Part shown: piece after piece, positions 1 to 64,000 of the stretch
How positions within the stretch are numbered: position 1 is the first letter of the stretch
How the letters are laid out: each line of letters starts with the position of its first letter
NCBI GenBank assembly: GCA_021849425.1
Contig: JAJZSY010000010.1
Coordinates: 1 to 64,000, forward strand
From: Pseudomonadota bacterium
GTDB lineage: Bacteria > Pseudomonadota > Alphaproteobacteria > Acetobacterales > Acetobacteraceae
Direction of reading: 5' to 3'
Length of the DNA: 64,000 nt
Notes under the pieces: generated by a model
Databases searched by the model: none
Told to the model about the DNA's origin: nothing
What the model saw: the letters and a program-made list of their open reading frames with translations, nothing else
Made by a program: the position numbers and the translations under genes

Positions 1-2
1 GG

Positions 3-971
3 ATGATGCCGGACGGGCTGGAGCGGGTGTTCTTCACCGATTCCGGCTCGGTCGCGGTGGAGGTGGCGATGAAGGTCGCGGTGCAGGCGCGGCTCAATCG
101 CGGCGAGCGCGGGCGGCACAAATTCCTCGCCTTCCGCGACGGATATCATGGCGACACGCTGGCGACGATGGCGGTGTGCGACCCGGAGGAAGGGATGCAC
201 GCGCTGTTCGCCGGGCTGTTGCAGGAGCATGTGATCGCGCCCCTGCCCCGGGATGCGGCGACGGAGGCCGCGTTCGCGGCGCTGCTGGAGCGGCACGCGG
301 ATGAGCTCGCGGGGATCATCGTCGAGCCGCTGGTGCAGGGGGCGGGCGGCATGGTGTTTCACGACGAGGCCGTGCTGCGGACGCTGCGGACGGCGGCGGA
401 CAGGTATGGGCTGACGCTGATCTTCGACGAGATCTTCACCGGGTTCGGGCGGACCGGAACGATGTTCGCCTTCGAGCAGGCGGGGGTGACGCCGGATATC
501 GTCACCTTGTCGAAGGCGCTGACGGGCGGGACCTCGCCGCTGGCGGCAACCGTGGTGCACCGCGACCTGTACGAGGCGTTTCTCGGCGAAGACCCGATGA
601 AGGCGCTGATGCACGGGCCGACCTTCATGGCCAATCCGCTCGGCTGCGCTGCGGCGAATGCCTCGCTCGATTTGTTCGAGACCGAGGACCGGCTGGGGCA
701 GGCCACGCAAATCGGGGCCTGGCTGCGCGAGGGGCTGGAGTCGTGCCGGGGGCTGCCGGGCGTGGTCGATGTGCGGGTGAAGGGGGCGATCGGCGTGGTG
801 CAGCTGGAGCGGAGCAAAAATCCGGCGGGGTTGCGGGAGCGGTTCGTCGCGCGCGGGGCGTGGATCCGGCCGTTCCGCGACATCGTCTATCTCACCCCGG
901 CGCTGACCATCGCGCAGGACGAACTGGCGCGCCTGACCGGGGCGATCAGGGACGTTCTGGTCGCGGGCTGA
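3..971 (+). CDS. bioA: Adenosylmethionine-8-amino-7-oxononanoate aminotransferase, 5'-truncated by the window edge
   Basis: PLP-dependent class-III aminotransferase of biotin synthesis, converting KAPA to DAPA with S-adenosylmethionine as amino donor. The visible 322 residues carry the class-III core: a GSVAVEVAMK segment near the start, DGYHGDT around residue 46, IFDEIFTGFGRTG around residue 140, and the PLP-lysine context TLSKALTGG around residue 168, followed by GPTFMANPLGCAAANA, typical of BioA. Full-length BioA proteins are about 420-430 residues, so roughly the first 100 residues lie upstream of base 1 and the first ATG here is not the true start. A GC-rich hairpin follows the stop. Identification is good at family level; I rank BioA over other class-III transaminases because of the GPTFMANPL segment. 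Confidence 0.85.
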   Translation: MMPDGLERVFFTDSGSVAVEVAMKVAVQARLNRGERGRHKFLAFRDGYHGDTLATMAVCDPEEGMHALFAGLLQEHVIAPLPRDAATEAAFAALLERHADELAGIIVEPLVQGAGGMVFHDEAVLRTLRTAADRYGLTLIFDEIFTGFGRTGTMFAFEQAGVTPDIVTLSKALTGGTSPLAATVVHRDLYEAFLGEDPMKALMHGPTFMANPLGCAAANASLDLFETEDRLGQATQIGAWLREGLESCRGLPGVVDVRVKGAIGVVQLERSKNPAGLRERFVARGAWIRPFRDIVYLTPALTIAQDELARLTGAIRDVLVAG

Positions 972-984
972 ACGTCCGATCCCG

Positions 985-1009
985 CGCCCCCTCGCCATCC
1001 GAGGGGGCG
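985..1009 (+). terminator. GC-rich hairpin after bioA
   Basis: Perfect 10-bp stem CGCCCCCTCG / CGAGGGGGCG with a 5-nt loop, starting 14 nt after the bioA stop. No T-tract follows, so it may be an RNA-stabilising or Rho-assisted end rather than a classical intrinsic terminator. It lies between bioA and the convergent VIT gene. Confidence 0.45.
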
Positions 1010-1061
1010 GAGGAAGGCCGGTGACGGAAGAGCGTGAAGGGCCGAGGCAGCACGAACACGC

Positions 1062-1757
1062 TTACACTGTGGCGCCAAAAAGATGACCGATCAGGGTGGT
1101 GGCAGCCATGGCAAGGGCACCCCAGAAGGCGACGCGCATCGCCGGTTTGACCATCGGTGCGCCCCCTGCGCGGCCACCGACGGCACCGAGCACGGCAAGG
1201 AAGATGAGGGCGCCGAGACCGATCCCGGCGGTGAGAACTGGCTTCGGCAAGACAACGGCGAGGGTGAGCGGGGCTGCGGCGCCGATGGCGAAGGTGGCGG
1301 CCGAGGCGAGTGCCGCCTGGATCGGATTGGCCGCGGTGAATTCGGTAAGGCCGAGTTCGTCGCGGGCATGGGCGCCAAGCGCGTCATGCGCCATGAGCTG
1401 GGTGGCGACCGCGCCGGCAAGATCAGGGTCGAGACCACGGGCGACGTAGATTGCGGCAAGTTCGGCATGTTCGGATGCGGGATTTTCGGCGAGTTCGGCG
1501 CGCTCCTTGTCGAGTGCGGCGGACTCAGTATCCGCCTGGGAACTGACGGAAACGTATTCGCCGGCGGCCATGGCCATCGCGCCAGCGACCAGCCCGGCGA
1601 CGCCGGCGACCAACGCATCGTGCCGGACCCCGCTGGCCGAGATCACGCCGAGTATAAGGCTGGCGGTTGAGATGATGCCGTCATTGGCGCCGAGCACAGC
1701 GGCGCGGAGCCAGCCGGTACGGCCAAGGAGGTGAAATTCCGGATGGGGAAGATGCAT
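1062..1757 (-). CDS. VIT1/CCC1-family iron/manganese transporter
   Basis: A 231-residue protein of the vacuolar iron transporter family. The signature WLRAAVLGANDGIISTASLILGV stands at residues about 16-40. Small-residue-rich membrane segments follow (VAGVAGLVAGAMAMAAGEYVSVSSQ, with the family's MAxGEYxSVxSQ motif), then a charged middle region rich in Glu (DKERAELAENPASEHAELAAIY) that in the family binds metal, and three C-terminal membrane helices. The expected role is to move Fe2+ or Mn2+ across the inner membrane, probably as a proton-coupled exporter in bacteria. It stands alone, convergent with bioA, with 119 bp separating it from the next minus-strand gene. Confidence 0.9.
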   Translation of the reverse strand: MHLPHPEFHLLGRTGWLRAAVLGANDGIISTASLILGVISASGVRHDALVAGVAGLVAGAMAMAAGEYVSVSSQADTESAALDKERAELAENPASEHAELAAIYVARGLDPDLAGAVATQLMAHDALGAHARDELGLTEFTAANPIQAALASAATFAIGAAAPLTLAVVLPKPVLTAGIGLGALIFLAVLGAVGGRAGGAPMVKPAMRVAFWGALAMAATTLIGHLFGATV

Positions 1758-1876
1758 TTCGTATCCTTCGCTGCGCGGCCCGGATGGTGTGATGTAACAA
1801 CAGCAGCACAGATTTTGGACAGGATAGCGCCGTTCGCTGCGTCATTGAAGATGAACAGAAGCGGGGCAGGCGAAGC

Positions 1877-3019
1877 TCAGCCGGCACCCGGCGGCACGAC
1901 CGCGGGCAGCCTCACAGCTTCGCGGCCGGCACGGTTGAGCCAACGGCGCAATGGCACATCATAGAACCGGCCCGCCGCCCAGGCGAGGCCGATCGAGGCC
2001 AGGGCCGCAAGAAGTGCGAGTTCTGGAGCAAGGCGATGCAAGTGATGATTCGCGAGGTCCGCGAGCCCGGCGACCAGCGGGTAATGCAGGACGTAGAGCG
2101 GATAAGAGAGCGCTCCGAGCCATTTCCAGACCGGATCAAGACGGCGGCTGGGCGTGGCGAGTGCGCCGGCAGCGACCAGGGCCGGAAAAGCGAGCAGCAC
2201 CGCCGCGATATCGAACCAGGCACCCAGCGGCAATGGCGCGGCGAGGAGCAGGAGAAGCAGCGGCACCGTGGCGTGCGCGGCGGTGCGCCAGGCGGCGCGC
2301 GCCGGCGCCGCGGCGGGGGATGGAAGAATGGCACGGCGCATCAACAGGCCGACAGAGAAGGGGAAGACCACCCGCGCCGCTGCGGCCCAAAGATCGATCC
2401 AGCGATAGCCGGCATTCAGCCCGTGATAATGCAACGCGGTAGCGCCCATCAGCACGGCGCCGAGAAGGCAGGTGGCGAGAAGGCTGGCGCGCGTGAGCCA
2501 GCGGAAGCACAAAGCGTAGAGAATGTTCACCATCAACTCGATCGATAGCGACCATAGCGGCGTGTCGAGCGGGAAAGCCCAGGGGCGGAAGCCAAGGAGG
2601 GATCGGGTGGGCAGCAGCAGCGCGTTTGCCAGCGCTGCCCGCAGGACGGCGCTGGCGCCGGGACCGCCGGGGGCGGTGGCAGCAACGAGATAGCCGGCGG
2701 TGCCGAACAGCACACCGAGCCCCGCAAGGGGATAAAGCCGAATCAGCCGCAAGCGCAGGAAGCCGGGAAAGCTCATGCCGCCGCGCAACTGCCGGTCATA
2801 GGCGTGAGCGATGACAAACCCGCTGAGCATGAAGAAGAAATCGACGGCGAGATAGCCGTGGACGGGCTTGAACGGCAGACGGAAATATTCCGTGACGTGA
2901 AATGCCAGCACGGTAACCGCGGCGATGCCTCGCATACCGTCGAGGACGAGATAATGCGTGGTCTGGTCGGACTGGCGGGCCGATATGTCGCGCAGGGCCT
3001 GGATGGCGGCTCTCCTCAC
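1877..3019 (-). CDS. Acyltransferase-3 (OafA/YrhL-like) integral membrane protein
   Basis: A 380-residue multi-spanning protein of the acyltransferase-3 family, which transfers acetyl or other acyl groups to surface or secreted glycans. The N-terminus shows the family hallmark YLVLDGMRGIAAVTVLAFHVTEYF (residues about 23-46, with the conserved His) and then GYLAVDFFFMLSGFVIAHAYDRQ with the FFxLSGF motif. About ten hydrophobic segments follow, including LPTRSLLGFRPWAFPLDTPLWSLSIELMVNILYALCFRWL (the WSLSxE motif). It is the first gene of a surface-glycan island that includes a second acyltransferase-3 at 4184. The region upstream (3020-3133) is strikingly AT-rich. Confidence 0.9.
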   Translation of the reverse strand: MRRAAIQALRDISARQSDQTTHYLVLDGMRGIAAVTVLAFHVTEYFRLPFKPVHGYLAVDFFFMLSGFVIAHAYDRQLRGGMSFPGFLRLRLIRLYPLAGLGVLFGTAGYLVAATAPGGPGASAVLRAALANALLLPTRSLLGFRPWAFPLDTPLWSLSIELMVNILYALCFRWLTRASLLATCLLGAVLMGATALHYHGLNAGYRWIDLWAAAARVVFPFSVGLLMRRAILPSPAAAPARAAWRTAAHATVPLLLLLLAAPLPLGAWFDIAAVLLAFPALVAAGALATPSRRLDPVWKWLGALSYPLYVLHYPLVAGLADLANHHLHRLAPELALLAALASIGLAWAAGRFYDVPLRRWLNRAGREAVRLPAVVPPGAG

Positions 3020-3133
3020 CCCGACACGCCATCAAAGCATCAGGGTTGCTTAAAAAATGATAATAAATACGAAATTATTTTTTTAGAGTAATTTTTTTGA
3101 TCCAACAACACTGTCTGTCGAGACGTGCATAAT
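3020..3133. promoter_or_regulatory. AT-rich intergenic region upstream of the acyltransferase gene
   Basis: A short region with long A and T runs (about 3047-3100) in an otherwise very GC-rich sequence. It lies upstream of the minus-strand acyltransferase and downstream of the GH16 gene. The composition suggests a promoter and a target for an AT-binding silencer such as a MucR/Ros-type protein; that is inference. Confidence 0.4.
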
Positions 3134-4015
3134 TTAATTTTCACGATCGCGTGGCCACGGCCGGTCGCGCTGCCAGACCTTGATCTGGCGGATGCGCAGG
3201 GTCAGCGGCGAGGTGAGGTTGCCAATCGGCCAGCCGCCACCGAGCGCGAGATCGGCCAGCATATACATTGGCTGGCGGTATTGCGGCGGCGTCGGGGTCG
3301 ACCAGAAACGGCGGCGGTTGAGATAGAAACTCGTGGTCCGTGGCGTGATCAGCACCCCGAAACGATTGAACCGGGAGGTCAGCAGACCGGCCGGAACCCG
3401 AACCAGTCGGCTGCGCAGCAGGGCGTTGCGGCCGCGCACCCAGACATGCTCGGTGGCATGGAAGTAGCGCGGAAAGCCGCCGTAATACTCGATCACGTCG
3501 ATCTCGTCGGCGAAGTCGCGCTTGTCCATGCCGATCAGCCAGAACGCCGGCCAGGTCCCCATTCCACCCGGCAATTCCGCTGTCATTTCGAAATATCCGT
3601 ATTTCTGGGTGAATCCGGCATGCGGATCATTGTCCCGATAGGCCGAGCTGATCAGCCCGGAACGCCACTTTCCTCCTGCCGTTTTGCTGGCGATGATGGA
3701 AAGCCCTTGCGGGGTGATACGGAACACTTCCGGCGAGGGATTGGCGAAGGCGGCGTCGCCGAAATCGCCTCCCCAGGGCGTGTGGGCGCTCCATACCGTA
3801 TCGGGCCCATGGGCTGAGAGGCTGAGGGTCTGGAAGCGGTCGAGGAATGTGACGTGATAGACGGACAGGTCAATCCGCGTGCCGCCCCCTGCCCTTCCCA
3901 TACTGCCACGCAACGCGACCACGGCCGCGAGAGCGACGCAAAATCCCGCGAATGCCGCATAGCTCAGGCCACGGAGGGAAGGCCGCAAGGAGAGGAAAAG
4001 GTTGGGCACCCGCAC
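3134..4015 (-). CDS. Glycoside hydrolase family 16 (membrane-anchored or secreted beta-glucanase / exopolysaccharide depolymerase)
   Basis: A 293-residue protein with one hydrophobic N-terminal segment (residues about 17-40, a signal or anchor) and a GH16 jelly-roll domain. The catalytic signature DEIDVIEYYGG fits the family pattern E-[ILV]-D-x-x-E, in which the first Glu is the nucleophile and the last the acid/base. Upstream motifs such as GYFEMTAELPGGMGTWPAFWLIG are also typical. Bacterial GH16 enzymes beside glycan genes usually trim or release exopolysaccharides, as ExsH/ExoK do in rhizobia. It lies divergent from the second acyltransferase gene across an AT-rich region. The substrate cannot be told from sequence. 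Confidence 0.88.
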   Translation of the reverse strand: MRVPNLFLSLRPSLRGLSYAAFAGFCVALAAVVALRGSMGRAGGGTRIDLSVYHVTFLDRFQTLSLSAHGPDTVWSAHTPWGGDFGDAAFANPSPEVFRITPQGLSIIASKTAGGKWRSGLISSAYRDNDPHAGFTQKYGYFEMTAELPGGMGTWPAFWLIGMDKRDFADEIDVIEYYGGFPRYFHATEHVWVRGRNALLRSRLVRVPAGLLTSRFNRFGVLITPRTTSFYLNRRRFWSTPTPPQYRQPMYMLADLALGGGWPIGNLTSPLTLRIRQIKVWQRDRPWPRDREN

Positions 4016-4183
4016 TTGGTGGCAAATCGCGTGACATTTGGCAAACAGTCAGCCGTCTGTTCAAAAAAAGTAAAATTATAAAAAAATCTAATTATTTTTA
4101 TTGCGATGTTGTTAATTTAAATTTATTTCGGTTGCGGCGACATGGCTCGGTCGGCCCACAAACGGTGACAGACAGGACACAGC
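4016..4183. promoter_or_regulatory. Divergent, strongly AT-rich promoter region between GH16 and acyltransferase genes
   Basis: Contains a run of A/T-rich sequence from about 4062 to 4132 with almost no G or C, between two divergent genes of a surface-glycan cluster. It must hold both promoters. A MucR/Ros-type or other AT-hook regulator is a plausible partner, by analogy with rhizobial exopolysaccharide genes. Confidence 0.45.
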
Positions 4184-5311
4184 GTGAGGACCACCTCGAT
4201 ATCTGGCCGTATGGCGGAAACTGGCGGCCGCAGCAGCGGTTTCGACGACCTGCGACTGATTCTGGCAGTGTCTGTAGTCGTTCTGCACGTCGCCGCGGTA
4301 TCGAACGGGATGCAGGCGGAAATGGCGGTGTTTCTGAGCCCGCTGCGCCCGCTCGTGCGGTTCATCCTGCCGGCTTTTTTCGCACTCAGCGGCTTCCTCG
4401 TGGCCGGGAGTCTGGCGCGATGCCGCACCGTGGCGCTGTTTCTCGGGCTGCGGGGGTTGCGGGTGATGCCCGCCCTGACCTTCAAGGTCTTGCTGGCGGC
4501 CCTCGTGCTCGGACCTCTGGCGACGCGCGACACGCTTGGACGATATTTCCATAGCCCCAGTCTCTACACCTATCTGCTGAACATCGTCGGCAGCGTGCAT
4601 TTCGGGCTGCCAGGCGTATTTATCGACAACCCGCTGCCTGGGGTGGTGAACGGGCAACTCTGGACCATTCCCTTCGAGGTGGCGAGCTATGTCGTGCTCG
4701 CCGGGCTGGCTGTGCTGGGGCTAAGCCGCAGGCGAAGCCTTGCGCCGGCCGCGGCGGTGGGGATGACCTTCGCATATCTGGCCACAACCCTGATACGGCA
4801 TGGCGGGGTGCTGGTGCCGGTACCGGGCATGCCCAACGGCGCGCTTCTCATTGTCTGCTCGCTCTGGGGGGTCAGCCTCTACCAGTATCGGGATATCGTA
4901 CCGTATTCGCGGCCGCTCTGCCTCGTCGCGACGGCGGTGGCGGCGTCCTGCCTCGGCTTCATACCCTATGGCGACTTCCTTGCGCCGCTGCCCGCCGCCT
5001 ATGTCACGGTCTATCTGGGGCTCAGAAATCCGAAGCGCCGGTGGCTGGGCAAAGCCGACTATTCCTATGGCATCTATCTCTCAAGCTTCATGATCCAGCA
5101 GGCGTGCTGGCAGTTCCTGCCAGCGGCGCGCAGCTGGGAAGGCAATCTTCTGATCGCGCTGCCGCTCTCGGTTGGGGCGGCTGCAATATCGTGGCATTTC
5201 ATCGAGAAACCGGCGCTAGATCTGCGCCACGCACTGCGCGAGATCGAGACGGCGTGGCTCGAACGCCAGGCGCGGCGCGCCGACGCCAGCCTGCCGGCAG
5301 AGGCCGACTGA
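4184..5311 (+). CDS. Acyltransferase-3 family membrane protein
   Basis: A 375-residue acyltransferase-3 protein, the second in this cluster. It opens with FDDLRLILAVSVVVLHVAAVSNG (conserved His in the first membrane helix) and continues with FILPAFFALSGFLVAGSLARC (the FFALSGF motif) and GVVNGQLWTIPFEVASYVVLAG (the LWTIPFE motif). It ends in a basic/acidic cytoplasmic tail. The likely role is O-acylation of a polysaccharide made by the neighbouring genes. The longest reading starts at a GTG at 4184 preceded by a weak AGGA; an in-frame ATG at 4211 is the alternative. UDP-galactopyranose mutase begins 35 nt downstream, so co-transcription is likely. Confidence 0.88.
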   Translation: MRTTSISGRMAETGGRSSGFDDLRLILAVSVVVLHVAAVSNGMQAEMAVFLSPLRPLVRFILPAFFALSGFLVAGSLARCRTVALFLGLRGLRVMPALTFKVLLAALVLGPLATRDTLGRYFHSPSLYTYLLNIVGSVHFGLPGVFIDNPLPGVVNGQLWTIPFEVASYVVLAGLAVLGLSRRRSLAPAAAVGMTFAYLATTLIRHGGVLVPVPGMPNGALLIVCSLWGVSLYQYRDIVPYSRPLCLVATAVAASCLGFIPYGDFLAPLPAAYVTVYLGLRNPKRRWLGKADYSYGIYLSSFMIQQACWQFLPAARSWEGNLLIALPLSVGAAAISWHFIEKPALDLRHALREIETAWLERQARRADASLPAEAD

Positions 5312-5346
5312 GCGTGTCGGGGCACAGGATGGGCAAGGGAGCGGAT

Positions 5347-6477
5347 ATGACGATTCTGGTGGTCGGGGCAGGATTTTCGGGCTCCGTCTATGCGCGCACG
5401 CTGGCCGAGGCGGGATACCGGGTCGTGGTTATCGACCAGCGCCCGCATATCGGCGGCAATGCCTATGACCAGGAGGACGAGAACGGGGTACGGGTGCATG
5501 TCTACGGTCCGCATCTGTTCCATACGCGCTCGGCGCCGGTGCTGGAGTGGATCCGCCGGTTCGGGCAGTTTGTCCCCTACGAGCACAAGGTTCGCGCGAA
5601 GCTGCCGGATGGGCGGATGGCGCCGCTGCCGATCAATCTCGACACCGTCAACATGGTGTTCGGCACGAACTACGAGACCAGCGCCGAGGTGCAGGCGCAT
5701 CTCGCCCGGGTGGCGCTCGATTTTCCGCAGCCCCGCAATGCCGCCGAACATCTCTACGCAACCATCGGCCGCGAGCTGACCGACCTGTTCTTCCGCCCCT
5801 ACACCCGGAAGATGTGGCAGCAGGAGCTGGAGGACATGGCCGCCGCGGTGGTCAAGCGGATTCCGTTGCGCACGGACAGGGTCGATACCTATTTCGCGAG
5901 CGAGGACACGCAACTGATGCCGGTGGACGGCTATACCGCGCTGTTCGGCGAAATTCTCGGGCATCCCGGCATCGAGGTGAGGCTGGGGACCAGATTCGAG
6001 CGGGCGATGCTCAAGGAATTCGCCTTCTGCTTCAACGCGATGCCGATTGACGAGTATTTTGACTTCGAGCTGGGCGACCTGCCCTATCGCTCGATCCGCT
6101 TCCATCACCGCAGCGAGCCAGATGGGCCGCCCCCCCCGGCACCGGTGGTCAATTTCACCGATGACGGACCGTTCACCAGGGAGACGTGGTGGGATGCGCT
6201 GCCCCATCACCGCAGGCGGCAGACCGGGCGGCGCAGCGTGACCACCGAGGAGCCGTGCGATTACCGCGACAACGGGATGGAACGGTATTACCCGGTGCGA
6301 ACCGCGGACGGCCGGTATCAGACGCTGTATGCGGCCTATAAGGATCTGGCCGCGCGCGAGACGCGGATGGAATTCATCGGGCGCTGCGGCACATATCAGT
6401 ATCTGGACATGGACCAGGTCATCAACCAGTCGCTCGCCGGGGCGCGGCGCTGGCTGGCGGCGCAGGGCCGCGGGTGA
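5347..6477 (+). CDS. glf: UDP-galactopyranose mutase
   Basis: A 376-residue FAD enzyme that interconverts UDP-galactopyranose and UDP-galactofuranose, the donor for galactofuranose in surface glycans. The N-terminal FAD-binding motif ILVVGAGFSGSVYARTLAEAG starts at residue 3, followed by DQRPHIGGNAYDQEDENGV and VHVYGPHLFHT, which are specific to this family. Later family segments include FFRPYTRKMWQ and the C-terminal NGMERYYPV and YQTLYAAYKDLA. I chose the ATG at 5347 because it places the dinucleotide motif at the usual position; an in-frame ATG at 5329 would add six residues. The GMC oxidoreductase gene starts 4 nt after the stop, so the pair is probably translationally coupled. Confidence 0.93.
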   Translation: MTILVVGAGFSGSVYARTLAEAGYRVVVIDQRPHIGGNAYDQEDENGVRVHVYGPHLFHTRSAPVLEWIRRFGQFVPYEHKVRAKLPDGRMAPLPINLDTVNMVFGTNYETSAEVQAHLARVALDFPQPRNAAEHLYATIGRELTDLFFRPYTRKMWQQELEDMAAAVVKRIPLRTDRVDTYFASEDTQLMPVDGYTALFGEILGHPGIEVRLGTRFERAMLKEFAFCFNAMPIDEYFDFELGDLPYRSIRFHHRSEPDGPPPPAPVVNFTDDGPFTRETWWDALPHHRRRQTGRRSVTTEEPCDYRDNGMERYYPVRTADGRYQTLYAAYKDLAARETRMEFIGRCGTYQYLDMDQVINQSLAGARRWLAAQGRG

Positions 6478-6481
6478 GCGG

Positions 6482-8122
6482 ATGAGAAATTTCCGCGTCC
6501 CGGCGGACCTGCCAGAGGCGGACTGCGCCGCGGATCTGTGCATCGCGGGGACGGGGCCGGCCGGGGCGACGCTGGCGCGGGAGCTTTCCGGGTCGGGTCT
6601 ACGGATCCTGCTCCTGGAAAGCGGCGACGAGACGCGACAGGTCGAGGCCGACGCGCTCAACGAGGTTGAGCAGGCCGGCTATCCGAGGGTGGAGGATCAG
6701 TGGCTGGTGCGCAACCGCATTCTCGGCGGCACATCGCACACCTGGAGCGGGCGGTGCGTGCCGTTCGATGACATCGATTTCGTGCGCCGCCCCTGGGTGC
6801 CTCATTCAGGCTGGCCTCTGGCGCCGCGCGACCTTGTCCCCTATCTCGACCGCGCCGCCGCCTATCTCGGCCTCGATCCGGGAACCGGATTTTCCGACGC
6901 ACGGTTCTGGGCGCTGGCGGGCCGGCGATGCCCGCTGCCGGAATTCGACCCAACTCTGGTACTTCCGCATCTGTGGCAGTTCTCGCGCGATACGACGAGG
7001 AGGCGGGATTACATGCGCTTCGGCCAGAGGCTGAAGTCGCAACTCGGCGACAATGTCACGCTGGTTACCAATGCGACGCTCTGCGACATCCATCTCGTCC
7101 CATCCTGCGACCGGGTGAGCGGCATCACGCTGGCAGGGCCGGACGGGGCGCGGCGGCGGATCGCCACCGGGATGGTGGCGATCTGCTGCGGCGGGATCGA
7201 AAATGCAAGGCTGCTGCTGAACGCCGACAGCCAAGTGCCGGGCGGCATCGGCAACGGGCGCGATCTGGTGGGGCGGCACCTGATGGATCATTTGCGCGGG
7301 CCGACCGCCACGTTCGCGCTGCGCGGGAGCGCTGCGCTGCGGCGTGTGTTCGGCCATTACCGGCTGAATAACGGACAGGTTTTCGCACTCGGGTGGCGGC
7401 TGAGTCCTGCGTTGCAGGAGGCGGAGGAACTGCTCAACTGCAGCGCCTGGCTGGAGGGACGGATCTCCGCCGATGATCCCTGGAACGCGCTGAAGGCACT
7501 GACCCGCGGGCGCGGTGGGGTGCGGGCCATAGGCCGGGTGACGACCCATGCCGGGTTACTCATGCGCGGAGCACACGACTATCTCGTGCGGCGCATCGGC
7601 CTGCCACGCAAGATCGACCGGCTGGACCTCGTTTGCATGGTCGAGCAGATGCCGGACCCGAACAGCAGGGTCACGCTATCGGCACGGCGAGATCGGCTCG
7701 GACTGCGGCACGCACGGATAGAGTGGCGGGTAAACCGCCAGGACATCCGAACCATGACGCGGATGACCGCGGCTCTCGGCGCTGAGTTCACCCGGCTCGG
7801 CCTTCCGTCCGCAAGGCCCGACGCCTGGGTGGCGGACAGCGGAACGCTGCCCGAGACATTCCGTGATGTCGCACACCCGACCGGAACCACGAGGATGGGG
7901 CGCTCGCCGGCTGACAGCGTGGTCGACCCAGACTGCCAGATACACGGGGTCGCCGGGCTGTTCGTTGCGGGAAGCTCGGTGTTCCCGACCTCGAGCCACG
8001 CAAACCCGACGCAAATGATCGTGGCGCTCGCGCTGCGGCTGGCAGACCGGCTGCGCGAGACCGCGCGGCAAGGCAACATGGCCGGCGACCGGGTGCGGGA
8101 TGACGCGGCGGTGGGGATGTAA
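6482..8122 (+). CDS. GMC-type FAD-dependent oxidoreductase
   Basis: A 546-residue flavoprotein of the glucose-methanol-choline group. The N-terminal FAD motif ADLCIAGTGPAGATLARELSGSGLRILLLESG is at residues about 16-48. The RNRILGGTSHTWSGRCVPFDDIDF segment matches the family's GGxSxxW flavin region, and the C-terminal part HPTGTTRMG...VAGLFVAGSSVFPTSSHANPTQMIVALALRLADRL holds the expected catalytic His. No signal peptide is visible. The gene sits 4 nt after UDP-galactopyranose mutase, so an alcohol group of a sugar or lipid intermediate in glycan synthesis is a reasonable but unproved substrate. It is not a polyketide or quinoprotein dehydrogenase. Confidence 0.85.
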   Translation: MRNFRVPADLPEADCAADLCIAGTGPAGATLARELSGSGLRILLLESGDETRQVEADALNEVEQAGYPRVEDQWLVRNRILGGTSHTWSGRCVPFDDIDFVRRPWVPHSGWPLAPRDLVPYLDRAAAYLGLDPGTGFSDARFWALAGRRCPLPEFDPTLVLPHLWQFSRDTTRRRDYMRFGQRLKSQLGDNVTLVTNATLCDIHLVPSCDRVSGITLAGPDGARRRIATGMVAICCGGIENARLLLNADSQVPGGIGNGRDLVGRHLMDHLRGPTATFALRGSAALRRVFGHYRLNNGQVFALGWRLSPALQEAEELLNCSAWLEGRISADDPWNALKALTRGRGGVRAIGRVTTHAGLLMRGAHDYLVRRIGLPRKIDRLDLVCMVEQMPDPNSRVTLSARRDRLGLRHARIEWRVNRQDIRTMTRMTAALGAEFTRLGLPSARPDAWVADSGTLPETFRDVAHPTGTTRMGRSPADSVVDPDCQIHGVAGLFVAGSSVFPTSSHANPTQMIVALALRLADRLRETARQGNMAGDRVRDDAAVGM

Positions 8123-8222
8123 TGGGATATTCGCCTGGATTTGCCGATGTTTCGCTGGTTCCAGCAGGAATTAGCCATTATCTGGATAATCAAATCGTTT
8201 TGAGGATAAGGGTTTCAGCGCC

Positions 8223-9152
8223 ATGAACGGGCAGATTTCCGGCCGACGCCGCAACCTCGTGATCGTGCGGGCGGGCGACAATTCGTTGCATCCTCGCTGG
8301 CTCGCCGGCGGCGACGCACGAAGCTGGGACATTGTTGTCAATTATTACGGTGAGCAGGAACAACTCTACCGCCGTCCCGATATCGAACGGATCGACAGCA
8401 AAGGACCGAAATGGCCGGCGCTGCAATTATTGCTGCAGGAGACCCCCCGCTTTTTGCGGGACTATGATTATGTCTGGCTGCCGGATGATGACCTCGACAC
8501 CACGTCGGACCAGATCGACCTTCTGTTCCGGATCATGTCCGGGCACAATCTCCAGGTGGCGCAGCCTTCACTCGAGCACAGCAGCTATTTCGGCCATCTG
8601 ACCACGCTGCATAACAACCGGTTCCGAATCCGCTATACCAACTATGTCGAGGTCATGGCCCCGTGCTTCACGACCGCGGTGCTGGAACGGGCGGTGCCGT
8701 TGTTCAACGCCAACCTCAGCGGGTGGGGGCTTGATTTCGTCTGGCCGAAGCTGGTCGATGAGCCCGCGTCACAGATCGCGATCATTGATGCGGTGCAGGT
8801 GCGCCATACCCGTCCGGTCGGCGGACCGAACTACAAGATGCTGCGTGAGCGTGGGGTTTCACCCTGGGACGAACTGCGCAGCTTCTGCCGGATGAACGAC
8901 ATCGAGGAAGAACCGGTGATTGCGACGCTCGCGGCGGTGACCAGCGACGGTAACCTCGTCGACGCAATGGCGCAGCAGCGGCGCTTCGTCTTGCAATTGC
9001 TGGCCGGCTACCTGCCCGCGCTGAAACGCACGCCGCAGCGCCAGCACATGCTACGGCGGATGGGTGGGATGCTGTGGAAGGCGCTGAACAATCTACCGGA
9101 TCGGGTGGCCGAGCTGCCGATGCCACGCAAGTTGGCACTGCGCCGCCCATAG
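8223..9152 (+). CDS. DUF707-type glycosyltransferase-like protein
   Basis: A 309-residue soluble protein resembling the DUF707 family, related to glycosyltransferases with a GT-A-like fold. Visible hallmarks are NLVIVRAGDNSLHPRWL near residue 10, the SKGPKWPALQLLL segment near residue 58, and YDYVWLPDDDLDT near residue 80, whose DDD resembles the metal-binding acidic motif of GT-A enzymes. A WGLDFVWPKL segment is near residue 160. It closes the surface-glycan island, 100 bp after the GMC gene, with its own AGGATAAGGG ribosome-binding region. The role is probably sugar transfer to a surface polymer, inferred from family and place. The C-terminal 60 residues are basic. Confidence 0.75.
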   Translation: MNGQISGRRRNLVIVRAGDNSLHPRWLAGGDARSWDIVVNYYGEQEQLYRRPDIERIDSKGPKWPALQLLLQETPRFLRDYDYVWLPDDDLDTTSDQIDLLFRIMSGHNLQVAQPSLEHSSYFGHLTTLHNNRFRIRYTNYVEVMAPCFTTAVLERAVPLFNANLSGWGLDFVWPKLVDEPASQIAIIDAVQVRHTRPVGGPNYKMLRERGVSPWDELRSFCRMNDIEEEPVIATLAAVTSDGNLVDAMAQQRRFVLQLLAGYLPALKRTPQRQHMLRRMGGMLWKALNNLPDRVAELPMPRKLALRRP

Positions 9153-9236
9153 GCGATGGCGTTTTTGGCCAGACCTGACGGAACCGGCAGCAGTTGGTCA
9201 CTCCTGCTGACATGATTACATATGAAAAATTGACGC

Positions 9237-9267
9237 TCTCGAATATCACGTTTTTGTGATATCGAGA
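9237..9267. promoter_or_regulatory. Imperfect inverted repeat upstream of the chemoreceptor gene
   Basis: The arms TCTCG-A-ATATCAC and GTGATAT-CGAGA pair over 12 bp with one bulged A around a T-rich loop (GTTTTT). It lies 85 nt after the DUF707 gene and 161 nt before the chemoreceptor. It could be a terminator for the former or an operator for the latter; the ATATCAC/GTGATAT core looks protein-binding. The rest of 9153-9427 is AT-rich and holds no gene. Confidence 0.4.
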
Positions 9268-9427
9268 CAAATGCCTTTGGATTATCTTGAATATTAGGAC
9301 CGAACGCACACGGCGCATGGCTGACTGACCTGAAATTCGGAATTCCGCGAAACTTTCCGTTAATGATCTGGCTTGATACTCATAACATACAAGAACGATC
9401 GTTTCATTTCGACATTTTGGGGTAAAA

Positions 9428-11152
9428 ATGTTTTTATCAGCGAAGGCTGCGATAAATTCCCAGAATTTTGCCTCTATGCAGAATTCCTTCCTGGTAATCA
9501 GTTTTTCTCAAGACGGTGAAATTCTTTCCGCAAACGAAAAATTCCTGGAGGCAACAGGCTACAGGCTCGGCGACATTGTCGGGCGCCACCATCGCATATT
9601 TTTGGACACTGCCGAGCGGGACAATTCAGACTACGCCCGTTTCTGGCCCGAGCTTGCTGCAGGAAAACCCCGTTCGGGCGAATTCCGCAGGATCGGCAAG
9701 GCTGGCGAAGCGATCTGGCTTCGCGCGGCCTACAACCCCGTGCGCGACAGGAGCGGCAAGGTCATCCGCATCGTCAAGGTCGCCCTCGATATCACCGGGC
9801 AGAAAGAGCAATCGGCGGAAAACGCGAGCGTGCTTGCCGCAATCGGCCGCTCTCAGGGGATCATCACCTTCGGGCTGGATGGCACAATTCTCGATGTAAA
9901 CGACAATTTCCTTTCGTATATGGGCTACACCCGCGACGAGGTGATTGGCCGCAAACACAGCATGTTCGCCCGGCCCGAATTCGCTGCCAGCACAGAATAC
10001 GCGGCGTTCTGGGCGCATCTGCGCAGCGGTGAGTATCTCTCCTCGGAATTCGAACGCATCGCCAAGGGCGGCCGGCAGGTCTGGCTGCAGGCGACGTATA
10101 ACCCCGTGTTCGACACACAGGGAAAGGTCGTGAAAGTGGTGAAGTTCGCGGTCGACATCACCGAGCGGATGCATAACCTCTCGCGCATCGCCGCGGCGCT
10201 CGAAAGTCTTTCGGCCGGCGACCTCACGGCGCGGATCGGCGAGGCGCTGATCCCCTCGCTCGATCGGCTGCGGGTAGACTTCAATACCGCGATTGCCACG
10301 CTCGGCGAAAGCATCAGCGGGGTCAAATTGAGCACGGAAGAGATCAGCCTCGGGGTCGGCGAGATTGCCAAGGCGGCCGAGGATCTGGCGCGGCGCACCG
10401 AGCAGCAGGCAGCAGCCCTGGAAGAGACCAGCACCGTGCTCGACGGTGTTACCGGCGATATCCGCAAGACCGCTGACAACGCCGCCAAGGCGGCCATGGC
10501 GGTGGACGCGACCAGCGCTGCAGCACACCGCTCACCCAAGATCGTCAGCGAGGCGGTGATCGCGATGAACGGCATCGAAACCTCATCGCGCGAGATCGAT
10601 CAGATCATCGGACTGATCGACGAAATGGCGTTCCAGACCAACCTCCTGGCCCTGAATGCCGGCGTCGAGGCGGCGCGTGCCGGCGATGCGGGGCGGGGTT
10701 TTGCGGTTGTGGCGTCAGAGGTGCGCGCCTTGGCCCATCGCTCCGCCGAAGCGGCGAAATCAATCAAGGCGTTGATCGCGAGGTCGTCCAAACAGGTGGG
10801 CGATGGGGTGAGGCTGGTGGGCGAAACCGGCACCGCGCTCGACACCATTCTGCGTCATGTCGCGGAAATGCACGGGATTGTCGGCGAGATCGCCGATGCG
10901 GCAGGGAACCAGGCGGGCAATCTTTCCGAAATCAACATTGCCGCCGGGCAGATGAACCAGGCAGTGCAGCAGAATGCCGCCATGGTCGAGCAGACTTCCG
11001 CAGCGACCCATTCGCTACGCGAGGAAATCGCGCGGCTAAACTCTCGCGTCGCCGGATTTCTCACCCCAGAGACCGAGGAGCAGGATCAGTTCCGGCCGAT
11101 GAACCAAACCTACCGGCCGCGGACAGCCCTCCGGGTAGTACACTCAGGCTGA
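9428..11152 (+). CDS. Soluble methyl-accepting chemotaxis protein with two PAS domains
   Basis: A 574-residue chemoreceptor without a membrane helix. Two PAS domains occupy residues about 20-123 and 135-245; both show the pattern of Aer-like redox/heme PAS domains (GEILSANEKFLEATGY..., GTILDVNDNFLSYMGYTRDEVIG...). A HAMP-like linker follows (LSRIAAALESLSAGDLTARIG), then the signalling coiled coil with its conserved hairpin tip IDEMAFQTNLLALNAGVEAARAGDAGRGFAVVASEVRALA near residues 397-435. It probably senses an intracellular redox or energy signal and controls CheA. No che or flagellar gene is in the window, so it is an orphan here. GGGG stands 6 nt before the ATG as ribosome-binding site. 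Confidence 0.93.
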   Translation: MFLSAKAAINSQNFASMQNSFLVISFSQDGEILSANEKFLEATGYRLGDIVGRHHRIFLDTAERDNSDYARFWPELAAGKPRSGEFRRIGKAGEAIWLRAAYNPVRDRSGKVIRIVKVALDITGQKEQSAENASVLAAIGRSQGIITFGLDGTILDVNDNFLSYMGYTRDEVIGRKHSMFARPEFAASTEYAAFWAHLRSGEYLSSEFERIAKGGRQVWLQATYNPVFDTQGKVVKVVKFAVDITERMHNLSRIAAALESLSAGDLTARIGEALIPSLDRLRVDFNTAIATLGESISGVKLSTEEISLGVGEIAKAAEDLARRTEQQAAALEETSTVLDGVTGDIRKTADNAAKAAMAVDATSAAAHRSPKIVSEAVIAMNGIETSSREIDQIIGLIDEMAFQTNLLALNAGVEAARAGDAGRGFAVVASEVRALAHRSAEAAKSIKALIARSSKQVGDGVRLVGETGTALDTILRHVAEMHGIVGEIADAAGNQAGNLSEINIAAGQMNQAVQQNAAMVEQTSAATHSLREEIARLNSRVAGFLTPETEEQDQFRPMNQTYRPRTALRVVHSG

Positions 11153-11410
11153 AGCAGCTCCCGCTCGAGGAGGCGGATGTCGTGCCTAATCACATTGCTG
11201 CTCAAAAATCCGGCACCTCGAATCCGCTGAAGCATTTCACGGATGGGCCGGATGTTGAGTTTTTCTGATCTGGAGCACCACCCGATCTGGTCCGATCGAG
11301 CATCGGACGGCGACTTATCCCATTGTTTTCGAGCGGTAGAATGACACTACGCGCGGGCAACGCAGAGGCCGTACGGAGCGAGCTCCGCACGGCACTACGA
11401 ATTTATCGGA

Positions 11411-11438
11411 CCCAACTGGTCTGAGCCACCAGGTTGGG
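11411..11438 (-). terminator. Hairpin following the first TonB receptor gene
   Basis: CCCAACTGGT and ACCAGGTTGGG pair over 10 bp with one bulged G and a 7-nt loop, just past the stop codon at 11443 (minus strand). No T-run follows. The remaining sequence 11153-11410 contains no recognisable gene; another imperfect hairpin lies at 11369-11392. Confidence 0.45.
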
Positions 11439-11442
11439 CTCG

Positions 11443-13863
11443 TCAGAAATGAACCGCGACGGTACCGTAAATGCCAAAAGGCGCACCCGGATAGGCATAG
11501 ACCAAGGCGTTCGACCCTACGGCAGGGGTCGGGACAGTCGCGCCCGGCGGTGAGAAATAACCACCTGCACCAACGATTTCATACTGGTTGTACCGGTTGT
11601 TGGTGACGTTCAGCGCAGTGAGACTGACATCCACCGTCTTGCGTCCGGCATAGGGGAGTCGGACGGGCACCTTCAGCTTCAGCGCCATATTCAGAACGCC
11701 ATAGGCCGGCATCTGGACGTTGGAAGGAGCGCCGGTCGTATCGTCGAACATGTACTGGCTGCCCGTGTACTGATACCAAAGCTTCGGCTGCAAAATCATA
11801 CCGCCCATCGGGATGTCGTAATAGGCCCCGACATTGAAATTCACCGCCGGCACATACGGGACATGACTGCCGTTATAGGATGTGCCGCCAGTAACATAGC
11901 TTTGGTATTTGGCATTGATAAGCGACAGATTGCCAAACACGAACAGATTGTAGAGCGGATTGTCATCAACGAAGAGATTCGCCCCGTCATAGATTGAGGT
12001 TCCGGTCGCGAAAACCGACTGACCGCCACCGATCGCATAGCTCAGCGACTGCTTGGCATAGCGGATGTGGAAATAGTCGATGCCCGCAAGGAAGTGGTGC
12101 AGGAATCCCCGGTTCTCGACATTAAACTTCAGACCGGCGTCGTAATACTGTCCCTGTTCCAGACCATAGGCGGAGGGGTTGATCTTCGCAAACAAGCCGA
12201 ACGCACCGCCAACCGCGGGCGTACGATAGGCCTCGCTATAGGAGCCATAGGCTGTCAGCCAGGGCAGGAGTTGGGCGTTTACCGAGATCGAGGGTTCGAT
12301 GCCATTGCGGCTGGCATGGGAGCCGCAAATGGAGCCGGAATCGAAGCTATTGCCATTGCCGATCTGCAAATGCCCCCCGGTAAGGGCGCATTTCGCATAG
12401 TATCCCTGGTTGGGCAGGATGGTGAAATCCTGCAACGCAGTGTCGTTATAAGCGGTCTGGAAGCTGACGAAACGAATGCCGGGAACAATGTGCAGCATTC
12501 GGATCGGATGGATATCGTCCTGCGCGAAGAGAGCGAAATCGTTCTGGCTGAAATTACCCGACCGGAAGAACGGGCCCGCGACAGTGGTGTTGGTGCCATA
12601 GGCTGTCGAGTAGAAATTGTTCCGCGTATTATAGTCGTCGTGGATGTAATAGGCCCCAAGCGTCGCCTTGTTCAGCGGCAGCCGGGTCGTGAGCCATATC
12701 TTGTCGCCGATCGCGTTGGTATGCGGATCGTTATACTCCATCGCCTCATTCTGACCGAAAGAATAGAACAGGTCATGCAGACGGGAATGGGTTCGCTTGT
12801 AATTCTGATAATAGGTCAGGTTATGCAGTGTGGTGGACGAGTCGAGGCGGATATTTTCTCGCGCATAGACCATCCAGAACCGGTTCTCGTCCTGCTTCTC
12901 ATAAACATTGAAGGGCGGTGTGCTATAATACCCCGATGTTTTCTGACTGTAAGGAACGGTGCCGGTACTACCGGTGATATAGATTCCAGGATAAGGCGAG
13001 GTCGGGATGATCGGTGCGCGGTAAGCAACGCTGCGCGCGAAATAACCGCCAAATTCAAAAGAGCCGGCGGAAAAGCTCTTGATCGTCTTAAGATAGATCG
13101 CATAGTCGTTATAAGGATTTTGGAAACCATCAGCCGCTTTTCGGAAGCTGTTGCCATTACCCATGCCGCCGGCAAGGACAGTCGACCAGCCGTGATAGCT
13201 GCCGGTGCGCAGGTTGAACTCGATATTCTTCTGGCCGTAATTTCCATAGGTCGCGGTGATGTCGCCACCGGGCTTCGTCGTTGGTTGAACCGGGGTGAAC
13301 TCCACATTGCCCGCGACATTGGCATACCAGCGATCGGCCGGGTTGCCGGGGCCGTAGGTGGTGGTCGCGCTCGCAATAAGCCCGTTCTGCGGAATGAAGT
13401 TCGACTGCCACAAATCAGTCGAAGGATCGACCATCGGCACACCGTCCATGGTGATCATCACCGCGCCATCGCCAGTAAAGCCGCCAAAGCCACCCCAGCC
13501 CTGCTGAACGCCGTTCAGGGTGATCGTGTATTTGTCGGCACCGGTGTTGCCGTAGCCTGAAACCTGAACGCCCGGCGCGTAGGAAAGCATCTGCGCGGCG
13601 CCCCCAACCGGACCGGCCGCATCGAGGATCTTGCGGTTCAGAACACGCTTCGTTGTGCCCGACTTGAATATCTTCTTCTGGCTGGGCGCCTGCGTGGCAC
13701 CCGCAACGAGTCCAGCCGCGCCGCTGGCGCTCACCTCTCCGGCACTCACCGTCTGTGCGCCCGCCGCGATGGGGACCAGACAACTCGTCGACAGGAGCAG
13801 GATTGTCAGCCGACGGCGCATACCCCGCGTGACGCCCTTGGAACCAAGATAACTCCGCATCAT
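11443..13863 (-). CDS. TonB-dependent outer-membrane receptor (paralogue A)
   Basis: An 806-residue outer-membrane receptor. A signal peptide ends at AAGA/QTV near residue 36. Then come a short conserved segment (QTVSAGEVSASG... VAGATQAPSQKKIFKSGTTKRVLN), the plug domain (AAQMLSYAPGVQVSGYGNTGADKYTITLNG, then VMITMDGVPMVDPSTDLWQSN) and a 22-stranded barrel ending in the aromatic terminus YGTVAVHF. It imports an unknown substrate using TonB energy. It is clearly paralogous to the receptor at 16709-19147, with most plug and barrel motifs shared almost verbatim, and the two flank tonB and two small genes. A conserved 21-bp motif lies 135 bp upstream. The ligand cannot be assigned from sequence. 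Confidence 0.9.
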   Translation of the reverse strand: MMRSYLGSKGVTRGMRRRLTILLLSTSCLVPIAAGAQTVSAGEVSASGAAGLVAGATQAPSQKKIFKSGTTKRVLNRKILDAAGPVGGAAQMLSYAPGVQVSGYGNTGADKYTITLNGVQQGWGGFGGFTGDGAVMITMDGVPMVDPSTDLWQSNFIPQNGLIASATTTYGPGNPADRWYANVAGNVEFTPVQPTTKPGGDITATYGNYGQKNIEFNLRTGSYHGWSTVLAGGMGNGNSFRKAADGFQNPYNDYAIYLKTIKSFSAGSFEFGGYFARSVAYRAPIIPTSPYPGIYITGSTGTVPYSQKTSGYYSTPPFNVYEKQDENRFWMVYARENIRLDSSTTLHNLTYYQNYKRTHSRLHDLFYSFGQNEAMEYNDPHTNAIGDKIWLTTRLPLNKATLGAYYIHDDYNTRNNFYSTAYGTNTTVAGPFFRSGNFSQNDFALFAQDDIHPIRMLHIVPGIRFVSFQTAYNDTALQDFTILPNQGYYAKCALTGGHLQIGNGNSFDSGSICGSHASRNGIEPSISVNAQLLPWLTAYGSYSEAYRTPAVGGAFGLFAKINPSAYGLEQGQYYDAGLKFNVENRGFLHHFLAGIDYFHIRYAKQSLSYAIGGGQSVFATGTSIYDGANLFVDDNPLYNLFVFGNLSLINAKYQSYVTGGTSYNGSHVPYVPAVNFNVGAYYDIPMGGMILQPKLWYQYTGSQYMFDDTTGAPSNVQMPAYGVLNMALKLKVPVRLPYAGRKTVDVSLTALNVTNNRYNQYEIVGAGGYFSPPGATVPTPAVGSNALVYAYPGAPFGIYGTVAVHF

Positions 13864-13997
13864 TCATATCCCTTTTCTGGTGCGGGTGCTGACCCACCAC
13901 GCCTGGCCGAGAAGACCGCGCGGAAGTCGTTGCCCGACCCGAGGCAAGGCCAGAATGGGCGAACATGGACAACCCGTAAGATCGGATTTCAAAACGA

Positions 13998-14018
13998 TTT
14001 CACTGAAATTTCCTCGAA
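13998..14018. promoter_or_regulatory. Conserved 21-bp motif upstream of TonB receptor A
   Basis: TTTCACTGAAA-T-TTC-C-TCGAA on the plus strand. It matches 19 of 21 positions of a site upstream of receptor B (19287-19307), at a similar distance from the start codon (135 versus 140 bp). Read in the direction of transcription it is two TTCnnnGAA elements 11 bp apart, the spacing used by OmpR/PhoB-type regulators. The rest of 13864-14152 holds no gene. Confidence 0.55.
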
Positions 14019-14152
14019 TATTCAAAAGCTTGTCACGATCACGGAGCGGAGTGACGCAATTACGGCCAGGATCGAGCACCGCCGCCAGCTCCCATGCCGG
14101 ATGCGCCGTCAGGCGACCAGCATGGGGCAGCGCGCGGCGGCGCAGCGACCGC

Positions 14153-15160
14153 TCAGTCTGCGGCGGCAGCGAGGTTTCCGCTTTGCAGATCCAGCCGCAC
14201 GAGCGTCTGGTTCAGCAGGATATAGGCGATTTCACCGAAGGTGACCGGGCCGGTGAAACTGCCGGTGGTTCTCCCTTCGAGCGAGGCATAGAGATAGTTC
14301 AGAATGCAGTTGCACGACAGCGCCGTGGCGCCGCCAACATCATGAAGCGAGTTACAATAGGTGCCATAGGCCGAGGAATAATCGCCGACGGGGGCAGCAA
14401 GGCGATAGGTACGGCCGGCGACAACCGGTGCGTAAAAATCGACCTTGTCCTCATGCACCGCCTGGAAAGCGACGTTGATCATCGCACCATTGTAGTTGGC
14501 AACGAGCGGAAGCTCGCTGCCGGCACCAGTCTTGCGCAGCCATTCGGCAAAATTGCGCTCGACACCATCCACCAGACAACTCGAGGCGGAAAAGCCGGTC
14601 TCGGGGAAGACGAGATCAGGGCCGTCGCCCTGGGTAAAGAGATTGACGATATCGGCCTCGGCAAAGATACCGGGCTTAAGCGCCACATGCATCACCACGG
14701 CCTTGTCCTCGAAGGTCTCGCCAGTCACCCCATTGACCACAACAGGGCGCACCTTGCCGAGATCGGCAAGGTCGATCCCGGTGACCCAGCCGACCAACGG
14801 CTGGTCATAAAGCCCGGGCAGGACATGCGCATCGACGGCGAAGCGCTGGTGCACCGCCGAGAAGGCGGGGATCAGGACATAGGAGAAGCCATTGGCGAAG
14901 CGGCCGGACAGCAAAGATGGCAGTTCATCCTCGCCGGCAACCGCACAACGCATATCCGCCGCGTTATCAAGAATGGTGCAGAATACCTTGTCATGGTCGA
15001 GCAGCCCGCCAGAGGCCGTCATGAAATAGGGCGTGGAGCCACCGATCCATTTGCCTGGCGGCAATGTCGCAAGGGCCTGGGCGCTACCCGCGGCGAGCAG
15101 GACAGCGCCCGATTTGATAAGATCGGACGCCTCCCGCGTGGAGAGAAACATGTTGCGCAT
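14153..15160 (-). CDS. Uncharacterised protein (DUF6976-like)
   Basis: A 335-residue protein with no signal peptide and no clear membrane helix. I recall the pattern as a domain of unknown function seen in related bacteria (DUF6976), but that is memory of a family and not a search. Visible features are a small-residue-rich N-terminal half with GKWIGGSTPYFMTASGGLLDHDKVF near residue 47, slightly like the FIST-domain GGSTxG pattern, and GDGPDLVFPETGFSASSCLVDGVERNFAEWL near residue 185. The C-terminal part is Cys-containing (YGTYCNSLHDVGGATALSCNCILNYLYASLEG). It starts 23 nt after a small gene (15184-15393) on the same strand, so they are probably co-transcribed, between the two paralogous TonB receptors. 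A link with TonB-dependent uptake or sensing is inferred only from position. Confidence 0.7.
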   Translation of the reverse strand: MRNMFLSTREASDLIKSGAVLLAAGSAQALATLPPGKWIGGSTPYFMTASGGLLDHDKVFCTILDNAADMRCAVAGEDELPSLLSGRFANGFSYVLIPAFSAVHQRFAVDAHVLPGLYDQPLVGWVTGIDLADLGKVRPVVVNGVTGETFEDKAVVMHVALKPGIFAEADIVNLFTQGDGPDLVFPETGFSASSCLVDGVERNFAEWLRKTGAGSELPLVANYNGAMINVAFQAVHEDKVDFYAPVVAGRTYRLAAPVGDYSSAYGTYCNSLHDVGGATALSCNCILNYLYASLEGRTTGSFTGPVTFGEIAYILLNQTLVRLDLQSGNLAAAAD

Positions 15161-15183
15161 GGGATGTCTTTCAGTATGGAGGT

Positions 15184-15393
15184 TCAGAGGGCGGGAAGGT
15201 CGCGCGCGGCAAAAGCATTCGCGGAAAAGAATCCGTGCAACTGGTTCACGGCATCGTTCAGCGCGGAGGGATCGCGGCGGACATCGTCACGCAAGCGGGA
15301 GATCAGCAGCCGCGTAGCCAGAGAGGTTACTTTCGGTTCGGCGCCGGTGAGAGCGCGGCGCCAGCGCGGGTCCATAATCGAAGGGGTAGACAT
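15184..15393 (-). CDS. Small conserved-looking protein of unknown function, 69 residues
   Basis: A 69-residue soluble protein beginning MSTPSIMDPRWRRALTG. It has no signal peptide and is mostly predicted helix, with LISRLRDDVRRDPSALNDAVNQLHGFFSANAF in the middle. It is upstream of, and 23 nt from, the DUF6976-like gene on the same strand, with an AGGAGG Shine-Dalgarno about 5 nt before its ATG (the sequence GGAGGCTGTTCC when read on the minus strand). That ribosome-binding site and the tight spacing make it a credible gene despite its size. I recognise no family. Confidence 0.65.
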   Translation of the reverse strand: MSTPSIMDPRWRRALTGAEPKVTSLATRLLISRLRDDVRRDPSALNDAVNQLHGFFSANAFAARDLPAL

Positions 15394-15459
15394 GGAACAG
15401 CCTCCTGTTGTGGTGCGGTTCCGAACCTAGATCGCAACGATTAACTGAACGTGAACGTA

Positions 15460-15490
15460 ATCGGTAACGAAATATTGTCTCGTCACCGAT
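15460..15490. promoter_or_regulatory. Near-perfect inverted repeat upstream of the small gene at 15184
   Basis: ATCGGTAACGA and TCGTCACCGAT are separated by 9 nt and match at 10 of 11 positions. The site lies 67 bp upstream of the minus-strand small gene and is therefore a possible operator of the two-gene unit. The gap 15394-15713 (320 bp) holds this site, two hairpins at its far end, and no gene. Confidence 0.4.
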
Positions 15491-15593
15491 AATCCGCCGC
15501 GGCCGCGCCGATCTACACCGTGGTTGCGCTCCTCGTCATATGACGGTCCGCAAAGCCTGTCGTTAAAATAAAGGAATTATCAACATGACGAAA

Positions 15594-15622
15594 AGGAGGT
15601 GAGAGATACCGTCTCACCTCCT
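15594..15622 (-). terminator. Intrinsic terminator after tonB (distal hairpin)
   Basis: A perfect 11-bp stem AGGAGGTGAGA / TCTCACCTCCT with a 7-nt loop. On the minus strand it is followed by TTTT, the form expected for an intrinsic terminator of the tonB transcript. Confidence 0.65.
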
Positions 15623-15672
15623 GGCCGGCGCGCATAACCGTACGGCGCCCGATGATTGCTCCAGCAAGAGTA

Positions 15673-15706
15673 TCATCCGATCAGATCGAGTCGTCTGATC
15701 GGATGA
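15673..15706 (-). terminator. Hairpin directly after tonB (proximal hairpin)
   Basis: A perfect 13-bp stem TCATCCGATCAGA / TCTGATCGGATGA with an 8-nt loop, 7 nt past the tonB stop on the minus strand. It has no clear T-run, and it precedes a second hairpin with a T-run (15594-15622). It may be the first of two tandem terminators, or a protein site. Confidence 0.5.
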
Positions 15707-15713
15707 AATTTCT

Positions 15714-16481
15714 CTAACGGCTGCGTAGCCGGATAAAGATCGTCACCGTGATCGGGTGGTGAGGCATGTCTGACGAGAACGGCGGCAGCCGCGTCGCGCG
15801 CACCGCGGCCAGTGCTGCACGGTCGATCGGCGGAGCGCCGGAGGAGCGCACCACGCTGGCCGAAAGCAGATGCCCATCAGGGGCGATGCGCAGCGCAAGT
15901 TCGGTAACGCCGGAGAGTTGCATCATCTCGACGACCCGCGGCACCTTGAGATCCGCCTGCACGGCCGCATGAACGGCGCCGGCATAGGATTCGAGAGCGC
16001 TTTCCTGAACCGCAGCGGGCACCGGCTGCGGCTTCGGCTGTGGCGGAGCGACAGGCTTCGGCACCGTGCGCGGCAACGGTTTGGACTGCGGCTTCGGCTT
16101 GTGATGAACAACGTGGCGCGGCACCGGTTTGGGGCGCGGCACCGGCTTAGGCGGTGGCGGCACCGGCACCGGCACCGGCGGTTTCGGTAGTGGCGGCGGC
16201 GGCGGCGTTTGCGGCTTGGGCGGCGGCGGCAGCGGCTTCGGCGGAGGCGGCACCGGCTTGGGTGGCGGCGGCAGCGGCTTCGGCTTTGGCGGTGGCGCCA
16301 GCATCTTGATCCGTGTGACCTGCGGATGCGGCGCGACCGCGGCATGGCTTGGCGGCAGGTAGGCAACAAGCAGAACCAGCCCGAGTTCAAGGGCCAACGC
16401 CACGATGAGCGCGAGAGGGAACGAGAAGCGATCTTCTGGCAAGGGATTCATGCCATCACCGACGCCGCGAAAAGTGTTCAT
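15714..16481 (-). CDS. tonB: TonB energy-transducing protein
   Basis: A 255-residue TonB. It has an N-terminal membrane anchor (FSFPLALIVALALELGLVLLVAYLPP, residues about 19-45), a very long Pro-Lys periplasmic spacer (repeats of PPPKP and PKP across residues about 60-165), and a C-terminal TonB domain with VPRVVEMMQLSGVTELALRIAPDGHLLSASVVRSSGAPPIDRAALAAVRATRLPPF. It couples inner-membrane proton-motive force to the outer-membrane receptors, very likely the two flanking it. No exbB/exbD is nearby, so these must be supplied from elsewhere. The spacer's DNA is a GGC-rich low-complexity tract. The ATG at 16451 (MNPLPEDR) is an alternative start. Confidence 0.9.
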   Translation of the reverse strand: MNTFRGVGDGMNPLPEDRFSFPLALIVALALELGLVLLVAYLPPSHAAVAPHPQVTRIKMLAPPPKPKPLPPPPKPVPPPPKPLPPPPKPQTPPPPPLPKPPVPVPVPPPPKPVPRPKPVPRHVVHHKPKPQSKPLPRTVPKPVAPPQPKPQPVPAAVQESALESYAGAVHAAVQADLKVPRVVEMMQLSGVTELALRIAPDGHLLSASVVRSSGAPPIDRAALAAVRATRLPPFSSDMPHHPITVTIFIRLRSR

Positions 16482-16666
16482 GAAAACTCATGGTCCGGTT
16501 GGGAAAAAATCCGGCCGGATGATGCCATCTGGCAGGATCGTCTCCGCGTGGTCAGGTGAGCAGAACCCGCCCCCGGCCCTGTCCGGCGGGGACGCGTTCC
16601 GGATAATCCACTCCAGCCAAAGCCAGAAGGAGCGGAACAGGCGGAAGGAATGCGCCGGGAAACGAT

Positions 16667-16691
16667 GGCGCGGACCGAAACGGCCCGCGCC
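16667..16691 (-). terminator. Hairpin after TonB receptor B
   Basis: GGCGCGGACCG / CGGCCCGCGCC pair at 10 of 11 positions around an AAA loop, 17 nt past the stop of the minus-strand receptor gene. Only a weak T-run follows. The rest of 16482-16708 shows no gene. Confidence 0.4.
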
Positions 16692-16708
16692 AGTGACCCG
16701 ATCAGACG

Positions 16709-19147
16709 TCAGAAGTGAAAACCAACGCTGCCATAGATCGTGAACGGCGCGCCGGGATAGGCAAGACGGTAGCCGCTGGTCGAGGTTCCGAAGTAACCGC
16801 CGCTCGAGATGTATTCGAAAGCGTTATATTTATTGCCGGTGACATTAAGAGCGGTCAACGACACGTCCATGGTCTTGTGCCCAGCATAGGGCAGATTCAC
16901 CGGAACGTTCAGCTTCGCAGACATGTTGAGCGTGCCGTAGCCCGCCATTTTCTGGTTGCTGGGCCCTGGGTTGCCGCCGGGGCTTGATGCACCGGTATTG
17001 TCGAACAGATACTGCGATCCAGTATACTGGTACCAGATCCGCGGGGTGAGAACCATGGAGCCGATCGGCAGGTTATAATACGCGCCGATGTTGAGGTTCA
17101 TGTCGGGCACGTAGGGGACGTGATAACCGTTAAAATATTGCGGCGCGTTACCCGGTCCAGGATTGGCGTTGTAGCTCTGGTATTTTGCCTGGACGAAAGA
17201 GGCATTGGCGAAGACGAAGAGATTGTAGATCGGGTTGTCATTGGCAAAGAGATTGACGCCCTGATAGACCGACGAACCCGTTGCGAAATAACCGTTGCCG
17301 TTGATCTGCACGCTGAGCGACTGCTTGGCGTAACGGAGGTGGAAGTAATCCACACCGGCGAGGAAGTGATGCAGGAACGGCCGATTGTCTGCATGGAATT
17401 TCAGACCGGCGTCGAAATACTGCCCATATTCAAGGGCGTAGGTCGTGACAGGATTTATCTTCTGGAACAGGCCGCCACCGCCGCCCACCTGAGGTGCGCG
17501 GTACACGTCCGCGACGGTGCCATAGACCGCCATCCACGGCAGAACCTGAAAATTCGCCGACAACGACGGCTCGACGCCGTTGCGACTGACATGCGCGCCA
17601 CAGACCGAGCCCTGCTCGGTAACATTGCCAGCGGTCGAAGTCCCGTTAAGGACACACTTGGTGCCGAGCACCGCGCCTGGAGCGAGCCCGAAATCCTGCT
17701 GCGCCGAGTCGCCATAGGAGGTCTGGAAGCTGACGAAGCGGACACCCGGCGTGATGTGCAGGCGCTGGATCGGATGAATGTCATCCTGTAGGAAGAAGGC
17801 CACGTCGGTCTGGCTGAAATATCCGGAGCGGACCTTGCCGCCGATATTGGCAACGCCCTTGTTCCCGCCATTGGCAGTATTATAGAAATTATTTCTTGTA
17901 TTATAATCGTCGTGGATAATGTAGGCGCCGGCATCAACTGTGTTAAATGGCAACTTCTCGGTAAGCCAGAGCTTGTCGCCGATCACGTCAGTATGGGGAT
18001 TGTTGTATTCCATCTGCTGCGGCCCGGCGCTGTAGATATCGTTGAGCCGGGAATGGACGCGGGAGAAATTCTCGAAATACGTCAGATTGTGCAGCGTCGT
18101 GTCACGGTCGAGATTGATGTTTTCGCGGCCGAACACCATCCAGAGCGCGTCGGTGTCAAATTTCTCGTAGTTGGTGAAACTCGGCGCACTGTAGAAGCCG
18201 GAGCTCTGCTGGCTGTACAGCGTACCGGACGTGCCATTGGTGTAGACGCCGGGCTGAACCGAGGTCGGGATTACCGGGGTGCGGTAGCCGGCGCTGCGGG
18301 CAAAATAGCCGCCGAAAGCGACATTACCAGCCGAGAAGGTCTTCACCGTCTTCAGGTAGATTGAATAGTTCTCGCTCGGGCTCTTGAAGCCGTCAGGGGC
18401 AGTGCGGAAGCTGTTGCCATCACCGGTGCCGCCAGCAAGGATTGTCGACCAGCCATGGTAATTGCCGGTGCGCAGGTCGAACTCGATGTTCTTCTGACCG
18501 TAGCTGCCATAGGTGAGGTTGATGTCACCGCCAGGTTTTGTCGTCGGCTGCAACGGCGTGAACTCGATGCCGCCGCCAAAATTGTTATACCAGCGATCGG
18601 CCGGCTCGCCGGGACCATAGGTGGTGCTGACGCTCTGGATCATCCCGCTCTGCGGGATCATGTTCGACTGCCAGAGATTGGTGGACGGATCGACAACCGG
18701 CACGCCATCCAGCGTGACGCCAAGCAGACCGTCGGCGCTCAGCATGCTGCCATAGCCACCCCAACCCTGCGACACGCCGTTCAGAGTAACGGTGTATTTG
18801 GTGGAGCCGGTATTACCATACCCACTGACCTGCACACCCGGCGCATAGGACAGCATCTGCGCGGCGCCCGCGACCGGGCCCGCCGCTTCAAGAAGCTTGC
18901 GGTTCAGCACGCGGGTCGTGGTTCCCGACTTGAACACCTTCTTCTGGCTCGGCGCCACGGTGGCGCCCGCGACATAACCGGAGCCGGCGGCGCTTACCTC
19001 GCCGGCGCTGACCGTCTGCGCATGCGCAGCGACTGGGATGAGGCAGCTTGACGAGAGAAGAAGTGCCACGAGGCGACGCTGCGCGACACGGCCGCCTGAC
19101 CGGGCCGTTTCATGGTTGAGCGACCGTGCCTGCTGAGAAAACCGCAC
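16709..19147 (-). CDS. TonB-dependent outer-membrane receptor (paralogue B)
   Basis: An 812-residue receptor, close paralogue of the one at 11443-13863. The signal peptide ends AAHA/QTV. It shares QTVSAGEVSA, APSQKKVFKSGTTTRVLN, AAQMLSYAPGVQVSGYGNTG, ADRWY and QPTTKPGGDI with its partner, and ends YGSVGFHF as an outer-membrane sorting terminus. Differences concentrate in extracellular loops, as expected of receptors with related but different ligands or of a recent duplicate that diverged. It is the first gene of the minus-strand series leading to tonB, 227 bp downstream. The same 21-bp motif found upstream of paralogue A lies 140 bp upstream. The substrate is unknown. Confidence 0.9.
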   Translation of the reverse strand: MRFSQQARSLNHETARSGGRVAQRRLVALLLSSSCLIPVAAHAQTVSAGEVSAAGSGYVAGATVAPSQKKVFKSGTTTRVLNRKLLEAAGPVAGAAQMLSYAPGVQVSGYGNTGSTKYTVTLNGVSQGWGGYGSMLSADGLLGVTLDGVPVVDPSTNLWQSNMIPQSGMIQSVSTTYGPGEPADRWYNNFGGGIEFTPLQPTTKPGGDINLTYGSYGQKNIEFDLRTGNYHGWSTILAGGTGDGNSFRTAPDGFKSPSENYSIYLKTVKTFSAGNVAFGGYFARSAGYRTPVIPTSVQPGVYTNGTSGTLYSQQSSGFYSAPSFTNYEKFDTDALWMVFGRENINLDRDTTLHNLTYFENFSRVHSRLNDIYSAGPQQMEYNNPHTDVIGDKLWLTEKLPFNTVDAGAYIIHDDYNTRNNFYNTANGGNKGVANIGGKVRSGYFSQTDVAFFLQDDIHPIQRLHITPGVRFVSFQTSYGDSAQQDFGLAPGAVLGTKCVLNGTSTAGNVTEQGSVCGAHVSRNGVEPSLSANFQVLPWMAVYGTVADVYRAPQVGGGGGLFQKINPVTTYALEYGQYFDAGLKFHADNRPFLHHFLAGVDYFHLRYAKQSLSVQINGNGYFATGSSVYQGVNLFANDNPIYNLFVFANASFVQAKYQSYNANPGPGNAPQYFNGYHVPYVPDMNLNIGAYYNLPIGSMVLTPRIWYQYTGSQYLFDNTGASSPGGNPGPSNQKMAGYGTLNMSAKLNVPVNLPYAGHKTMDVSLTALNVTGNKYNAFEYISSGGYFGTSTSGYRLAYPGAPFTIYGSVGFHF

Positions 19148-19286
19148 AATGAGTCCCTTTCCGATAGTGGGTTTTTTCAGACCGTCTCGCCCGCAAGCCT
19201 GTCGGATTGCGGGGGGTCTGATTGTGTCGGCGTGTAAGCAGACCGGATGGAGGGTTACAATGTGGCAGACCTGGCGAACCGGCTGG

Positions 19287-19307
19287 TTTCACTGAAACTT
19301 CGTCGAA
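19287..19307. promoter_or_regulatory. Conserved 21-bp motif upstream of TonB receptor B
   Basis: TTTCACTGAAA-C-TTC-G-TCGAA on the plus strand, a 19/21 match to the site at 13998-14018. The gap 19148-19451 (304 bp) holds this motif, the receptor promoter and the divergent macA promoter, and no gene. Confidence 0.55.
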
Positions 19308-19451
19308 ACGACCCTGAAGTGTAACATTCGCAATCAGCCTTCCGGAGACGGATTGATATGCGTCATGGCCTCCGCCCGCTGGCCGTGCGCAAGGTGCAAC
19401 GCCATCCGCCGGCGGGCCGTTCGAGCGGATGCGCCGTGCAGGAGACGACGC

Positions 19452-20648
19452 ATGAGCGGGACGCCGGGCGCGGATGCGAAGGGGATTTTGGCTCGGCGCG
19501 CGAGGCGCGCGGCGATGATGCTCACCGTTGCGGCGCTGGCGGCTGCCGGGGTGTTCGGCTGGCAGGCGGCGCAGCGGCGGCGGCAAGGGCCTGCCTACAT
19601 CACCGCCGCGATTACCCGCGGCAACATCGTCGAGGCTGTGACCGCGACGGGGACGGTCAATCCCGTGCTCAGCGTGATCGTCGGCTCCGCGGTTTCGGGG
19701 ATCATCCAGTCGATCGACTGCGACTACAACACGATCGTGCGGCTCGGGCAGGTCTGCGCGCGGATCGATCCCCGCCCCTATCAGGCGGTCGTGGACCAGG
19801 ATATCGCGGCGGTGGCGGTGGCGCGGGCGCAGCTCGCCAAGGATGCGGCCGGGCTCGACTACGCGCGCCGCAACGCAAGCCGGCTCGCGGCACTGGCGCC
19901 GCGTCAATATGCTTCGCGCAATGCCGCCGACAGCGCCAAGGCCGCGATGCGCCAGGGCGAGGCGCAGACCACGCTGGACCGCGCGGTGATCGCGCAGGAC
20001 GAGGCCCGGCTCAGCGCGGCCCGCGCCAATCTTGGCTACACCGACATCGTCTCGCCGGTGAACGGCATCGTCGTCTCCCGCAACGTGACGATCGGGCAGA
20101 CCGTCGCGGCCTCGTTCCAGACGCCGACCCTTTTCCTGATCGCCACCGATCTGACGCGGATGCAGGTCGATACCAATGTCAGCGAGGGCGACATCGCCGG
20201 TGTCCGGCCCGGGGAAACGGCGCAATTCACCGTGCTGGCCTTTCCGGGCAAGATGTTCGAGGGGCGGGTGACGCAGGTTCGCCAGTCGCCGCAGACGGTG
20301 CAGAACGTGGTCACCTATGATGTGGTGATCGCGATCGACAACCGCGACCTCGCGCTGAAACCGGGCATGACCGCCTCGGTCAGGATCATCACCGCATCGC
20401 GTGAAAATGTGCTGCTCGCGCCGGGACAGGCGCTGCGCTTCGCCCCCGCGGGCGCGACCGGTGGAACGGGGGCGGGCGCGCGGGTCTGGGTGATGCGGGA
20501 CGGCAGGCCTGTCGCCGTGCCGGTGAAGACCGGACTTGCCGGCGACAACCAGACCGAGATTGCCGGCGGCGGGCTGCGGGTGGGCGATGCGGTGATCATC
20601 GGCGAGCGGCTGAAGCGCGTGGGCGCGCCCTGGGTGCCGCGATTCTGA
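19452..20648 (+). CDS. macA: MacA-type periplasmic adaptor (HlyD family) of an ABC efflux pump
   Basis: A 398-residue membrane-fusion protein. One N-terminal membrane helix (RRAAMMLTVAALAAAGVFGWQAA) is followed by the biotinyl-lipoyl-like region (ITRGNIVEAVTATGTVNPVLSVIVGSAVSGIIQSI), a coiled-coil hairpin rich in Ala/Gln/Asp and the beta-barrel domain (FPGKMFEGRVTQVRQSPQTVQNVVTYDVVIAI). The last two are a recognised MacA feature. The start at 19452 is chosen for the GGAGA upstream; in-frame upstream codons give an Arg/Cys-rich stretch unlikely to be coding. MacB begins 10 nt after the stop. The pair needs an outer-membrane channel encoded elsewhere. Confidence 0.88.
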   Translation: MSGTPGADAKGILARRARRAAMMLTVAALAAAGVFGWQAAQRRRQGPAYITAAITRGNIVEAVTATGTVNPVLSVIVGSAVSGIIQSIDCDYNTIVRLGQVCARIDPRPYQAVVDQDIAAVAVARAQLAKDAAGLDYARRNASRLAALAPRQYASRNAADSAKAAMRQGEAQTTLDRAVIAQDEARLSAARANLGYTDIVSPVNGIVVSRNVTIGQTVAASFQTPTLFLIATDLTRMQVDTNVSEGDIAGVRPGETAQFTVLAFPGKMFEGRVTQVRQSPQTVQNVVTYDVVIAIDNRDLALKPGMTASVRIITASRENVLLAPGQALRFAPAGATGGTGAGARVWVMRDGRPVAVPVKTGLAGDNQTEIAGGGLRVGDAVIIGERLKRVGAPWVPRF

Positions 20649-20658
20649 AGGCGAGGGA

Positions 20659-22764
20659 ATGACGGCGACACCAGTCATCGCGTTGCAGGGGATCGGCCGG
20701 AGCTATGGCAGCGGCGGGTTCGCGGTGCGGGCGCTGCAAGATGTCGATCTCGTGGTGGAGCGTGGCGAGTTCGTCGCCATCATGGGGTCGTCCGGATCGG
20801 GGAAATCGACACTGATGGCGATTCTCGGCTGTCTCGACCGGCCGAGTTCCGGGGAATACCGCTTCGAGGGCGTCGATGTCGCCGGGCTGGCGGAGCCGGT
20901 GCTCGCGGGGATACGCAGCGCGCGGATCGGCTTCGTGTTCCAGAGCTTCAACCTGCTCGCCCGCACCAGCGCGCTCGACAACGTGGCGCTGCCGCTCGTC
21001 TATGCCACGGCGGGGTCGGTGGATGGCGCGGCGCGGCGGGCGCGGGCGCGGGCGGCACTCGGCCGGCTCGGTCTCGCCGGGCGGGAGGCGAACACGCCCG
21101 CGCAGCTTTCGGGCGGGCAACAGCAGCGCGTCGCGATCGCGCGGGCGCTGATCAATGCGCCGCAGCTCCTGCTGGCCGACGAGCCGACCGGCAATCTCGA
21201 CACCAGGACATCGCACGAAATCATGTCGACGCTGGCGGCGCTGAACCGCGAGCAGGGGGTGACGATCCTGGTGGTGACCCATGAGCAGGATATCGCGCGC
21301 TATGCGCGGCGGGTGCTGACGATGCGCGACGGGCGGATCGTCGCGGATGAGCGGCAGGACGCACCGGCCGGCCCGGCGGAATCGTGTCCGTCACCGCCGG
21401 CGGCGCCAGAGCCGGCGCCGGCCATGGCACCGCCCCGCGGAAGCAGCGGCGCGGCGCTCGGCTTCGTCCGCATGATCGTCGCGGCGGCATTGCAGGCGCT
21501 GGCGCGCAACCGGCTGCGGGCGGCGCTGACAATGCTGGGCGTGTGCATCGGCGTGGCCGCGCTGATCGCCATGGTCGCGGTGGGCCAGGGCGCGAACCAG
21601 GCGATCCGCAAGCAGATCGAGGGATTGGGCACCAACCTGCTCGTGGTGCTGCCAGGGGCGACGACGGCGGGCGGCGCCCATGCCGGGTTCGGCAGTGCCT
21701 CGACGATCACGGTGGATGACGCGCAGGCGATCCTGCGCGAGGACCCGGCGGTGGGCCGGGTCGGCTATCTGATCCGGGCCGCGGCGCAGGTGCGCCACGC
21801 CAGCCAGAACTGGACCACCGCGATCCTCGGCGTCAGCCCGGATTATCCCGCGATGACCAACTGGCGGATCGCCGAAGGGCGGGCGCTTACGCCGCATGAC
21901 GAGGTGGCCGGCGCGCTCGTCGGGCTGATCGGGCAGACGGTGCGGCAGATGCTGTTCGCACGCGGAGAGACGGCGCTCGGCGCCACCGTGCTGGTGAAAG
22001 GCGCGCCGATCCGCATCGTCGGCGTGCTCGCCGCCAAGGGGCAGACGCCGTTTGGCACCGATCAGGACGATGTGATGATGCTGCCTTTCAGCACCGCGGA
22101 GCAGCGGGTGCTCGGCGCCGCCGCGCCGAGCCGGGAGGAGACGCCGCTGAACTGGCCCTACCCGCCCTGGCCGAACCCCTATGCGCTGCAACCCCGGCTC
22201 GCCGGATATGTGAACCAGCTCTTCGCGCAGGCGGCGACGCCGCAGGCCGTGCCCGCGGCAATGGAGCAGATCGGCCGCACGCTGAGCCAGCGCCACCGGA
22301 TCCAGCCGGATGGGCTGAAGGATTTCTCGGTGCGCAACCTGAGCCAGATCGCCGCAGCGGCGCAGGGATCGAGCCGGGTGATGGCGCTGCTTCTCGCGAT
22401 CGTCGCTTCGATCTCGCTGCTGGTCGGCGGCATCGGGATCATGAACATCCTGCTGGTTTCGGTGACCGAGCGAACTCGCGAAATCGGGCTCAGAATGGCG
22501 ATTGGGGCGCGGCGGCTGCATGTGCTGCTGCAGTTTCTCGCCGAATCGGTGATCCTGAGCGTGACCGGCGGGCTGGCGGGCATCGTGCTTGGCGCAACGC
22601 TCTCCGGCGCCATCACGCTGTTCGCCGGCTGGCCGGCGCCGCTCTCGCCGCTGGCGGTGGCTGGAGGCTTCCTGTTCGCGGCGGGCGTTGGCGTGGGGTT
22701 CGGGTTCTATCCCGCGCGCAAGGCTTCACGGCTCGATCCGATCGAGGCGCTGCGCTACGAGTAA
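20659..22764 (+). CDS. macB: MacB-type ABC transporter, fused ATPase and permease
   Basis: A 701-residue protein. The N-terminal ATPase has Walker A GSSGSGKST (residues about 43-51), LSGGQQQRVAIARAL and DEPTGNLDT. A Pro/Ala-rich linker at about 235-265 leads to the MacB permease core: one membrane helix (ALTMLGVCIGVAALIAMVAVG), a large periplasmic domain and three C-terminal helices (RVMALLLAIVASISLLVGGIGIMNILLVSVTERTREIGLRMAIGARR), with the family motif TREIGLRMAIGAR. It acts as a mechanotransducer driving MacA and a TolC-type channel. Substrates of the family include macrolides, peptides and siderophores; none can be chosen here. Confidence 0.92.
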   Translation: MTATPVIALQGIGRSYGSGGFAVRALQDVDLVVERGEFVAIMGSSGSGKSTLMAILGCLDRPSSGEYRFEGVDVAGLAEPVLAGIRSARIGFVFQSFNLLARTSALDNVALPLVYATAGSVDGAARRARARAALGRLGLAGREANTPAQLSGGQQQRVAIARALINAPQLLLADEPTGNLDTRTSHEIMSTLAALNREQGVTILVVTHEQDIARYARRVLTMRDGRIVADERQDAPAGPAESCPSPPAAPEPAPAMAPPRGSSGAALGFVRMIVAAALQALARNRLRAALTMLGVCIGVAALIAMVAVGQGANQAIRKQIEGLGTNLLVVLPGATTAGGAHAGFGSASTITVDDAQAILREDPAVGRVGYLIRAAAQVRHASQNWTTAILGVSPDYPAMTNWRIAEGRALTPHDEVAGALVGLIGQTVRQMLFARGETALGATVLVKGAPIRIVGVLAAKGQTPFGTDQDDVMMLPFSTAEQRVLGAAAPSREETPLNWPYPPWPNPYALQPRLAGYVNQLFAQAATPQAVPAAMEQIGRTLSQRHRIQPDGLKDFSVRNLSQIAAAAQGSSRVMALLLAIVASISLLVGGIGIMNILLVSVTERTREIGLRMAIGARRLHVLLQFLAESVILSVTGGLAGIVLGATLSGAITLFAGWPAPLSPLAVAGGFLFAAGVGVGFGFYPARKASRLDPIEALRYE

Positions 22765-22833
22765 GCGGCGGCGGACAGATTGACAGCGCCCGGCCTCGCA
22801 TCGCAAACATGACCCGCGCGGCCCGGCCGCGCC

Positions 22834-22880
22834 GGTGATGGGGTTCGCCGCAAACCGCCCGCGGGGCTGATGACTCCTGT
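22834..22880 (+). promoter_or_regulatory. Fluoride riboswitch aptamer (crcB motif)
   Basis: The crcB RNA consensus can be drawn. Stem P1 pairs GGTGA (22834-22838) with TCGCC (22845-22849). Stem P2 pairs GCCC (22857-22860) with GGGC (22864-22867). The P1 loop GGGGT (22840-22844) pairs with ACTCC (22873-22877) as the pseudoknot. The conserved segments GGTGATGG, TTCGCC and GCTGATGACTCCT match the motif. It lies upstream of crcB, the fluoride channel gene. Recognition is by consensus only; no covariance search was run. Confidence 0.88.
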
Positions 22881-22908
22881 TTCATTCCGTCAGACTCGGA
22901 GGAACAGG
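22876..22908 (+). promoter_or_regulatory. Expression-platform hairpin sequestering a GGAGG Shine-Dalgarno
   Basis: CCTGTTTC (22876-22883) pairs with GGAACAGG (22901-22908), and an inner stem TCCG / CGGA (22886-22889 with 22897-22900) stacks above it, burying GGAGG at 22898-22902. Its 5' strand begins with CC at 22876-22877, which the aptamer pseudoknot also needs, so the two structures compete. Fluoride binding would open the Shine-Dalgarno. Confidence 0.7.
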
Positions 22909-22909
22909 C

Positions 22910-23014
22910 GTGCCTATCACCCGACCTTGCCGAACGAACCGCGCGGCGCGCGCCGCTGCCGTTCCCCTCCCCAGCCATTCAAATGCATCGCCACGACAGA
23001 AAGGCAGTTCATGA
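22910..23014 (+). CDS. Putative 34-residue leader peptide translationally coupled to crcB
   Basis: A GTG-start reading frame of 34 codons beginning with residues MPITRPCRTNRAARA when GTG is read as Met. GGAGG lies 7 nt before the GTG, inside the riboswitch hairpin. Its TGA (23012-23014) overlaps the crcB ATG (23011-23013) as ATGA, the classic arrangement for translational coupling. The peptide is Arg/Ala/Pro-rich and shows no membrane segment; its sequence may not matter. It could be chance, but the good Shine-Dalgarno, its burial in the riboswitch and the exact ATGA overlap agree. Confidence 0.5.
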   Translation: MPITRPCRTNRAARAAAVPLPSHSNASPRQKGSS

Positions 23015-23388
23015 TCAAGACGCTTGCGTCAATCGCCGTGTTCGGCTCGCTCGGCTGCTGGGCGCGCTACGGCCAGACGATTTTCATGCAGGGGCTTTTC
23101 GGCCGCGGCTTCCCCGTCGCCGTTCTCAGCATCAACGTGCTCGGTTCGTTTGCGATCGGGTTTCTCTTCGTCCTGACCGCCGAGCGCGTCGCCATCGATC
23201 CGGCGCTGCGCACCGGTATCCTGACGGGGTTTCTCGGCGGTTATACCACGTTCTCGACCTTCGAGCTTGAATCCCTCATGCTGGTCGAGAACGGCGAGAT
23301 CGCGAGAGCGGGGCTCTATGTGCTGCTGTCGGTCGTGCTCGGGTTCATCGGCGCCTTTCTTGGCGTCTATCTGGCAAGGAATGTCTGA
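23011..23388 (+). CDS. crcB: Fluoride exporter CrcB/Fluc
   Basis: A 125-residue, four-helix Fluc-type fluoride channel that lowers cytoplasmic fluoride. Family motifs are GSLGCWARYG (helix 1), VAVLSINVLGSFAIGFLF (with the conserved Asn) and TGFLGGYTTFSTFELES (with the Thr/Ser/Phe residues lining the fluoride track). A riboswitch for fluoride lies directly upstream. The start at 23011 is chosen because helix 1 begins immediately and a purine-rich AGAAAGG is upstream; the longer in-frame start at 22870 is inside the aptamer and rejected. The DUF190 gene overlaps its last 8 bases. Confidence 0.95.
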   Translation: MIKTLASIAVFGSLGCWARYGQTIFMQGLFGRGFPVAVLSINVLGSFAIGFLFVLTAERVAIDPALRTGILTGFLGGYTTFSTFELESLMLVENGEIARAGLYVLLSVVLGFIGAFLGVYLARNV

Positions 23389-23713
23389 GATGGAAGAACA
23401 GGCCACACTGGTGCGCATCGCCCTCGACGAATCCGACCACGGGCGGCGGCGGCATCTGATGCAGACCATCCTGGAGCGGCTGCGCGACGATTTCACGCTC
23501 GACGGGGTTTCGGTGTTCCGCGGCATCGCCGGAATGAACGGGCAGCGGATCATCCATGCCGCCGACCTGATGCATTTCGATGTCGACCTGCCGCTGATGA
23601 TCGAATTCTGCTGCGCGCCGGAGACTGCCCGCGCGGCGGCGGCGGCACTGATCGATCTGGTGCCGGAAGGGCATGTGATTTCCTGGCCGGTCACCCGGCA
23701 TCTGCCGGGATAA
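23381..23713 (+). CDS. DUF190 (PII-like) protein
   Basis: A 110-residue small protein of the DUF190 family, whose fold is like PII signalling proteins. Recognisable are LVRIALDESDHGRRRHLMQTILERLRDDFTLDGVSVFRGIAGMNG, HAADLMHFDVDLPLMIEF and the short C-terminal strand GHVISWPVTRHLP. DUF190 genes commonly follow crcB, where the product is assumed to modulate channel activity. It overlaps crcB by 8 nt from the ATG at 23381; the ATG at 23390 (MEEQ) is an alternative. Its 3' end overlaps the convergent RND pump gene by 23 bp. Confidence 0.85.
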   Translation: MSEMEEQATLVRIALDESDHGRRRHLMQTILERLRDDFTLDGVSVFRGIAGMNGQRIIHAADLMHFDVDLPLMIEFCCAPETARAAAAALIDLVPEGHVISWPVTRHLPG

Positions 23714-26700
23714 CAAGGCGCAGCAGCGCCGGCAGGGCGAACAGCACCAGCGGAAACGCCACCGCGAACCCCGAGATCACCGCGATGGCGAGCGGCTGCT
23801 GCATGCCGCTGCCCTGGCCGATGCCGAGTGCCAGCGGCAGCAGCGTCAGGATCGCGGCCAGCGTGGTCATCGCGATCGGCCGCAGCCGGTTGCGGCTCGC
23901 CGCGACCAGCGCCTCATGCCGCCCCTGGTGCGCGGCGAGGCTCTGGAATTCCGAGACGTAGAAAATCGCCATCTCGGTCGCGAGCCCGACGATCATCGTC
24001 ATCCCCATCAGCGCGGTGATGTTGAGCGCCACACCCGAGAGATCGAGCCCGATGAACACCGCGAGGCTTGAGAGCAGCGCGGTGACGACGATGGCCCCGG
24101 CGATGACGAAGCTGCGGTAGAGGAACAGCAGCAACACGAATTCCGCCAGCACGGCGGCGACGAACACGCGGGCAAGGCCGATGAACGCCTTCTGCTGCTG
24201 CCGGTAGAGCCCGCCGAGCCGGTAGCTCATGCCCACCGGCAGCAGGCCCGGCCGCGCCAGCACCCGGCGCACTGCGGCAATCGCCGTCGAGATGCCGCCG
24301 CCGCTGATCCTCCCCGTCACCGCGACGATCTGGCGCAGATTGTCGCGGGCGATCTCCGGCCGGCCCGACACCGTGTTCAGCGTCGCGATCGCCCCGAGCG
24401 GCACCAGCGCGCCCGAGGGCGCGGCCAGCGGCAGGCGCAGCAGGTCGCCGGTCTGCGCGAAGGCGTCGCGCGGCAGTTCCAGCCGCACGCCGGTAAACCG
24501 ATCCTGACCCGGCAGCGCGGTGACCACGCTGCCGCGCAGCGCCGTCGTCACCTGCCGCTCCACGGCGGCGGGATCGAAGCCGAACATCGCCGCCTTCGCC
24601 GGATCGACATGGATGTCGATCGAATCGCCGGCGATCACCACCCCGTCCTGCACGCCCACCACGCCCGGAATCCGCCCGATCGCCGCTGCCACCGTCTTCG
24701 CCGTGGCGTCCAGCCGCGCCGGGTCGCCATGCAGCTCGATCTCGATCGGCTCCGGCTGGCTCACGAGATCGCCCAGCAGGTCGGACATCAGCTGCGATTC
24801 GTCGAAATCAATGCCCGGTACGCGGTCGATGATGCGCCGGCGGATCCGGTCCATCACCGTCCAGATCGGCGCCCGCTGCCCGAGGGGGCGGAGTTGAACG
24901 AAAATGTCGCCCTGATACGGCTCGTTCAGGTCGCCGCCGAGCCCGGCGCCGAGCCGGGTCGACCATGTCGCCACCGCCGGGTCGGCGCGCAGGATATCGC
25001 CCACCTGCCGGACCTCGCGTGCCCCCTCGGCCAGCGAGGTGCCGGGCCGCGCCTGATAGTTGATCACGAACCCGCCCTCGTCCATCCGCGGCATGAAGCC
25101 GGTCGGCACCACCGAATAGGCATAGGCGCCGGCCAGCGCGAAGGGAATGAGCGCCACCAGCAGCCAGGCCGGCCGCGCCACCACGCGGTCGAGCAAGCGC
25201 CCATGCACGCGCGCCAGCAGCGACTCCTGCGCCCCGCCGCCGGCGACCGGATCGTGCCACTTGTCGAAATCGATCAGCCAGCGCGCCAGCACAGGCACCG
25301 CGAAGGCCGAGAACAGCCAGGAGGCGATCAGCGTGGAGGCCATGGTGATGGACAGCGCCTTGAAGAAGGCGCCGGTCACGCCCGAGAGAAAGGCAAGCGG
25401 GACAAACACGATCAGTGTCGCCAGCGAGGAACCGGCGAGCGGCGCGAGGAATTCCTCGGCCGCCGCCAGCACCGCGCCGCGCGCCGCGATCCCGCCCGCG
25501 CGCCCGGCCCGCCGCGCGACGTGCTCGATCATCACGATCGCATCGTCGATCACCAGCCCCACCGCGGCGGCGAGCCCGCCCAGCGTCATGATGTTGAAGC
25601 TCATGCCCAGCAGCGTGAGGATCAGCACCGCGGTCGCCATCGAGGCCGGCAGCACCAGCAGCGCGATCAGCGTGACGCGCCAGCTCCGCAGGAAGCCGAT
25701 CAGCACCAGCCCGGCCAGCACCACGCCGATCGCGATCGCATCGCGCACCGAGCCGGCGGCGGCGGTCACCAGCGTGCTCTGGTCGTACCATTTCACCAGC
25801 CGCACGCCCGCCGGCAGCCGTTTTTCATAGGCCGCCAGTGTCCGGCGCACCGCCGCGTCCACCTGCACGGCGTTGCCGCTGGGCTGCTGGAACACCTGCA
25901 ACGTCACCGCGCGGTGGCTGTTCTCGCTCACCCGGTCATAACGCGGCACCCGGCCCATCTCGACCCGCGCCACCTGGCCGAGCCGCACCACCCCGTCCGA
26001 CCCGCCGCCGACCACGATGCGCCGCACCTGCGCCATGGTCCGCAGCGTGTTCTGCTGCACCACCAGATAGAGACTGTCGTGATCGGCGAGCCGGCCGACC
26101 GAGGCGAGCACGTTCGCCCGCGACACCGCCTGCTCGACGCTCGTCAGCGTCACATGCATCGCCGCGAGCTTCGCCGGATCGACGATAACGTGCACTTCCG
26201 GCGTGTCGCCGCCCTGCACGCCGATCTTGGCCACACCCGGAATCCGTTCGAGCACCGGCACGATGTGATATTGCGCGATCGTTCGCAGTTCCGCCTCGGA
26301 AATGCTGTGCGAGATCAGCGCATAGGCGATGATGGGAAACACGGTCGGGTCCATCCGCCGCACCACGTAGCGCGTGCCCTTCGGCAGGTCGGGTAGGCGC
26401 TGCGCCAGTGCTGCGTCGACCTCCAGCGTCGCCGCCCGCATGTTGGTGCCCCAGTCGAAATCGATGAACGCCTGCATCGACCCGCGCGAGGTGGTCGAGC
26501 GCACCCCGCGCACGCCGGGCAGCGCCCGCAACGCCTGCTCGACCGGCTGGGTCACCTGCAGCATCATCTGATGCGCCGGCCGCGCCCCTGAATCGATGTT
26601 GATCCGCACCCGCGGGAACGAGGTGCGCGGAAACAGCCCCACCGGCAGCGACAGCGCGCCGACCGCCCCGGCCAGCGCCAGGCTCGCCATCAGGAACAGG

Positions 26701-26747
26701 ATCGCCTTCTGCTGGCGGCCGAGGAAGCCGGCGAAACTCGGTATCAA
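23691..26747 (-). CDS. RND efflux pump, inner-membrane transporter
   Basis: A 1018-residue resistance-nodulation-division transporter with 12 predicted helices and two large periplasmic loops. Helix 4 contains the proton-relay motif GLVIDDAIVMIEH near residue 402, in the HAE/HME style; helix 11-12 ends with NRLRPIAMTTLAAILTLLPLALGIGQGSGMQQPLAIAVISG, another hallmark. The N-terminus carries GLFPRTSFPRVRINIDSGARPAHQMMLQVTQPVEQAL. It takes substrates from periplasm or membrane and passes them to its adaptor (next gene) and channel. Whether it exports metals or organic toxins is unclear; HAE-type is favoured by the Asp-Asp pair. It overlaps the adaptor gene by 4 bases. Confidence 0.9.
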   Translation of the reverse strand: MIPSFAGFLGRQQKAILFLMASLALAGAVGALSLPVGLFPRTSFPRVRINIDSGARPAHQMMLQVTQPVEQALRALPGVRGVRSTTSRGSMQAFIDFDWGTNMRAATLEVDAALAQRLPDLPKGTRYVVRRMDPTVFPIIAYALISHSISEAELRTIAQYHIVPVLERIPGVAKIGVQGGDTPEVHVIVDPAKLAAMHVTLTSVEQAVSRANVLASVGRLADHDSLYLVVQQNTLRTMAQVRRIVVGGGSDGVVRLGQVARVEMGRVPRYDRVSENSHRAVTLQVFQQPSGNAVQVDAAVRRTLAAYEKRLPAGVRLVKWYDQSTLVTAAAGSVRDAIAIGVVLAGLVLIGFLRSWRVTLIALLVLPASMATAVLILTLLGMSFNIMTLGGLAAAVGLVIDDAIVMIEHVARRAGRAGGIAARGAVLAAAEEFLAPLAGSSLATLIVFVPLAFLSGVTGAFFKALSITMASTLIASWLFSAFAVPVLARWLIDFDKWHDPVAGGGAQESLLARVHGRLLDRVVARPAWLLVALIPFALAGAYAYSVVPTGFMPRMDEGGFVINYQARPGTSLAEGAREVRQVGDILRADPAVATWSTRLGAGLGGDLNEPYQGDIFVQLRPLGQRAPIWTVMDRIRRRIIDRVPGIDFDESQLMSDLLGDLVSQPEPIEIELHGDPARLDATAKTVAAAIGRIPGVVGVQDGVVIAGDSIDIHVDPAKAAMFGFDPAAVERQVTTALRGSVVTALPGQDRFTGVRLELPRDAFAQTGDLLRLPLAAPSGALVPLGAIATLNTVSGRPEIARDNLRQIVAVTGRISGGGISTAIAAVRRVLARPGLLPVGMSYRLGGLYRQQQKAFIGLARVFVAAVLAEFVLLLFLYRSFVIAGAIVVTALLSSLAVFIGLDLSGVALNITALMGMTMIVGLATEMAIFYVSEFQSLAAHQGRHEALVAASRNRLRPIAMTTLAAILTLLPLALGIGQGSGMQQPLAIAVISGFAVAFPLVLFALPALLRLVIPADAG

Positions 26748-27790
26748 TATCCCTGCTCCGCCTGCACGCGCACGGCGATTCCCGGTTTCAGCTGGGCATT
26801 GCCCGCGACCACGACCGGCAGCGCCGGATCAACAGGCCCGGCGACGATACTCTCGCCATGCGCGCTCGCCAGCACGTGGACGATCACCCGCACCGCATGG
26901 CCGGCCCTGACCTGCCAGATCACGTCGCGCCCCTCCGCCGGCAGCGCCGCGTCGCGCGGCACGAGCACACCGCGCACCGTGCCGGTATCGATGCGCGCGC
27001 GGACCATGGCGCCGATCAGCGCCGGCGCGCCGCCGAGCCCGACCGTCGCATTGACCAGCCCCGTCCGCGGATCGACCTCGCCGGACACCGTCTTGATCCG
27101 CCCGCGCAGCGCAGCGCCGCCAAACACATCCACCGAAGCTGGCTGTCCCGCGGCAAGGCGCCCGGCCTCGGCCGGATCGACGCCGACCACCGCGACCAGC
27201 CCCGCCCGCCGCACCACGGTCGCGATCGCCGTTCCTGGCGGTAACGTGGCACCTGGCGCGGCGGCAATCGCGGTGACAATGCCTGCGAACGGCGCCTCGA
27301 TCGTCGCCGCAGCCCGGTCCGCCCCCTCGCGCTTCAGCGCGTCGAGCGTCGCCAGCGCGGTTCGCGCCGCCTGTTCCGACTGCGCCAGCTGGGTCCGTGT
27401 CGCGAGGTGCCGGGCCAGCAGCGCGCGCGTATGGGCGAGCACCCGCAGCGCCCCATCCCGCGCCGCGACGGCCTGCGCATAGGCGGCACGCGTCGCCGGC
27501 GCGGCGGCGATCCGGGCGATCACCTGCCCCTTGCGGACAGCCATGCCCGGCCGCGCCTCCACCGCCGTCACAACCGCTTCGTAAAAGGTCGTGAGCGTCC
27601 GTGCCGCTCCCATCCCCGGCGCGATCCGCCCATAGGCGGTGATCGTGCGCTCGAGCGCGCCCCTCGTTACCGGAATGGTGGTGACCAGCACGCTCGGCCC
27701 GGCGGCCAGGGCGGCGTTTCCCGCAAACCAAGCAACGGCCACCACCACCCCGGCAAGGCGCCGCGCGTCAGAGCAAAAAAATCGTGTCAT
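26744..27790 (-). CDS. RND efflux periplasmic adaptor (HlyD/MexA-type)
   Basis: A 348-residue membrane-fusion protein with a signal peptide (ARRLAGVVVAVAWFAGNAALAA near residue 10-30), a lipoyl-like domain (RTLTTFYEAVVTAVEARPGMAVRKGQVIARI), a coiled coil rich in Ala/Arg (residues about 95-165), and the second lipoyl half (TIEAPFAGIVTAIAAAPGATLPPGTAIATVV) with the EAPFxGxV signature. It overlaps the transporter start by 4 nt and starts 4 nt after the outer-membrane factor gene, so the three are one operon transcribed channel-adaptor-pump. No second acyl anchor is apparent. Confidence 0.88.
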   Translation of the reverse strand: MTRFFCSDARRLAGVVVAVAWFAGNAALAAGPSVLVTTIPVTRGALERTITAYGRIAPGMGAARTLTTFYEAVVTAVEARPGMAVRKGQVIARIAAAPATRAAYAQAVAARDGALRVLAHTRALLARHLATRTQLAQSEQAARTALATLDALKREGADRAAATIEAPFAGIVTAIAAAPGATLPPGTAIATVVRRAGLVAVVGVDPAEAGRLAAGQPASVDVFGGAALRGRIKTVSGEVDPRTGLVNATVGLGGAPALIGAMVRARIDTGTVRGVLVPRDAALPAEGRDVIWQVRAGHAVRVIVHVLASAHGESIVAGPVDPALPVVVAGNAQLKPGIAVRVQAEQGY

Positions 27791-27794
27791 CGCA

Positions 27795-29156
27795 TCAGTC
27801 CTTGCCGGAAGCGGAGAGGGAGCGGATCGTCGGCAGCCCGGCGCCGAGCAGCGTGCGCAGCGACACCCGCCCGGCCGCGATCCGGCCCCGGAGGTCGATC
27901 GCCTCGGCCTGCCGGTTGGCCGCCGCGTCGATCAGGTCGGCCTCGGCGCGGGCGTCGATCAGCCCCGCCGCAAAGGCGCCTCGCGCCGCCGCCGCATCGC
28001 GCCGGGCGATCGCGGCGCGCCGCGCCGCCCGGCGATATTCCGCGCGAAGCAGGGTCAGCGCCTGTTGCGCCGCCTCGGCCTGCCCGGCCGCCCGATCGAG
28101 TGCGGCACGGAAGGCGGCCTTGAGCTGCCGGCGCGAGGCCCGCGCCACCGCGATGGCGCCGCGATGGCCATCGAACAGCGGCAGGTCGAGCGTGATCGTC
28201 GGCCCCAGGCTGGCCACCCTCGTGGTGTCGGTCCCGCCATTCACCGCGAGCGAGACCAGCGGAAACTGCGCGCGGAGTGCGGCGCGCAGATCGGCATTCG
28301 CCGCCCGATAGCCATAGCGCAGGGCGATCAGGTCGGGCCGCCGCCGGGCGAGGCTGCCGACCAGTGCTCCCACCCGCCGCGCCGGCAGCGGTGCCAGATC
28401 CGGAGCGGAAACCGGCAGCGCGGCACCGGGCGCCAGGCCGAGCAGCGCGGCGAGGGCGGCGTGATCGGCCTGCTCCCGCCGCGCGATGGCATCCCGCGCC
28501 GTCTCGATCCCGGCAAGGCTCGCCGCCGCCGCCGCCCCCGCGCCGAGGGCAAGATCGCCCTGCCGGATCGCCGCGCGCGACGCCCGATCGAGCCCGGCCA
28601 GCGCGCCGCGCGCCCGGTCCAGCGCGGCCAGCCGCCGCCGCTCGCCCCAGAGGCCGATCGCCAGCGTCTCCGCCTTCGCCGCCACCTGCCATTCCTGCCA
28701 CTCGAATTGCGCCGCCGCCGCCGCCGTCCGCGCCCGGGCGGCGGACAGGCGCGGGCCGCGCGTGGCCAGCGCCGCAATATCCTGGGCGATGCCACCCGAG
28801 ATCGACGGCGCGACCGCCGGCCCGCCGAGCAGGGCCGCGAACCCGCCGGTCACCTGCGGATCGGGCAGCAGACCGGCGGCGAACTGCCGAGCGGACGCCA
28901 GCCGCACCCCCGCCCGCCCGGCGGCCAGCGCCGGATCGTTCAGCACGGCGAGCGCCGCATAGGCACCGGGTGTCAGCGCGCCGCGCGCCGCAATCCTCCC
29001 GCCGCCCGGCAGCGTGCGGTCGAGTGCCGTGAGCGACACGGCGGCGGATGGGCGCAGCGCGAGCGGCGCGGGATGAAAACGGGCGCAGGCCGACAGGCCG
29101 AGCATCACGGCAAGCCCGGTGAGGCGGCGGAGGAACGCGAGGGGAGAGCGGATCAC
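27795..29156 (-). CDS. TolC-type outer-membrane efflux lipoprotein
   Basis: A 453-residue outer-membrane factor, first gene of the efflux operon. The N-terminus GLAVMLGLSACARFHP has a lipobox (LSAC), so it is probably lipid-anchored. Two repeated Ala-rich helical hairpins (residues about 90-250 and 290-440) match the two OEP halves, with GPTITLDLPLFDGHRGAIAVARA as the second-half signature. It forms the trimeric exit duct. It is divergent from the two-component genes starting at 29291, the usual layout when the sensor controls the pump. Confidence 0.87.
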   Translation of the reverse strand: MIRSPLAFLRRLTGLAVMLGLSACARFHPAPLALRPSAAVSLTALDRTLPGGGRIAARGALTPGAYAALAVLNDPALAAGRAGVRLASARQFAAGLLPDPQVTGGFAALLGGPAVAPSISGGIAQDIAALATRGPRLSAARARTAAAAAQFEWQEWQVAAKAETLAIGLWGERRRLAALDRARGALAGLDRASRAAIRQGDLALGAGAAAAASLAGIETARDAIARREQADHAALAALLGLAPGAALPVSAPDLAPLPARRVGALVGSLARRRPDLIALRYGYRAANADLRAALRAQFPLVSLAVNGGTDTTRVASLGPTITLDLPLFDGHRGAIAVARASRRQLKAAFRAALDRAAGQAEAAQQALTLLRAEYRRAARRAAIARRDAAAARGAFAAGLIDARAEADLIDAAANRQAEAIDLRGRIAAGRVSLRTLLGAGLPTIRSLSASGKD

Positions 29157-29260
29157 GCCCGGTTGGATGGCGGAGGGCTGCTGCCCCGCAGCTTACGCGG
29201 AGTTTGTGATTCGGTAATGTTTCCCGCCGTCGCTTGACCAGCGCGCCGCGACCATGATTC

Positions 29261-29290
29261 TCACGCATCGTGAATGACCGGACCGATGCG
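29261..29290. promoter_or_regulatory. Palindrome and stem around the response-regulator start
   Basis: TCACG-CAT-CGTGA (29261-29273) is a perfect palindrome in the gap between divergent efflux and two-component genes. CGCATCG (29264-29270) also pairs with CGATGCG (29284-29290), directly before the ATG at 29291. Both ATG 29291 and GTG 29270 lack a good Shine-Dalgarno. It may be an operator or an RNA stem that affects initiation. Confidence 0.4.
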
Positions 29291-29989
29291 ATGACGCGAC
29301 CCAGCCTGGACATCCTGCTGGTTGAGGACGACGAGCTGACCGCCAATCTTGTGCGCGCCGCGCTCGGCGCCGAGGGGCATCTCGTCGCCGTCGCCGCCGA
29401 TGGCCGGGCCGGCCTGCTGCGCGCCGCCGCCGGTCATGAGGGCCGGGCTTGGGACCTGCTGATCGTCGACCGCATGCTCCCTGGCCTCGACGGTCTCGCC
29501 CTGGTCCGCACCCTGCGCGGCGCCGGCCTGACGATGCCGGCGCTGTTCCTCACCGCCCTCGGCGGCATCGACGACCGGGTCGAGGGCCTGCGTGCCGGCG
29601 GCGACGACTACCTCGTCAAGCCCTTCGCCGCCGCCGAACTCGCCGCCCGCGTCGCCGCCCTGGCCCGGCGCGGCGAGATGCGCCCCTCCGGGCCGGTGCT
29701 CCGGGTCGACGATCTCGAACTCGACCGGCTCACCCGCGCCGTCACCCGCGCCGGCCGGCGCATCGACCTGAAGCCCCGCGAATACGAGGTGCTGGAATAC
29801 CTGATGCGCCATGCCGGGCGCGTGGTGACGCGGACGATGCTGCTCGAGGATGTCTGGAACTTCCATTTCGACCCGCGCACCAGCGTGGTGGAGTCGCATG
29901 TCTCCCGCCTGCGCGCCAAACTCGGCGCCGGGCGCGAACTGCTGCACACCGTGCGCGGCGCCGGATACCGCATCGGCGACCCCGCATGA
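29291..29989 (+). CDS. OmpR-family response regulator
   Basis: A 232-residue two-domain response regulator: receiver (DILLVEDDELTANLVRAALG at the start, phospho-acceptor Asp about residue 60 in LLIVDRMLPGLDG, Lys in YLVKPFAAAELA) and a C-terminal winged helix (LELDRLTRAVTRAGRRIDLKPREYEVLEYLMRHAGRVVTRTMLLEDVWNFHFDPRTSVVESHVSRLRAKL), both typical. The kinase starts with the ATGA overlap at 29986. The unit is divergent from the RND efflux operon and is probably its regulator. I prefer the ATG at 29291; the GTG at 29270 would add seven residues. Confidence 0.92.
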   Translation: MTRPSLDILLVEDDELTANLVRAALGAEGHLVAVAADGRAGLLRAAAGHEGRAWDLLIVDRMLPGLDGLALVRTLRGAGLTMPALFLTALGGIDDRVEGLRAGGDDYLVKPFAAAELAARVAALARRGEMRPSGPVLRVDDLELDRLTRAVTRAGRRIDLKPREYEVLEYLMRHAGRVVTRTMLLEDVWNFHFDPRTSVVESHVSRLRAKLGAGRELLHTVRGAGYRIGDPA

Positions 29990-31395
29990 CCCGGCGCTGG
30001 CCGGCACCCGGCCATCCCGCGATCCTGCGCACCTCCGGCGTCCGCCTCGCCGCCCTCGGCGCCGCGGTGGCGGCGATGGGGGCCGTCATCGTCTTCGTCG
30101 TCATCTATTACGGCACCCTCGGCTCCCTGCGGCAGACGCTCGATGCCTCGGTCACCAACGAGATCGGCGAGATCCTGCCGCAGGGAACGGCAACGCCGTC
30201 GGCGGAGGCGGCCGGCGCCATCCGCGCCGCCCTCGCGGAGAAGCCGTTCCGCATCTTCTACGCGCTGGCCGGGCCGAACGGCGCCGCCCTTGCGGGCAAT
30301 CTGCGCCTCCCGCTGCCCGCGCCCGGCTGGCACACGCTGGACGCGCCTCATGCCGGCGGCTTCGCCCCAGGCGTGACGGAGCTGCGCGTGCTCGTGATCC
30401 GCCTGCGCGATGGCGCGTCGCTGCTCGTCGGCGTCGACGGCACGATGATCCATCGGCTGAACGCTCTGATCCGCCGCAGCTTCCTGATCGGCTTCGGCCT
30501 CACCCTCAGCCTCGGCCTCGTCGCCGGCATCGGCTTCGGCCGCAAGGCCCTCGCGCGGGTGAACGCGGTGAGCCTCGCCAGCCGCGAGATCATGGCCGGC
30601 GACCTGTCCCGCCGCATCCCGCTTGCCGGCACCGGCGACGAGTTCGACCGCCTGGCCGAAACCGTGAACGCGATGCTCGACCGCATGCAGCACCTGATGG
30701 AAAATCTCGGCGCCGTCGGCAACGACATCGCCCACGATCTCCGCTCGCCGCTGGCCCGGCTGCGCGAAACCCTCGAACTCGCGCAGCGCGACCCCGACCC
30801 GGCGGCGGCCGGGGACGCCATCGCCGAGGCGATCGCGCAGGTCGACGGCGCGCTGGCGCTCTGCGGCGCCATTCTCCGCCTCGCCCAGATCGAAACCGGC
30901 GCCCGCCGCGCCTCGTTTTCCGACATCGACCTGAGCGACCTGCTGGACCGGCTGGTCGAGACCTACGAGACCGTGGCGGAGGAGGCGGGCCACAATCTCG
31001 TCGCTCATGTTCCTCGAAGCCTTTCCATCCGTGGCGATGCACAGCTCCTCAACCAGATGTTCGCCAATCTGATCGAGAACGCGATGACCCATGCGGGCGA
31101 GGCGGCGCGCATCGCCCTCGTCGCCGTCGCCGCGGCGGCCGGCGTGGTTGTCCGCCTGGAGGATGACGGGCCCGGCATCGCGCCGGAGCAACGAGGGGCC
31201 GCGCTGCGCCGCTTCGGCCGGCTCGACCCGGCGCGCCACCGGCCCGGCTACGGCCTCGGCCTGCCGCTCTCCGCCGCCATCGCCGAGCTGCACGACGCCG
31301 CCTTCACGCTCGATGCCGCCGCACCCGGCGCCGATCGCCCGGGCCTCGCCGTCACCCTGGTCTTTCCGGCGGGCGATGCCTCCAGACCTGGGTAA
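29986..31395 (+). CDS. Sensor histidine kinase (OmpR-class partner)
   Basis: A 469-residue kinase. Membrane helix 1 (VRLAALGAAVAAMGAVIVFVVIYYG), a periplasmic sensor of about 130 residues, helix 2 (SFLIGFGLTLSLGLVAGIGFG), a HAMP domain (LARVNAVSLASREIMAGDLSRRIPLAGTGDEFDRLAETVNAML), a DHp domain with the phospho-His in GNDIAHDLRSPLARLRETLEL, and an ATPase domain (NLIENAMTHAG, DDGPGIAPEQRG, GYGLGLPLSAAIAELH). It shares a 4-base overlap with the response regulator, so the pair is translationally coupled. The periplasmic part could detect a substrate of the divergent efflux pump. Confidence 0.92.
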   Translation: MTRRWPAPGHPAILRTSGVRLAALGAAVAAMGAVIVFVVIYYGTLGSLRQTLDASVTNEIGEILPQGTATPSAEAAGAIRAALAEKPFRIFYALAGPNGAALAGNLRLPLPAPGWHTLDAPHAGGFAPGVTELRVLVIRLRDGASLLVGVDGTMIHRLNALIRRSFLIGFGLTLSLGLVAGIGFGRKALARVNAVSLASREIMAGDLSRRIPLAGTGDEFDRLAETVNAMLDRMQHLMENLGAVGNDIAHDLRSPLARLRETLELAQRDPDPAAAGDAIAEAIAQVDGALALCGAILRLAQIETGARRASFSDIDLSDLLDRLVETYETVAEEAGHNLVAHVPRSLSIRGDAQLLNQMFANLIENAMTHAGEAARIALVAVAAAAGVVVRLEDDGPGIAPEQRGAALRRFGRLDPARHRPGYGLGLPLSAAIAELHDAAFTLDAAAPGADRPGLAVTLVFPAGDASRPG

Positions 31396-31423
31396 CGATG
31401 ACGTCGAGCAGCGGGCGGCCCAC

Positions 31424-31897
31424 TCACGACCGGGATTTGCAGTGCACCGCTCCGTTGCGCGCGGTGCCGCGAACCCGGCGCCGATAACGCTGGATGCGCG
31501 TCAGCAGGTGCCGTAACTCGGGGCCGATCTGTTCCAGCTCGTCGAGATGCGTTTGCGACAGCGCGGCGAGCCGCGCTTCTCCGCTTTCGGTCAACGCCAG
31601 CCGCACCCGCCGCCCGTCCTCGGGATCGGTCGCCCGCATGACGAAACCGGCGGCCACCAGCCGATCGACCAGTTCCACCGCGCTGTTGTGCTGCAGGATC
31701 AGGAACGCCGCCAGGTCGGACACGCTGGCGCTCCCCCGGTCCTGCATGGCGCGGATGCCGAGCAGCGCCTGATGCTGGCGCGGCGTCAGCCCGTCGCGCC
31801 GGGCGGCGGCCTCGCTGAAGGCGATGAATTTCCGCAGGGCAAAGCGGAACGAGGCCAGCATTTCGTGGTCCTCGTCGGTCAACCGCGCATCGGCCAT
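31424..31897 (-). CDS. MarR-family transcriptional regulator
   Basis: A 157-residue winged-helix repressor: helices DGLTPRQHQALLGIRAMQDRGSASVSDLAAFLILQHNSAVELVDRLVAAGFVMRATDPEDGRRVRLALTESG contain the recognition helix and wing of the family. The start at 31897 is chosen for the AAGGAG 8 nt upstream; a longer reading would run into the clc region. It is divergent from the chloride channel gene, with a perfect TATATCG / CGATATA palindrome at 31929-31947 between them, an obvious candidate operator. The ligand is unknown. Confidence 0.92.
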   Translation of the reverse strand: MADARLTDEDHEMLASFRFALRKFIAFSEAAARRDGLTPRQHQALLGIRAMQDRGSASVSDLAAFLILQHNSAVELVDRLVAAGFVMRATDPEDGRRVRLALTESGEARLAALSQTHLDELEQIGPELRHLLTRIQRYRRRVRGTARNGAVHCKSRS

Positions 31898-31928
31898 GCT
31901 GTCTCCTTTTTCCGGCTGGTTGCCGTTG

Positions 31929-31947
31929 TATATCGTATTGCGATATA
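31929..31947. promoter_or_regulatory. Palindromic operator between marR-type gene and CLC channel gene
   Basis: TATATCGTATTGCGATATA: perfect 7-bp arms with a 5-nt spacer, in the 85-bp gap between divergent genes. MarR proteins bind such palindromes, and the position lets one dimer repress both promoters. The AT-rich arms also resemble -10 elements. Confidence 0.7.
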
Positions 31948-31982
31948 TGACCAGCTCTTCCCCGACTCGGAGTCCGCCATCG

Positions 31983-33812
31983 ATGTCATCTTCGCCCCAT
32001 CTGCCACCGCCCGTTCGCCTTGGCGATTTCACGACCGATCGCGGGATCTTCCGGCTGATCGGGTTCGGCGCCTGCGCCGGCCTGTTCGGCGTCGTCGCCG
32101 GCTGGACTCTGCTGCGCATGATCGGGCTAATCAACGATCTCGTTTACTACGGCGTCTGGTCGACACGGATGCTGGCGCCGGGTGGCGCACAGGCGGGCGG
32201 CCATCCGGGGCTCTGGACGATCCTCGTTCCCGCCGGCGGCGCCGTGCTGATCGGGCTGATGGCCCGCTACGGCTCGGAGAAGATCCGCGGCCACGGCATT
32301 CCCGAGGCGATCGAGGCGATTCTGCTCGGCGGCGCCCGGCTCGACCTGCTTGTGGCGATCCTCAAGCCGATCTCCTCGGCGATCTCGATCGGCACCGGCG
32401 GCCCGTTCGGCGCCGAGGGGCCGATCATCATGACCGGCGGCGCCGCCGCCTCGCTGATGGCGCAGTGCTTCACCCTGACCGACGCCGAGCGCAAGACCTT
32501 GCTCGTCGCCGGCGCCTGCGCGGGCATGACGGCCGTGTTCGGCACCCCGGTCGCGGCCATCCTGCTCGCGGTCGAGCTCCTGCTGTTCGAACTGAAGCCG
32601 CGCAGCATCATCCCGGTCGGCACCGCCTGCATCACCGCCGCGATCCTGCGCCGCTTCTGCATGACGCCGGCGCCGCTGTTTCCTTATGCCGGCGGCGTGA
32701 TCGTCGATCCGCTGCACGCCCTCGGCTGGCTCGGCCTCGGCCTTGCCGCCGGCTTCGGCTCCGCCCTGCTCACCGTGCTCGTCTATGCCGCCGAGGACGG
32801 TTTCAACAAACTCCCGGTCCATTGGATGTGGTGGCCGGCACTGGGCGGCCTCGTCGTCGGCATCGGCGGCATGGCCGACCCCGCGGCGCTCGGCGTCGGC
32901 TACCCCGACATCGCGCGCCTGCTCGCCGGCGCGCTCGCCGGCGGGGCCGCGATCCGTCTCGTCCTGGTCAAGGGCGTGATCTGGTCGGTGGCGCTGGGCT
33001 CGGGCACCTCGGGCGGCGTGCTGGCGCCGCTGCTGATCATTGGCGGCGCGCTCGGCGCGGTCCTCGCCCCCGTCATGCCGCACGCCGCCCCCGGCTTCTG
33101 GGCGGTGCTCGGCATGGCGGCGATGATGGGCGGCACGATGCGCGCCCCACTGACCTCGACGCTGTTCGCCGTCGAACTCACTGGCAATCATCTCATCCTC
33201 CTGCCGGTGCTCACCGCCAGCATGGCCAGCATGGCGGTAACCGTCCTGCTGATGAAACGTTCGATCCTCACCGAGAAGATCGCCCGCCGCGGCCATCACC
33301 TCACCCGCGAATACAGCATCGACCCGCTGGCCGTGACCCGCATCCGCGACATCATGGCAACCAGGGTGGACACGCTGGGCGCCGACCTGCCGGTTGGGGC
33401 GGCGATCGAGCGCTTCCTCTCGCACGCGGCGGCGCACCGCGCCTTTCCGGTGACCGAGCCTGACGGGGTGGTGCTCGGCCTCGTCTCCCGCGCCGACATC
33501 CTCGACTGGATCGGCGACGAGGTGCGGCGCGACCTGCCGTTGCGCGCGATGATCGCCGGACGCAAGGTGGTCACCGCCGCGCCCGACGAGATGGCCGATG
33601 CCATCGCGGTGCGAATGCTCACCCGGAACGCCCCGCGCATTCCCGTGGTCGACACGGATGGCCGCCTCCTCGGCCTCGTCTCCCGCGCCGACCTGCTGCG
33701 CGTCCACCAGCGCGTCATGCTCGCCGAAACCCGTCGCGAACGCTTTTTCTCCTTCCGCCGCCGCGCCGGCGCGAAGGAAGCCGGAAAGCCCGAGCCGCTC
33801 GCCGTGCCATGA
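31983..33812 (+). CDS. CLC-family chloride channel/transporter with tandem CBS domains
   Basis: A 609-residue CLC protein. The membrane part shows the selectivity motifs GTGGPFGAEGPIIMTGGAAASL (the GxEGP motif) and GSGTSGGVLAPLLIIGGALGA (the GxxxP region), plus HGIPEAIEAILLGGARLD. The C-terminus has two CBS domains (residues about 450-580; TRIRDIMATRVDTLGADLPVGAAIERFLSHAAAHRAFPV and LPLRAMIAGRKVVTAAPDEMADAIAVRM), as in many regulated CLCs. It moves chloride, possibly with protons, and may help acid tolerance. I take the ATG at 31983; the one at 31947 would overlap the operator. Regulated by the divergent MarR protein by inference. Confidence 0.9.
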   Translation: MSSSPHLPPPVRLGDFTTDRGIFRLIGFGACAGLFGVVAGWTLLRMIGLINDLVYYGVWSTRMLAPGGAQAGGHPGLWTILVPAGGAVLIGLMARYGSEKIRGHGIPEAIEAILLGGARLDLLVAILKPISSAISIGTGGPFGAEGPIIMTGGAAASLMAQCFTLTDAERKTLLVAGACAGMTAVFGTPVAAILLAVELLLFELKPRSIIPVGTACITAAILRRFCMTPAPLFPYAGGVIVDPLHALGWLGLGLAAGFGSALLTVLVYAAEDGFNKLPVHWMWWPALGGLVVGIGGMADPAALGVGYPDIARLLAGALAGGAAIRLVLVKGVIWSVALGSGTSGGVLAPLLIIGGALGAVLAPVMPHAAPGFWAVLGMAAMMGGTMRAPLTSTLFAVELTGNHLILLPVLTASMASMAVTVLLMKRSILTEKIARRGHHLTREYSIDPLAVTRIRDIMATRVDTLGADLPVGAAIERFLSHAAAHRAFPVTEPDGVVLGLVSRADILDWIGDEVRRDLPLRAMIAGRKVVTAAPDEMADAIAVRMLTRNAPRIPVVDTDGRLLGLVSRADLLRVHQRVMLAETRRERFFSFRRRAGAKEAGKPEPLAVP

Positions 33813-33903
33813 GGCGCACGCCGGATTGGCGCGCCGCCCCCGACCCCGGCATAACGGCGGCGGACCATGAGGCCGGCCCCTCGACTCCGGCGGGAGCAAA
33901 GAC

Positions 33904-35112
33904 ATGCTGATCCTGAACCCCGATCCCGCCCACCGCGCGCCGCTCGACGCCGCCGATGCGGCACTGCTCGGCGCGGACGCGGCCGATGAACTCGCCCGCT
34001 ACCTCGCCCACCGCCCCGATCACCGCCCGACGCCGCTCATCGCCCTGCCTTGCCTCGCAGCCCGGCTCGGCGTCGCGGCCCTCCACCTGAAGGACGAATC
34101 GCCCCGCTTCGGTCTCGGCAGTTTCAAGGCGCTGGGCGGCGCCTATGCCGTGGTCCGCCTCGTGCTGGAGGAAGCCGCCCGCCGCCTCGGCCGCCCCGTC
34201 GGCTACGATGAAATGACCGCGCCGGAGGTCCGCCGCGTCGCCGCCACCATGACCTTCGCCTGCGCGACCGACGGCAATCACGGCCGCTCGGTGGCGCAGG
34301 GCGCGGCGATGCTGGGCGGCCGCTGCGCGATCCTGGTGCATGCGGGCGTCAGCCCGGCGCGGGTGGCGGCGATCGCCGGCCTCGGCGCCGAGATCATCCG
34401 CGTCGACGGCACCTATGACGATTCCGTGGCGGAGGCCGCCCGCCTGACCGCCGCCCGCGGCTGGACGCTCGTCTCCGACACCTCCTGGCCCGGCTACGAG
34501 CGGATTCCCGGCCTCGTCATGCAGGGCTATGTCGCGATGGTGGACGAGGCGCTCGCCGCCATGCCGGCGCCGCCCACCCATGTCTTCGTCCAGGCCGGCG
34601 TCGGCGGCCTCGCCGCCGCGGTCGCCGGCCATCTCGCCGAACGCCTCGGCGCGCGGCGGCCGACGCTGGTCGTCGTCGAGCCCGACCGCGCCGCCTGCGT
34701 GCTGGAGACCGCGCGCGCCGGACGCCCCGTTCGCATCGCCGCCGGCGCGCCGACGGTGATGGCCATGCTCGAATGCTACGAAACCTCGCTGCTCGCCTGG
34801 CGCATCCTCGCCCGCGCCGCCGACGCCTTCATGACGGTGAGCGAGGAGGACGCCGTCGCGGCGATGAACCGCCTCGCCCGGCCCGAGTCCGGCGACGCGG
34901 CGGTGGTGGCCGGCGAAAGCGGCGGTGCCGGTCTCGCCGGCCTGCTCCGCGTCGCCGCCGATGCCGGGGCACGGCAGACGCTCGGCTGCGGCGCGGAGGC
35001 GCGGGTCCTCGTCTTCAACACCGAAGGCGCGACCGACACGGCGCGGTACCGCGACCTCGTTGGCCTCGACCCGGCGCTGGTAGCCGGCGCCGAGTCAGCG
35101 CCGGATCAGTAA
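33904..35112 (+). CDS. dpaL: Diaminopropionate ammonia-lyase
   Basis: A 402-residue PLP enzyme of fold-type II that degrades 2,3-diaminopropionate to pyruvate and ammonia. The PLP-lysine context SPRFGLGSFKALGGAYA at about residue 68 and the family-specific ATDGNHGRSVAQGAAMLG at about residue 121 are clear, as is DTSWPGYERIPGLVMQGY at about residue 195. The C-terminal EGATDTARYRDLVG matches the family. It follows the channel gene by 91 nt. Its 3' end overlaps that of the minus-strand ABC-binding-protein gene by 7 nt, so the two converge. Confidence 0.9.
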   Translation: MLILNPDPAHRAPLDAADAALLGADAADELARYLAHRPDHRPTPLIALPCLAARLGVAALHLKDESPRFGLGSFKALGGAYAVVRLVLEEAARRLGRPVGYDEMTAPEVRRVAATMTFACATDGNHGRSVAQGAAMLGGRCAILVHAGVSPARVAAIAGLGAEIIRVDGTYDDSVAEAARLTAARGWTLVSDTSWPGYERIPGLVMQGYVAMVDEALAAMPAPPTHVFVQAGVGGLAAAVAGHLAERLGARRPTLVVVEPDRAACVLETARAGRPVRIAAGAPTVMAMLECYETSLLAWRILARAADAFMTVSEEDAVAAMNRLARPESGDAAVVAGESGGAGLAGLLRVAADAGARQTLGCGAEARVLVFNTEGATDTARYRDLVGLDPALVAGAESAPDQ

Positions 35113-36098
35113 TAACCCTTCTTGATCAGCGGCTCGATCTTGTCGAGCAGCGCCTTGTCGTCGGTGCCGGCGGCGGTGTTGACGTTCATGCCCTCGAGGT
35201 CGAACCGCTTGGTCAGCACGCACTGCACCACCGGCAGGAAGCCCTGCAGGTAGAGCTGCTGGTTCAGTGTCGCCGCGATATAGCCGCTTTTCACCCCGGC
35301 GATGGTGGTCGGCGCGAGATCGATGCCGCCCACGGTGATCTCCCCAGGCTTCTTGCCGGCCTCCTGCAGCGCCTTCGGAATGAACGAGGTCACCAGCCCC
35401 TGCTGCGTGCCGATCGCCTTGAGCTTCGGATGTCGCTCGATGAAGGCGACGAGGATCGGCACCGACAGCGCGGGGTCGGCGTTGACGGCGTCAGAGATGT
35501 TGAGCTTGAAGACCTTGAGGCCCGCTGCCTTCAGCCCCTTCACCACGCCCTCGGCGGACTGGCCGCGGATGCCCTCGGCGAAGACGCCATAGACCAGCGC
35601 TTCGTCGCCCGGCTTCAGGTGCCCGGCCTTGACCATCGCCGCCGCGGTGGTCTCCCCACCCTGCACAAGAAAGGTGCCGACATAGCCGAATCCGTTGGCC
35701 CGGTATTGCGCCTCCAGCTTGGGCAGCGGCACGTTACCGGCGGTGACCACCATGCCCTGGGCCTCGGCCTTGCTCACCAGCGGGGCGAAGGCGGCATTGC
35801 CCGGATGGCCCATGATCTCGGCGCATTGCGGGCCGGCGGCGATGGCCTGGCGGAACTGCTCGATCATCTTTTCCGGCTGCCAGTTGGAATATTGCGCGAT
35901 CAGCCGCACGCCGAGCGCCTTGGCCGCCGCCTTGGCGCCGAGTTCGCGCGGCAGGGTCGAGGCGTCGCCGGGGCTGCCGCCCATCTGGAAATACATGGTC
36001 AGCCCGGTGCCGAGCTTGTGCGGAGCCGCGGCGGCCGTGCCGCAGACCAGTGCCGCCGCGATGGTGACCGCCGATGCGAAGGACGTCCTGAGTCTCAT
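35106..36098 (-). CDS. Sugar-type ABC transporter periplasmic binding protein
   Basis: A 330-residue type-1 periplasmic binding protein (ribose/xylose group, CUT2). A signal peptide ends GTAAAAP near residue 25. The mature part shows the lobed pattern of the family: LIAQYSNWQPEKMIEQFRQAIAAGPQCAEIMGHPGNAAFAPLVSKAEAQGMVVTAGNVPLP, then GVFAEGIRGQSAEGVVKGLKAAG and GIDLAPTTIAGVKSGYIAATLNQQLYLQGFLPV. It is the last gene of a minus-strand unit ATPase-permease-binding protein. The ligand may be a carbohydrate or a small aromatic; unclear. Confidence 0.85.
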   Translation of the reverse strand: MRLRTSFASAVTIAAALVCGTAAAAPHKLGTGLTMYFQMGGSPGDASTLPRELGAKAAAKALGVRLIAQYSNWQPEKMIEQFRQAIAAGPQCAEIMGHPGNAAFAPLVSKAEAQGMVVTAGNVPLPKLEAQYRANGFGYVGTFLVQGGETTAAAMVKAGHLKPGDEALVYGVFAEGIRGQSAEGVVKGLKAAGLKVFKLNISDAVNADPALSVPILVAFIERHPKLKAIGTQQGLVTSFIPKALQEAGKKPGEITVGGIDLAPTTIAGVKSGYIAATLNQQLYLQGFLPVVQCVLTKRFDLEGMNVNTAAGTDDKALLDKIEPLIKKGYY

Positions 36099-36147
36099 CT
36101 CGTCTCTCCCTGTGTTTGCCTTGAGAGGCCCGTCATACCGGCGGGCT

Positions 36148-37182
36148 TCACTCGCGTTGCATCAGTCTCCGCTGCAGAGCCTTCACCCTCGCCGGGTCGC
36201 CGAGACCGGTGTGCAGCACCACCGCGGCGACGAACACGAGGCCGACGATCACCTCGACCCAGAACCCCGAAACCCCGGTCGCGACGATCCCGGCATCCAG
36301 CATGCCGATGATCATGGCGCCGAAGAAACTGCCGACCACGGTGGCCGATCCGCCGAACACCGAGGAACCGCCGATGAACACGGCGGCGAGCGCCGAGAGC
36401 AGCAGCCCTTGGCCCTGTGTCGAGAAATAGCTGAGATTGGCGACCGTCATCAGGAAGCTCGCGAAGCCGGCGAGCGCGCCCATCAGGGTGAACAGCCTGA
36501 CCCGTTCGCGGACCGTGTTGATTCCGACCACCCGGGCCACCTCGCGCGAGTCGCCGATGAACAGCAGGTGCTCGCCGAAGCGGTGCCGGTTCAGGATCGC
36601 CCAGATCAGCACCGCGACGGCCACCGCCCACAACGCCTCCACCGGCACGCCGAGCAGCGTCCCCGAGAACACCCGCGCGATCACGGTGCCGGTCAGGTCG
36701 TTCAGCGCGTAGGACAGGCCGCCCGAGAGCACGGTCGCGACACCGCTCCAGAAGAACGACGTGCCGATGGTGATGATGATCGAGGGAATCCCGAGTGCGG
36801 CGACCAGCCAGCCATTGATCACCCCCACCAGCGCGCCGCCGCCGAGTGCTGCGGCCAGGCCGAGCCACGGCAGGTGCAGCTTGTCGGCGCAGAACGCGAA
36901 CAGGAAGCCCGACAGCGCGATGACCGCCGGGAACGACAGATCGATCTCCCCGGCCGCGACCACCAGCGTGAGGCCGAGCGAGAGCACCAGCATCGGCGGA
37001 ATCGTGACGAGGAAGGAATTGTAGATCGGCCAGCGGAGGAAAACCTCCGGCGCGAACCCGATATAGACGCCGATCAGCGCGAAGAACACGACGATGATCG
37101 GCACAGCGCCGAGATGCGCGTGCCAGCGCGGGGAGGATTTCGGCGCCGCCGGGCGCCCCGTGCTCACGTCGCTGCCGCTCAT
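36148..37182 (-). CDS. Sugar-type ABC transporter permease (BPD_transp_2 family)
   Basis: A 344-residue integral membrane protein with about ten helices. Family hallmarks are LVVAAGEIDLSFPAVIALSG (the GEIDLS segment), GVINGWLVAALGIPSIIITIGTSFFWSG and AVFIGGSSVFGGSATVVGSFFGAMIIGMLDAGIV. The ATG at 37182 overlaps the stop of the upstream ATPase gene by 4 nt. The binding-protein gene starts 49 nt further on. It forms the channel of an importer. Confidence 0.88.
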   Translation of the reverse strand: MSGSDVSTGRPAAPKSSPRWHAHLGAVPIIVVFFALIGVYIGFAPEVFLRWPIYNSFLVTIPPMLVLSLGLTLVVAAGEIDLSFPAVIALSGFLFAFCADKLHLPWLGLAAALGGGALVGVINGWLVAALGIPSIIITIGTSFFWSGVATVLSGGLSYALNDLTGTVIARVFSGTLLGVPVEALWAVAVAVLIWAILNRHRFGEHLLFIGDSREVARVVGINTVRERVRLFTLMGALAGFASFLMTVANLSYFSTQGQGLLLSALAAVFIGGSSVFGGSATVVGSFFGAMIIGMLDAGIVATGVSGFWVEVIVGLVFVAAVVLHTGLGDPARVKALQRRLMQRE

Positions 37183-38027
37183 GCGTGGCCTCCTGTTGCC
37201 GGCGTGCCGTGCTGCAGGTCGATCAGGAACCGGGTGAGATCCTCGAGGGTCATCTCCCCGGGCCTGATATTCGCGACGATCCGGCCGCGGTCGAGCACCA
37301 CCAGCCGGTCCGCCAGCGCGTGAACATGCGCGAGATTGTGCTCGATATAGATCGCCGCGCGCCCCGAGCGCTTGATGGAGCGAACGAAGTCCAGCACCTT
37401 CTGCACCTCGCTGATGGCGAGTGCGGTGGTCGGCTCGTCGAGGATGATCAAGTCGGAATCGAAATGCATCGCCCGGCCGATCGCAATCCCCTGCCGCTCG
37501 CCGCCCGACAGCTTGGCAACGGTCGAATCCGCGTCGATGCCGACGCCGCGGAACCCGAGCTGGCGCTGCAGGATCTCGTTGGCGATGCGCCGCTGCTCGC
37601 GCACGTTGATGAAGCCGAAGCGGTTGACGATCTGCCGGCCGACGAAGAAGTTCCGCCACAACGGCTGCTTCTCGCCGAGCGATTTCTCCTGATACACCGT
37701 CTCGAATTTCAGCGAATGCGCGCGCCGGACCGAGTAATTATACAGGTCCACCGGCTCGTCGCGAATATAGAGCCGACCCGAACTCGGCCGCACCACGCCT
37801 GTCAGCGCCTTGATCAGCGTGGACTTGCCAGCCCCGTTGTCGCCGATCAGGCCGACAATCTCGTTGCGCCCGATCGCCAGGTCAATATTGTCGAGGGCGC
37901 GAACCTTGCCGAATTCGACACAGAGCTTCTCGGCGCGGACAATGTCGGACCAGTCGCTGTGCAGTGCCGCATGTCCCTCCGGCGTGCCGCCGCGGGACTC
38001 CGCGATCGGATATCCTGGTGAGCCCAT
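37179..38027 (-). CDS. Sugar-type ABC transporter ATPase with a single nucleotide-binding domain
   Basis: A 282-residue ATPase: Walker A GLIGDNGAGKSTLIKAL, signature KLSGGERQGIAIGRAM, Walker B SDLIILDEPTTALAISEVQKVL, and the switch His in IYIEHNLAHVHALADRL. Unlike the RbsA-type ATPase at 45170, it has only one domain, as in FrcA-type importers, so it works as a dimer. The ATG at 38027 is preceded by TGGAAG and starts MGSPGYPI; longer in-frame starts give a basic, unconserved lead. It is the first gene of the unit and divergent from the cupin gene. Confidence 0.87.
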   Translation of the reverse strand: MGSPGYPIAESRGGTPEGHAALHSDWSDIVRAEKLCVEFGKVRALDNIDLAIGRNEIVGLIGDNGAGKSTLIKALTGVVRPSSGRLYIRDEPVDLYNYSVRRAHSLKFETVYQEKSLGEKQPLWRNFFVGRQIVNRFGFINVREQRRIANEILQRQLGFRGVGIDADSTVAKLSGGERQGIAIGRAMHFDSDLIILDEPTTALAISEVQKVLDFVRSIKRSGRAAIYIEHNLAHVHALADRLVVLDRGRIVANIRPGEMTLEDLTRFLIDLQHGTPATGGHA

Positions 38028-38208
38028 CGTTCGGCTTCCATTTTGACGTTTCCTTCCGTTCATTATTGATGAAAGACAGATCGAGTCAATCAATGTATCA
38101 GTCCCCGAGTACAATTTTCCGTGCGCAGGTAAATCGGCTTCGCCGCATCCTCGGCTTGCCCGCGCCGCCGCCGCCTGATTTAACAATCCCAAACAGGGGA
38201 GACCGACC

Positions 38209-38649
38209 ATGAACGACATGCCGCCGGGAATCACGAAGGCCGACGAGGGGATCGACGGTGTGGTCTGGAACGTCCTCGGCCAGACCTACACGCTGAAGCA
38301 GGACTCCGACCCTTCGATGGCCTGGCACGCGATCTTCCCGCCCGGCACCTTCGTCCCCCCGCATGTCCACCCGACGCAGGACGAATTCATCTACATGCTG
38401 GAGGGAAAATTCGATCTCTGGCTCGACGGTCATGACCTCGCGGCCGGCCCCGGCGACCTGATCCGCATGCCGATGAACAAGCCGCACGGCATCTTCAACC
38501 GCTCCGACACCGACGTGAAATGCCTCTTCTGGGTCGCCCCGGCCCGCTCGCTGCGCGCCCTGTTCGAGCGCATCCATAACCTCGCCGACCCCGCCGAGGT
38601 CGTCCGCATCGCCGCCGAGCACGAAGTCCATTTCCTGCCGCCGGGCTGA
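38209..38649 (+). CDS. Cupin-domain protein
   Basis: A 146-residue single cupin with the two metal-site motifs: FPPGTFVPPHVHPTQDEFIYMLEGKFDLWLDG (cupin 1, His-x-His plus Glu) and GDLIRMPMNKPHGIFNRSDTDV (cupin 2). It has no extra domain. AGGGGAGA precedes the ATG by 8 nt. It begins a plus-strand run with a flavin monooxygenase 7 nt downstream. The function could be dioxygenase or isomerase on a small substrate; the sequence does not tell. Confidence 0.82.
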   Translation: MNDMPPGITKADEGIDGVVWNVLGQTYTLKQDSDPSMAWHAIFPPGTFVPPHVHPTQDEFIYMLEGKFDLWLDGHDLAAGPGDLIRMPMNKPHGIFNRSDTDVKCLFWVAPARSLRALFERIHNLADPAEVVRIAAEHEVHFLPPG

Positions 38650-38656
38650 GCCCGCC

Positions 38657-39904
38657 ATGCGCGTGCTCATCGCCGGCGGCGGCATCGGCGGGCTCACCCT
38701 CGCTCTCATGCTGCACCGACGTGGCATCGAGTGCCTCATGCTGGAGGCCGCGCCGGAAATCCGCCCGCTCGGCGTCGGCATCAATATCCTGCCGCACGCC
38801 GTCCGCGAACTCGCCTCCCTCGGCCTGCTGCCCGCGCTCGACGAAATCGGCCTGCGCACCCGCGCGCTCTCCTACCTCAACCATCGCGGCCAGGTGATCT
38901 GGACCGAGACGCGCGGCCTGCACGCCGGCCACGACGCGCCGCAATTCTCCATCCATCGCGGCCGGCTGCAGCACATGCTCTGGCGCGCCGCGCGCGAGCG
39001 CCTGGGGGAGGAGGCCCTGCGCCCGGATGCGCGGGTCGTCGCCGCCACCGAGGCGGACGACGCGGTGCGGGTCACGCTCGCCAGCGCCGCCGGTGCTCGC
39101 GAGACGATCGCGGGCGACGCGCTGATCGGCGCCGACGGCATCCATTCCACCCTGCGCCCGCTGCTGCTCGGCGCCGACCCGCCGATGCGCTGGAACGGCA
39201 TCCAGATGTGGCGCGGCGCGCTCGACTGGCCGGCCTTCGGCAGCGGCGACGAAATGATCATCGCCGGCAACGCCACCGCCAAGCTCGTCTTCTACCCGAT
39301 CGGCCGGCCCGCCGCCGACACCAGCACGCGGCTGACCAACTGGGTGGTCTATGCCCGCACCGGCGCCGAGGGCATGCCGCCGCCCGCGCGCGAAAGCTGG
39401 TCGCGCCGCGGCACATGGGAAGAATTCGCCCCGCTGGTCGCTGGCTTCGCGCTGCCCTTCGTCGATATCGAGCGCCTCGCCCGCGAAACGCGCGAAATCT
39501 TCCTCTACCCGATGTGCGACCGCGATCCGCTGGAGCGCTGGACGCGCGGGCGCATCACTTTGCTCGGCGACGCCGCGCACGCGATGTATCCGGTCGGCTC
39601 GAACGGCGCTTCACAAGCGATCCTCGACGCCCGCTGCCTCGCCGACCGTCTGGCCGAAAGCGCCGACACCCCCGCCGCACTCGCCGCCTACGAGGCCGAG
39701 CGCCGCCCCGCGACCGCCGCCGTCGTGCGCTCGAACCGCGTCGGCGGCCCCGAGCGCGTCATCGACCTCGTCGCCGCCCGCGCCCCCGACGGCTTCGCCC
39801 GCATCGACGAGGTCGCCCGCCCCGACGAGCTGGAGGCCATCGTCCGCGGCTACGCGACCCTCGCCGGCTTCGCGGCGCCGCAACCTGCGAGCGGCGCGCC
39901 ATGA
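38657..39904 (+). CDS. FAD-dependent aromatic monooxygenase (PhzS-like, class A)
   Basis: A 415-residue flavin monooxygenase with the GxGxxG motif VLIAGGGIGGLTLALML (residues 3-19), the DG motif DALIGADGIHSTLR around residue 158 and the GD motif RITLLGDAAHAMYPVGSNGASQAI around residue 300. The segment PLGVGINILPHAVRELASLGLLPALDEIG resembles PhzS-like hydroxylases of phenazine and salicylate type. It is expected to hydroxylate an aromatic acid using NAD(P)H. It overlaps the following hydrolase gene by 4 nt (ATGA). Together with the cupin and arylformamidase-like hydrolase it suggests an aromatic-compound pathway, not identified. Confidence 0.82.
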   Translation: MRVLIAGGGIGGLTLALMLHRRGIECLMLEAAPEIRPLGVGINILPHAVRELASLGLLPALDEIGLRTRALSYLNHRGQVIWTETRGLHAGHDAPQFSIHRGRLQHMLWRAARERLGEEALRPDARVVAATEADDAVRVTLASAAGARETIAGDALIGADGIHSTLRPLLLGADPPMRWNGIQMWRGALDWPAFGSGDEMIIAGNATAKLVFYPIGRPAADTSTRLTNWVVYARTGAEGMPPPARESWSRRGTWEEFAPLVAGFALPFVDIERLARETREIFLYPMCDRDPLERWTRGRITLLGDAAHAMYPVGSNGASQAILDARCLADRLAESADTPAALAAYEAERRPATAAVVRSNRVGGPERVIDLVAARAPDGFARIDEVARPDELEAIVRGYATLAGFAAPQPASGAP

Positions 39905-40719
39905 CCGGCCCGTCCGACCCCGTCTTCCAGTATCTCGCCGGGCAGATGCGCCCCGGCCATCCGGCGCTGATCGAGGCCTTCCTGCGCGAGGGCGACGCCG
40001 CCATCGCCGCCCGCGCGCCGCGGCTCGACATCCCCTACGGCCCGCATGAGCGCGAACGCTTCGACCTCTTCGCCGCCCCCGGTGCCGCGGCGACCCTGCT
40101 CTACCTGCACGCCGGCTACTGGCAGGGGCGTGACAAGGCGCAGTTCCGCTTCCTCGCGCCGCCCTTCGTCGATGCCGGGTTCAACGTGGCACTGGCGAAC
40201 TACCCGCTCTGCCCCGATGCCAGCCTCGCCGCGCTGACCGCCTCGGTGCGCCGCGCCATCCCCGCCGTCCTGAACGCCGCCGGCGGCACCGGCGGCCTCG
40301 TCGCCATCGGCCATTCCGCCGGCGCCCATCTCGCCGCCGAACTCGCGCTGACCGACTGGGACGGGCCCAGCCCGGTTACCGCCATCATCGGCCTCAGCGG
40401 CGTGTATGATCTCGACCCGCTGCGCGCGACACCGCTGAACGACAGGCTCGGGCTCGACGCCGAAGCCGCCCGCGCCGCCTCGCCGGTGCATCGCGTGAAG
40501 CCGCACATGCCGCCGGCGATCTTCGCCGTCGGCGGCGACGAAACCCCCGCCTTCCGGGCGCAGACCGGCGCGATGCACGCGGCCTGGCGCGCCGCCGGCA
40601 ACATCGCGCACGAGATCGTCGTTCCCGGTGCCGATCATTTTTCTCTCCTGCGCCACCTGGCCGATCCCGCCTCATCGCTCTTCGCCGCCATCGCCCCGCT
40701 CGCTGCCCCGCGCGCTTGA
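39901..40719 (+). CDS. Alpha/beta hydrolase (arylformamidase-like)
   Basis: A 272-residue hydrolase. The oxyanion segment [17 protein letters not shown] (HGxW-like HAGYW) and the nucleophile elbow [15 protein letters not shown] (GHSAG) are typical of kynurenine-formamidase-like and carboxylesterase-like enzymes. An acidic residue in [14 protein letters not shown] and the His in [13 protein letters not shown] complete a likely Ser-Asp-His triad. The 4-nt overlap with the monooxygenase gene argues that both act on the same pathway. The substrate is not known. Confidence 0.78.
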
Positions 40720-40835
40720 TTCGCGCGCCTGACCGGCGCGACGCTCATCCATCCCCGCCGCGCAATGATGGAGATCAATGCGCCGTCCGCCGCCCCCTGT
40801 CGTCTTTCGGGCCGCACACTTTCGGGGAATGTCCA

Positions 40836-41603
40836 ATGATGAGAGCCGATCTCCTGGCCGAGGCGCCACCCGCCGATGACGGCCGCGCGCCGTGGTCGCA
40901 CGCCGAATTCGAGGCGAAGCTGCGCGAGGCCGGCAGCGCCTACCACATCCACCATCCGTTCAACGTTATGCTCAACACCGGCAAGGCGACGCCGGAGCAG
41001 ATCCGCATGTGGGTCGCCAACCGCTTCTATTACCAGATCGCGATCCCGGTGAAGGACGCGGCGATCCTCTCCAACTGCCCCGACCGCGAGATCCGCCGCG
41101 GCTGGATCCGCCGCCTCCTCGACCATGACGGATTCGACTACGAACTGCCCGACGGCACCCATCTGCGCGACGAGGGCGGCATCGAGGCCTGGCTCCGCCT
41201 CGGCATCGCCGCCGGCCTCCCGCGCGAGGAGATGCTCGACCTGCGCCACCTCCTGCCCGGCGTGCGCTTCGCGGTCGACGCCTATGTCAATTTCGCCCGC
41301 CTCGCGCCCTGGCAGGAGGCCGTCTGCTCCTCGCTGACCGAGCTTTTCGCGCCCGACATCCACCGCCAGCGCCTCGCCACCTGGCCCGGCCACTATCCCT
41401 GGATCGAGAGCGAGGGCCTCGACTATTTCCGCAACCGCACCAGCCAGGCCCCGCGCGACGTCGTCCACGGCCTGCGGATCACGCTCGCCCATTTCGCGAC
41501 GCGGCCGATGCAGGAGCGCGCCCTGCAGATCCTCAAGTTCAAGCTGGATATTCTGTGGACGATGAACGACGCGATGGGACGGCACTACGGCGTGAACGCG
41601 TGA
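40836..41603 (+). CDS. pqqC: Pyrroloquinoline-quinone synthase PqqC
   Basis: A 255-residue protein of the PqqC family, the cofactor-free oxidase catalysing the last step of PQQ synthesis. The hallmarks are [94 protein letters not shown] and [16 protein letters not shown]. The start at 40836 has GGGGAA 7 nt upstream. pqqA, B, D and E are not adjacent, which is unusual, and no quinoprotein dehydrogenase is nearby. It lies 116 nt after the hydrolase gene and may share its transcript. Confidence 0.93.
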
Positions 41604-41813
41604 GCCAGCCGCACGGCGCCGTCACCGGGGAGCGATGCCGCAAGGCTGGTTGCGTCGGTGGGAACCGGAATCTGTCGCGCATTATGAACTTTCACGCGCA
41701 AATCAATAATTGAACGGAAAAATTAAATGAGTATAAGGAATTGATCATTTTTGGTCCGGGCTTTCAAATTTCTTTGTGCAAGGCGCTGCACGAGACGCGG
41801 GGACGGAGAGGCT

Positions 41814-43214
41814 ATGAGCAGAATTCACTTGATCTCGCGGACGATGCTCGGCGGGCTGGGTATCGCCCTCATGGTTCAGGGAGCTGCAGATGCCGCAACG
41901 CCGGAGACCTCCGCGCGGATCCGTGAACTGAACGCAAGACTGGACCACCAGGCAGCTGTGTTGCAGCAACAGAAATCGAGCCTGGTCGCGCAGATGGACG
42001 CGATCCGCACGGAACTCGAATCGATCCGGCGTGAGCGTGCCGAACTCGCCGCGTTGAACGGCAGCGCCCCGCCGCCCACGCGCCGCCTGCCTCGCCGGCG
42101 TGTTGCGGAAGCCCCGGGCGCGCCCTCAGCGACGGCTGCCGAGCCGGCGCAAACCACGACGGCGCCGCGCGAGACGACGGCCCCGGCCGCCGAGGCCGCC
42201 GCCTCGACCCAGCGCGAACAGGCCGACGCCAACCGCAAGGCGCGGACCAACCTGGTGCTGCAAACAAACTCGTCCCTCGCCCAGTCCGGCGGGGTGCTGA
42301 CGCCGAAGGGGACGCTCGTGATCGAGCCGTCGCTGCAATATTCCTATTACGATACCAATCAGGTGAACGTCAGCGGATTCACCATCGTCCCCGGCATCAC
42401 CTTCGGCAATATCAACATCAACAAGGTATATGAAAATCTGCTCACCGAGCAGCTCACCCTGCGCTATGGCCTGACCGGGCGGTCGGACGTCTATGTGCGC
42501 ATCCCTTTCGAGACCGGTTACAACACCACGATCACCTCACCGATCCTGGTCGGCCAGAGCGTGGGGCCGCTGACCGTCTCGGCGCACGCCTTCAACCTTG
42601 GCGATATCCAGTTCGGCGGCAGCTACCAGCTCAACCGCGGCTCGGAATCGGTGCCGACCTTCGTCGCCAACCTCAACTTCAAGACGATGACCGGAACAAG
42701 CCCGTTCAGCGTGCCGATCTTCACGACCAACTCGCCTCAGGGAATCTACCTTCAAGGGGTGGACAAGCGACTGCCGACCGGCACCGGCTTCTACCAGCTC
42801 CAGCCGAGCCTGACGATGCTGTATCCGACGAGTCCGGTCATCCTGTTTGCCAACCTGAAATACGTCTATAATTTCGGCCGTACCGTCAGCATCCAGAACC
42901 CCGGCGGCGGCGCGCCGGTGAAGGCGAAGCTGCAACCGGGCAATGGCATCGGCCTGTCCTTCGGCATGGGCTTCTCGCTCAACAACCGCGCCTCGTTCAG
43001 CGTCGGCTACGAGGAGGACCAGTATTTCGACGAGCAGCAGAACGGCCAGAGCATCAAGGGCACGGCGTATGACGCGGGCGCCTTCGATTTCGGGCTCGGC
43101 TACCAGATCACCCATAATGCCAGCCTCAATGTCGGGGTCAGCATCGGCGTCGGTCCCAACTCGCCTGCCGCACAGATCGTCGTCCGCCTGCCGATCAGCC
43201 TGAATATTCTCTGA
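41814..43214 (+). CDS. Outer-membrane beta-barrel protein with N-terminal coiled coil
   Basis: A 466-residue protein with a signal peptide (residues 1-28, ending AADA/AT), a coiled coil (about 30-75: RIRELNARLDHQAAVLQQQKSSLVAQMDAIRTELESIRRERAELAAL), a low-complexity Pro/Ala/Thr linker (about 80-140), and a long C-terminal segment of alternating hydrophobic strands ending in NIL, which resembles a 'transporter'-type outer-membrane barrel seen in phenol-degradation and similar clusters. GGAGAGG precedes the ATG at 41814. Its gene is followed by a weak GC hairpin (43223-43240). The function is not known; anchoring to peptidoglycan by the coiled coil is a guess. Confidence 0.7.
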   Translation: MSRIHLISRTMLGGLGIALMVQGAADAATPETSARIRELNARLDHQAAVLQQQKSSLVAQMDAIRTELESIRRERAELAALNGSAPPPTRRLPRRRVAEAPGAPSATAAEPAQTTTAPRETTAPAAEAAASTQREQADANRKARTNLVLQTNSSLAQSGGVLTPKGTLVIEPSLQYSYYDTNQVNVSGFTIVPGITFGNININKVYENLLTEQLTLRYGLTGRSDVYVRIPFETGYNTTITSPILVGQSVGPLTVSAHAFNLGDIQFGGSYQLNRGSESVPTFVANLNFKTMTGTSPFSVPIFTTNSPQGIYLQGVDKRLPTGTGFYQLQPSLTMLYPTSPVILFANLKYVYNFGRTVSIQNPGGGAPVKAKLQPGNGIGLSFGMGFSLNNRASFSVGYEEDQYFDEQQNGQSIKGTAYDAGAFDFGLGYQITHNASLNVGVSIGVGPNSPAAQIVVRLPISLNIL

Positions 43215-43349
43215 GCGCCACCCCCCGAAACACGCCGGGGAATTTAAGGTCCGGGCGGAGTGAACGGCTCGCTTGACCGTGAGCGGCGAATGGTGTTTGC
43301 TCCGCTGGTCTGCTGGCTGGTCCAGTGGACAAGCGGGAGGATAAACGAC

Positions 43350-44123
43350 GTGCCGCAAGGCGCCTTTTCCGTGATCGGGCATCTGCCGGATCTGCGCGAC
43401 TCCGTCATGCGGCGGACGACGCGCGAGCTGGTTGCCGAAAAGATCGCCGGGCTGATCGCCGCCGGGATCGTCCGGATCGGGGATGCGCTGCCAAGCGAGC
43501 GAGATCTTGCCACTTCGTTTCAGGTCAGCCGCGAAACCGTTCGCGGCGGCATCCAGATCCTCGCGGCGCGGGGCGTGATCGAGGTATCGCAAGGCGCACG
43601 GACGCGGGTCATCAGCACCGACCTCGGCCCCATGGCGCCCGGCGTGACCGAGACCCGGCGGATCAATGAATACGATATCGAGACCGTTCACGCGGCACGC
43701 ATGCTGGTCGAGCGCGAAGTGGTCGCCGCCGCGGCGCGGGAAATCAGGCAGGACGATCTCAACTTCTTGCGCCGCTGCCTCGAGACGCAGAAATCGGCGC
43801 AGACCGACCCGGTGCGGTTCCTGATTTCCGACCGCGAATTCCACCTCGCGATCTATCGCGCCTGCGGCAATCCCGCGCTCGCCGATTTCGTCAGCGACCT
43901 CTACGCCCACATGATGGAGATCCGCCGCCGCGCGGTAGCGCAGGACCAGGCCGTGGCGCGGAGCGTCGCCGATCACGAGGCGATCCTTGATGGGCTGGCG
44001 CGGCATGACGAGGCGGCGGTGGTCGCCGCCTTCGACGTGCATCTCGACCGGATCTACCAGACCACCCGCCACGTGATCGAGGGCGGCAGGCCGCCATCCG
44101 GCGCAGCAGGCCGGAACGACTGA
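43350..44123 (+). CDS. GntR/FadR-type regulator
   Basis: A 257-residue regulator. The N-terminal winged helix (LVAEKIAGLIAAGIVRIGDALPSERDLATSFQVSRETVRGGIQILAARGVIEVSQGARTRV) is typical GntR; the C-terminal helical bundle is the FCD type, with the DREFHLAIYRACGNP segment bearing the likely metal and ligand site. The start is a GTG at 43350, chosen for the excellent GGGAGG 9 nt upstream; upstream in-frame codons carry no family sequence. The binding-protein gene of an ABC importer begins 31 nt after its stop, so it probably controls the transporter in response to an acidic or sugar ligand. Confidence 0.88.
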   Translation: MPQGAFSVIGHLPDLRDSVMRRTTRELVAEKIAGLIAAGIVRIGDALPSERDLATSFQVSRETVRGGIQILAARGVIEVSQGARTRVISTDLGPMAPGVTETRRINEYDIETVHAARMLVEREVVAAAAREIRQDDLNFLRRCLETQKSAQTDPVRFLISDREFHLAIYRACGNPALADFVSDLYAHMMEIRRRAVAQDQAVARSVADHEAILDGLARHDEAAVVAAFDVHLDRIYQTTRHVIEGGRPPSGAAGRND

Positions 44124-44154
44124 ACCTACAGTCTCAAACAAACAGGAGGAAACC

Positions 44155-45159
44155 ATGACTGACGACATCATCATCCGCGCCAAACCTCGCCTGATCACGA
44201 GGCGAACCCTAGGCAAGCTCGCCGCGCCGACAGTCTTCGCCGCGGCGATGGCGCCGGGCCTCGCCTTCGCCAAGGGCAAGCGCCTCGCCTACATCACCCC
44301 GGGGCTAGACCTGCCCTACTGGCGCACCCTGTCCAACGGCATCGCCGACGAGGCGAAGAAACACGGCGCCAGCTCGGTCACCTATGACAGCCACAACTCG
44401 GCGCAGACCCAGCTGACCAACGCGCAGGACGCGATCGCCAAGAATGTCGACGGCATCATCCTCTCGCCGACCGACACCTCGACCGCGCCCTCCGTTCTCG
44501 CCGCCGCCGCCCGCGCGCGCATCCCCGTCGTCATCGCCGATATCGGCACCTCGGGCGGCGAGTATCTCTCCTTCGTCATTTCCGACAACCGCAAGGGCGC
44601 CTATGGCATCGGCAAGGTGCTGGCCGCCGAACTCAAGGCGAGCGGACGCAAGCACAACACCGTCGGCCTGGTGACGATCTCGCTCGCCCGCCAGAATGGC
44701 AAGGATCGCACCGCCGGCTTCATGCAGGCGATGGACGAAGCCGGGATCAAGCGCGTCGCCCTCTCGCAGATGCAGACCTACACGGCCGATGAAACCTTCA
44801 AGTTCGTGCAGGACATGCTGACCGCGCACCCCGAGATGGACGGGCTCTTCGTCGAGACCGACGAGCCGACCATCGGCGCGCTGCGCGCGATCCGCGCCGC
44901 CCACCGGCAGAAGACGATGAAGGTCGCCGCGTTCGACGGCATCCCCGAATTCATCAAGATGATCGAGGACGGCACCATCGTCGGCTCCGGCATGCAGCAG
45001 CCCTACCTGTTCGGCACCGAATCGGCGAATGCGCTGTTCCAGCATTTCGCAGGCACAACCCCGCCGAAGCGGATCGAGATCCCGATCATCGTGGTGGACA
45101 AATCGAATGTCGCCAAGGAAGCGCCAATCGTCCGCAAGACGACGTTCGGCCTGAGCTGA
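44155..45159 (+). CDS. Sugar-type ABC transporter periplasmic binding protein, Tat-like signal
   Basis: A 334-residue type-1 binding protein of the ribose group. The N-terminus RLITRRTLGKLAAPTVFAAAMAPGLAFA has a twin-arginine motif (TRRTLGK) followed by a mildly hydrophobic stretch, so export by Tat is possible. The mature part shows RLAYITPGLDLPYWRTLSNGIADEAKKHG, DAIAKNVDGIILSPTDTSTAPSVLAAAARARIPVV and AAFDGIPEFIKMIEDGTIVGSGMQQPYLFG. An AGGAGG precedes the ATG. It is the first transport gene of an operon with ATPase and permease. Confidence 0.88.
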   Translation: MTDDIIIRAKPRLITRRTLGKLAAPTVFAAAMAPGLAFAKGKRLAYITPGLDLPYWRTLSNGIADEAKKHGASSVTYDSHNSAQTQLTNAQDAIAKNVDGIILSPTDTSTAPSVLAAAARARIPVVIADIGTSGGEYLSFVISDNRKGAYGIGKVLAAELKASGRKHNTVGLVTISLARQNGKDRTAGFMQAMDEAGIKRVALSQMQTYTADETFKFVQDMLTAHPEMDGLFVETDEPTIGALRAIRAAHRQKTMKVAAFDGIPEFIKMIEDGTIVGSGMQQPYLFGTESANALFQHFAGTTPPKRIEIPIIVVDKSNVAKEAPIVRKTTFGLS

Positions 45160-45169
45160 GCCGATCGCC

Positions 45170-47071
45170 GTGGCCCTGCTCGAACTGCACGACATCTGGA
45201 AGCGTTTCGGGGTCACCCAGGCGCTTTCCGGTGCCGCGTTCGATCTCCGCGCGGGGGAAATCCACGCTCTTGTCGGCGCCAATGGCGCCGGCAAGTCGAC
45301 CCTTTCGCGGATCATCTCGGGCCATATCAGGCCCGATTCCGGAGAAATCCTGCTGAACGGGGCCCGGTTGCGGCATGCCGGCGCGCGCGACGCCATCCGC
45401 GCCGGTATCACCATGGTGACACAGGAAACCTCGCTCGCGCCCGATCTTTCGGTGCTCGAAAATATCATGCTGCCGCGGATCGCGATGCCTGGCCGGCTCG
45501 ACTGGCGCGCCCTCCGGGCGCAGGCGCGGGCGCTGATCGGCGAGATCGGCCAGAGCGACGTGCTGCGGCCCGACATGAAGGTGAGCGAGCTGAGCATCGG
45601 CCAGCGCCAGCTGGTCGAGATTCTCAAGGCGCTGGCGCTGGACAGCCGGATCATCATTTTCGACGAGCCGACCGCGGCACTGTCGCCGCACGAGGCGGAG
45701 CAGCTGTTCGGATTGATGCGCAGCCTTGCCACGAGGGGGCACGGGCTGATTTTCGTGTCGCACCGGCTGGAGGAGATTTTCGCCGTCACCGACCGGGTGA
45801 CGGTGCTGCGCGAGGGACGGATCGTCGCCAGCGGGCTCGCGACCGAGACCATGCAGCAGGGCGAGCTAGTGCGCCTGATGGTGGGACGCGAGTTGCAGGA
45901 CATCTACGACCGCGGCGGCCGCAGCCGACGGCGCACGGACGGCGCGGTGGTCTTGCGGGTCAGTCACCTGAGCTGCCCGCCGATGGTGCGGGATGTGTCC
46001 TTCGAGGTACGCGCCGGCGAGGTGCTCGGCCTTGCCGGGCTGGTCGGCGCCGGACGATCGGAAACGATCGAGACGATTTTCGGCCTGCGCCAGCCGGTCT
46101 CGGGCACGATCGAACTGGATGGCAAACCATTCCGGGCGCGCTCGCCGCGGGATGCGATAAGGGCAGGCATCGGCCTTGTACCGGAAGACCGGCGGGGCCA
46201 GGCGATCGTGCCGGATTTCTCGGTGCGCGAGAACCTGCTGCTCGCGCATCTGGGCGCGCGCTCGGCGATGACGCTGGGCTATGGCACGCGCGGCGCCGCG
46301 GTGCGCGCGCTGCTCGAACGGCTGGACCTGCCGGAGCGGCGCCTGCTCGACGCCAACATGCTCAATTTCAGCGGCGGCATGCAGCAGAAGGTGATCCTGG
46401 CGCGCGGTCTCGTGCTCGCGCCACGGCTGCTGCTGCTCGACGAGCCGACCCGCGGCGTCGATATCGGCACCCGCAGCAGCATCTACGCGATGCTGCGCCG
46501 GATCGCCGATGAGGGTGTTGCCTGCGTCGTGGTGTCGTCGGATTTCGAGGAAGTGATCGGCGTGTCCGACCGCATCGCCGTGCTCAGCGACGGCGTCAGC
46601 GTCGCGGAACTGCCCGCGGAGCTGATCGACATCGAAAAGCTCGGCATGTTCGCCGCACCGCGCAGTTCGGCGGAAAAGACCCATACCATGCTCGGGCAGC
46701 TGGTGGCGCGGTATGGCGGCACGGCCTACTGGATGGCCGCCGAGGGAGGGCGGCTGTTCTGCTTCGACAGGGTGGGCGACGATCCGTCGGCCGATCCCGG
46801 CTTCGTCACCGGCGGCTTCCCCGAAATCGCGGCGACTTCGATCGCCCATGCGGTGGGGGCGCCGCGCGGCGCGCTGCACCGGGCGCCTGATGGTTCGCGC
46901 CCGACCCTGCTGGTGCCGATTTCCGGCAAGCGCGGCCACAGCCTCGGGATTGTCGGGCTGACCTTCGGGCGAGAGCCGGCGGATTTCGACGCCCCCGCGG
47001 TGACCCAACAGATTCTCGCAGCGCTCGGCGAGCGGCGGGATGCTCAAAACGAGACCAGGATCGAGGCATGA
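45170..47071 (+). CDS. RbsA-like ABC ATPase with a C-terminal GAF-like extension
   Basis: A 633-residue ATPase, longer than the usual RbsA (about 500). The first half has Walker A GANGAGKST, signature LSIGQRQLVEILKAL and DEPTAALS; the second half has a degenerate Walker A GLVGAGRSE, FSGGMQQKVILARGL and DEPTRGVDIGTR, as in RbsA. From residue about 500 comes an extra domain of about 130 residues (LGQLVARYGGTAYWMAAEGGRLFCFDRVGD... LLVPISGKRGHSLGIVGLTFG), which has the look of a GAF-type sensor fold. A GTG start at 45170 is used, 10 nt after the binding-protein gene. The permease gene overlaps by 4 nt. Confidence 0.85.
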   Translation: MALLELHDIWKRFGVTQALSGAAFDLRAGEIHALVGANGAGKSTLSRIISGHIRPDSGEILLNGARLRHAGARDAIRAGITMVTQETSLAPDLSVLENIMLPRIAMPGRLDWRALRAQARALIGEIGQSDVLRPDMKVSELSIGQRQLVEILKALALDSRIIIFDEPTAALSPHEAEQLFGLMRSLATRGHGLIFVSHRLEEIFAVTDRVTVLREGRIVASGLATETMQQGELVRLMVGRELQDIYDRGGRSRRRTDGAVVLRVSHLSCPPMVRDVSFEVRAGEVLGLAGLVGAGRSETIETIFGLRQPVSGTIELDGKPFRARSPRDAIRAGIGLVPEDRRGQAIVPDFSVRENLLLAHLGARSAMTLGYGTRGAAVRALLERLDLPERRLLDANMLNFSGGMQQKVILARGLVLAPRLLLLDEPTRGVDIGTRSSIYAMLRRIADEGVACVVVSSDFEEVIGVSDRIAVLSDGVSVAELPAELIDIEKLGMFAAPRSSAEKTHTMLGQLVARYGGTAYWMAAEGGRLFCFDRVGDDPSADPGFVTGGFPEIAATSIAHAVGAPRGALHRAPDGSRPTLLVPISGKRGHSLGIVGLTFGREPADFDAPAVTQQILAALGERRDAQNETRIEA

Positions 47072-48075
47072 CCCCCATGAACGGACCCGCCACTTCCCTC
47101 ACTGGGCAGACCGGCGCCGCACCGCGCCGCACGCTGCTCACCCTGCTTGCGACCCAGATCGAACTGCGCATGTCGCTCGTTGTCGTCGCGGTGATGGCCG
47201 TGCTGTCGCTGATCTCGCCGTATTTCCTCACCTTCAACAACATGCTGAACCTGCTGAGCCAGTCGGTCGTGGTCGGGCTGCTGGCACTCGGGCAGACGCT
47301 GGTGATCCTGATCGGCGGCATCGATCTGTCGGTGGGCTCCCTGGTGGGGGTGACGGGGATCGTGCTCGGCCTCTCGCTGCACCATGTCCCGATGCCGGTG
47401 GCGTTCCTGTTCTGCCTTGCGGCGGGCGCCGCGGCCGGGCTGGTCAACGGCCTGATCATCACCTACGGGCGGGTGGCCGCCTTTGTCGTCACGCTCGGAA
47501 TGATGTCGGTCGGGCGCAGCCTTGCCTATGTGCTGAGCGGGGCGAATTCAATCAGCGGACTACCGGCTGGCCTCGGCGCGCTTTCGGCGGACTCGCTGTT
47601 CGATATTCCGGTGGACTTTCTCGTGCTGATCGCGTGCTATGCGCTGTGCTGGTGGTTCCTGAACCATACCAAGGGCGGGCGGACGCTATATGCGCTCGGC
47701 TCGAACGCCGAGGCGGCGCGGGTCGCGGGCCTGCGGATCGGGACGTGGAGCGTGCTCGCCTATGTGATTTCGGGGCTGATGAGCGGGGTGGCCGCGATAT
47801 TCATGGCATCGCGAATCCTGTCCATCGACCCGATCGGCGGCCAGGGACTGGAACTCGACGCGATCGCGGCGGTGGTGATCGGCGGCGCCAGCCTGTTCGG
47901 CGGGCGCGGCTCGATCGTCGGCACCCTGTTCGGCGTGTTCGTTATGCTGTTCATCCGCAACGGGCTGAACCTGCTCAACGTGTCACCCTACTGGCAGGGC
48001 ACGGCGATCGGATCCGTGATCATCATCGCGGTTCTGGCCGAGCGGCTCCTGAGCGGCGCCCGCCGCCGCGGCTGA
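47068..48075 (+). CDS. RbsC-like ABC permease
   Basis: A 335-residue membrane protein with about ten helices. The hallmarks are LVILIGGIDLSVGSLVGVTGIVLGLSL (the GGIDLSVGS motif), GLVNGLIITYGRVAAFVVTLGMMSVGRSLAYVLSG and AAVVIGGASLFGGRGSIVGTLFGVFVMLFIRNGLNLL. The start overlaps the ATPase stop by 4 nt (ATGA). It ends 5 nt before the convergent 48081-48557 gene. It completes a CUT2-type importer. Confidence 0.9.
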   Translation: MTPMNGPATSLTGQTGAAPRRTLLTLLATQIELRMSLVVVAVMAVLSLISPYFLTFNNMLNLLSQSVVVGLLALGQTLVILIGGIDLSVGSLVGVTGIVLGLSLHHVPMPVAFLFCLAAGAAAGLVNGLIITYGRVAAFVVTLGMMSVGRSLAYVLSGANSISGLPAGLGALSADSLFDIPVDFLVLIACYALCWWFLNHTKGGRTLYALGSNAEAARVAGLRIGTWSVLAYVISGLMSGVAAIFMASRILSIDPIGGQGLELDAIAAVVIGGASLFGGRGSIVGTLFGVFVMLFIRNGLNLLNVSPYWQGTAIGSVIIIAVLAERLLSGARRRG

Positions 48076-48080
48076 GCCGC

Positions 48081-48557
48081 TCAGAACCTGTAATGCAGGC
48101 CGGCTGAAATCAGGTTTTCCGACTCCATGCCGCCGGTGCGGTCTTCGGTAGCCGTGAAATAGGTGTCCTGCAAGCGGACGAACCAGGCGCTGGCGAGCGG
48201 CAGATCGACACCGAATCCGCCATCAAGCCCGTATTTGCCCCAGCCGGCCACCGCGCCGAATTTGGCGAAGACCGGGTAACCCGGGAGATAGACAAGGCCA
48301 TCGAGGCTGAATTCCGGCCCCGGCCGCACCGCCCGCTCTTCCTTGCCGGTCGTGATCAGGAACGCATCGATGCCGAACGTGGTCAGGCCAGGAACCGCAT
48401 GGCGATAGCCGAGCGAGACATAGGCGGAGCCGGGAATGAAATTATACCCCGCACCGATATCGACGTTCCGAGCCTGCGCGGCGGAGCCGAATGACACTGC
48501 CATCAGGATGCCGGCAATGCTTGCCCCGCGGCGGGCTTTCGATGCGATTGTTTTCAT
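48081..48557 (-). CDS. Small outer-membrane beta-barrel protein
   Basis: A 158-residue protein with a signal peptide ending AAQA/RNVDIG near residue 29, followed by alternating hydrophobic strands rich in aromatic and Gly residues (VDIGAGYNFIPGSAYVSLGYRHAVPGLTTFGIDAFLI, NLISAGLHYRF), and a C-terminal Phe as outer-membrane sorting signal. It resembles YfaZ/OmpA-barrel-size proteins, with 8 to 10 strands, without a firm family. It faces the permease gene convergently. Function unknown. Confidence 0.65.
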   Translation of the reverse strand: MKTIASKARRGASIAGILMAVSFGSAAQARNVDIGAGYNFIPGSAYVSLGYRHAVPGLTTFGIDAFLITTGKEERAVRPGPEFSLDGLVYLPGYPVFAKFGAVAGWGKYGLDGGFGVDLPLASAWFVRLQDTYFTATEDRTGGMESENLISAGLHYRF

Positions 48558-49130
48558 TATGAGTTTGGCACCTCCCGAGCCTGACCGCTATGCCACCGTA
48601 CACAGCCGCGATCCGCGGCCTGCGCCGTGCGAGCGGTTCGTTGAGCAGCGTAGCCTTCGCGACAGGCTCAATCAAGCGACCGGTGCCGCGTTCGGGAACA
48701 GCGTAGAAGGATCGGACGGTCGTCTTATCCGGAAAGACTACGCATTGTTATTTGCATGAACGAATACTGCCAATGAGTCGTTCTGCGAGGCACGCATTGC
48801 GATTAGGTAAATTTTTTGCTAACAAAATAGTCAATTGCTTTTTTGAGAAATTGTTTCGGAGGAAGTATTTTTTTGATGCATAATTCTCAAAATTATCAAT
48901 TTGATTTTTCGTTTGTACTTATGTGGTGCGCCGATGGCAAAACCCGCTAAACTCGTCATTAACAATTCTGATATAATGATTTTGTGGCGGCGGCAGGCCC
49001 GTCGATGTTTTGCAAGCCGGCAGATTTTACCGGATCATTTTCGAAGCCTTCCTGATTTGTCACCGTTCAAGAATGCCATGCATGTAATCGTCCGGGCCGA
49101 ACGCTTACCCAACGATGCGCCTGTACGGCG
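48558..49130. other. Non-coding gap of 573 bp
   Basis: Holds the upstream region of the small barrel gene, then an AT-rich stretch (about 48790-48930) with long T and A runs, and a candidate small ORF at 48876. A TTGAGC/GCTCAA inverted repeat flanks a 19-nt stretch at about 48640-48675. No tRNA, terminator or family-level gene is seen. It precedes the cyclic-di-GMP gene. Confidence 0.5.
48876..48950 (+). CDS. Candidate 24-residue small ORF
   Basis: Starts MHNSQNYQFD and ends TAA at 48948. It has an excellent GGAGGAAG Shine-Dalgarno at 48858-48865, 10 nt before the ATG, in an AT-rich region that could be a promoter. No family is recognised, and it may be chance. It precedes the GGDEF-EAL gene by 180 bp and could be a leader. 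Confidence 0.2.
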   Translation: MHNSQNYQFDFSFVLMWCADGKTR

Positions 49131-51513
49131 GTGCACAACGGCACCATGCTGAATGCGCATCCCCTATTGAGCCTGTTGAAGGCGCCGCTTATCGGGATTG
49201 GCACGGCAAGCGTCGTTTACGCGATAGCGGCGCGCGCCGGGGGCATGAAGCCACGCGCACGCATTGCCCTCGCCGGACTCGCCGGAACCGTGGCGGCGAT
49301 CGGGGGCTGGCGGGTATTCCTGGTCAGCCTGCACATCTATTTTCCGCATGTTCGCGACGCGATTCCCCTCGCGGCAAGGCTTGAATCGTTCAGCTTCATG
49401 ACGGGCGGCGCGTTTATCGCGCTATTCATCACGCTGTTTCTGACGCGTAACAGCCGGAACATGGCGCTTGCCAGTTCGACGATCGCCGCAGGTGCGTCCT
49501 GTATGGTGTTCGGTGTTCGCCGCCGTCAGCGGCATCGCCGAGCCTTTCACCCTGGCGTACGAGCTCAGCCGGGTCATCATCACGATGCTGGCCGGCGGCC
49601 TGCTCGCCGCGGCCGGAATCCGGTTGGCAAACCGGGAAGACGGCTTCCGCATCCTGAGCATTCCCGCGCTGGGATTTTCGCTCGTGGTGCCGATTTTCGG
49701 CGCACTTTCGGCCATCCTGCCATTTGCCGACTGGGTGACGGCAACGCGCCAGCAGAACGCCTTTGCGCTGCATCCCCTGCAACTTGTGTTTGTGTCCGAA
49801 CTCGTCGTGATGCTGGCCTTCGCACTGGCCGGCGCCGGCGTCGACAGGCAGAACGCGCTCAGGGTTGCCAGCGAAAACACCCGCCTGCGCGAACTGACCG
49901 ACAACATGTTCGAGGCTCTGCTGATCCATCGCAAGGGTGTGATCGTCGACATCAACCAGGTGTGCTCGCAACTGCTCGGCTGGCCGGCCGAAGTTCTGAT
50001 GGGCAGCCCGATCGACCGCTTTCTGCCAGGGCTCGCGACGGCCGACTGGTCCGACGCCGAGAGGCCGCATGCCGCGGAAACCATCATCATGACGGCGGGC
50101 GGCGAAACCATTCCGGTCGAAACACTATCGCGGATGATCAGCTTTGGGGGCAGCAAGGCGCAGGTCACGGCATTGCGCGACATCAGGAGCCGACGCGCAG
50201 CAGAAGAGAAAATCCGCTTTCTCGCGCATCATGACGCGCTGACAAAATTGCCGAACCGACTGATGCTGCAAGACGCACTGGCGCGGGAGATCGCGGCGAT
50301 CCGTGCAGGGGGGCTCGGGCTTGCGATCTTCTACATCGATCTCGATCGCTTCAAGTCAGTGAACGACACGCTCGGCCACCAGATCGGCGACAAGCTACTG
50401 CAGATGGCTGTGGCGCGCATTCTGTCCAATATCCGGGACATCGACCTGCTGTGCCGGATTGGCGGCGATGAATTCGTGCTGCTGCAGCCGCGTGTCGAGC
50501 ATCCCGACATCGCAGGGTCGCTTGCGGCGCGGCTCAATCATGCGATCAGCCAACCCTACGACATCGACGGGCATGCGGTGAATATCGGCGCCAGCATCGG
50601 AATCGCGCTGGGCCCCCAGGATGGAACGGAAGCCGAGATGCTGATCGGCAAGGCCGATGTCGCACTCTACCGCGCCAAGGCCGACGGCCGGAACCGGCAT
50701 TATTTCTTCAGGCCCGGCATGGATACCGTCCTGCGCCGGCGACGCGTGCTCGAACAGGAACTCTCGGCTGCGATCGAGCACGAGGATCTTACCATCTGTT
50801 ACCAGCCGGTGGTGACGGCTGATCACGAGTTGGTCAGGTTCGAGGCTTTGCTGCGCTGGACGTCACCGACATGTGGCAGCATCTCGCCTGACGAGTTCAT
50901 TCCGATTGCCGAGGAGACCGGGCTGATTGTCCGGCTCGGCGCCTGGGTGCTCGACGCCGCCTGCCGGCAGGCGACAAGCTGGGGCGGGCGATACTGGGTG
51001 GCGGTCAACGTGTCTCCACGGCAACTGACCGAAGAGGACTTTCCTCGCCTGACGGCGGAAACCATGGCGCGCGCCGGGCTGGCCGCGCATCTGCTCGAAC
51101 TCGAAGTCACCGAAGGCGTGGCGCTGCACGACAACGCCCAGGCGCTCAACGCCCTTGCCGCGTTGAAGCATCTCGGCCTGCGTATCTCCCTCGACGATTT
51201 CGGCACCGGGTATTCCGGTCTGTCCTCGCTGCATCACTACCCGTTCGACAAAGTCAAGATCGATCGATCCTTCATCGCCCGGATCGCCGATGGCGATCGT
51301 GCGCGAGCCATCGTGGCAGCAGTGCTGGCGATGAGCCGGCAACTCGGCCTGACCGTGACAGCCGAGGGAATTGAAACGGCAACCGAATTCACGGTGGTAC
51401 GCGACAGCGGCTGCGATCTCATGCAGGGCAATTTCCTGAGCCCGCCGATATGCGACAATGACCTTGATCTCTACATCGAAGCCCGGGAATGCCGCGATGC
51501 CGCACACTCGTGA
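49131..51513 (+). pseudogene. Seven-TM GGDEF-EAL cyclic-di-GMP enzyme, frameshifted by a 7-bp tandem duplication
   Basis: Two reading frames together encode a protein of about 791 residues: seven membrane helices of MHYT-like layout, a PAS-like domain (LTDNMFEALLIHRKGVIVDINQVCSQLLGWPAEVLMGSP), a GGDEF domain and an EAL domain. The first frame (from GTG 49131 or ATG 49146) runs to about 49518, the second continues to 51513. The break is at the tandem repeat GGTGTTC-GGTGTTC (49505-49518): removing one copy restores helix 4 as MVFAAVSGIAEPF. The catalytic motifs are intact: IGGDEF with an RDID inhibitory site 5 residues before it, RFEALLRW, and DDFGTGYSG. As written the enzyme is not made full-length; the second frame alone (from 49468) could still make a shortened version. 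Confidence 0.85.
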
Positions 51514-52093
51514 GCGCACAGATCCGCGGGCACAACAGGTCAGTCCATCTGCCGGAACCACGCGGATTGTCTTCGCATTCGTTCTCGGGTTGGCGCTTCT
51601 GGCCGGCATCGCCTATGGCCAGACCCCACCCTCCGCGCCGTCCTTTACCGCAACAGATATCAAGGTCCTCAACAAACTGCTGACCTTCGTTCGTCCAGCG
51701 GTGAAAGGCGATGGCATCATCGCGATCGCGTATCGCCCCGGCAATGCGGCCTCGAAAGCCGACGCCGAGGCGATCGCAGCAACAATAGGCCATGGCATCA
51801 TGACGGGCACCGCCCATCTCCGACCGGTTCCGGTCCCAGCCAACCGGCTGATGGCAGGTGAATTCGACATCATAATTCCCGCTGACAGGGCTCCCATGCA
51901 GGAAGTCGCCGCGGCATGGGCCTCGCATCATGCGCTTTGTGTCACCTCACAAGTCGCACGGGTGCGGGCAGGAACGTGCACGCTTGGCATCGCATCGCGA
52001 CAACGGGTGACAATCGTCCTGAACACGAAAGCAGCGCGCCGCGCCAGGGTGGATTTTGCTGCCGCGCTGTTATTGATGATCGAGGAAGTATGA
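51497..52093 (+). CDS. YfiR/DUF4154-like periplasmic protein
   Basis: A 198-residue protein with a signal peptide (TRIVFAFVLGLALLAGIAYG/QTPP). The mature part IKVLNKLLTFVRPAVKGDGIIAIAYRPGNAASKADAEAIAATIG and the ending TLGIASRQRVTIVLNTKAARRARVDFAAALLLMIEEV follow the layout of YfiR-type proteins, which inhibit inner-membrane diguanylate cyclases from the periplasm; the resemblance is modest. The ATG at 51497 overlaps the end of the cyclic-di-GMP enzyme by 17 nt, and the stop overlaps the TonB-receptor ATG. The gene order enzyme, periplasmic regulator, TonB receptor supports the role. Confidence 0.6.
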   Translation: MPHTRERTDPRAQQVSPSAGTTRIVFAFVLGLALLAGIAYGQTPPSAPSFTATDIKVLNKLLTFVRPAVKGDGIIAIAYRPGNAASKADAEAIAATIGHGIMTGTAHLRPVPVPANRLMAGEFDIIIPADRAPMQEVAAAWASHHALCVTSQVARVRAGTCTLGIASRQRVTIVLNTKAARRARVDFAAALLLMIEEV

Positions 52094-54138
52094 TGCGGCA
52101 GCAACATCGCAGATCGGCTTGTGCGATCATTCAGCTGGCTCTGCTTGCGTCTCTGTCCCTGACGGGACGGGCCCATGCGCAGATCTTCCCGTTCGGTCAA
52201 CTGGAACAGGTGTTCGGCGCGCCGGTCACCGCAGCGGCCACGGGCACGCCGCTGCTGGCGCGCGATGCGCCGGCCAATGTGGTGATCATCACCCAACAGC
52301 AGATCCGGCGTTCGGGGGCGATTTCGATTCCCGGCGTTCTGCAGTATGTGACCGGACTCGACGTGCGCCCCTATACCCTCAACGCGCCGGAGGTCGGCGT
52401 GCGGACCTACAACCAGCCATACAATCCGCGCCTCCTCGTGCTGCTGAATGGCCGGCAGGTTTATCTCGACGAATTCGGCCACGTCGCCTGGAGTTCCATC
52501 CCGGTTCAACTCTCGGAAATCCGGCAGATCGAGGTCATCAAGGGGCCGGCAACCGCACTATATGGATTCAACGCCGTCGACGGTGTGATCAACATCGTGA
52601 CCTTCGATCCTCTCGATGATCGGGTAGACAGTGCCGAGGTCTATGGCGGCACCCAGAGCCAGTATGGAGCGTCGCTTGCCGGTACCGCCCATGTCGGGCG
52701 TATGGGCATTCGCCTCTCGGCGGGAAGCTATTCGGCCGATCCGAAATATACGACCGTCCTGCAACGGCCGGACGCCATCTCGCTGCTCAAGCCCCGGAAC
52801 GACGAGATTCATCTTGCGACCCGCACGGCGCTTACCCCCGGCGTCAGCCTGTATGCAAGCCTGAGCTACAGTTATGGCGAAATCCCGAGCGAGAGTTTCG
52901 CATCGGTTCTGAGCACGCTCTTCCTCTACACCAATTCGCAGCGAGTCGAGCTTGACGCGGATACAAGGATCGGGCGGATCAGCCTGAATGCCTATCGCAA
53001 CGGTTTGCGGGAAAATATCTTTGTCCCGTTCTTCACCCAGCCCAACAACCTGTTGCAGCAACGCGTCTATGTCTTGCAGGCTACCGACCTCATCAGGGCA
53101 TCACGCAACCACGTTATTCGGCTAAGCCTCGAATATCGCAACAACTCCGCCCACTCGCTGGACTTTCTCGGCGGAACAGCCAGCTATCAGGACATCGCCG
53201 CCGATGCGACATGGATGTGGCATGTAACACCGTCCATTTCCCTGACAAACGCGGTGCGGGTTGACGATCTCTGGCTCGGATATGACGGCGTGCCGATCCC
53301 GAATTCCGGCCTGACCGCGCAGCAGATCCGCCAGGGCGGGTTCGCAGCACTAAGCTTCAATTCCGGGCTCGTCTACAAGCCTACAAACATTGATACGCTC
53401 CGGCTGCTGCTCGGCCAGGGGGTGCAGGCGCCGAGTCTGATCGATTTCGGCCTGCAAGGAGCCGCGGGAGCGTTTGGTCTGGTGGGAGCCACCGGCAATC
53501 CATTTCTGCACCCGATGATCGTCGATAACGCCGAACTTGACTGGGATCGGCAACTCCCGGCCCTGCATTCAACACTCCATACGGCGCTTTTCATCCAGCG
53601 CGACCACGACATCATCACCTCGCCGGTCGGTGGCATCATCGTGCCGACGCCAGCAGCGCCCATCATTCTTGCGGCAGAAAATTCCGGCTGGTCCGAAGCG
53701 GGCGGGGGCGAAATCTCGCTGAAGGGCCACACGAGTTCAGGATGGCGTTGGTCGCTTGGATTTGCCTACGAAGACACATTCGAACGCAAAGTCGGCAATC
53801 GCCAGATTGTATTCGACAGCAACAGCAACCTGTTTTCGACCGTTCCACGCGACAGCGTTATTGCCCATGTCGGGCGCACCTGGGGCCACTTCGATATCGA
53901 TGCTTACGGCCGCTGGCAATCTTCTTATCGTGATATTTCCTTTACGACGGCCATGCTGAATTTTATTCCTGTAACGATCTCCAGCAACTTCACGCTCGAC
54001 GCGCGGGTGGCCTATCACCTGAGCAAACATGTCACCTTGTCGGTCGTCGGGCAGCAGCTCAACGCGATCCGTATTGCCTCGACACCAGGACCTTACACCA
54101 ACCGCCAGGTCATCATTGCGCTGACGGCCCGATATTGA
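52090..54138 (+). CDS. TonB-dependent outer-membrane receptor (third, unrelated to the paralogous pair)
   Basis: A 682-residue receptor with a signal peptide ending TGRAHA/QIFPFG. The plug begins ANVVIITQQQIRRSGAISIPGVLQYVTGLDV and continues LLVLLNGRQVYLDEFGHVAWSSIPVQLSEIRQIEVIKGPATALYGFNAVDGVINIVT, close to vitamin-B12/iron-receptor plugs. The barrel ends in IIALTARY. It lacks the QTVSAGEVSA segment of the 11-19 kb pair. It overlaps the YfiR-like gene by 4 nt and is probably part of a signalling triad with the cyclic-di-GMP enzyme. A 12-bp hairpin follows. The substrate is unknown. Confidence 0.88.
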   Translation: MMRQQHRRSACAIIQLALLASLSLTGRAHAQIFPFGQLEQVFGAPVTAAATGTPLLARDAPANVVIITQQQIRRSGAISIPGVLQYVTGLDVRPYTLNAPEVGVRTYNQPYNPRLLVLLNGRQVYLDEFGHVAWSSIPVQLSEIRQIEVIKGPATALYGFNAVDGVINIVTFDPLDDRVDSAEVYGGTQSQYGASLAGTAHVGRMGIRLSAGSYSADPKYTTVLQRPDAISLLKPRNDEIHLATRTALTPGVSLYASLSYSYGEIPSESFASVLSTLFLYTNSQRVELDADTRIGRISLNAYRNGLRENIFVPFFTQPNNLLQQRVYVLQATDLIRASRNHVIRLSLEYRNNSAHSLDFLGGTASYQDIAADATWMWHVTPSISLTNAVRVDDLWLGYDGVPIPNSGLTAQQIRQGGFAALSFNSGLVYKPTNIDTLRLLLGQGVQAPSLIDFGLQGAAGAFGLVGATGNPFLHPMIVDNAELDWDRQLPALHSTLHTALFIQRDHDIITSPVGGIIVPTPAAPIILAAENSGWSEAGGGEISLKGHTSSGWRWSLGFAYEDTFERKVGNRQIVFDSNSNLFSTVPRDSVIAHVGRTWGHFDIDAYGRWQSSYRDISFTTAMLNFIPVTISSNFTLDARVAYHLSKHVTLSVVGQQLNAIRIASTPGPYTNRQVIIALTARY

Positions 54139-54141
54139 GCG

Positions 54142-54179
54142 CCTGACCCTGATATGCGTTCTCGACCATCAGGGTCAGG
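54142..54179 (+). terminator. Hairpin after the third TonB receptor gene
   Basis: CCTGACCCTGAT (54142-54153) and ATCAGGGTCAGG (54168-54179) pair perfectly over 12 bp around a 14-nt loop, 4 nt after the stop. No T-run follows. It separates this unit from the convergent gshA. Confidence 0.5.
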
Positions 54180-54284
54180 GAAGCCGCAACCACCCCTCCG
54201 GAACTACCGAGCCGCTCTCAACACCGTCGGCCGGCGGAGGGGCGGCGCGTGGATAACCATCCCCACCCTACGCCCGGGACAGCG

Positions 54285-55661
54285 TCAGAGTTCAGCTTCG
54301 GTGAAAATGCGGGTGGTGTCGCCGTGCCAGGCGCCGTGATAGCGGCCAAGCCAGTATTCGGCCTGGGTCGGCCCACCATTGGCGATTGCCTCAAGCGGGG
54401 CGAGGTAGATGCGCTCGTCCTCGCCCTTGTCGTTCGTTCGCGCGCGCGACTTCAGCCCCCCGGCAGCAATTGCGATAACGTCGCGCGCGAGGTCGCGCAG
54501 GGTGCCCGCGCCCAGCGCAATATCCAGACCATGACGAGGCACCTCCTCGCGCAGATGGACGATCTGCTCGTAGGAGAGGTCACGGATCAGGGCACAGGCT
54601 GAATCAAGCGCCGCGTCATCGTAGAACAGACCGGTCCAGAGGGCGGGCTGGGCCAGAAGCATCGCCGGATTGCCGGCATCAGCGCCGCGGGTCTCGATGA
54701 AGCGCTTGAGGCGGACATCGGGAAAGGTTGTGGTGGTATGATCGGCAAAATCACCGATCGTGGCCGGCTCAGCGCCGAGCCCATCGAGCCGTCCGGCGAT
54801 GAAGTCACGGAAAGACTTGCCGGAGACGTCGATATACCGGCCGTCCCGGTAGACGAAATACATCGGAATATCGAGCATGTAGTCGGCATAGCGCTCGAAG
54901 CCGAACCCGTTCTCGAAGACCATTCGCGGAATGCCGGCGCGCGCATTATCGGTATCGAGCCAGACATGGGCGCGATTGGAGAGCAGACCGCTCGGCTTGC
55001 CCTCGACGAAGGGGCCATTGGCGAAGAGCGCCGTGGCGAGCGGCTGCAAGGCGAGGCCGACGCGCATCTTCTTCACCATGTCGGCCTCGGAGGAAAAATC
55101 GAGATTGGCCTGAACGGTGCAGGTGCGGAGCATCATGTCGAGCCCGCGCGCGCCAACCTTCTGCATGTAGGCGCGCATGATGGCGTAGCGGCCCTTGGGC
55201 ATCCAGTCGAAATCCGCGCGCCGCGCCGTCGGGTGAAAGCCGAGCGGCGCGAAGCCGAGGCCGAGCGTGTCGCCGATGCGGTGGACACGGGCGATATGGT
55301 CGTCAATCTCCCGCTTCGTCTCGTGGATCGAGGCGAGCGGGGCGCCGGACAGCTCGAACTGGCCGCCGGGTTCGAGGGAGATGGAGAACCCCCTGCCCTT
55401 CAGGCCAATCGGGTTGCCGGAATCGAGGATGGGCTCGATCCCCTCGTCGGCGGCGACCGAGTCGAGCACGGCGCGAATGCCGTCCGGCGCGTAGGGCGGC
55501 GGAGCAAAATTGTCGCGGCGGAAGCCGAAGCTCTCGTGTTCGGTGCCGACGCGGAAATCGGCTGGCGGCTTGCAGCCCGCGGCAAACCAGTCGGCGAGTT
55601 GCCGGGCTGCGGGCTGAGCGGGATCGATCGGGGTGGCGTCGGCCTCTCCGGGGTTGGACAA
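54285..55661 (-). CDS. gshA: Glutamate-cysteine ligase, plant/alphaproteobacterial type
   Basis: A 458-residue enzyme joining glutamate and cysteine in the first step of glutathione synthesis. The family segments are RVGTEHESFGFRRDNFAPPPY, LEPGGQFELSGAPLASIHETKREIDDHI, LGFHPTARRADFDWMPKGRYAIMRAYM, MMLRTCTVQANLDFSSEADMVKKMRVGLALQPLATALFANGPF and ETRGADAGNP. The length and motifs match the alphaproteobacterial group rather than E. coli GshA. Its start is 15 nt past the stop of rsmE on the same strand, forming a small operon. Confidence 0.95.
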   Translation of the reverse strand: MSNPGEADATPIDPAQPAARQLADWFAAGCKPPADFRVGTEHESFGFRRDNFAPPPYAPDGIRAVLDSVAADEGIEPILDSGNPIGLKGRGFSISLEPGGQFELSGAPLASIHETKREIDDHIARVHRIGDTLGLGFAPLGFHPTARRADFDWMPKGRYAIMRAYMQKVGARGLDMMLRTCTVQANLDFSSEADMVKKMRVGLALQPLATALFANGPFVEGKPSGLLSNRAHVWLDTDNARAGIPRMVFENGFGFERYADYMLDIPMYFVYRDGRYIDVSGKSFRDFIAGRLDGLGAEPATIGDFADHTTTTFPDVRLKRFIETRGADAGNPAMLLAQPALWTGLFYDDAALDSACALIRDLSYEQIVHLREEVPRHGLDIALGAGTLRDLARDVIAIAAGGLKSRARTNDKGEDERIYLAPLEAIANGGPTQAEYWLGRYHGAWHGDTTRIFTEAEL

Positions 55662-55676
55662 ATTCGGCTCCTGAAA

Positions 55677-56393
55677 TCAGCTGGGCGCGGAACCCGCGAG
55701 CAGGCGCGCGAGCCCGGCGATGGCGGCGGTTTCGGCGCGCAGGATGCGCGGTCCGAGTGTTACCGATGACACAAACGCATGGCGGGCCATCGCGTCAAGC
55801 TCTTCCGGCGCAAAGCCGCCTTCGGGACCGACAAGAAGCGCGTGGGGTTGCAACGGATCGACCGGCGACAGGGGGGCGGCGTGGCGGCGCTCGGCAGCAA
55901 CGAAAAGGCGGCGAGACGGCGGAAAGGCGGCGAGAAAACCCGCGAGCGGGAGCGGCTCGGCGATTGCGGGGATGGTCAGGCGCTCGGACTGTTCAGCCGC
56001 CTCGGTGGCGATGGCGGCGAGGCGGTCGGCGCGCAGCCTTGCAGGCTGGGTGCGGGCCGTGAGCACGGGAACGAGGCGGGAGACGCCGAGTTCTGTGGCC
56101 TTTTCGACGACGAGTTCGGTCATGTCACGCCGGATCGGGGCGAAGCAGAGCCAGCAATCGGGCTCGGGCGCAGGGGCGCGGGTCCGTTCGCCAATCACGA
56201 GATGGACGGAGCGGCGGTCGAGCCGGTCGATAGAAGCGGCGAATTCGCCGGATTCGACATTAAAGACCAGCAGCCGGTCGCCGGCGCGGCGGCGCATGAC
56301 CGCCCCGAGATAGTGCGCCTGGGCTTCCGATGTGGCAAGGGTTGCGCCGGGCGACAGTGGCAAGGGAAGGTGCAAACGGATGAGCGAGGCCAT
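55677..56393 (-). CDS. rsmE: 16S rRNA m3U1498 methyltransferase
   Basis: A 238-residue SPOUT methyltransferase. The PUA-like N-terminal segment includes SEAQAHYLGAVMRRRAGDRLLVF, followed by the family motif CFAPIRRDMTELVVEKATELGVSRLVPVLTART and the knot motifs LVGPEGGFAPEELDAM and TLGPRILRAETAAIAGLARLL. The minus-strand start at 56393 overlaps the divergent ubiA gene by 14 bp. It leads into gshA. Confidence 0.93.
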   Translation of the reverse strand: MASLIRLHLPLPLSPGATLATSEAQAHYLGAVMRRRAGDRLLVFNVESGEFAASIDRLDRRSVHLVIGERTRAPAPEPDCWLCFAPIRRDMTELVVEKATELGVSRLVPVLTARTQPARLRADRLAAIATEAAEQSERLTIPAIAEPLPLAGFLAAFPPSRRLFVAAERRHAAPLSPVDPLQPHALLVGPEGGFAPEELDAMARHAFVSSVTLGPRILRAETAAIAGLARLLAGSAPS

Positions 56394-57309
56394 GAGCGAC
56401 CCTGTAGCAGGCGGAACGCGTTTTACCGATATCCGGGCCGGAGGATGGGTGGCACGACTGCCGGCGCGATTCCGGCCTTTGGCACTGCTGGCGCGACTGG
56501 ACCGGCCGATCGGCGTGTGGCTGCTGTTCCTGCCGGGGCTCTGGAGCATCCTGCTGGCGCAAGTGGGCGCGTGGACCAGCCTCGGCCTGGTCGCGCTGTT
56601 TGCCTTGGGCGCCATCGTGATGCGGGCGGCCGGGTGCGTGGTGAACGATTTATGGGACCGCAAGCTCGACCGGCTTGTGGCGCGGACGGCGGGGCGGCCG
56701 CTGGCCTCCGGCACGGTGTCGGTCCCCGTGGCATTGGGGTTTCTGCTCCTTCTGCTGCTGGCGGGGCTGACGATCCTGCTGATGCTGGGGCGGACAGCAC
56801 AAATTCTCGGCGTCGTCTCGCTGGTGCTGGTGGCGCTTTATCCCGCGGCGAAGCGGGTGACCTGGTGGCCGCAGGTGATGCTCGGCTTCACCTTCGGCTG
56901 GGGCGCGCCGATGGGCTATGCCGCGGCGCACGGCGCGCTGGGCTGGCCGGTGCTGCCGCTCTATGCCGGGACGATTTTGTGGATTCTCGGCTATGACACG
57001 ATCTACGCGCATCAGGACCGCGAGGACGATGCGCTGGCGGGCATCAAGTCATCCGCGCTCAGGCTCGGCGGACGCACGCGGCTGTGGGTCGCGCTGTGGT
57101 ATTCTGGAACGATCGCGCTGATCGCCGCCGCGATGGCGATGGCCGGGATGGGGCGGGACGCGATGATCGCGCTGGCGCTGCCGGGCGCACTGCTGGCCTG
57201 GCAGGTGGCACGGCTCGATATCGATGACCCGGCGCGCTGCCTCGCGCTGTTCAGGCTGAACCGATGGGTCGGGCTGCTGGTGGGCCTGGCGATGCTGATC
57301 GGGCGATGA
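56380..57309 (+). CDS. ubiA: 4-hydroxybenzoate octaprenyltransferase
   Basis: A 309-residue membrane prenyltransferase of ubiquinone synthesis. It has the two Asp-rich motifs: CVVNDLWDRKLDRLVARTAGRPLASG near residue 87 and GYDTIYAHQDREDDALAGIKSSALRLG near residue 207, and about nine helices. The ATG at 56380 lies inside the first codons of the opposite-strand rsmE; the ATG at 56392 is a second choice. The following methyltransferase overlaps by 4 nt. Confidence 0.93.
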   Translation: MSEAMSDPVAGGTRFTDIRAGGWVARLPARFRPLALLARLDRPIGVWLLFLPGLWSILLAQVGAWTSLGLVALFALGAIVMRAAGCVVNDLWDRKLDRLVARTAGRPLASGTVSVPVALGFLLLLLLAGLTILLMLGRTAQILGVVSLVLVALYPAAKRVTWWPQVMLGFTFGWGAPMGYAAAHGALGWPVLPLYAGTILWILGYDTIYAHQDREDDALAGIKSSALRLGGRTRLWVALWYSGTIALIAAAMAMAGMGRDAMIALALPGALLAWQVARLDIDDPARCLALFRLNRWVGLLVGLAMLIGR

Positions 57310-57950
57310 AGGACGCGGCCGCCTTCATTCGCGCGAGCACGGCGCGCGCAGCACCGGCGCTGGTGCCGGAAATCGAACTGCATCTGGCCACCGAAATCAC
57401 GCCGATCTGGCAGGCGACCGAAGCATTCCTGGCGGAGACCGGCATTGCGCCGCCCTACTGGGCCTTCGCCTGGCCGGGCTCGATCGCACTGGCGCGGCAT
57501 GTGCTCGACCACCCGGAGAGCGTGCGCGGCAGGCGGGTGATGGATTTCGCCGCCGGCTCGGGCCTCGCCGCGATCGCCGCGGTGAAGGCGGGGGCGGCGC
57601 GGGTGACGGCGGTGGAGATCGACCTGGTGGCGGGGGCGGCGATCGGGCTGAACGCGGCGGTGAACGACGTTGCGGTCGAGATCGTGATCGGGGATGTCAC
57701 CGGCAGTCTGCCGGCGCAGGATCTCATTCTCTGCGGGGATGTCTGCTATGAGAAACCGATGACCGCGCATATCTGGCCGTGGCTGCAGCGCTGCGCGGCG
57801 CAGGCAGACGTATGGATTGCCGATCCCGGCCGAGCCTATGTGCCGCGGGCAGGGCTGGTTGAATTCGGACGCTGCACGGTTCCGACCCTGCACGAACTCG
57901 AAAGCAGAGTCGCGCGAGAGACCGTATTGTACCGGATCGCGAACGCTTGA
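57306..57950 (+). CDS. Class-I methyltransferase, ETF-beta lysine methyltransferase-like
   Basis: A 214-residue SAM-dependent methyltransferase: LATEITPIWQATEAFLAETGIAPPYWAFAWPGSIALARHVLDHPESVRGRRVMDFAAGSGLAAIAAVKAGAARVTAVEIDLVAGAAIGLNA, with motif I FAAGSGLAAIAA. It resembles PrmA/ETFBKMT-type protein lysine methyltransferases of alphaproteobacteria. The ATG overlaps the ubiA stop. The substrate is possibly the ETF beta subunit; not provable here. Confidence 0.8.
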   Translation: MKDAAAFIRASTARAAPALVPEIELHLATEITPIWQATEAFLAETGIAPPYWAFAWPGSIALARHVLDHPESVRGRRVMDFAAGSGLAAIAAVKAGAARVTAVEIDLVAGAAIGLNAAVNDVAVEIVIGDVTGSLPAQDLILCGDVCYEKPMTAHIWPWLQRCAAQADVWIADPGRAYVPRAGLVEFGRCTVPTLHELESRVARETVLYRIANA

Positions 57951-58055
57951 CAGTGAATTGACCCTCGCCACCTCGGGGACTAAGCAGGTGCAGCATTTCA
58001 ATTTCGTCATGTGGCGATACTCGGTTCCCGTCATGCGACGACCGTCAGAAAGGTG

Positions 58056-58496
58056 ATGACGAACATGCAGGATGTGCGTGAAGCGCTCATGCAGGGGCGC
58101 AACTCGGCGGGCGGAACGGTCCGCCGCCCCCTGTCGCCCCATCTTCAGGTCTATCGTCCGCAGATCACCTCCACCCTGTCGATCCTGCACCGGATCACCG
58201 GAGTTGCGCTGTCCGCCGGGGCAATCCTGCTGTCGCTCTGGCTCGCGGCGGCGGCGACCTCGTCCGGCGCGTTTTCCGTGGCACAGGCGATCGTCGGCTC
58301 GGTGCTCGGCATGATCGTGCTGTTCGGCTTCACGCTCGCCCTCTTCTACCATTTCTGCAACGGCATCCGGCATCTGCTCTGGGATGCCGGGTTCGGCTTC
58401 GATCTTCCGAGCGTGCATCGCTCGGGCAAGGCCGTGGTGCTCGCGGCGGCAGGTCTGACGGTTCTGGCATGGCTGATCGGGCTGGTGGTGCTGTGA
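58056..58496 (+). CDS. sdhC: Succinate dehydrogenase cytochrome b556 subunit
   Basis: A 146-residue membrane subunit. RPLSPHLQVYRPQITSTLSILHRITGVALSAGA (the SIxHRxTG motif) and ALFYHFCNGIRHLLWDAGFGFD (the HxxxGIRHLxWD motif with the axial heme His) are diagnostic. It anchors SdhA and SdhB, and with SdhD binds quinone and heme. A weak candidate promoter (TTGACC at 57958-57963, TAAGCA at 57981-57986) lies upstream. Start at ATG 58056; 58065 is an alternative. Confidence 0.95.
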   Translation: MTNMQDVREALMQGRNSAGGTVRRPLSPHLQVYRPQITSTLSILHRITGVALSAGAILLSLWLAAAATSSGAFSVAQAIVGSVLGMIVLFGFTLALFYHFCNGIRHLLWDAGFGFDLPSVHRSGKAVVLAAAGLTVLAWLIGLVVL

Positions 58497-58531
58497 GCGC
58501 CGGGGGACAGGCTGGTGAAGGAGTTTCATCG

Positions 58532-58909
58532 ATGAAGATCATGCGGTCCGCACTTGGCCGCGCGCGGGGCATGGGCGCCGCCAAGGCCGGCGTGCATCAC
58601 TGGTGGGCGCAGCGGCTGACCGCCCTGGCCCTGCTGCCGCTCGCGCTCTACGCCGTGCTGTCGGTGCTGCTGCTCAAGGGCGCGACCCAGGCCGAAATGC
58701 TGCGCTACATGGCCGAGCCCTGGAACGGGGTACTGTTCCTCGCCCTGGTGATCGCGCTGTTCTATCACCTGCAGCTGGGTTTGCAGGTCGTGATCGAGGA
58801 CTACATCCGCTCCGAGGGCAAGCGGCTCACGGTCATGCTCGCGATGCGGGCGACGGCCGGGTTCTTCGGTCTGCTGGCCGTCATCTCGGTTCTGAAACTG
58901 TCCTTCTGA
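58532..58909 (+). CDS. sdhD: Succinate dehydrogenase membrane anchor subunit
   Basis: A 125-residue three-helix anchor: [36 protein letters not shown] (the conserved HHWWxQRxTA segment), then [32 protein letters not shown] with the quinone/heme region. GAAGGAG precedes the ATG. It lies 35 nt after sdhC and 22 nt before sdhA. Confidence 0.94.
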
Positions 58910-58931
58910 CCCGCCTGGGGAAAACATCGTC

Positions 58932-60743
58932 ATGAACGCAATGTCGAAGCCGTCGCTCGGCGCCTATACGATCATCGATCATACCTATGACGTCATCGTC
59001 GTCGGCGCCGGCGGGTCCGGCCTGCGGGCGACGCTCGGCATGGGCCAGGCCGGGCTCAAGACCGCCTGCATCAGCAAGGTGTTCCCGACCCGCAGCCACA
59101 CCGTCGCCGCGCAGGGCGGCATCGGCGCAGCACTCGGCAATATGGAGCCGGACGACTGGCGCTGGCACATGTATGATACGGTCAAGGGCTCGGACTGGCT
59201 CGGCGACCAGGACGCCATCGAATACATGTGCCGCGAGGCGATTCCGGCGATCCATGAGCTGGAGCATTTCGGCGTGCCGTTCAGCCGCACCGAGGACGGC
59301 AAGATCTACCAGCGGCCGTTCGGCGGGCACATGAAGGATTTCGGCCAGGCGCCGGTTCGCCGCGCCTGCGCCGCCGCCGACCGCACCGGCCACGCCATCC
59401 TGCACACGCTGTATCAGCAGAGCCTGAAGGCGGATGTGGAGTTCTTCGTCGAGTATTTCGCGACCGACCTCATCATGGATGACGAGGGCGCGTGCCGCGG
59501 CGTTATGGCCTGGTGCCTGGAGGACGGGACGATCCACCGCTTCCGCGCGCAGCTCGTGGTGCTGGCGACCGGCGGCTATGGCCGCGCCTATCTCTCCTGC
59601 ACCTCGGCGCATACCTGCACCGGCGATGGCGGCGGCATGGCGCTGCGCGCCGGGCTGCCGATGCAGGACATGGAGTTCGTGCAGTTCCACCCGACGGGCA
59701 TCTTCCCGGCCGGCTGCCTGATCACCGAGGGCGCGCGCGGCGAGGGCGGCTACCTGACCAACGCCGAGGGCGAGCGCTTCATGGAGCGCTACGCACCGAC
59801 GGCGAAGGACCTCGCCTCGCGCGACGTGGTCTCGCGCTCGATGACGATCGAGATCATGGAAGGGCGCGGCTGCGGGCCGAACAAGGACCACATCCTGCTG
59901 CACCTCGAAGGGTTGAAGCCGGAGCAGCTGCATGAGCGGCTGCCGGGGATTTCGGAAACGGCGCGGGTGTTCGCCGGCGTCGACGTGACCAAGGCGCCGA
60001 TCCCGGTGCTGCCGACCGTGCACTACAACATGGGCGGCATTCCGACGAATTATCGCGCCGAGGTGCTGCGCCCGACGAAGGACAATCCGGACGCGATCGT
60101 GCCGGGGCTGATGGCGGTGGGCGAGGCGGCGTGCGTTTCGGTGCACGGCGCGAACCGGCTCGGCACCAACTCGCTGCTCGATCTCGTGGTGTTCGGCCGC
60201 GCGGCGGCGCATCAGGCGGCGAAGGTGGTGACGCCGGGGGCAACCCAGCCAGCCCTGCCGACCCGCGCCGGCGAGGCCTCGCTCGACCGGCTGGACGCGA
60301 CGCGTCACGCCAAGGGCGGCACCACCGTCGCCGCACTCCGCGACCAGATGCAGCGGACCATGCAGAACCACGCCGCGGTGTTCCGCAACTCCAAGACGCT
60401 GAAGGAAGGTGTGGCAAAGATGTCCGGCCTCTGGCAGGGGCTGAAGGACATCTCGATCGCCGATCGCGGGCTGATCTGGAATTCGGACCTGATGGAAGCG
60501 CTGGAGCTGCACAACCTCATGGGCAACGCCATCACCACCATGGCCTCGGCCGAAGCCCGGCACGAGAGCCGCGGGGCGCACGCGCATGACGACTTCCCCG
60601 AGCGCGAAGACGCCGAGTGGATGAAGCATTCGCTCGCCCATTGCACGGATGAGGGCGAGGTGGCGCTCGATTATCGCCCGGTGCGGATGCAGACGCTGAC
60701 CAATGACGTTTCGGTGTTCCCGCCGAAGAAGCGCGTCTACTGA
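58932..60743 (+). CDS. sdhA: Succinate dehydrogenase flavoprotein subunit
   Basis: A 603-residue FAD subunit that oxidises succinate. The FAD-binding [23 protein letters not shown] begins at residue 20, and His56 in [18 protein letters not shown] is the covalent-FAD His. The catalytic region [54 protein letters not shown] is complete, and [17 protein letters not shown] follows. The length matches the family. Confidence 0.97.
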
Positions 60744-60759
60744 GAAAGGGTTTCGAACC

Positions 60760-61542
60760 ATGGCCGAACTGACCCTCCCGAAGAACAGCCGCGTGACCCA
60801 GGGCAAGACCTACAAGGCCGAGCCGGGGGCAACCCGGGTGAAGAGCTTCAAGGTGTATCGCTGGAACCCGGACGAGGATGCCAATCCGCGCGCCGATACC
60901 TACGAGATCGACCTCGACAAGTGCGGGCCGATGGTGCTGGACGCGCTGATCAAGATCAAGAACGAGATCGATCCCACACTCACCTTCCGCCGCTCCTGCC
61001 GCGAGGGCATCTGCGGCTCCTGCGCGATGAATATCGACGGGACCAACACGCTCGCCTGCCTCAAGCCGATCGAGGAGGTGAAGGAGGCGGTGAACATCAA
61101 CCCGCTGCCGCACATGCCGGTGGTCAAGGACCTCGTGCCCGACCTCAACCAGGCCTATGCGCAGTATCGCTCGATCGAGCCCTGGCTGCAGGCCGAGACG
61201 CCGCCGCCGCCGGATGGCGAGCGCAAGCAGAGCGTCGAGGAACGCGCGGAGCTGGACGGGCTGTGGGAATGCATCCTGTGCTTCTGCTGCACCACCTCCT
61301 GCCCCTCCTACTGGTGGAACGGCGACCGCTATCTCGGCCCGGCCGTGCTCATGGCGGCGTATCGGTGGATCGCCGATTCGCGCGACGAGGCGACCGGCAA
61401 GCGGCTCGACGCGCTTGAGGATCCGTTCAAGCTCTATCGCTGCCATACGATCATGAACTGCACGCAGACCTGCCCGAAAGGGCTGAACCCCGCGAAAGCG
61501 ATCGGCAAAATCAAGCAGATGATGGCCGAACGCCAGGGCTGA
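60760..61542 (+). CDS. sdhB: Succinate dehydrogenase iron-sulphur subunit
   Basis: A 260-residue subunit with all three clusters: [2Fe-2S] in [22 protein letters not shown], [4Fe-4S] in [16 protein letters not shown], and [3Fe-4S] in [28 protein letters not shown] precedes the ATG. It is the last gene of sdhCDAB and is followed by an intrinsic terminator. Confidence 0.97.
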
Positions 61543-61568
61543 CCCCGGCACGCCTGCGGATCGGGAAA

Positions 61569-61596
61569 AGGGTCGGCGCAAATGCCGGCCCTTTTT
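61569..61596 (+). terminator. Intrinsic terminator between sdhB and chvG (bidirectional)
   Basis: AGGGTCGGC / GCCGGCCCT stem (9 bp with one G-U wobble), 6-nt loop, then TTTTT. The AAAA before it serves as the T-run for the opposite strand, so it can end both convergent transcripts. Confidence 0.85.
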
Positions 61597-61607
61597 CGTG
61601 GGCGGAA

Positions 61608-63254
61608 TTATCCGCGCGGCAGACGGATGACAAAGCGGGCACCGATGACGCCCCCATCGGGGTCGCGGCGGTTCTCGGCGGTGATGCGGCCCTGATGCGC
61701 CTCGACGATCTGTCGGGAAATCGACAGACCGAGGCCGGAATGGTTGCCGAACCCCTCGCCCTGCGGGCGCTCGGAGTAAAACCGGTCGAACACATGGCCG
61801 AGTTTGGCATCGGGAATGCCCGGGCCTTCATCTTCGACGGCGAGTTCGACGATGCTGCCGGTAACGCGACCGCGCAGCCAGATCTTGCCGCGTGGCGGAC
61901 TGAACGAGATGGCATTGCCGATCAGGTTGCGCAGGACCTGAACGAGCCGCCCCTCGGCGCCACGAACGACAAGGTCAGCCTTCGGCGCGTCGAGCACCAT
62001 GATCGGCGCATCGGCCTCACGGGTCGATTGATGAATTTCGGCGAGGGCGGCGAGGATGGGAGCGAGGTCGACCGGTTCGAGCGCAGTGCGCGACATTTCG
62101 GAATCAAGGCGCGAGGAATCGCTGATGTCGGAGATCAGCCGGTCAAGCCGGCGAACGTCTTGCGAGATGATGTCGAACAGGCGGGCGGCGCGGGCGGGAT
62201 CGTCCATCCGGCGGACGGTCTCGACAGCGGATCGGATCGAGGAAAGCGGGTTCTTGATTTCGTGCGCGACATCGGCGGCGAACCGCTCGATCGCATCCAT
62301 CCGCGCCCACAGGGCATGCGCCGATTCCTCCAGGGCGCGGGCAAGGACGCCGATTTCATCGTCGCGCGCGGCGATTGGCGGGGGCACGGGCTCGGTCATC
62401 GCACCGCGGCCTTCGCGCAGGCGGCCGGCCGAAGCGGCGAGGCGGAGGAGCGGCGTCGCGATCGTGCGGGCGAGATAGACCGAAAGCAGCACGGTCAGCA
62501 CGAGGGCGAGCACGAACAGGCCGAGGATCGACACCCGCACGGCAAAGACCGCGCGGTCCACCTCGGTCGCCTCGCGGGTGAGGAGTACGGCGCCGACCGT
62601 GTTCTTGGCGCGGACGATCGGCACGGAGACGGTGATCAGCAGCCGGCCATCGGCGGCACGACGGATGAAGGGCGGCGCCGCGCGCGCTGGCTGCGCACTG
62701 GTAAGTTTCAGCACCTCCCGCACGCTGGGCTGCCAGCCGAGACCCGCAGCGCCCGGATCGTGCCCGGCGGAGGTGACCTCGGCGCTGGGGAGAAAGGCGA
62801 CGAACTGATCGTAGAGGAAGCTGATGGCGCGGGCGAAGTCGCCACGCGGGCGAACCGGCGGCAGCGGTTCGGTAATGATGGCGCCGCCCGGCCCCTGACG
62901 AATGCGCGAATTGGCGATCACCCGACCATCCGGGCCATAAACCAGCGCTTGAGCGTTCGGCGTCGGCTCGATCAGGCGATAGAGCAGCGGGCGGGCAAGA
63001 TCGGGCTTCAGCGCCGGCTGGTTGGCCACATCGGTCTGCACCGCCGATTCGGCGAGCGCGCCGGCATAGATCCGCGCCTGCTCACGCAGCGCGGTGACCT
63101 CGGCGGTCAGCAACCCGTGCTGGTACTGGTCGAGATAAAGCAGGGCGGCGACGATGAGGGCCAGCGGCAGGGCATTGACCAGCAGGATCCGGCGCAGCAG
63201 CGGCGAAATCCGCCGCCAGCCGAGCATCGCCGCACCCGGACGGGCCAGGCTCAT
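61608..63254 (-). CDS. chvG: ChvG-type sensor histidine kinase
   Basis: A 548-residue kinase with two membrane helices ([25 protein letters not shown] at the start; [33 protein letters not shown] before HAMP), a large periplasmic sensor (about residues 50-230), a DHp with the phospho-His in [22 protein letters not shown] and an ATPase domain ([52 protein letters not shown]). The sequence [33 protein letters not shown] is typical of ChvG/ExoS. It overlaps chvI by 4 nt. ChvG kinases respond to acidity and envelope stress. Confidence 0.9.
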
Positions 63255-63952
63255 GCTTCCTTGTAGCGGTAGCCGATGCCGTACAGCGTCTCGATCTGGT
63301 CGAACTCGTCATCGACGGCGCGAAACTTGCGCCGCAGCCGCTTGATATGACTGTCGATCGTGCGGTCATCGACATAGACGCTCTCGCCATAGGCGGCGTC
63401 GATCAGCTGGTCTCGCGACTTGACCATGCCCGGGCGAGCGGCAAGCGCCTTGACCAGCAGGAATTCGGTGACGGTGAGCTGGATATCCTGCCCCTTCCAG
63501 AGGCATTGGTGCTTGGTTTCATCGAGCGTGAGATCGCCCCTGCCAATGACGCCGGTGGGGGCGGCGCCGGAGCCTTCGGCGCGACTCGTCTCGTTGCGGC
63601 GGAGCAGGGCGCGAATGCGCTCGATCAGCAGGCGCTGGCTGAAGGGTTTGGTGATGTAGTCGTCGGCGCCGAGGCGCAAGCCCATCAGCTCGTCAAGCTC
63701 ATCGTCCTTGCTGGTGAGGAAAATGACCGGCATCGCCGAGCGGGCGCGGAGGCGCTGGAGCAGCTCCATCCCGTCCATGCGCGGCATCTTGATATCGAGC
63801 ACGGCGAGATCGGCCGGACGGGTCAGCAAACCCTGGAGTGCCGACTCCCCGTCGGTATAGGTGCGAACGGCATATCCCTCCTGTTCGAGTGTCATCTGCA
63901 CCGATTCGAGGATGTTCCGGTCGTCGTCGACGAGAGCGATGGTCTGTTTCAT
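63251..63952 (-). CDS. chvI: ChvI-type response regulator
   Basis: A 233-residue OmpR-family regulator: receiver ([24 protein letters not shown], phospho-acceptor Asp53 in [24 protein letters not shown], Lys in YITKPFSQ) and winged helix ([56 protein letters not shown]). The sequence [19 protein letters not shown] is strongly conserved in the ChvI group. The start at 63952 ([10 protein letters not shown]) is chosen over 63985 because homologues begin there. It regulates envelope, exopolysaccharide and acid-response genes in related bacteria. Confidence 0.92.
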
Positions 63953-64000
63953 GAAAATTTTGCCTTGCAGCGAACTTCGTCGCATTATCCCGACATGACG

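Follow-up and report, generated by a model that had tools for sequence, protein, structure and literature searches.

The DNA stretch analyzed in this work (hereinafter, the window) is 64,000 nucleotides long and harbors, on the reverse strand, two genes coding for TonB-dependent receptors, that is, receptor 1 (11443..13863, 806 aa) and receptor 2 (16709..19147, 812 aa), which share 63% identity (510 of 811 aligned positions). The beta-barrel domain PF00593 exceeds its cut-off in both proteins, and the plug domain PF07715 does so in receptor 2 and falls below it in receptor 1 (20.9 bits, cut-off 23.9); no solved relatives of receptor 1 were retrieved at E-values up to 0.001. A gene coding for a TonB family protein (15714..16481, reverse strand; TIGR01352 and PF03544, both over cut-offs) lies downstream of receptor 2. 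The best 80 of 389 relatives of DUF6976 were fetched as a possible marker of the locus.

Upstream of the two receptor genes, the initial annotation had pointed out a shared 21-bp motif, whose copies are found on the forward strand at 13998-14018 (TTTCACTGAAATTTCCTCGAA) and 19287-19307 (TTTCACTGAAACTTCGTCGAA), 135 bp from the start of receptor 1 (13863) and 140 bp from that of receptor 2 (19147); as had been described, they are alike at 19 of 21 positions and the bases around them are dissimilar. The comparison of the two gene-plus-upstream stretches (blastn) recovered the 21-mer as a separate match (19/21, E = 0.006). Allowing up to three mismatches, the pattern occurs in the window at the two known places only, and none of 100 shuffled windows reached two matches (mean 0.00). 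Its presence at random positions, which had been contemplated as an argument against the motif, was not observed, since the scan of the whole draft genome with up to three mismatches returned the two receptor sites only. The idea that the motif might define a regulon was borne out in part: the 21-mer itself was ruled out as a regulon motif, because its own genome contains two copies only and a search of 299 family genomes with up to two mismatches gave no copy in the 298 others, whereas the unit underlying it recurs in a regulon-like set including pst promoters and a ugpB-like gene.

Indeed, the 21-mer is a part of the feature and not the whole of it, the 11-bp periodicity running on into an array of 44-55 bp. 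About five 11-bp units are arranged head to tail before receptor 1 (13987..14041, forward strand: TTTCAAAACGA TTTCACTGAAA TTTCCTCGAAT ATTCAAAAGCT TGTCACGATCA), the first copy of the 21-mer falling in units 2 and 3, and four before receptor 2 (19287..19330, forward strand: TTTCACTGAAA CTTCGTCGAAA CGACCCTGAAG TGTAACATTCG). The half-site is made up of KTCA plus an A-rich stretch, so that the repeating unit corresponds to KTCA-N7 (TGA when the opposite strand is read) and not to the TTCnnnGAA box originally proposed; four to five units are present instead of two, and the array reads away from the receptor genes rather than in the direction of transcription. The attribution to the 11-bp direct repeats of the OmpR/PhoB class was correct: 11 bp is the best spacing in all of the 12 orthologue promoters, the spacings of 8-10 and 12-14 bp being worse in each of them (closest case, 17.3 vs. 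28.7). On the gene side of each array, and on the reverse strand, there is a putative promoter element, TTG-N15-TCTG, placed at 13951..13972 for receptor 1 (25 bp from the four-unit array 13998-14041) and at 19239..19260 for receptor 2 (26 bp from the array). At the Rfam gathering thresholds, no RNA element was found at the arrays, the only match in the window being a fluoride riboswitch at another place.

The resemblance between these units and those of pst was evaluated using a matrix trained on 75 units from 13 pstS and 12 pstB promoters of the genus, with no receptor sequence. In the 64-kb window, the two arrays ranked first and second with four units (22.8 for receptor 1 and 20.4 for receptor 2, the next unrelated place scoring 13.3); with five units, receptor 1 scored 28.5, followed by receptor 2 (9.5) and by unrelated places (7.5). 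When the DNA surrounding receptors and pstS in the genus (201 kb) was divided into 499 tiles of 400 bp, eight tiles reached at least 20 bits and all eight were receptor arrays; the next one, at 18, was pstS, and a ninth receptor array (L147) was split by a tile edge. In 300 trials with column-permuted matrices, both arrays came in the top two positions 8 times, and at least one of them did so 106 times; thus, a part of the signal is due to periodicity alone.

The search for a three-unit pattern with up to one mismatch in the own 2.9-Mb genome gave four rows at three places, i.e., the promoter of pstB-phoU-phoB (each of the three genes being over its NCBIfam cut-off), a ugpB-like gene, and receptor 1, and the reversed-pattern control gave none. 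With two mismatches the search became too noisy (35 matches vs. 12 in the control), and receptor 2 was not among the matches. Across the genus, the same pattern with one mismatch gave 65 matches vs. 16 in the control, including simple tandem repeats, and the rows outside the own genome were interpreted solely where they fell on known pst or receptor places. The two-unit pst pattern gave 49 matches across the genus vs. 2 in the control, about half of its matches being pstS or pstB sites; the pstS sites have no clear third unit. As for the other two-unit sites whose downstream DNA was inspected, L165 precedes a phosphatase-like gene, and the DNA following L150, L156 and L172 has no visible phosphate link. 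A profile (R1) was then built solely from the receptor arrays of other genomes, omitting the near copies L008, L012 and L022 and holding out the two arrays of the window. All of its 21 matches in the genus with E < 0.01 precede genes matching TonB receptors; eight of them lie outside the training set, and these include three orthologues of training rows as well as receptor 2 of the window. The 16 weaker matches include five pstB promoters (five genomes, E 0.18-0.59), the own ugpB-like gene, and eight ambiguous cases. R1 did not recover receptor 1 of the window with E ≤ 1, the scoring having covered 150 of the 242 first-look candidates in that genome.

The array is present in the promoters of all 12 close orthologues (11 genomes of the genus). 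Using the pst-only matrix with four units, each of the 12 upstream regions was positive, none of 300 shuffles matching the score in any of them (z 5.5-9.1). The orthologous proteins are 59-68% identical (56 and 66% in one split orthologue) and the other promoter DNA has diverged, though the array was kept together with its distance from TTG-N15-TCTG, which is 25-26 bp, with the element on the gene side, in 11 of the 12 promoters. Arrays also precede more distant receptors and occur in other genera, 12 of 16 having a score that none of 300 shuffles matched. These analyses started from 37 rows, 30 of which had loci and 28 were scored; L013, the 3′ fragment of a split gene, and L032, which matches partially, were omitted. 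Of the seven rows without loci, five were fetched later (L225, L228-L231) and two stayed outside the analysis. In the 3′ regions of eight orthologous receptors, six carry a second, two-unit site whose direction is the normal one (equalled by no more than 3 of 300 shuffles), and these six are the ones followed by exbB (recognized by Pfam in three and by eye in three); no such site was found behind the two receptors of the window. The third receptor of the same genome has a weak, A+T-rich candidate array (score of 18.7, without shuffle comparison). A named plasmid receptor from Acidiphilium cryptum, with 34.5% identity, has no clear array, its best scores, also without shuffle comparison, being 11.6 for three units (upstream) and 12.6 for four units (inside the gene).

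Since the array is conserved, the pst-only matrix ranks both copies at the top, and the genome scan leads to pst and ugpB-like places, we consider it most likely (with a probability of roughly 0.74) that the arrays represent a PhoB operator (Pho box) through which low phosphate would raise the transcription of the receptors. The same observations indicate that the original guess of an OmpR/PhoB-type regulator was essentially right. PhoB is encoded by the genome (TIGR02154, 331 bits, cut-off 296). According to this model, the four to five head-to-tail 11-bp half-sites preceding each receptor, which have the same unit as the promoters of pstS and pstB-phoU-phoB in this genus, would be bound in tandem by phosphorylated PhoB under phosphate shortage; we infer PhoB as the binder, increased receptor transcription as the effect, and a phosphorus source or an iron complex as the cargo that the receptors might carry across the outer membrane. 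Because the array closely resembles the sites of phosphate-shortage control, the two receptors probably belong to the response to phosphate starvation.

The arrays share with Pho boxes the 11-bp tandem direct repeats and the half-site found in pst promoters of their genus. However, they do not point toward the promoter as those of pst do, being inverted relative to the gene in all 12 orthologues; this direction is a property of known Pho promoters and not of the binding site itself. The main rival explanation comes from here, because in the direction of the gene the array reads TGA-N8-TGA, the motif of CenR. Another OmpR-family regulator, CenR-like, might read it just upstream of the promoter and control the receptors as envelope genes. 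The place of the arrays is, by eye, similar to that of CenR sites, the own genome encodes at least eight full-length OmpR-type regulators, and in two genomes of the genus a similar ORF is divergent from the receptor (OmpR-type by Pfam in the one checked). Nevertheless, outside the TCA core (positions 3-5) the receptor units also fit the pst-trained unit, by a mean of +2.69 bits per unit (11 arrays; pair counts omit L022), the inverted reading with four units exceeds the gene-direction one in every one of the 12 orthologues, by 12-26 bits, and other receptors of the genus are preceded by the array in the normal Pho direction. With three units, the two directions are nearly equal at receptor 2 (17.6 vs. 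17.3). On the whole, we regard a CenR-like regulator as unlikely.

The direction of the units might also suggest that transcription from the array is divergent and leads away from the receptors, as from a normal Pho promoter, and a divergent gene does adjoin receptor 2 and some orthologues. This appears very improbable: the gene upstream of receptor 1 has the same direction as receptor 1, on that side no conserved hexamer exists at the spacing seen in pst (inspection of the 12 by eye revealed none like those of pst), and the fixed distance is the one to the receptor-side element. Lastly, a functionless residual homology of one duplicated promoter, conceivable for two paralogues and mentioned in the initial annotation as a way to dismiss the motif, is hardly credible in the face of an array scored in all 12 orthologue promoters, kept with its distance while the surrounding DNA diverged, and found also upstream of less closely related receptors and outside the genus.

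If the arrays are PhoB operators, a motif in two copies becomes a testable prediction, assigning a group of outer-membrane TonB receptors, which apparently spans several genera of the family, to the phosphate-starvation response. In the textbook view of activation through sigma-factor contact, PhoB has to face the promoter, and the inverted arrays at a fixed distance would be a test case for whether an activating PhoB must do so. More speculatively, and we would not expect it, inverted arrays of four units placed at a constant distance might allow activation by PhoB and form a promoter class distinct from the Pho promoter of textbooks, or, in a bolder form, one operator might have two readings, TCA-N8-TCA for PhoB and TGA-N8-TGA on the other strand for a CenR-like envelope regulator, with phosphate supply and envelope state competing or cooperating.

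Like the arrays described here, the Pho box consists of tandem 11-bp direct repeats (PMC4415409), and its E. coli consensus contains CTGTCAT (PMC3465305). The Pho box has two units, whereas the receptor arrays have four to five, with half-sites near the gene that are mostly TTCA rather than TGTCA, an inverted direction, and a larger distance from the presumed promoter. The control of TonB receptors by PhoB is already known; in another alphaproteobacterium, Caulobacter crescentus, they belong to the PhoB regulon (PMC11208175), and the present analysis describes the sites themselves, which occur in two directions. As far as we could find in the open-licence literature, the inverted arrays are apparently new. 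The Pseudomonas aeruginosa PUMA3 (VreI/PhoB) promoters have a Pho box that is likewise upstream of the -35 element and does not replace it, PhoB acting there with an ECF sigma factor (PMC4971064). The CenR site of Rhodobacter sphaeroides is TGA-N8-TGA, 28 of 31 sites lying immediately before the -35 element and pointing along transcription (PMC9275681); it shares period and core with the receptor arrays read in the direction of the gene, but it has two half-sites, whereas the receptor arrays have four, with outer positions that fit the pst units.

The initial annotation had reported a shared 21-bp motif at 13998-14018 and 19287-19307, alike in 19 of 21 positions, before two paralogous TonB-dependent receptors (receptor 1, 11443..13863, and receptor 2, 16709..19147, both on the minus strand). 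A recheck of the sequence bore out both the positions and the identity, and a scan at up to three mismatches returned these two copies only in the window and in the draft genome to which it belongs (GCA_021849425.1; 2.9 Mb, 94% complete, the window lying on contig C31). The two copies are parts of arrays of 11-bp units, at 13987..14041 and 19287..19330. Upstream of receptor 1, positions 14153-15160 encode a full-length DUF6976 protein (PF22396), whose relatives, among the best 80 of 389, belong mainly to Rhodobacteraceae, the others being spread across distant phyla. The window also holds a fluoride riboswitch (RF01734, 22825-22886, 50.2 bits) directly before a CrcB-like gene (ORF 22870-23388).

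Within the genus set (this genome and 12 others), close relatives of the receptors are found in ten other genomes, with 59 to 68% protein identity; one is split in two pieces (L013 and L022, G153:C18:1419429-1423043) separated by about 1.2 kb, the 3' piece containing a single stop. The 21-mer is absent from the upstream DNA of these orthologues, which carries instead, at about equal distance from the start, a diverged block in which units recur at 11-bp intervals; along the gene these read TGACA..., GACA..., TGAA... and TGAA... in turn. A pattern built from these blocks gave, at up to three mismatches, 12 matches in 11 of the 13 genomes, all before a receptor gene, and 0 in the control; its presence in the orthologues is guaranteed by its construction, the informative part being its absence elsewhere. 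Our two arrays match it only at the full three mismatches, and in the two genomes without a match no receptor is closely orthologous (best 40 and 39%).

Among the phosphate genes of the genus, pstS was found in 13 of 13 genomes, and TGTCATnAAAnnTTMA, common to the 13 pstS promoters, corresponds to two units 11 bp apart. A two-unit pattern derived from them gave 49 matches across the genus vs 2 in the control; in 12 of the 13 genomes it disclosed another conserved site, the gene behind it being pstB (over the cut-off in the three checked, ours included, by eye in eight and by position in one); in our genome, pstB, phoU and phoB come after the site, all three scoring over their cut-offs. Most pstB promoters, examined by eye, consist of three units plus a TGATAG-like hexamer 16 bp past the start of the last unit, and this is the geometry of E. 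coli phoA. In two genomes the two-unit pattern also picks out the receptor arrays, there on the strand pointing away from the gene; one more match precedes an acid-phosphatase/phospholipase-like gene, well below family cut-offs; in three other matches inspected, no phosphate link was seen in the downstream DNA.

A matrix trained on 75 pst units only, without any receptor sequence, was applied to 28 receptor upstream regions. All 12 orthologue regions (our two included) contain a four-unit array whose score was reached by 0 of 300 shuffles each, and in each of them 11 bp was the top-scoring of seven spacings tried. Among 16 more distant receptors, eight (L015, L019, L024, L025, L028-L031) have an array in the normal direction, that is, oriented towards the gene as in pst promoters, reached by at most 1 of 300 shuffles; the arrays of L020 and L021 are weaker, and the upstream regions of L014, L017, L018, L023, L026 and L027 gave none. 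Outside the genus but within the family, 12 of 16 receptor homologues possess an array reached by 0 of 300 shuffles (eight inverted, four in the normal direction), the array being weak or absent in L241, L243, L249 and L250. Only receptor arrays reach 20 bits among 499 tiles of 400 bp that served as background, drawn from around receptors and pstS, and the two arrays of the window rank first and second in it. Of 300 column-permuted matrices, 8 ranked both arrays among the top two and 106 at least one of them, showing that part of the pst-matrix signal is explained by periodicity alone.

The reverse search relied on profile R1, built without any pst site from 13 receptor arrays found in other genomes and run over the 13 genomes, 150 of 242 to 608 first-look candidates being scored per genome. 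Among the candidates scored, all 21 matches at E below 0.01 precede genes matching TonB receptors; 13 are training rows, and the eight outside training include three orthologous to training rows and, among the eight, our receptor 2 (E 0.002). Receptor 1 gave no match with E of 1 or less among the 150 of 242 first-look candidates scored. Sixteen further matches (E 0.09 to 0.75) comprise five pstB promoters, one ugpB-like gene of our genome (protein at 350 bits, below the 411-bit cut-off), two receptors and eight of unassigned kind, one of which precedes a gene showing no apparent link to phosphate. A three-unit pattern with one mismatch retrieved, in our genome, the pstB-phoU-phoB promoter, the ugpB-like gene and receptor 1 (control 0); receptor 2 was missed even at two mismatches.

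The 12 orthologue arrays all read away from the receptor, the inverted reading being ahead by 12 to 26 bits at four units; with three units, the two directions score nearly the same at our receptor 2. TTG-N15-TCTG follows the array at a distance of 25 or 26 bp in 11 of the 12 promoters, and on the far side of the array, at pst spacing, the 12 promoters have no conserved hexamer. Judging from the sequence, this fixed distance and the lack of a far-side hexamer indicate that the array is part of the receptor promoter, with a geometry unlike that of pst promoters. A CenR-like regulator (CenR being an OmpR-family envelope regulator) reading the array in the gene direction is the main alternative, though a less likely one: the array then takes the form TGA-N8-TGA, as in CenR sites, and in Rhodobacter sphaeroides 28 of 31 CenR sites point along transcription, upstream of the -35 (PMC9275681). 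PhoB, the phosphate-starvation regulator, appears the likelier binder because the outer unit positions fit pst units, normal-direction arrays precede other receptors, and a second, normal-direction two-unit site lies behind six of the eight orthologous receptors tested (the split receptor, L148, was left out), exactly those followed by exbB. In these receptor stop-exbB gaps (L142, L143, L144, L146, L147, L149) the conserved two-unit Pho-like site is followed, by eye, by an inverted repeat rich in G+C, GGCGCAGC...GCTGCGCC, and the two might represent an internal promoter or terminator.

Two genomes of the genus encode an OmpR-type response regulator divergently from the receptor (L146:423-1163 and L147:4692-5432, both on the minus strand; domains checked in L146), and two further ones lie in the window, at 29309-29974 (+) and 63263-63952 (-), their best models being heavy-metal and sortase-system regulators, below cut-offs.

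According to the PhoB model, low phosphate would act through a putative PhoR to yield PhoB~P, which would bind four or five half-sites in tandem and, from the array, increase the amount of receptor in the outer membrane. The receptors match siderophore and heme family models, all far below cut-offs. Phosphate control of such receptors would be sensible if the organism lives in acid mine water, thought, in a passage of PMC4478699, to be phosphate-poor via precipitation with iron and aluminium. In the open-licence papers searched, no account was found of four-unit arrays, in two directions, that precede receptors of this family; already known are Pho boxes as 11-bp repeats (PMC4415409) and TonB receptors under PhoB control (PMC11208175).
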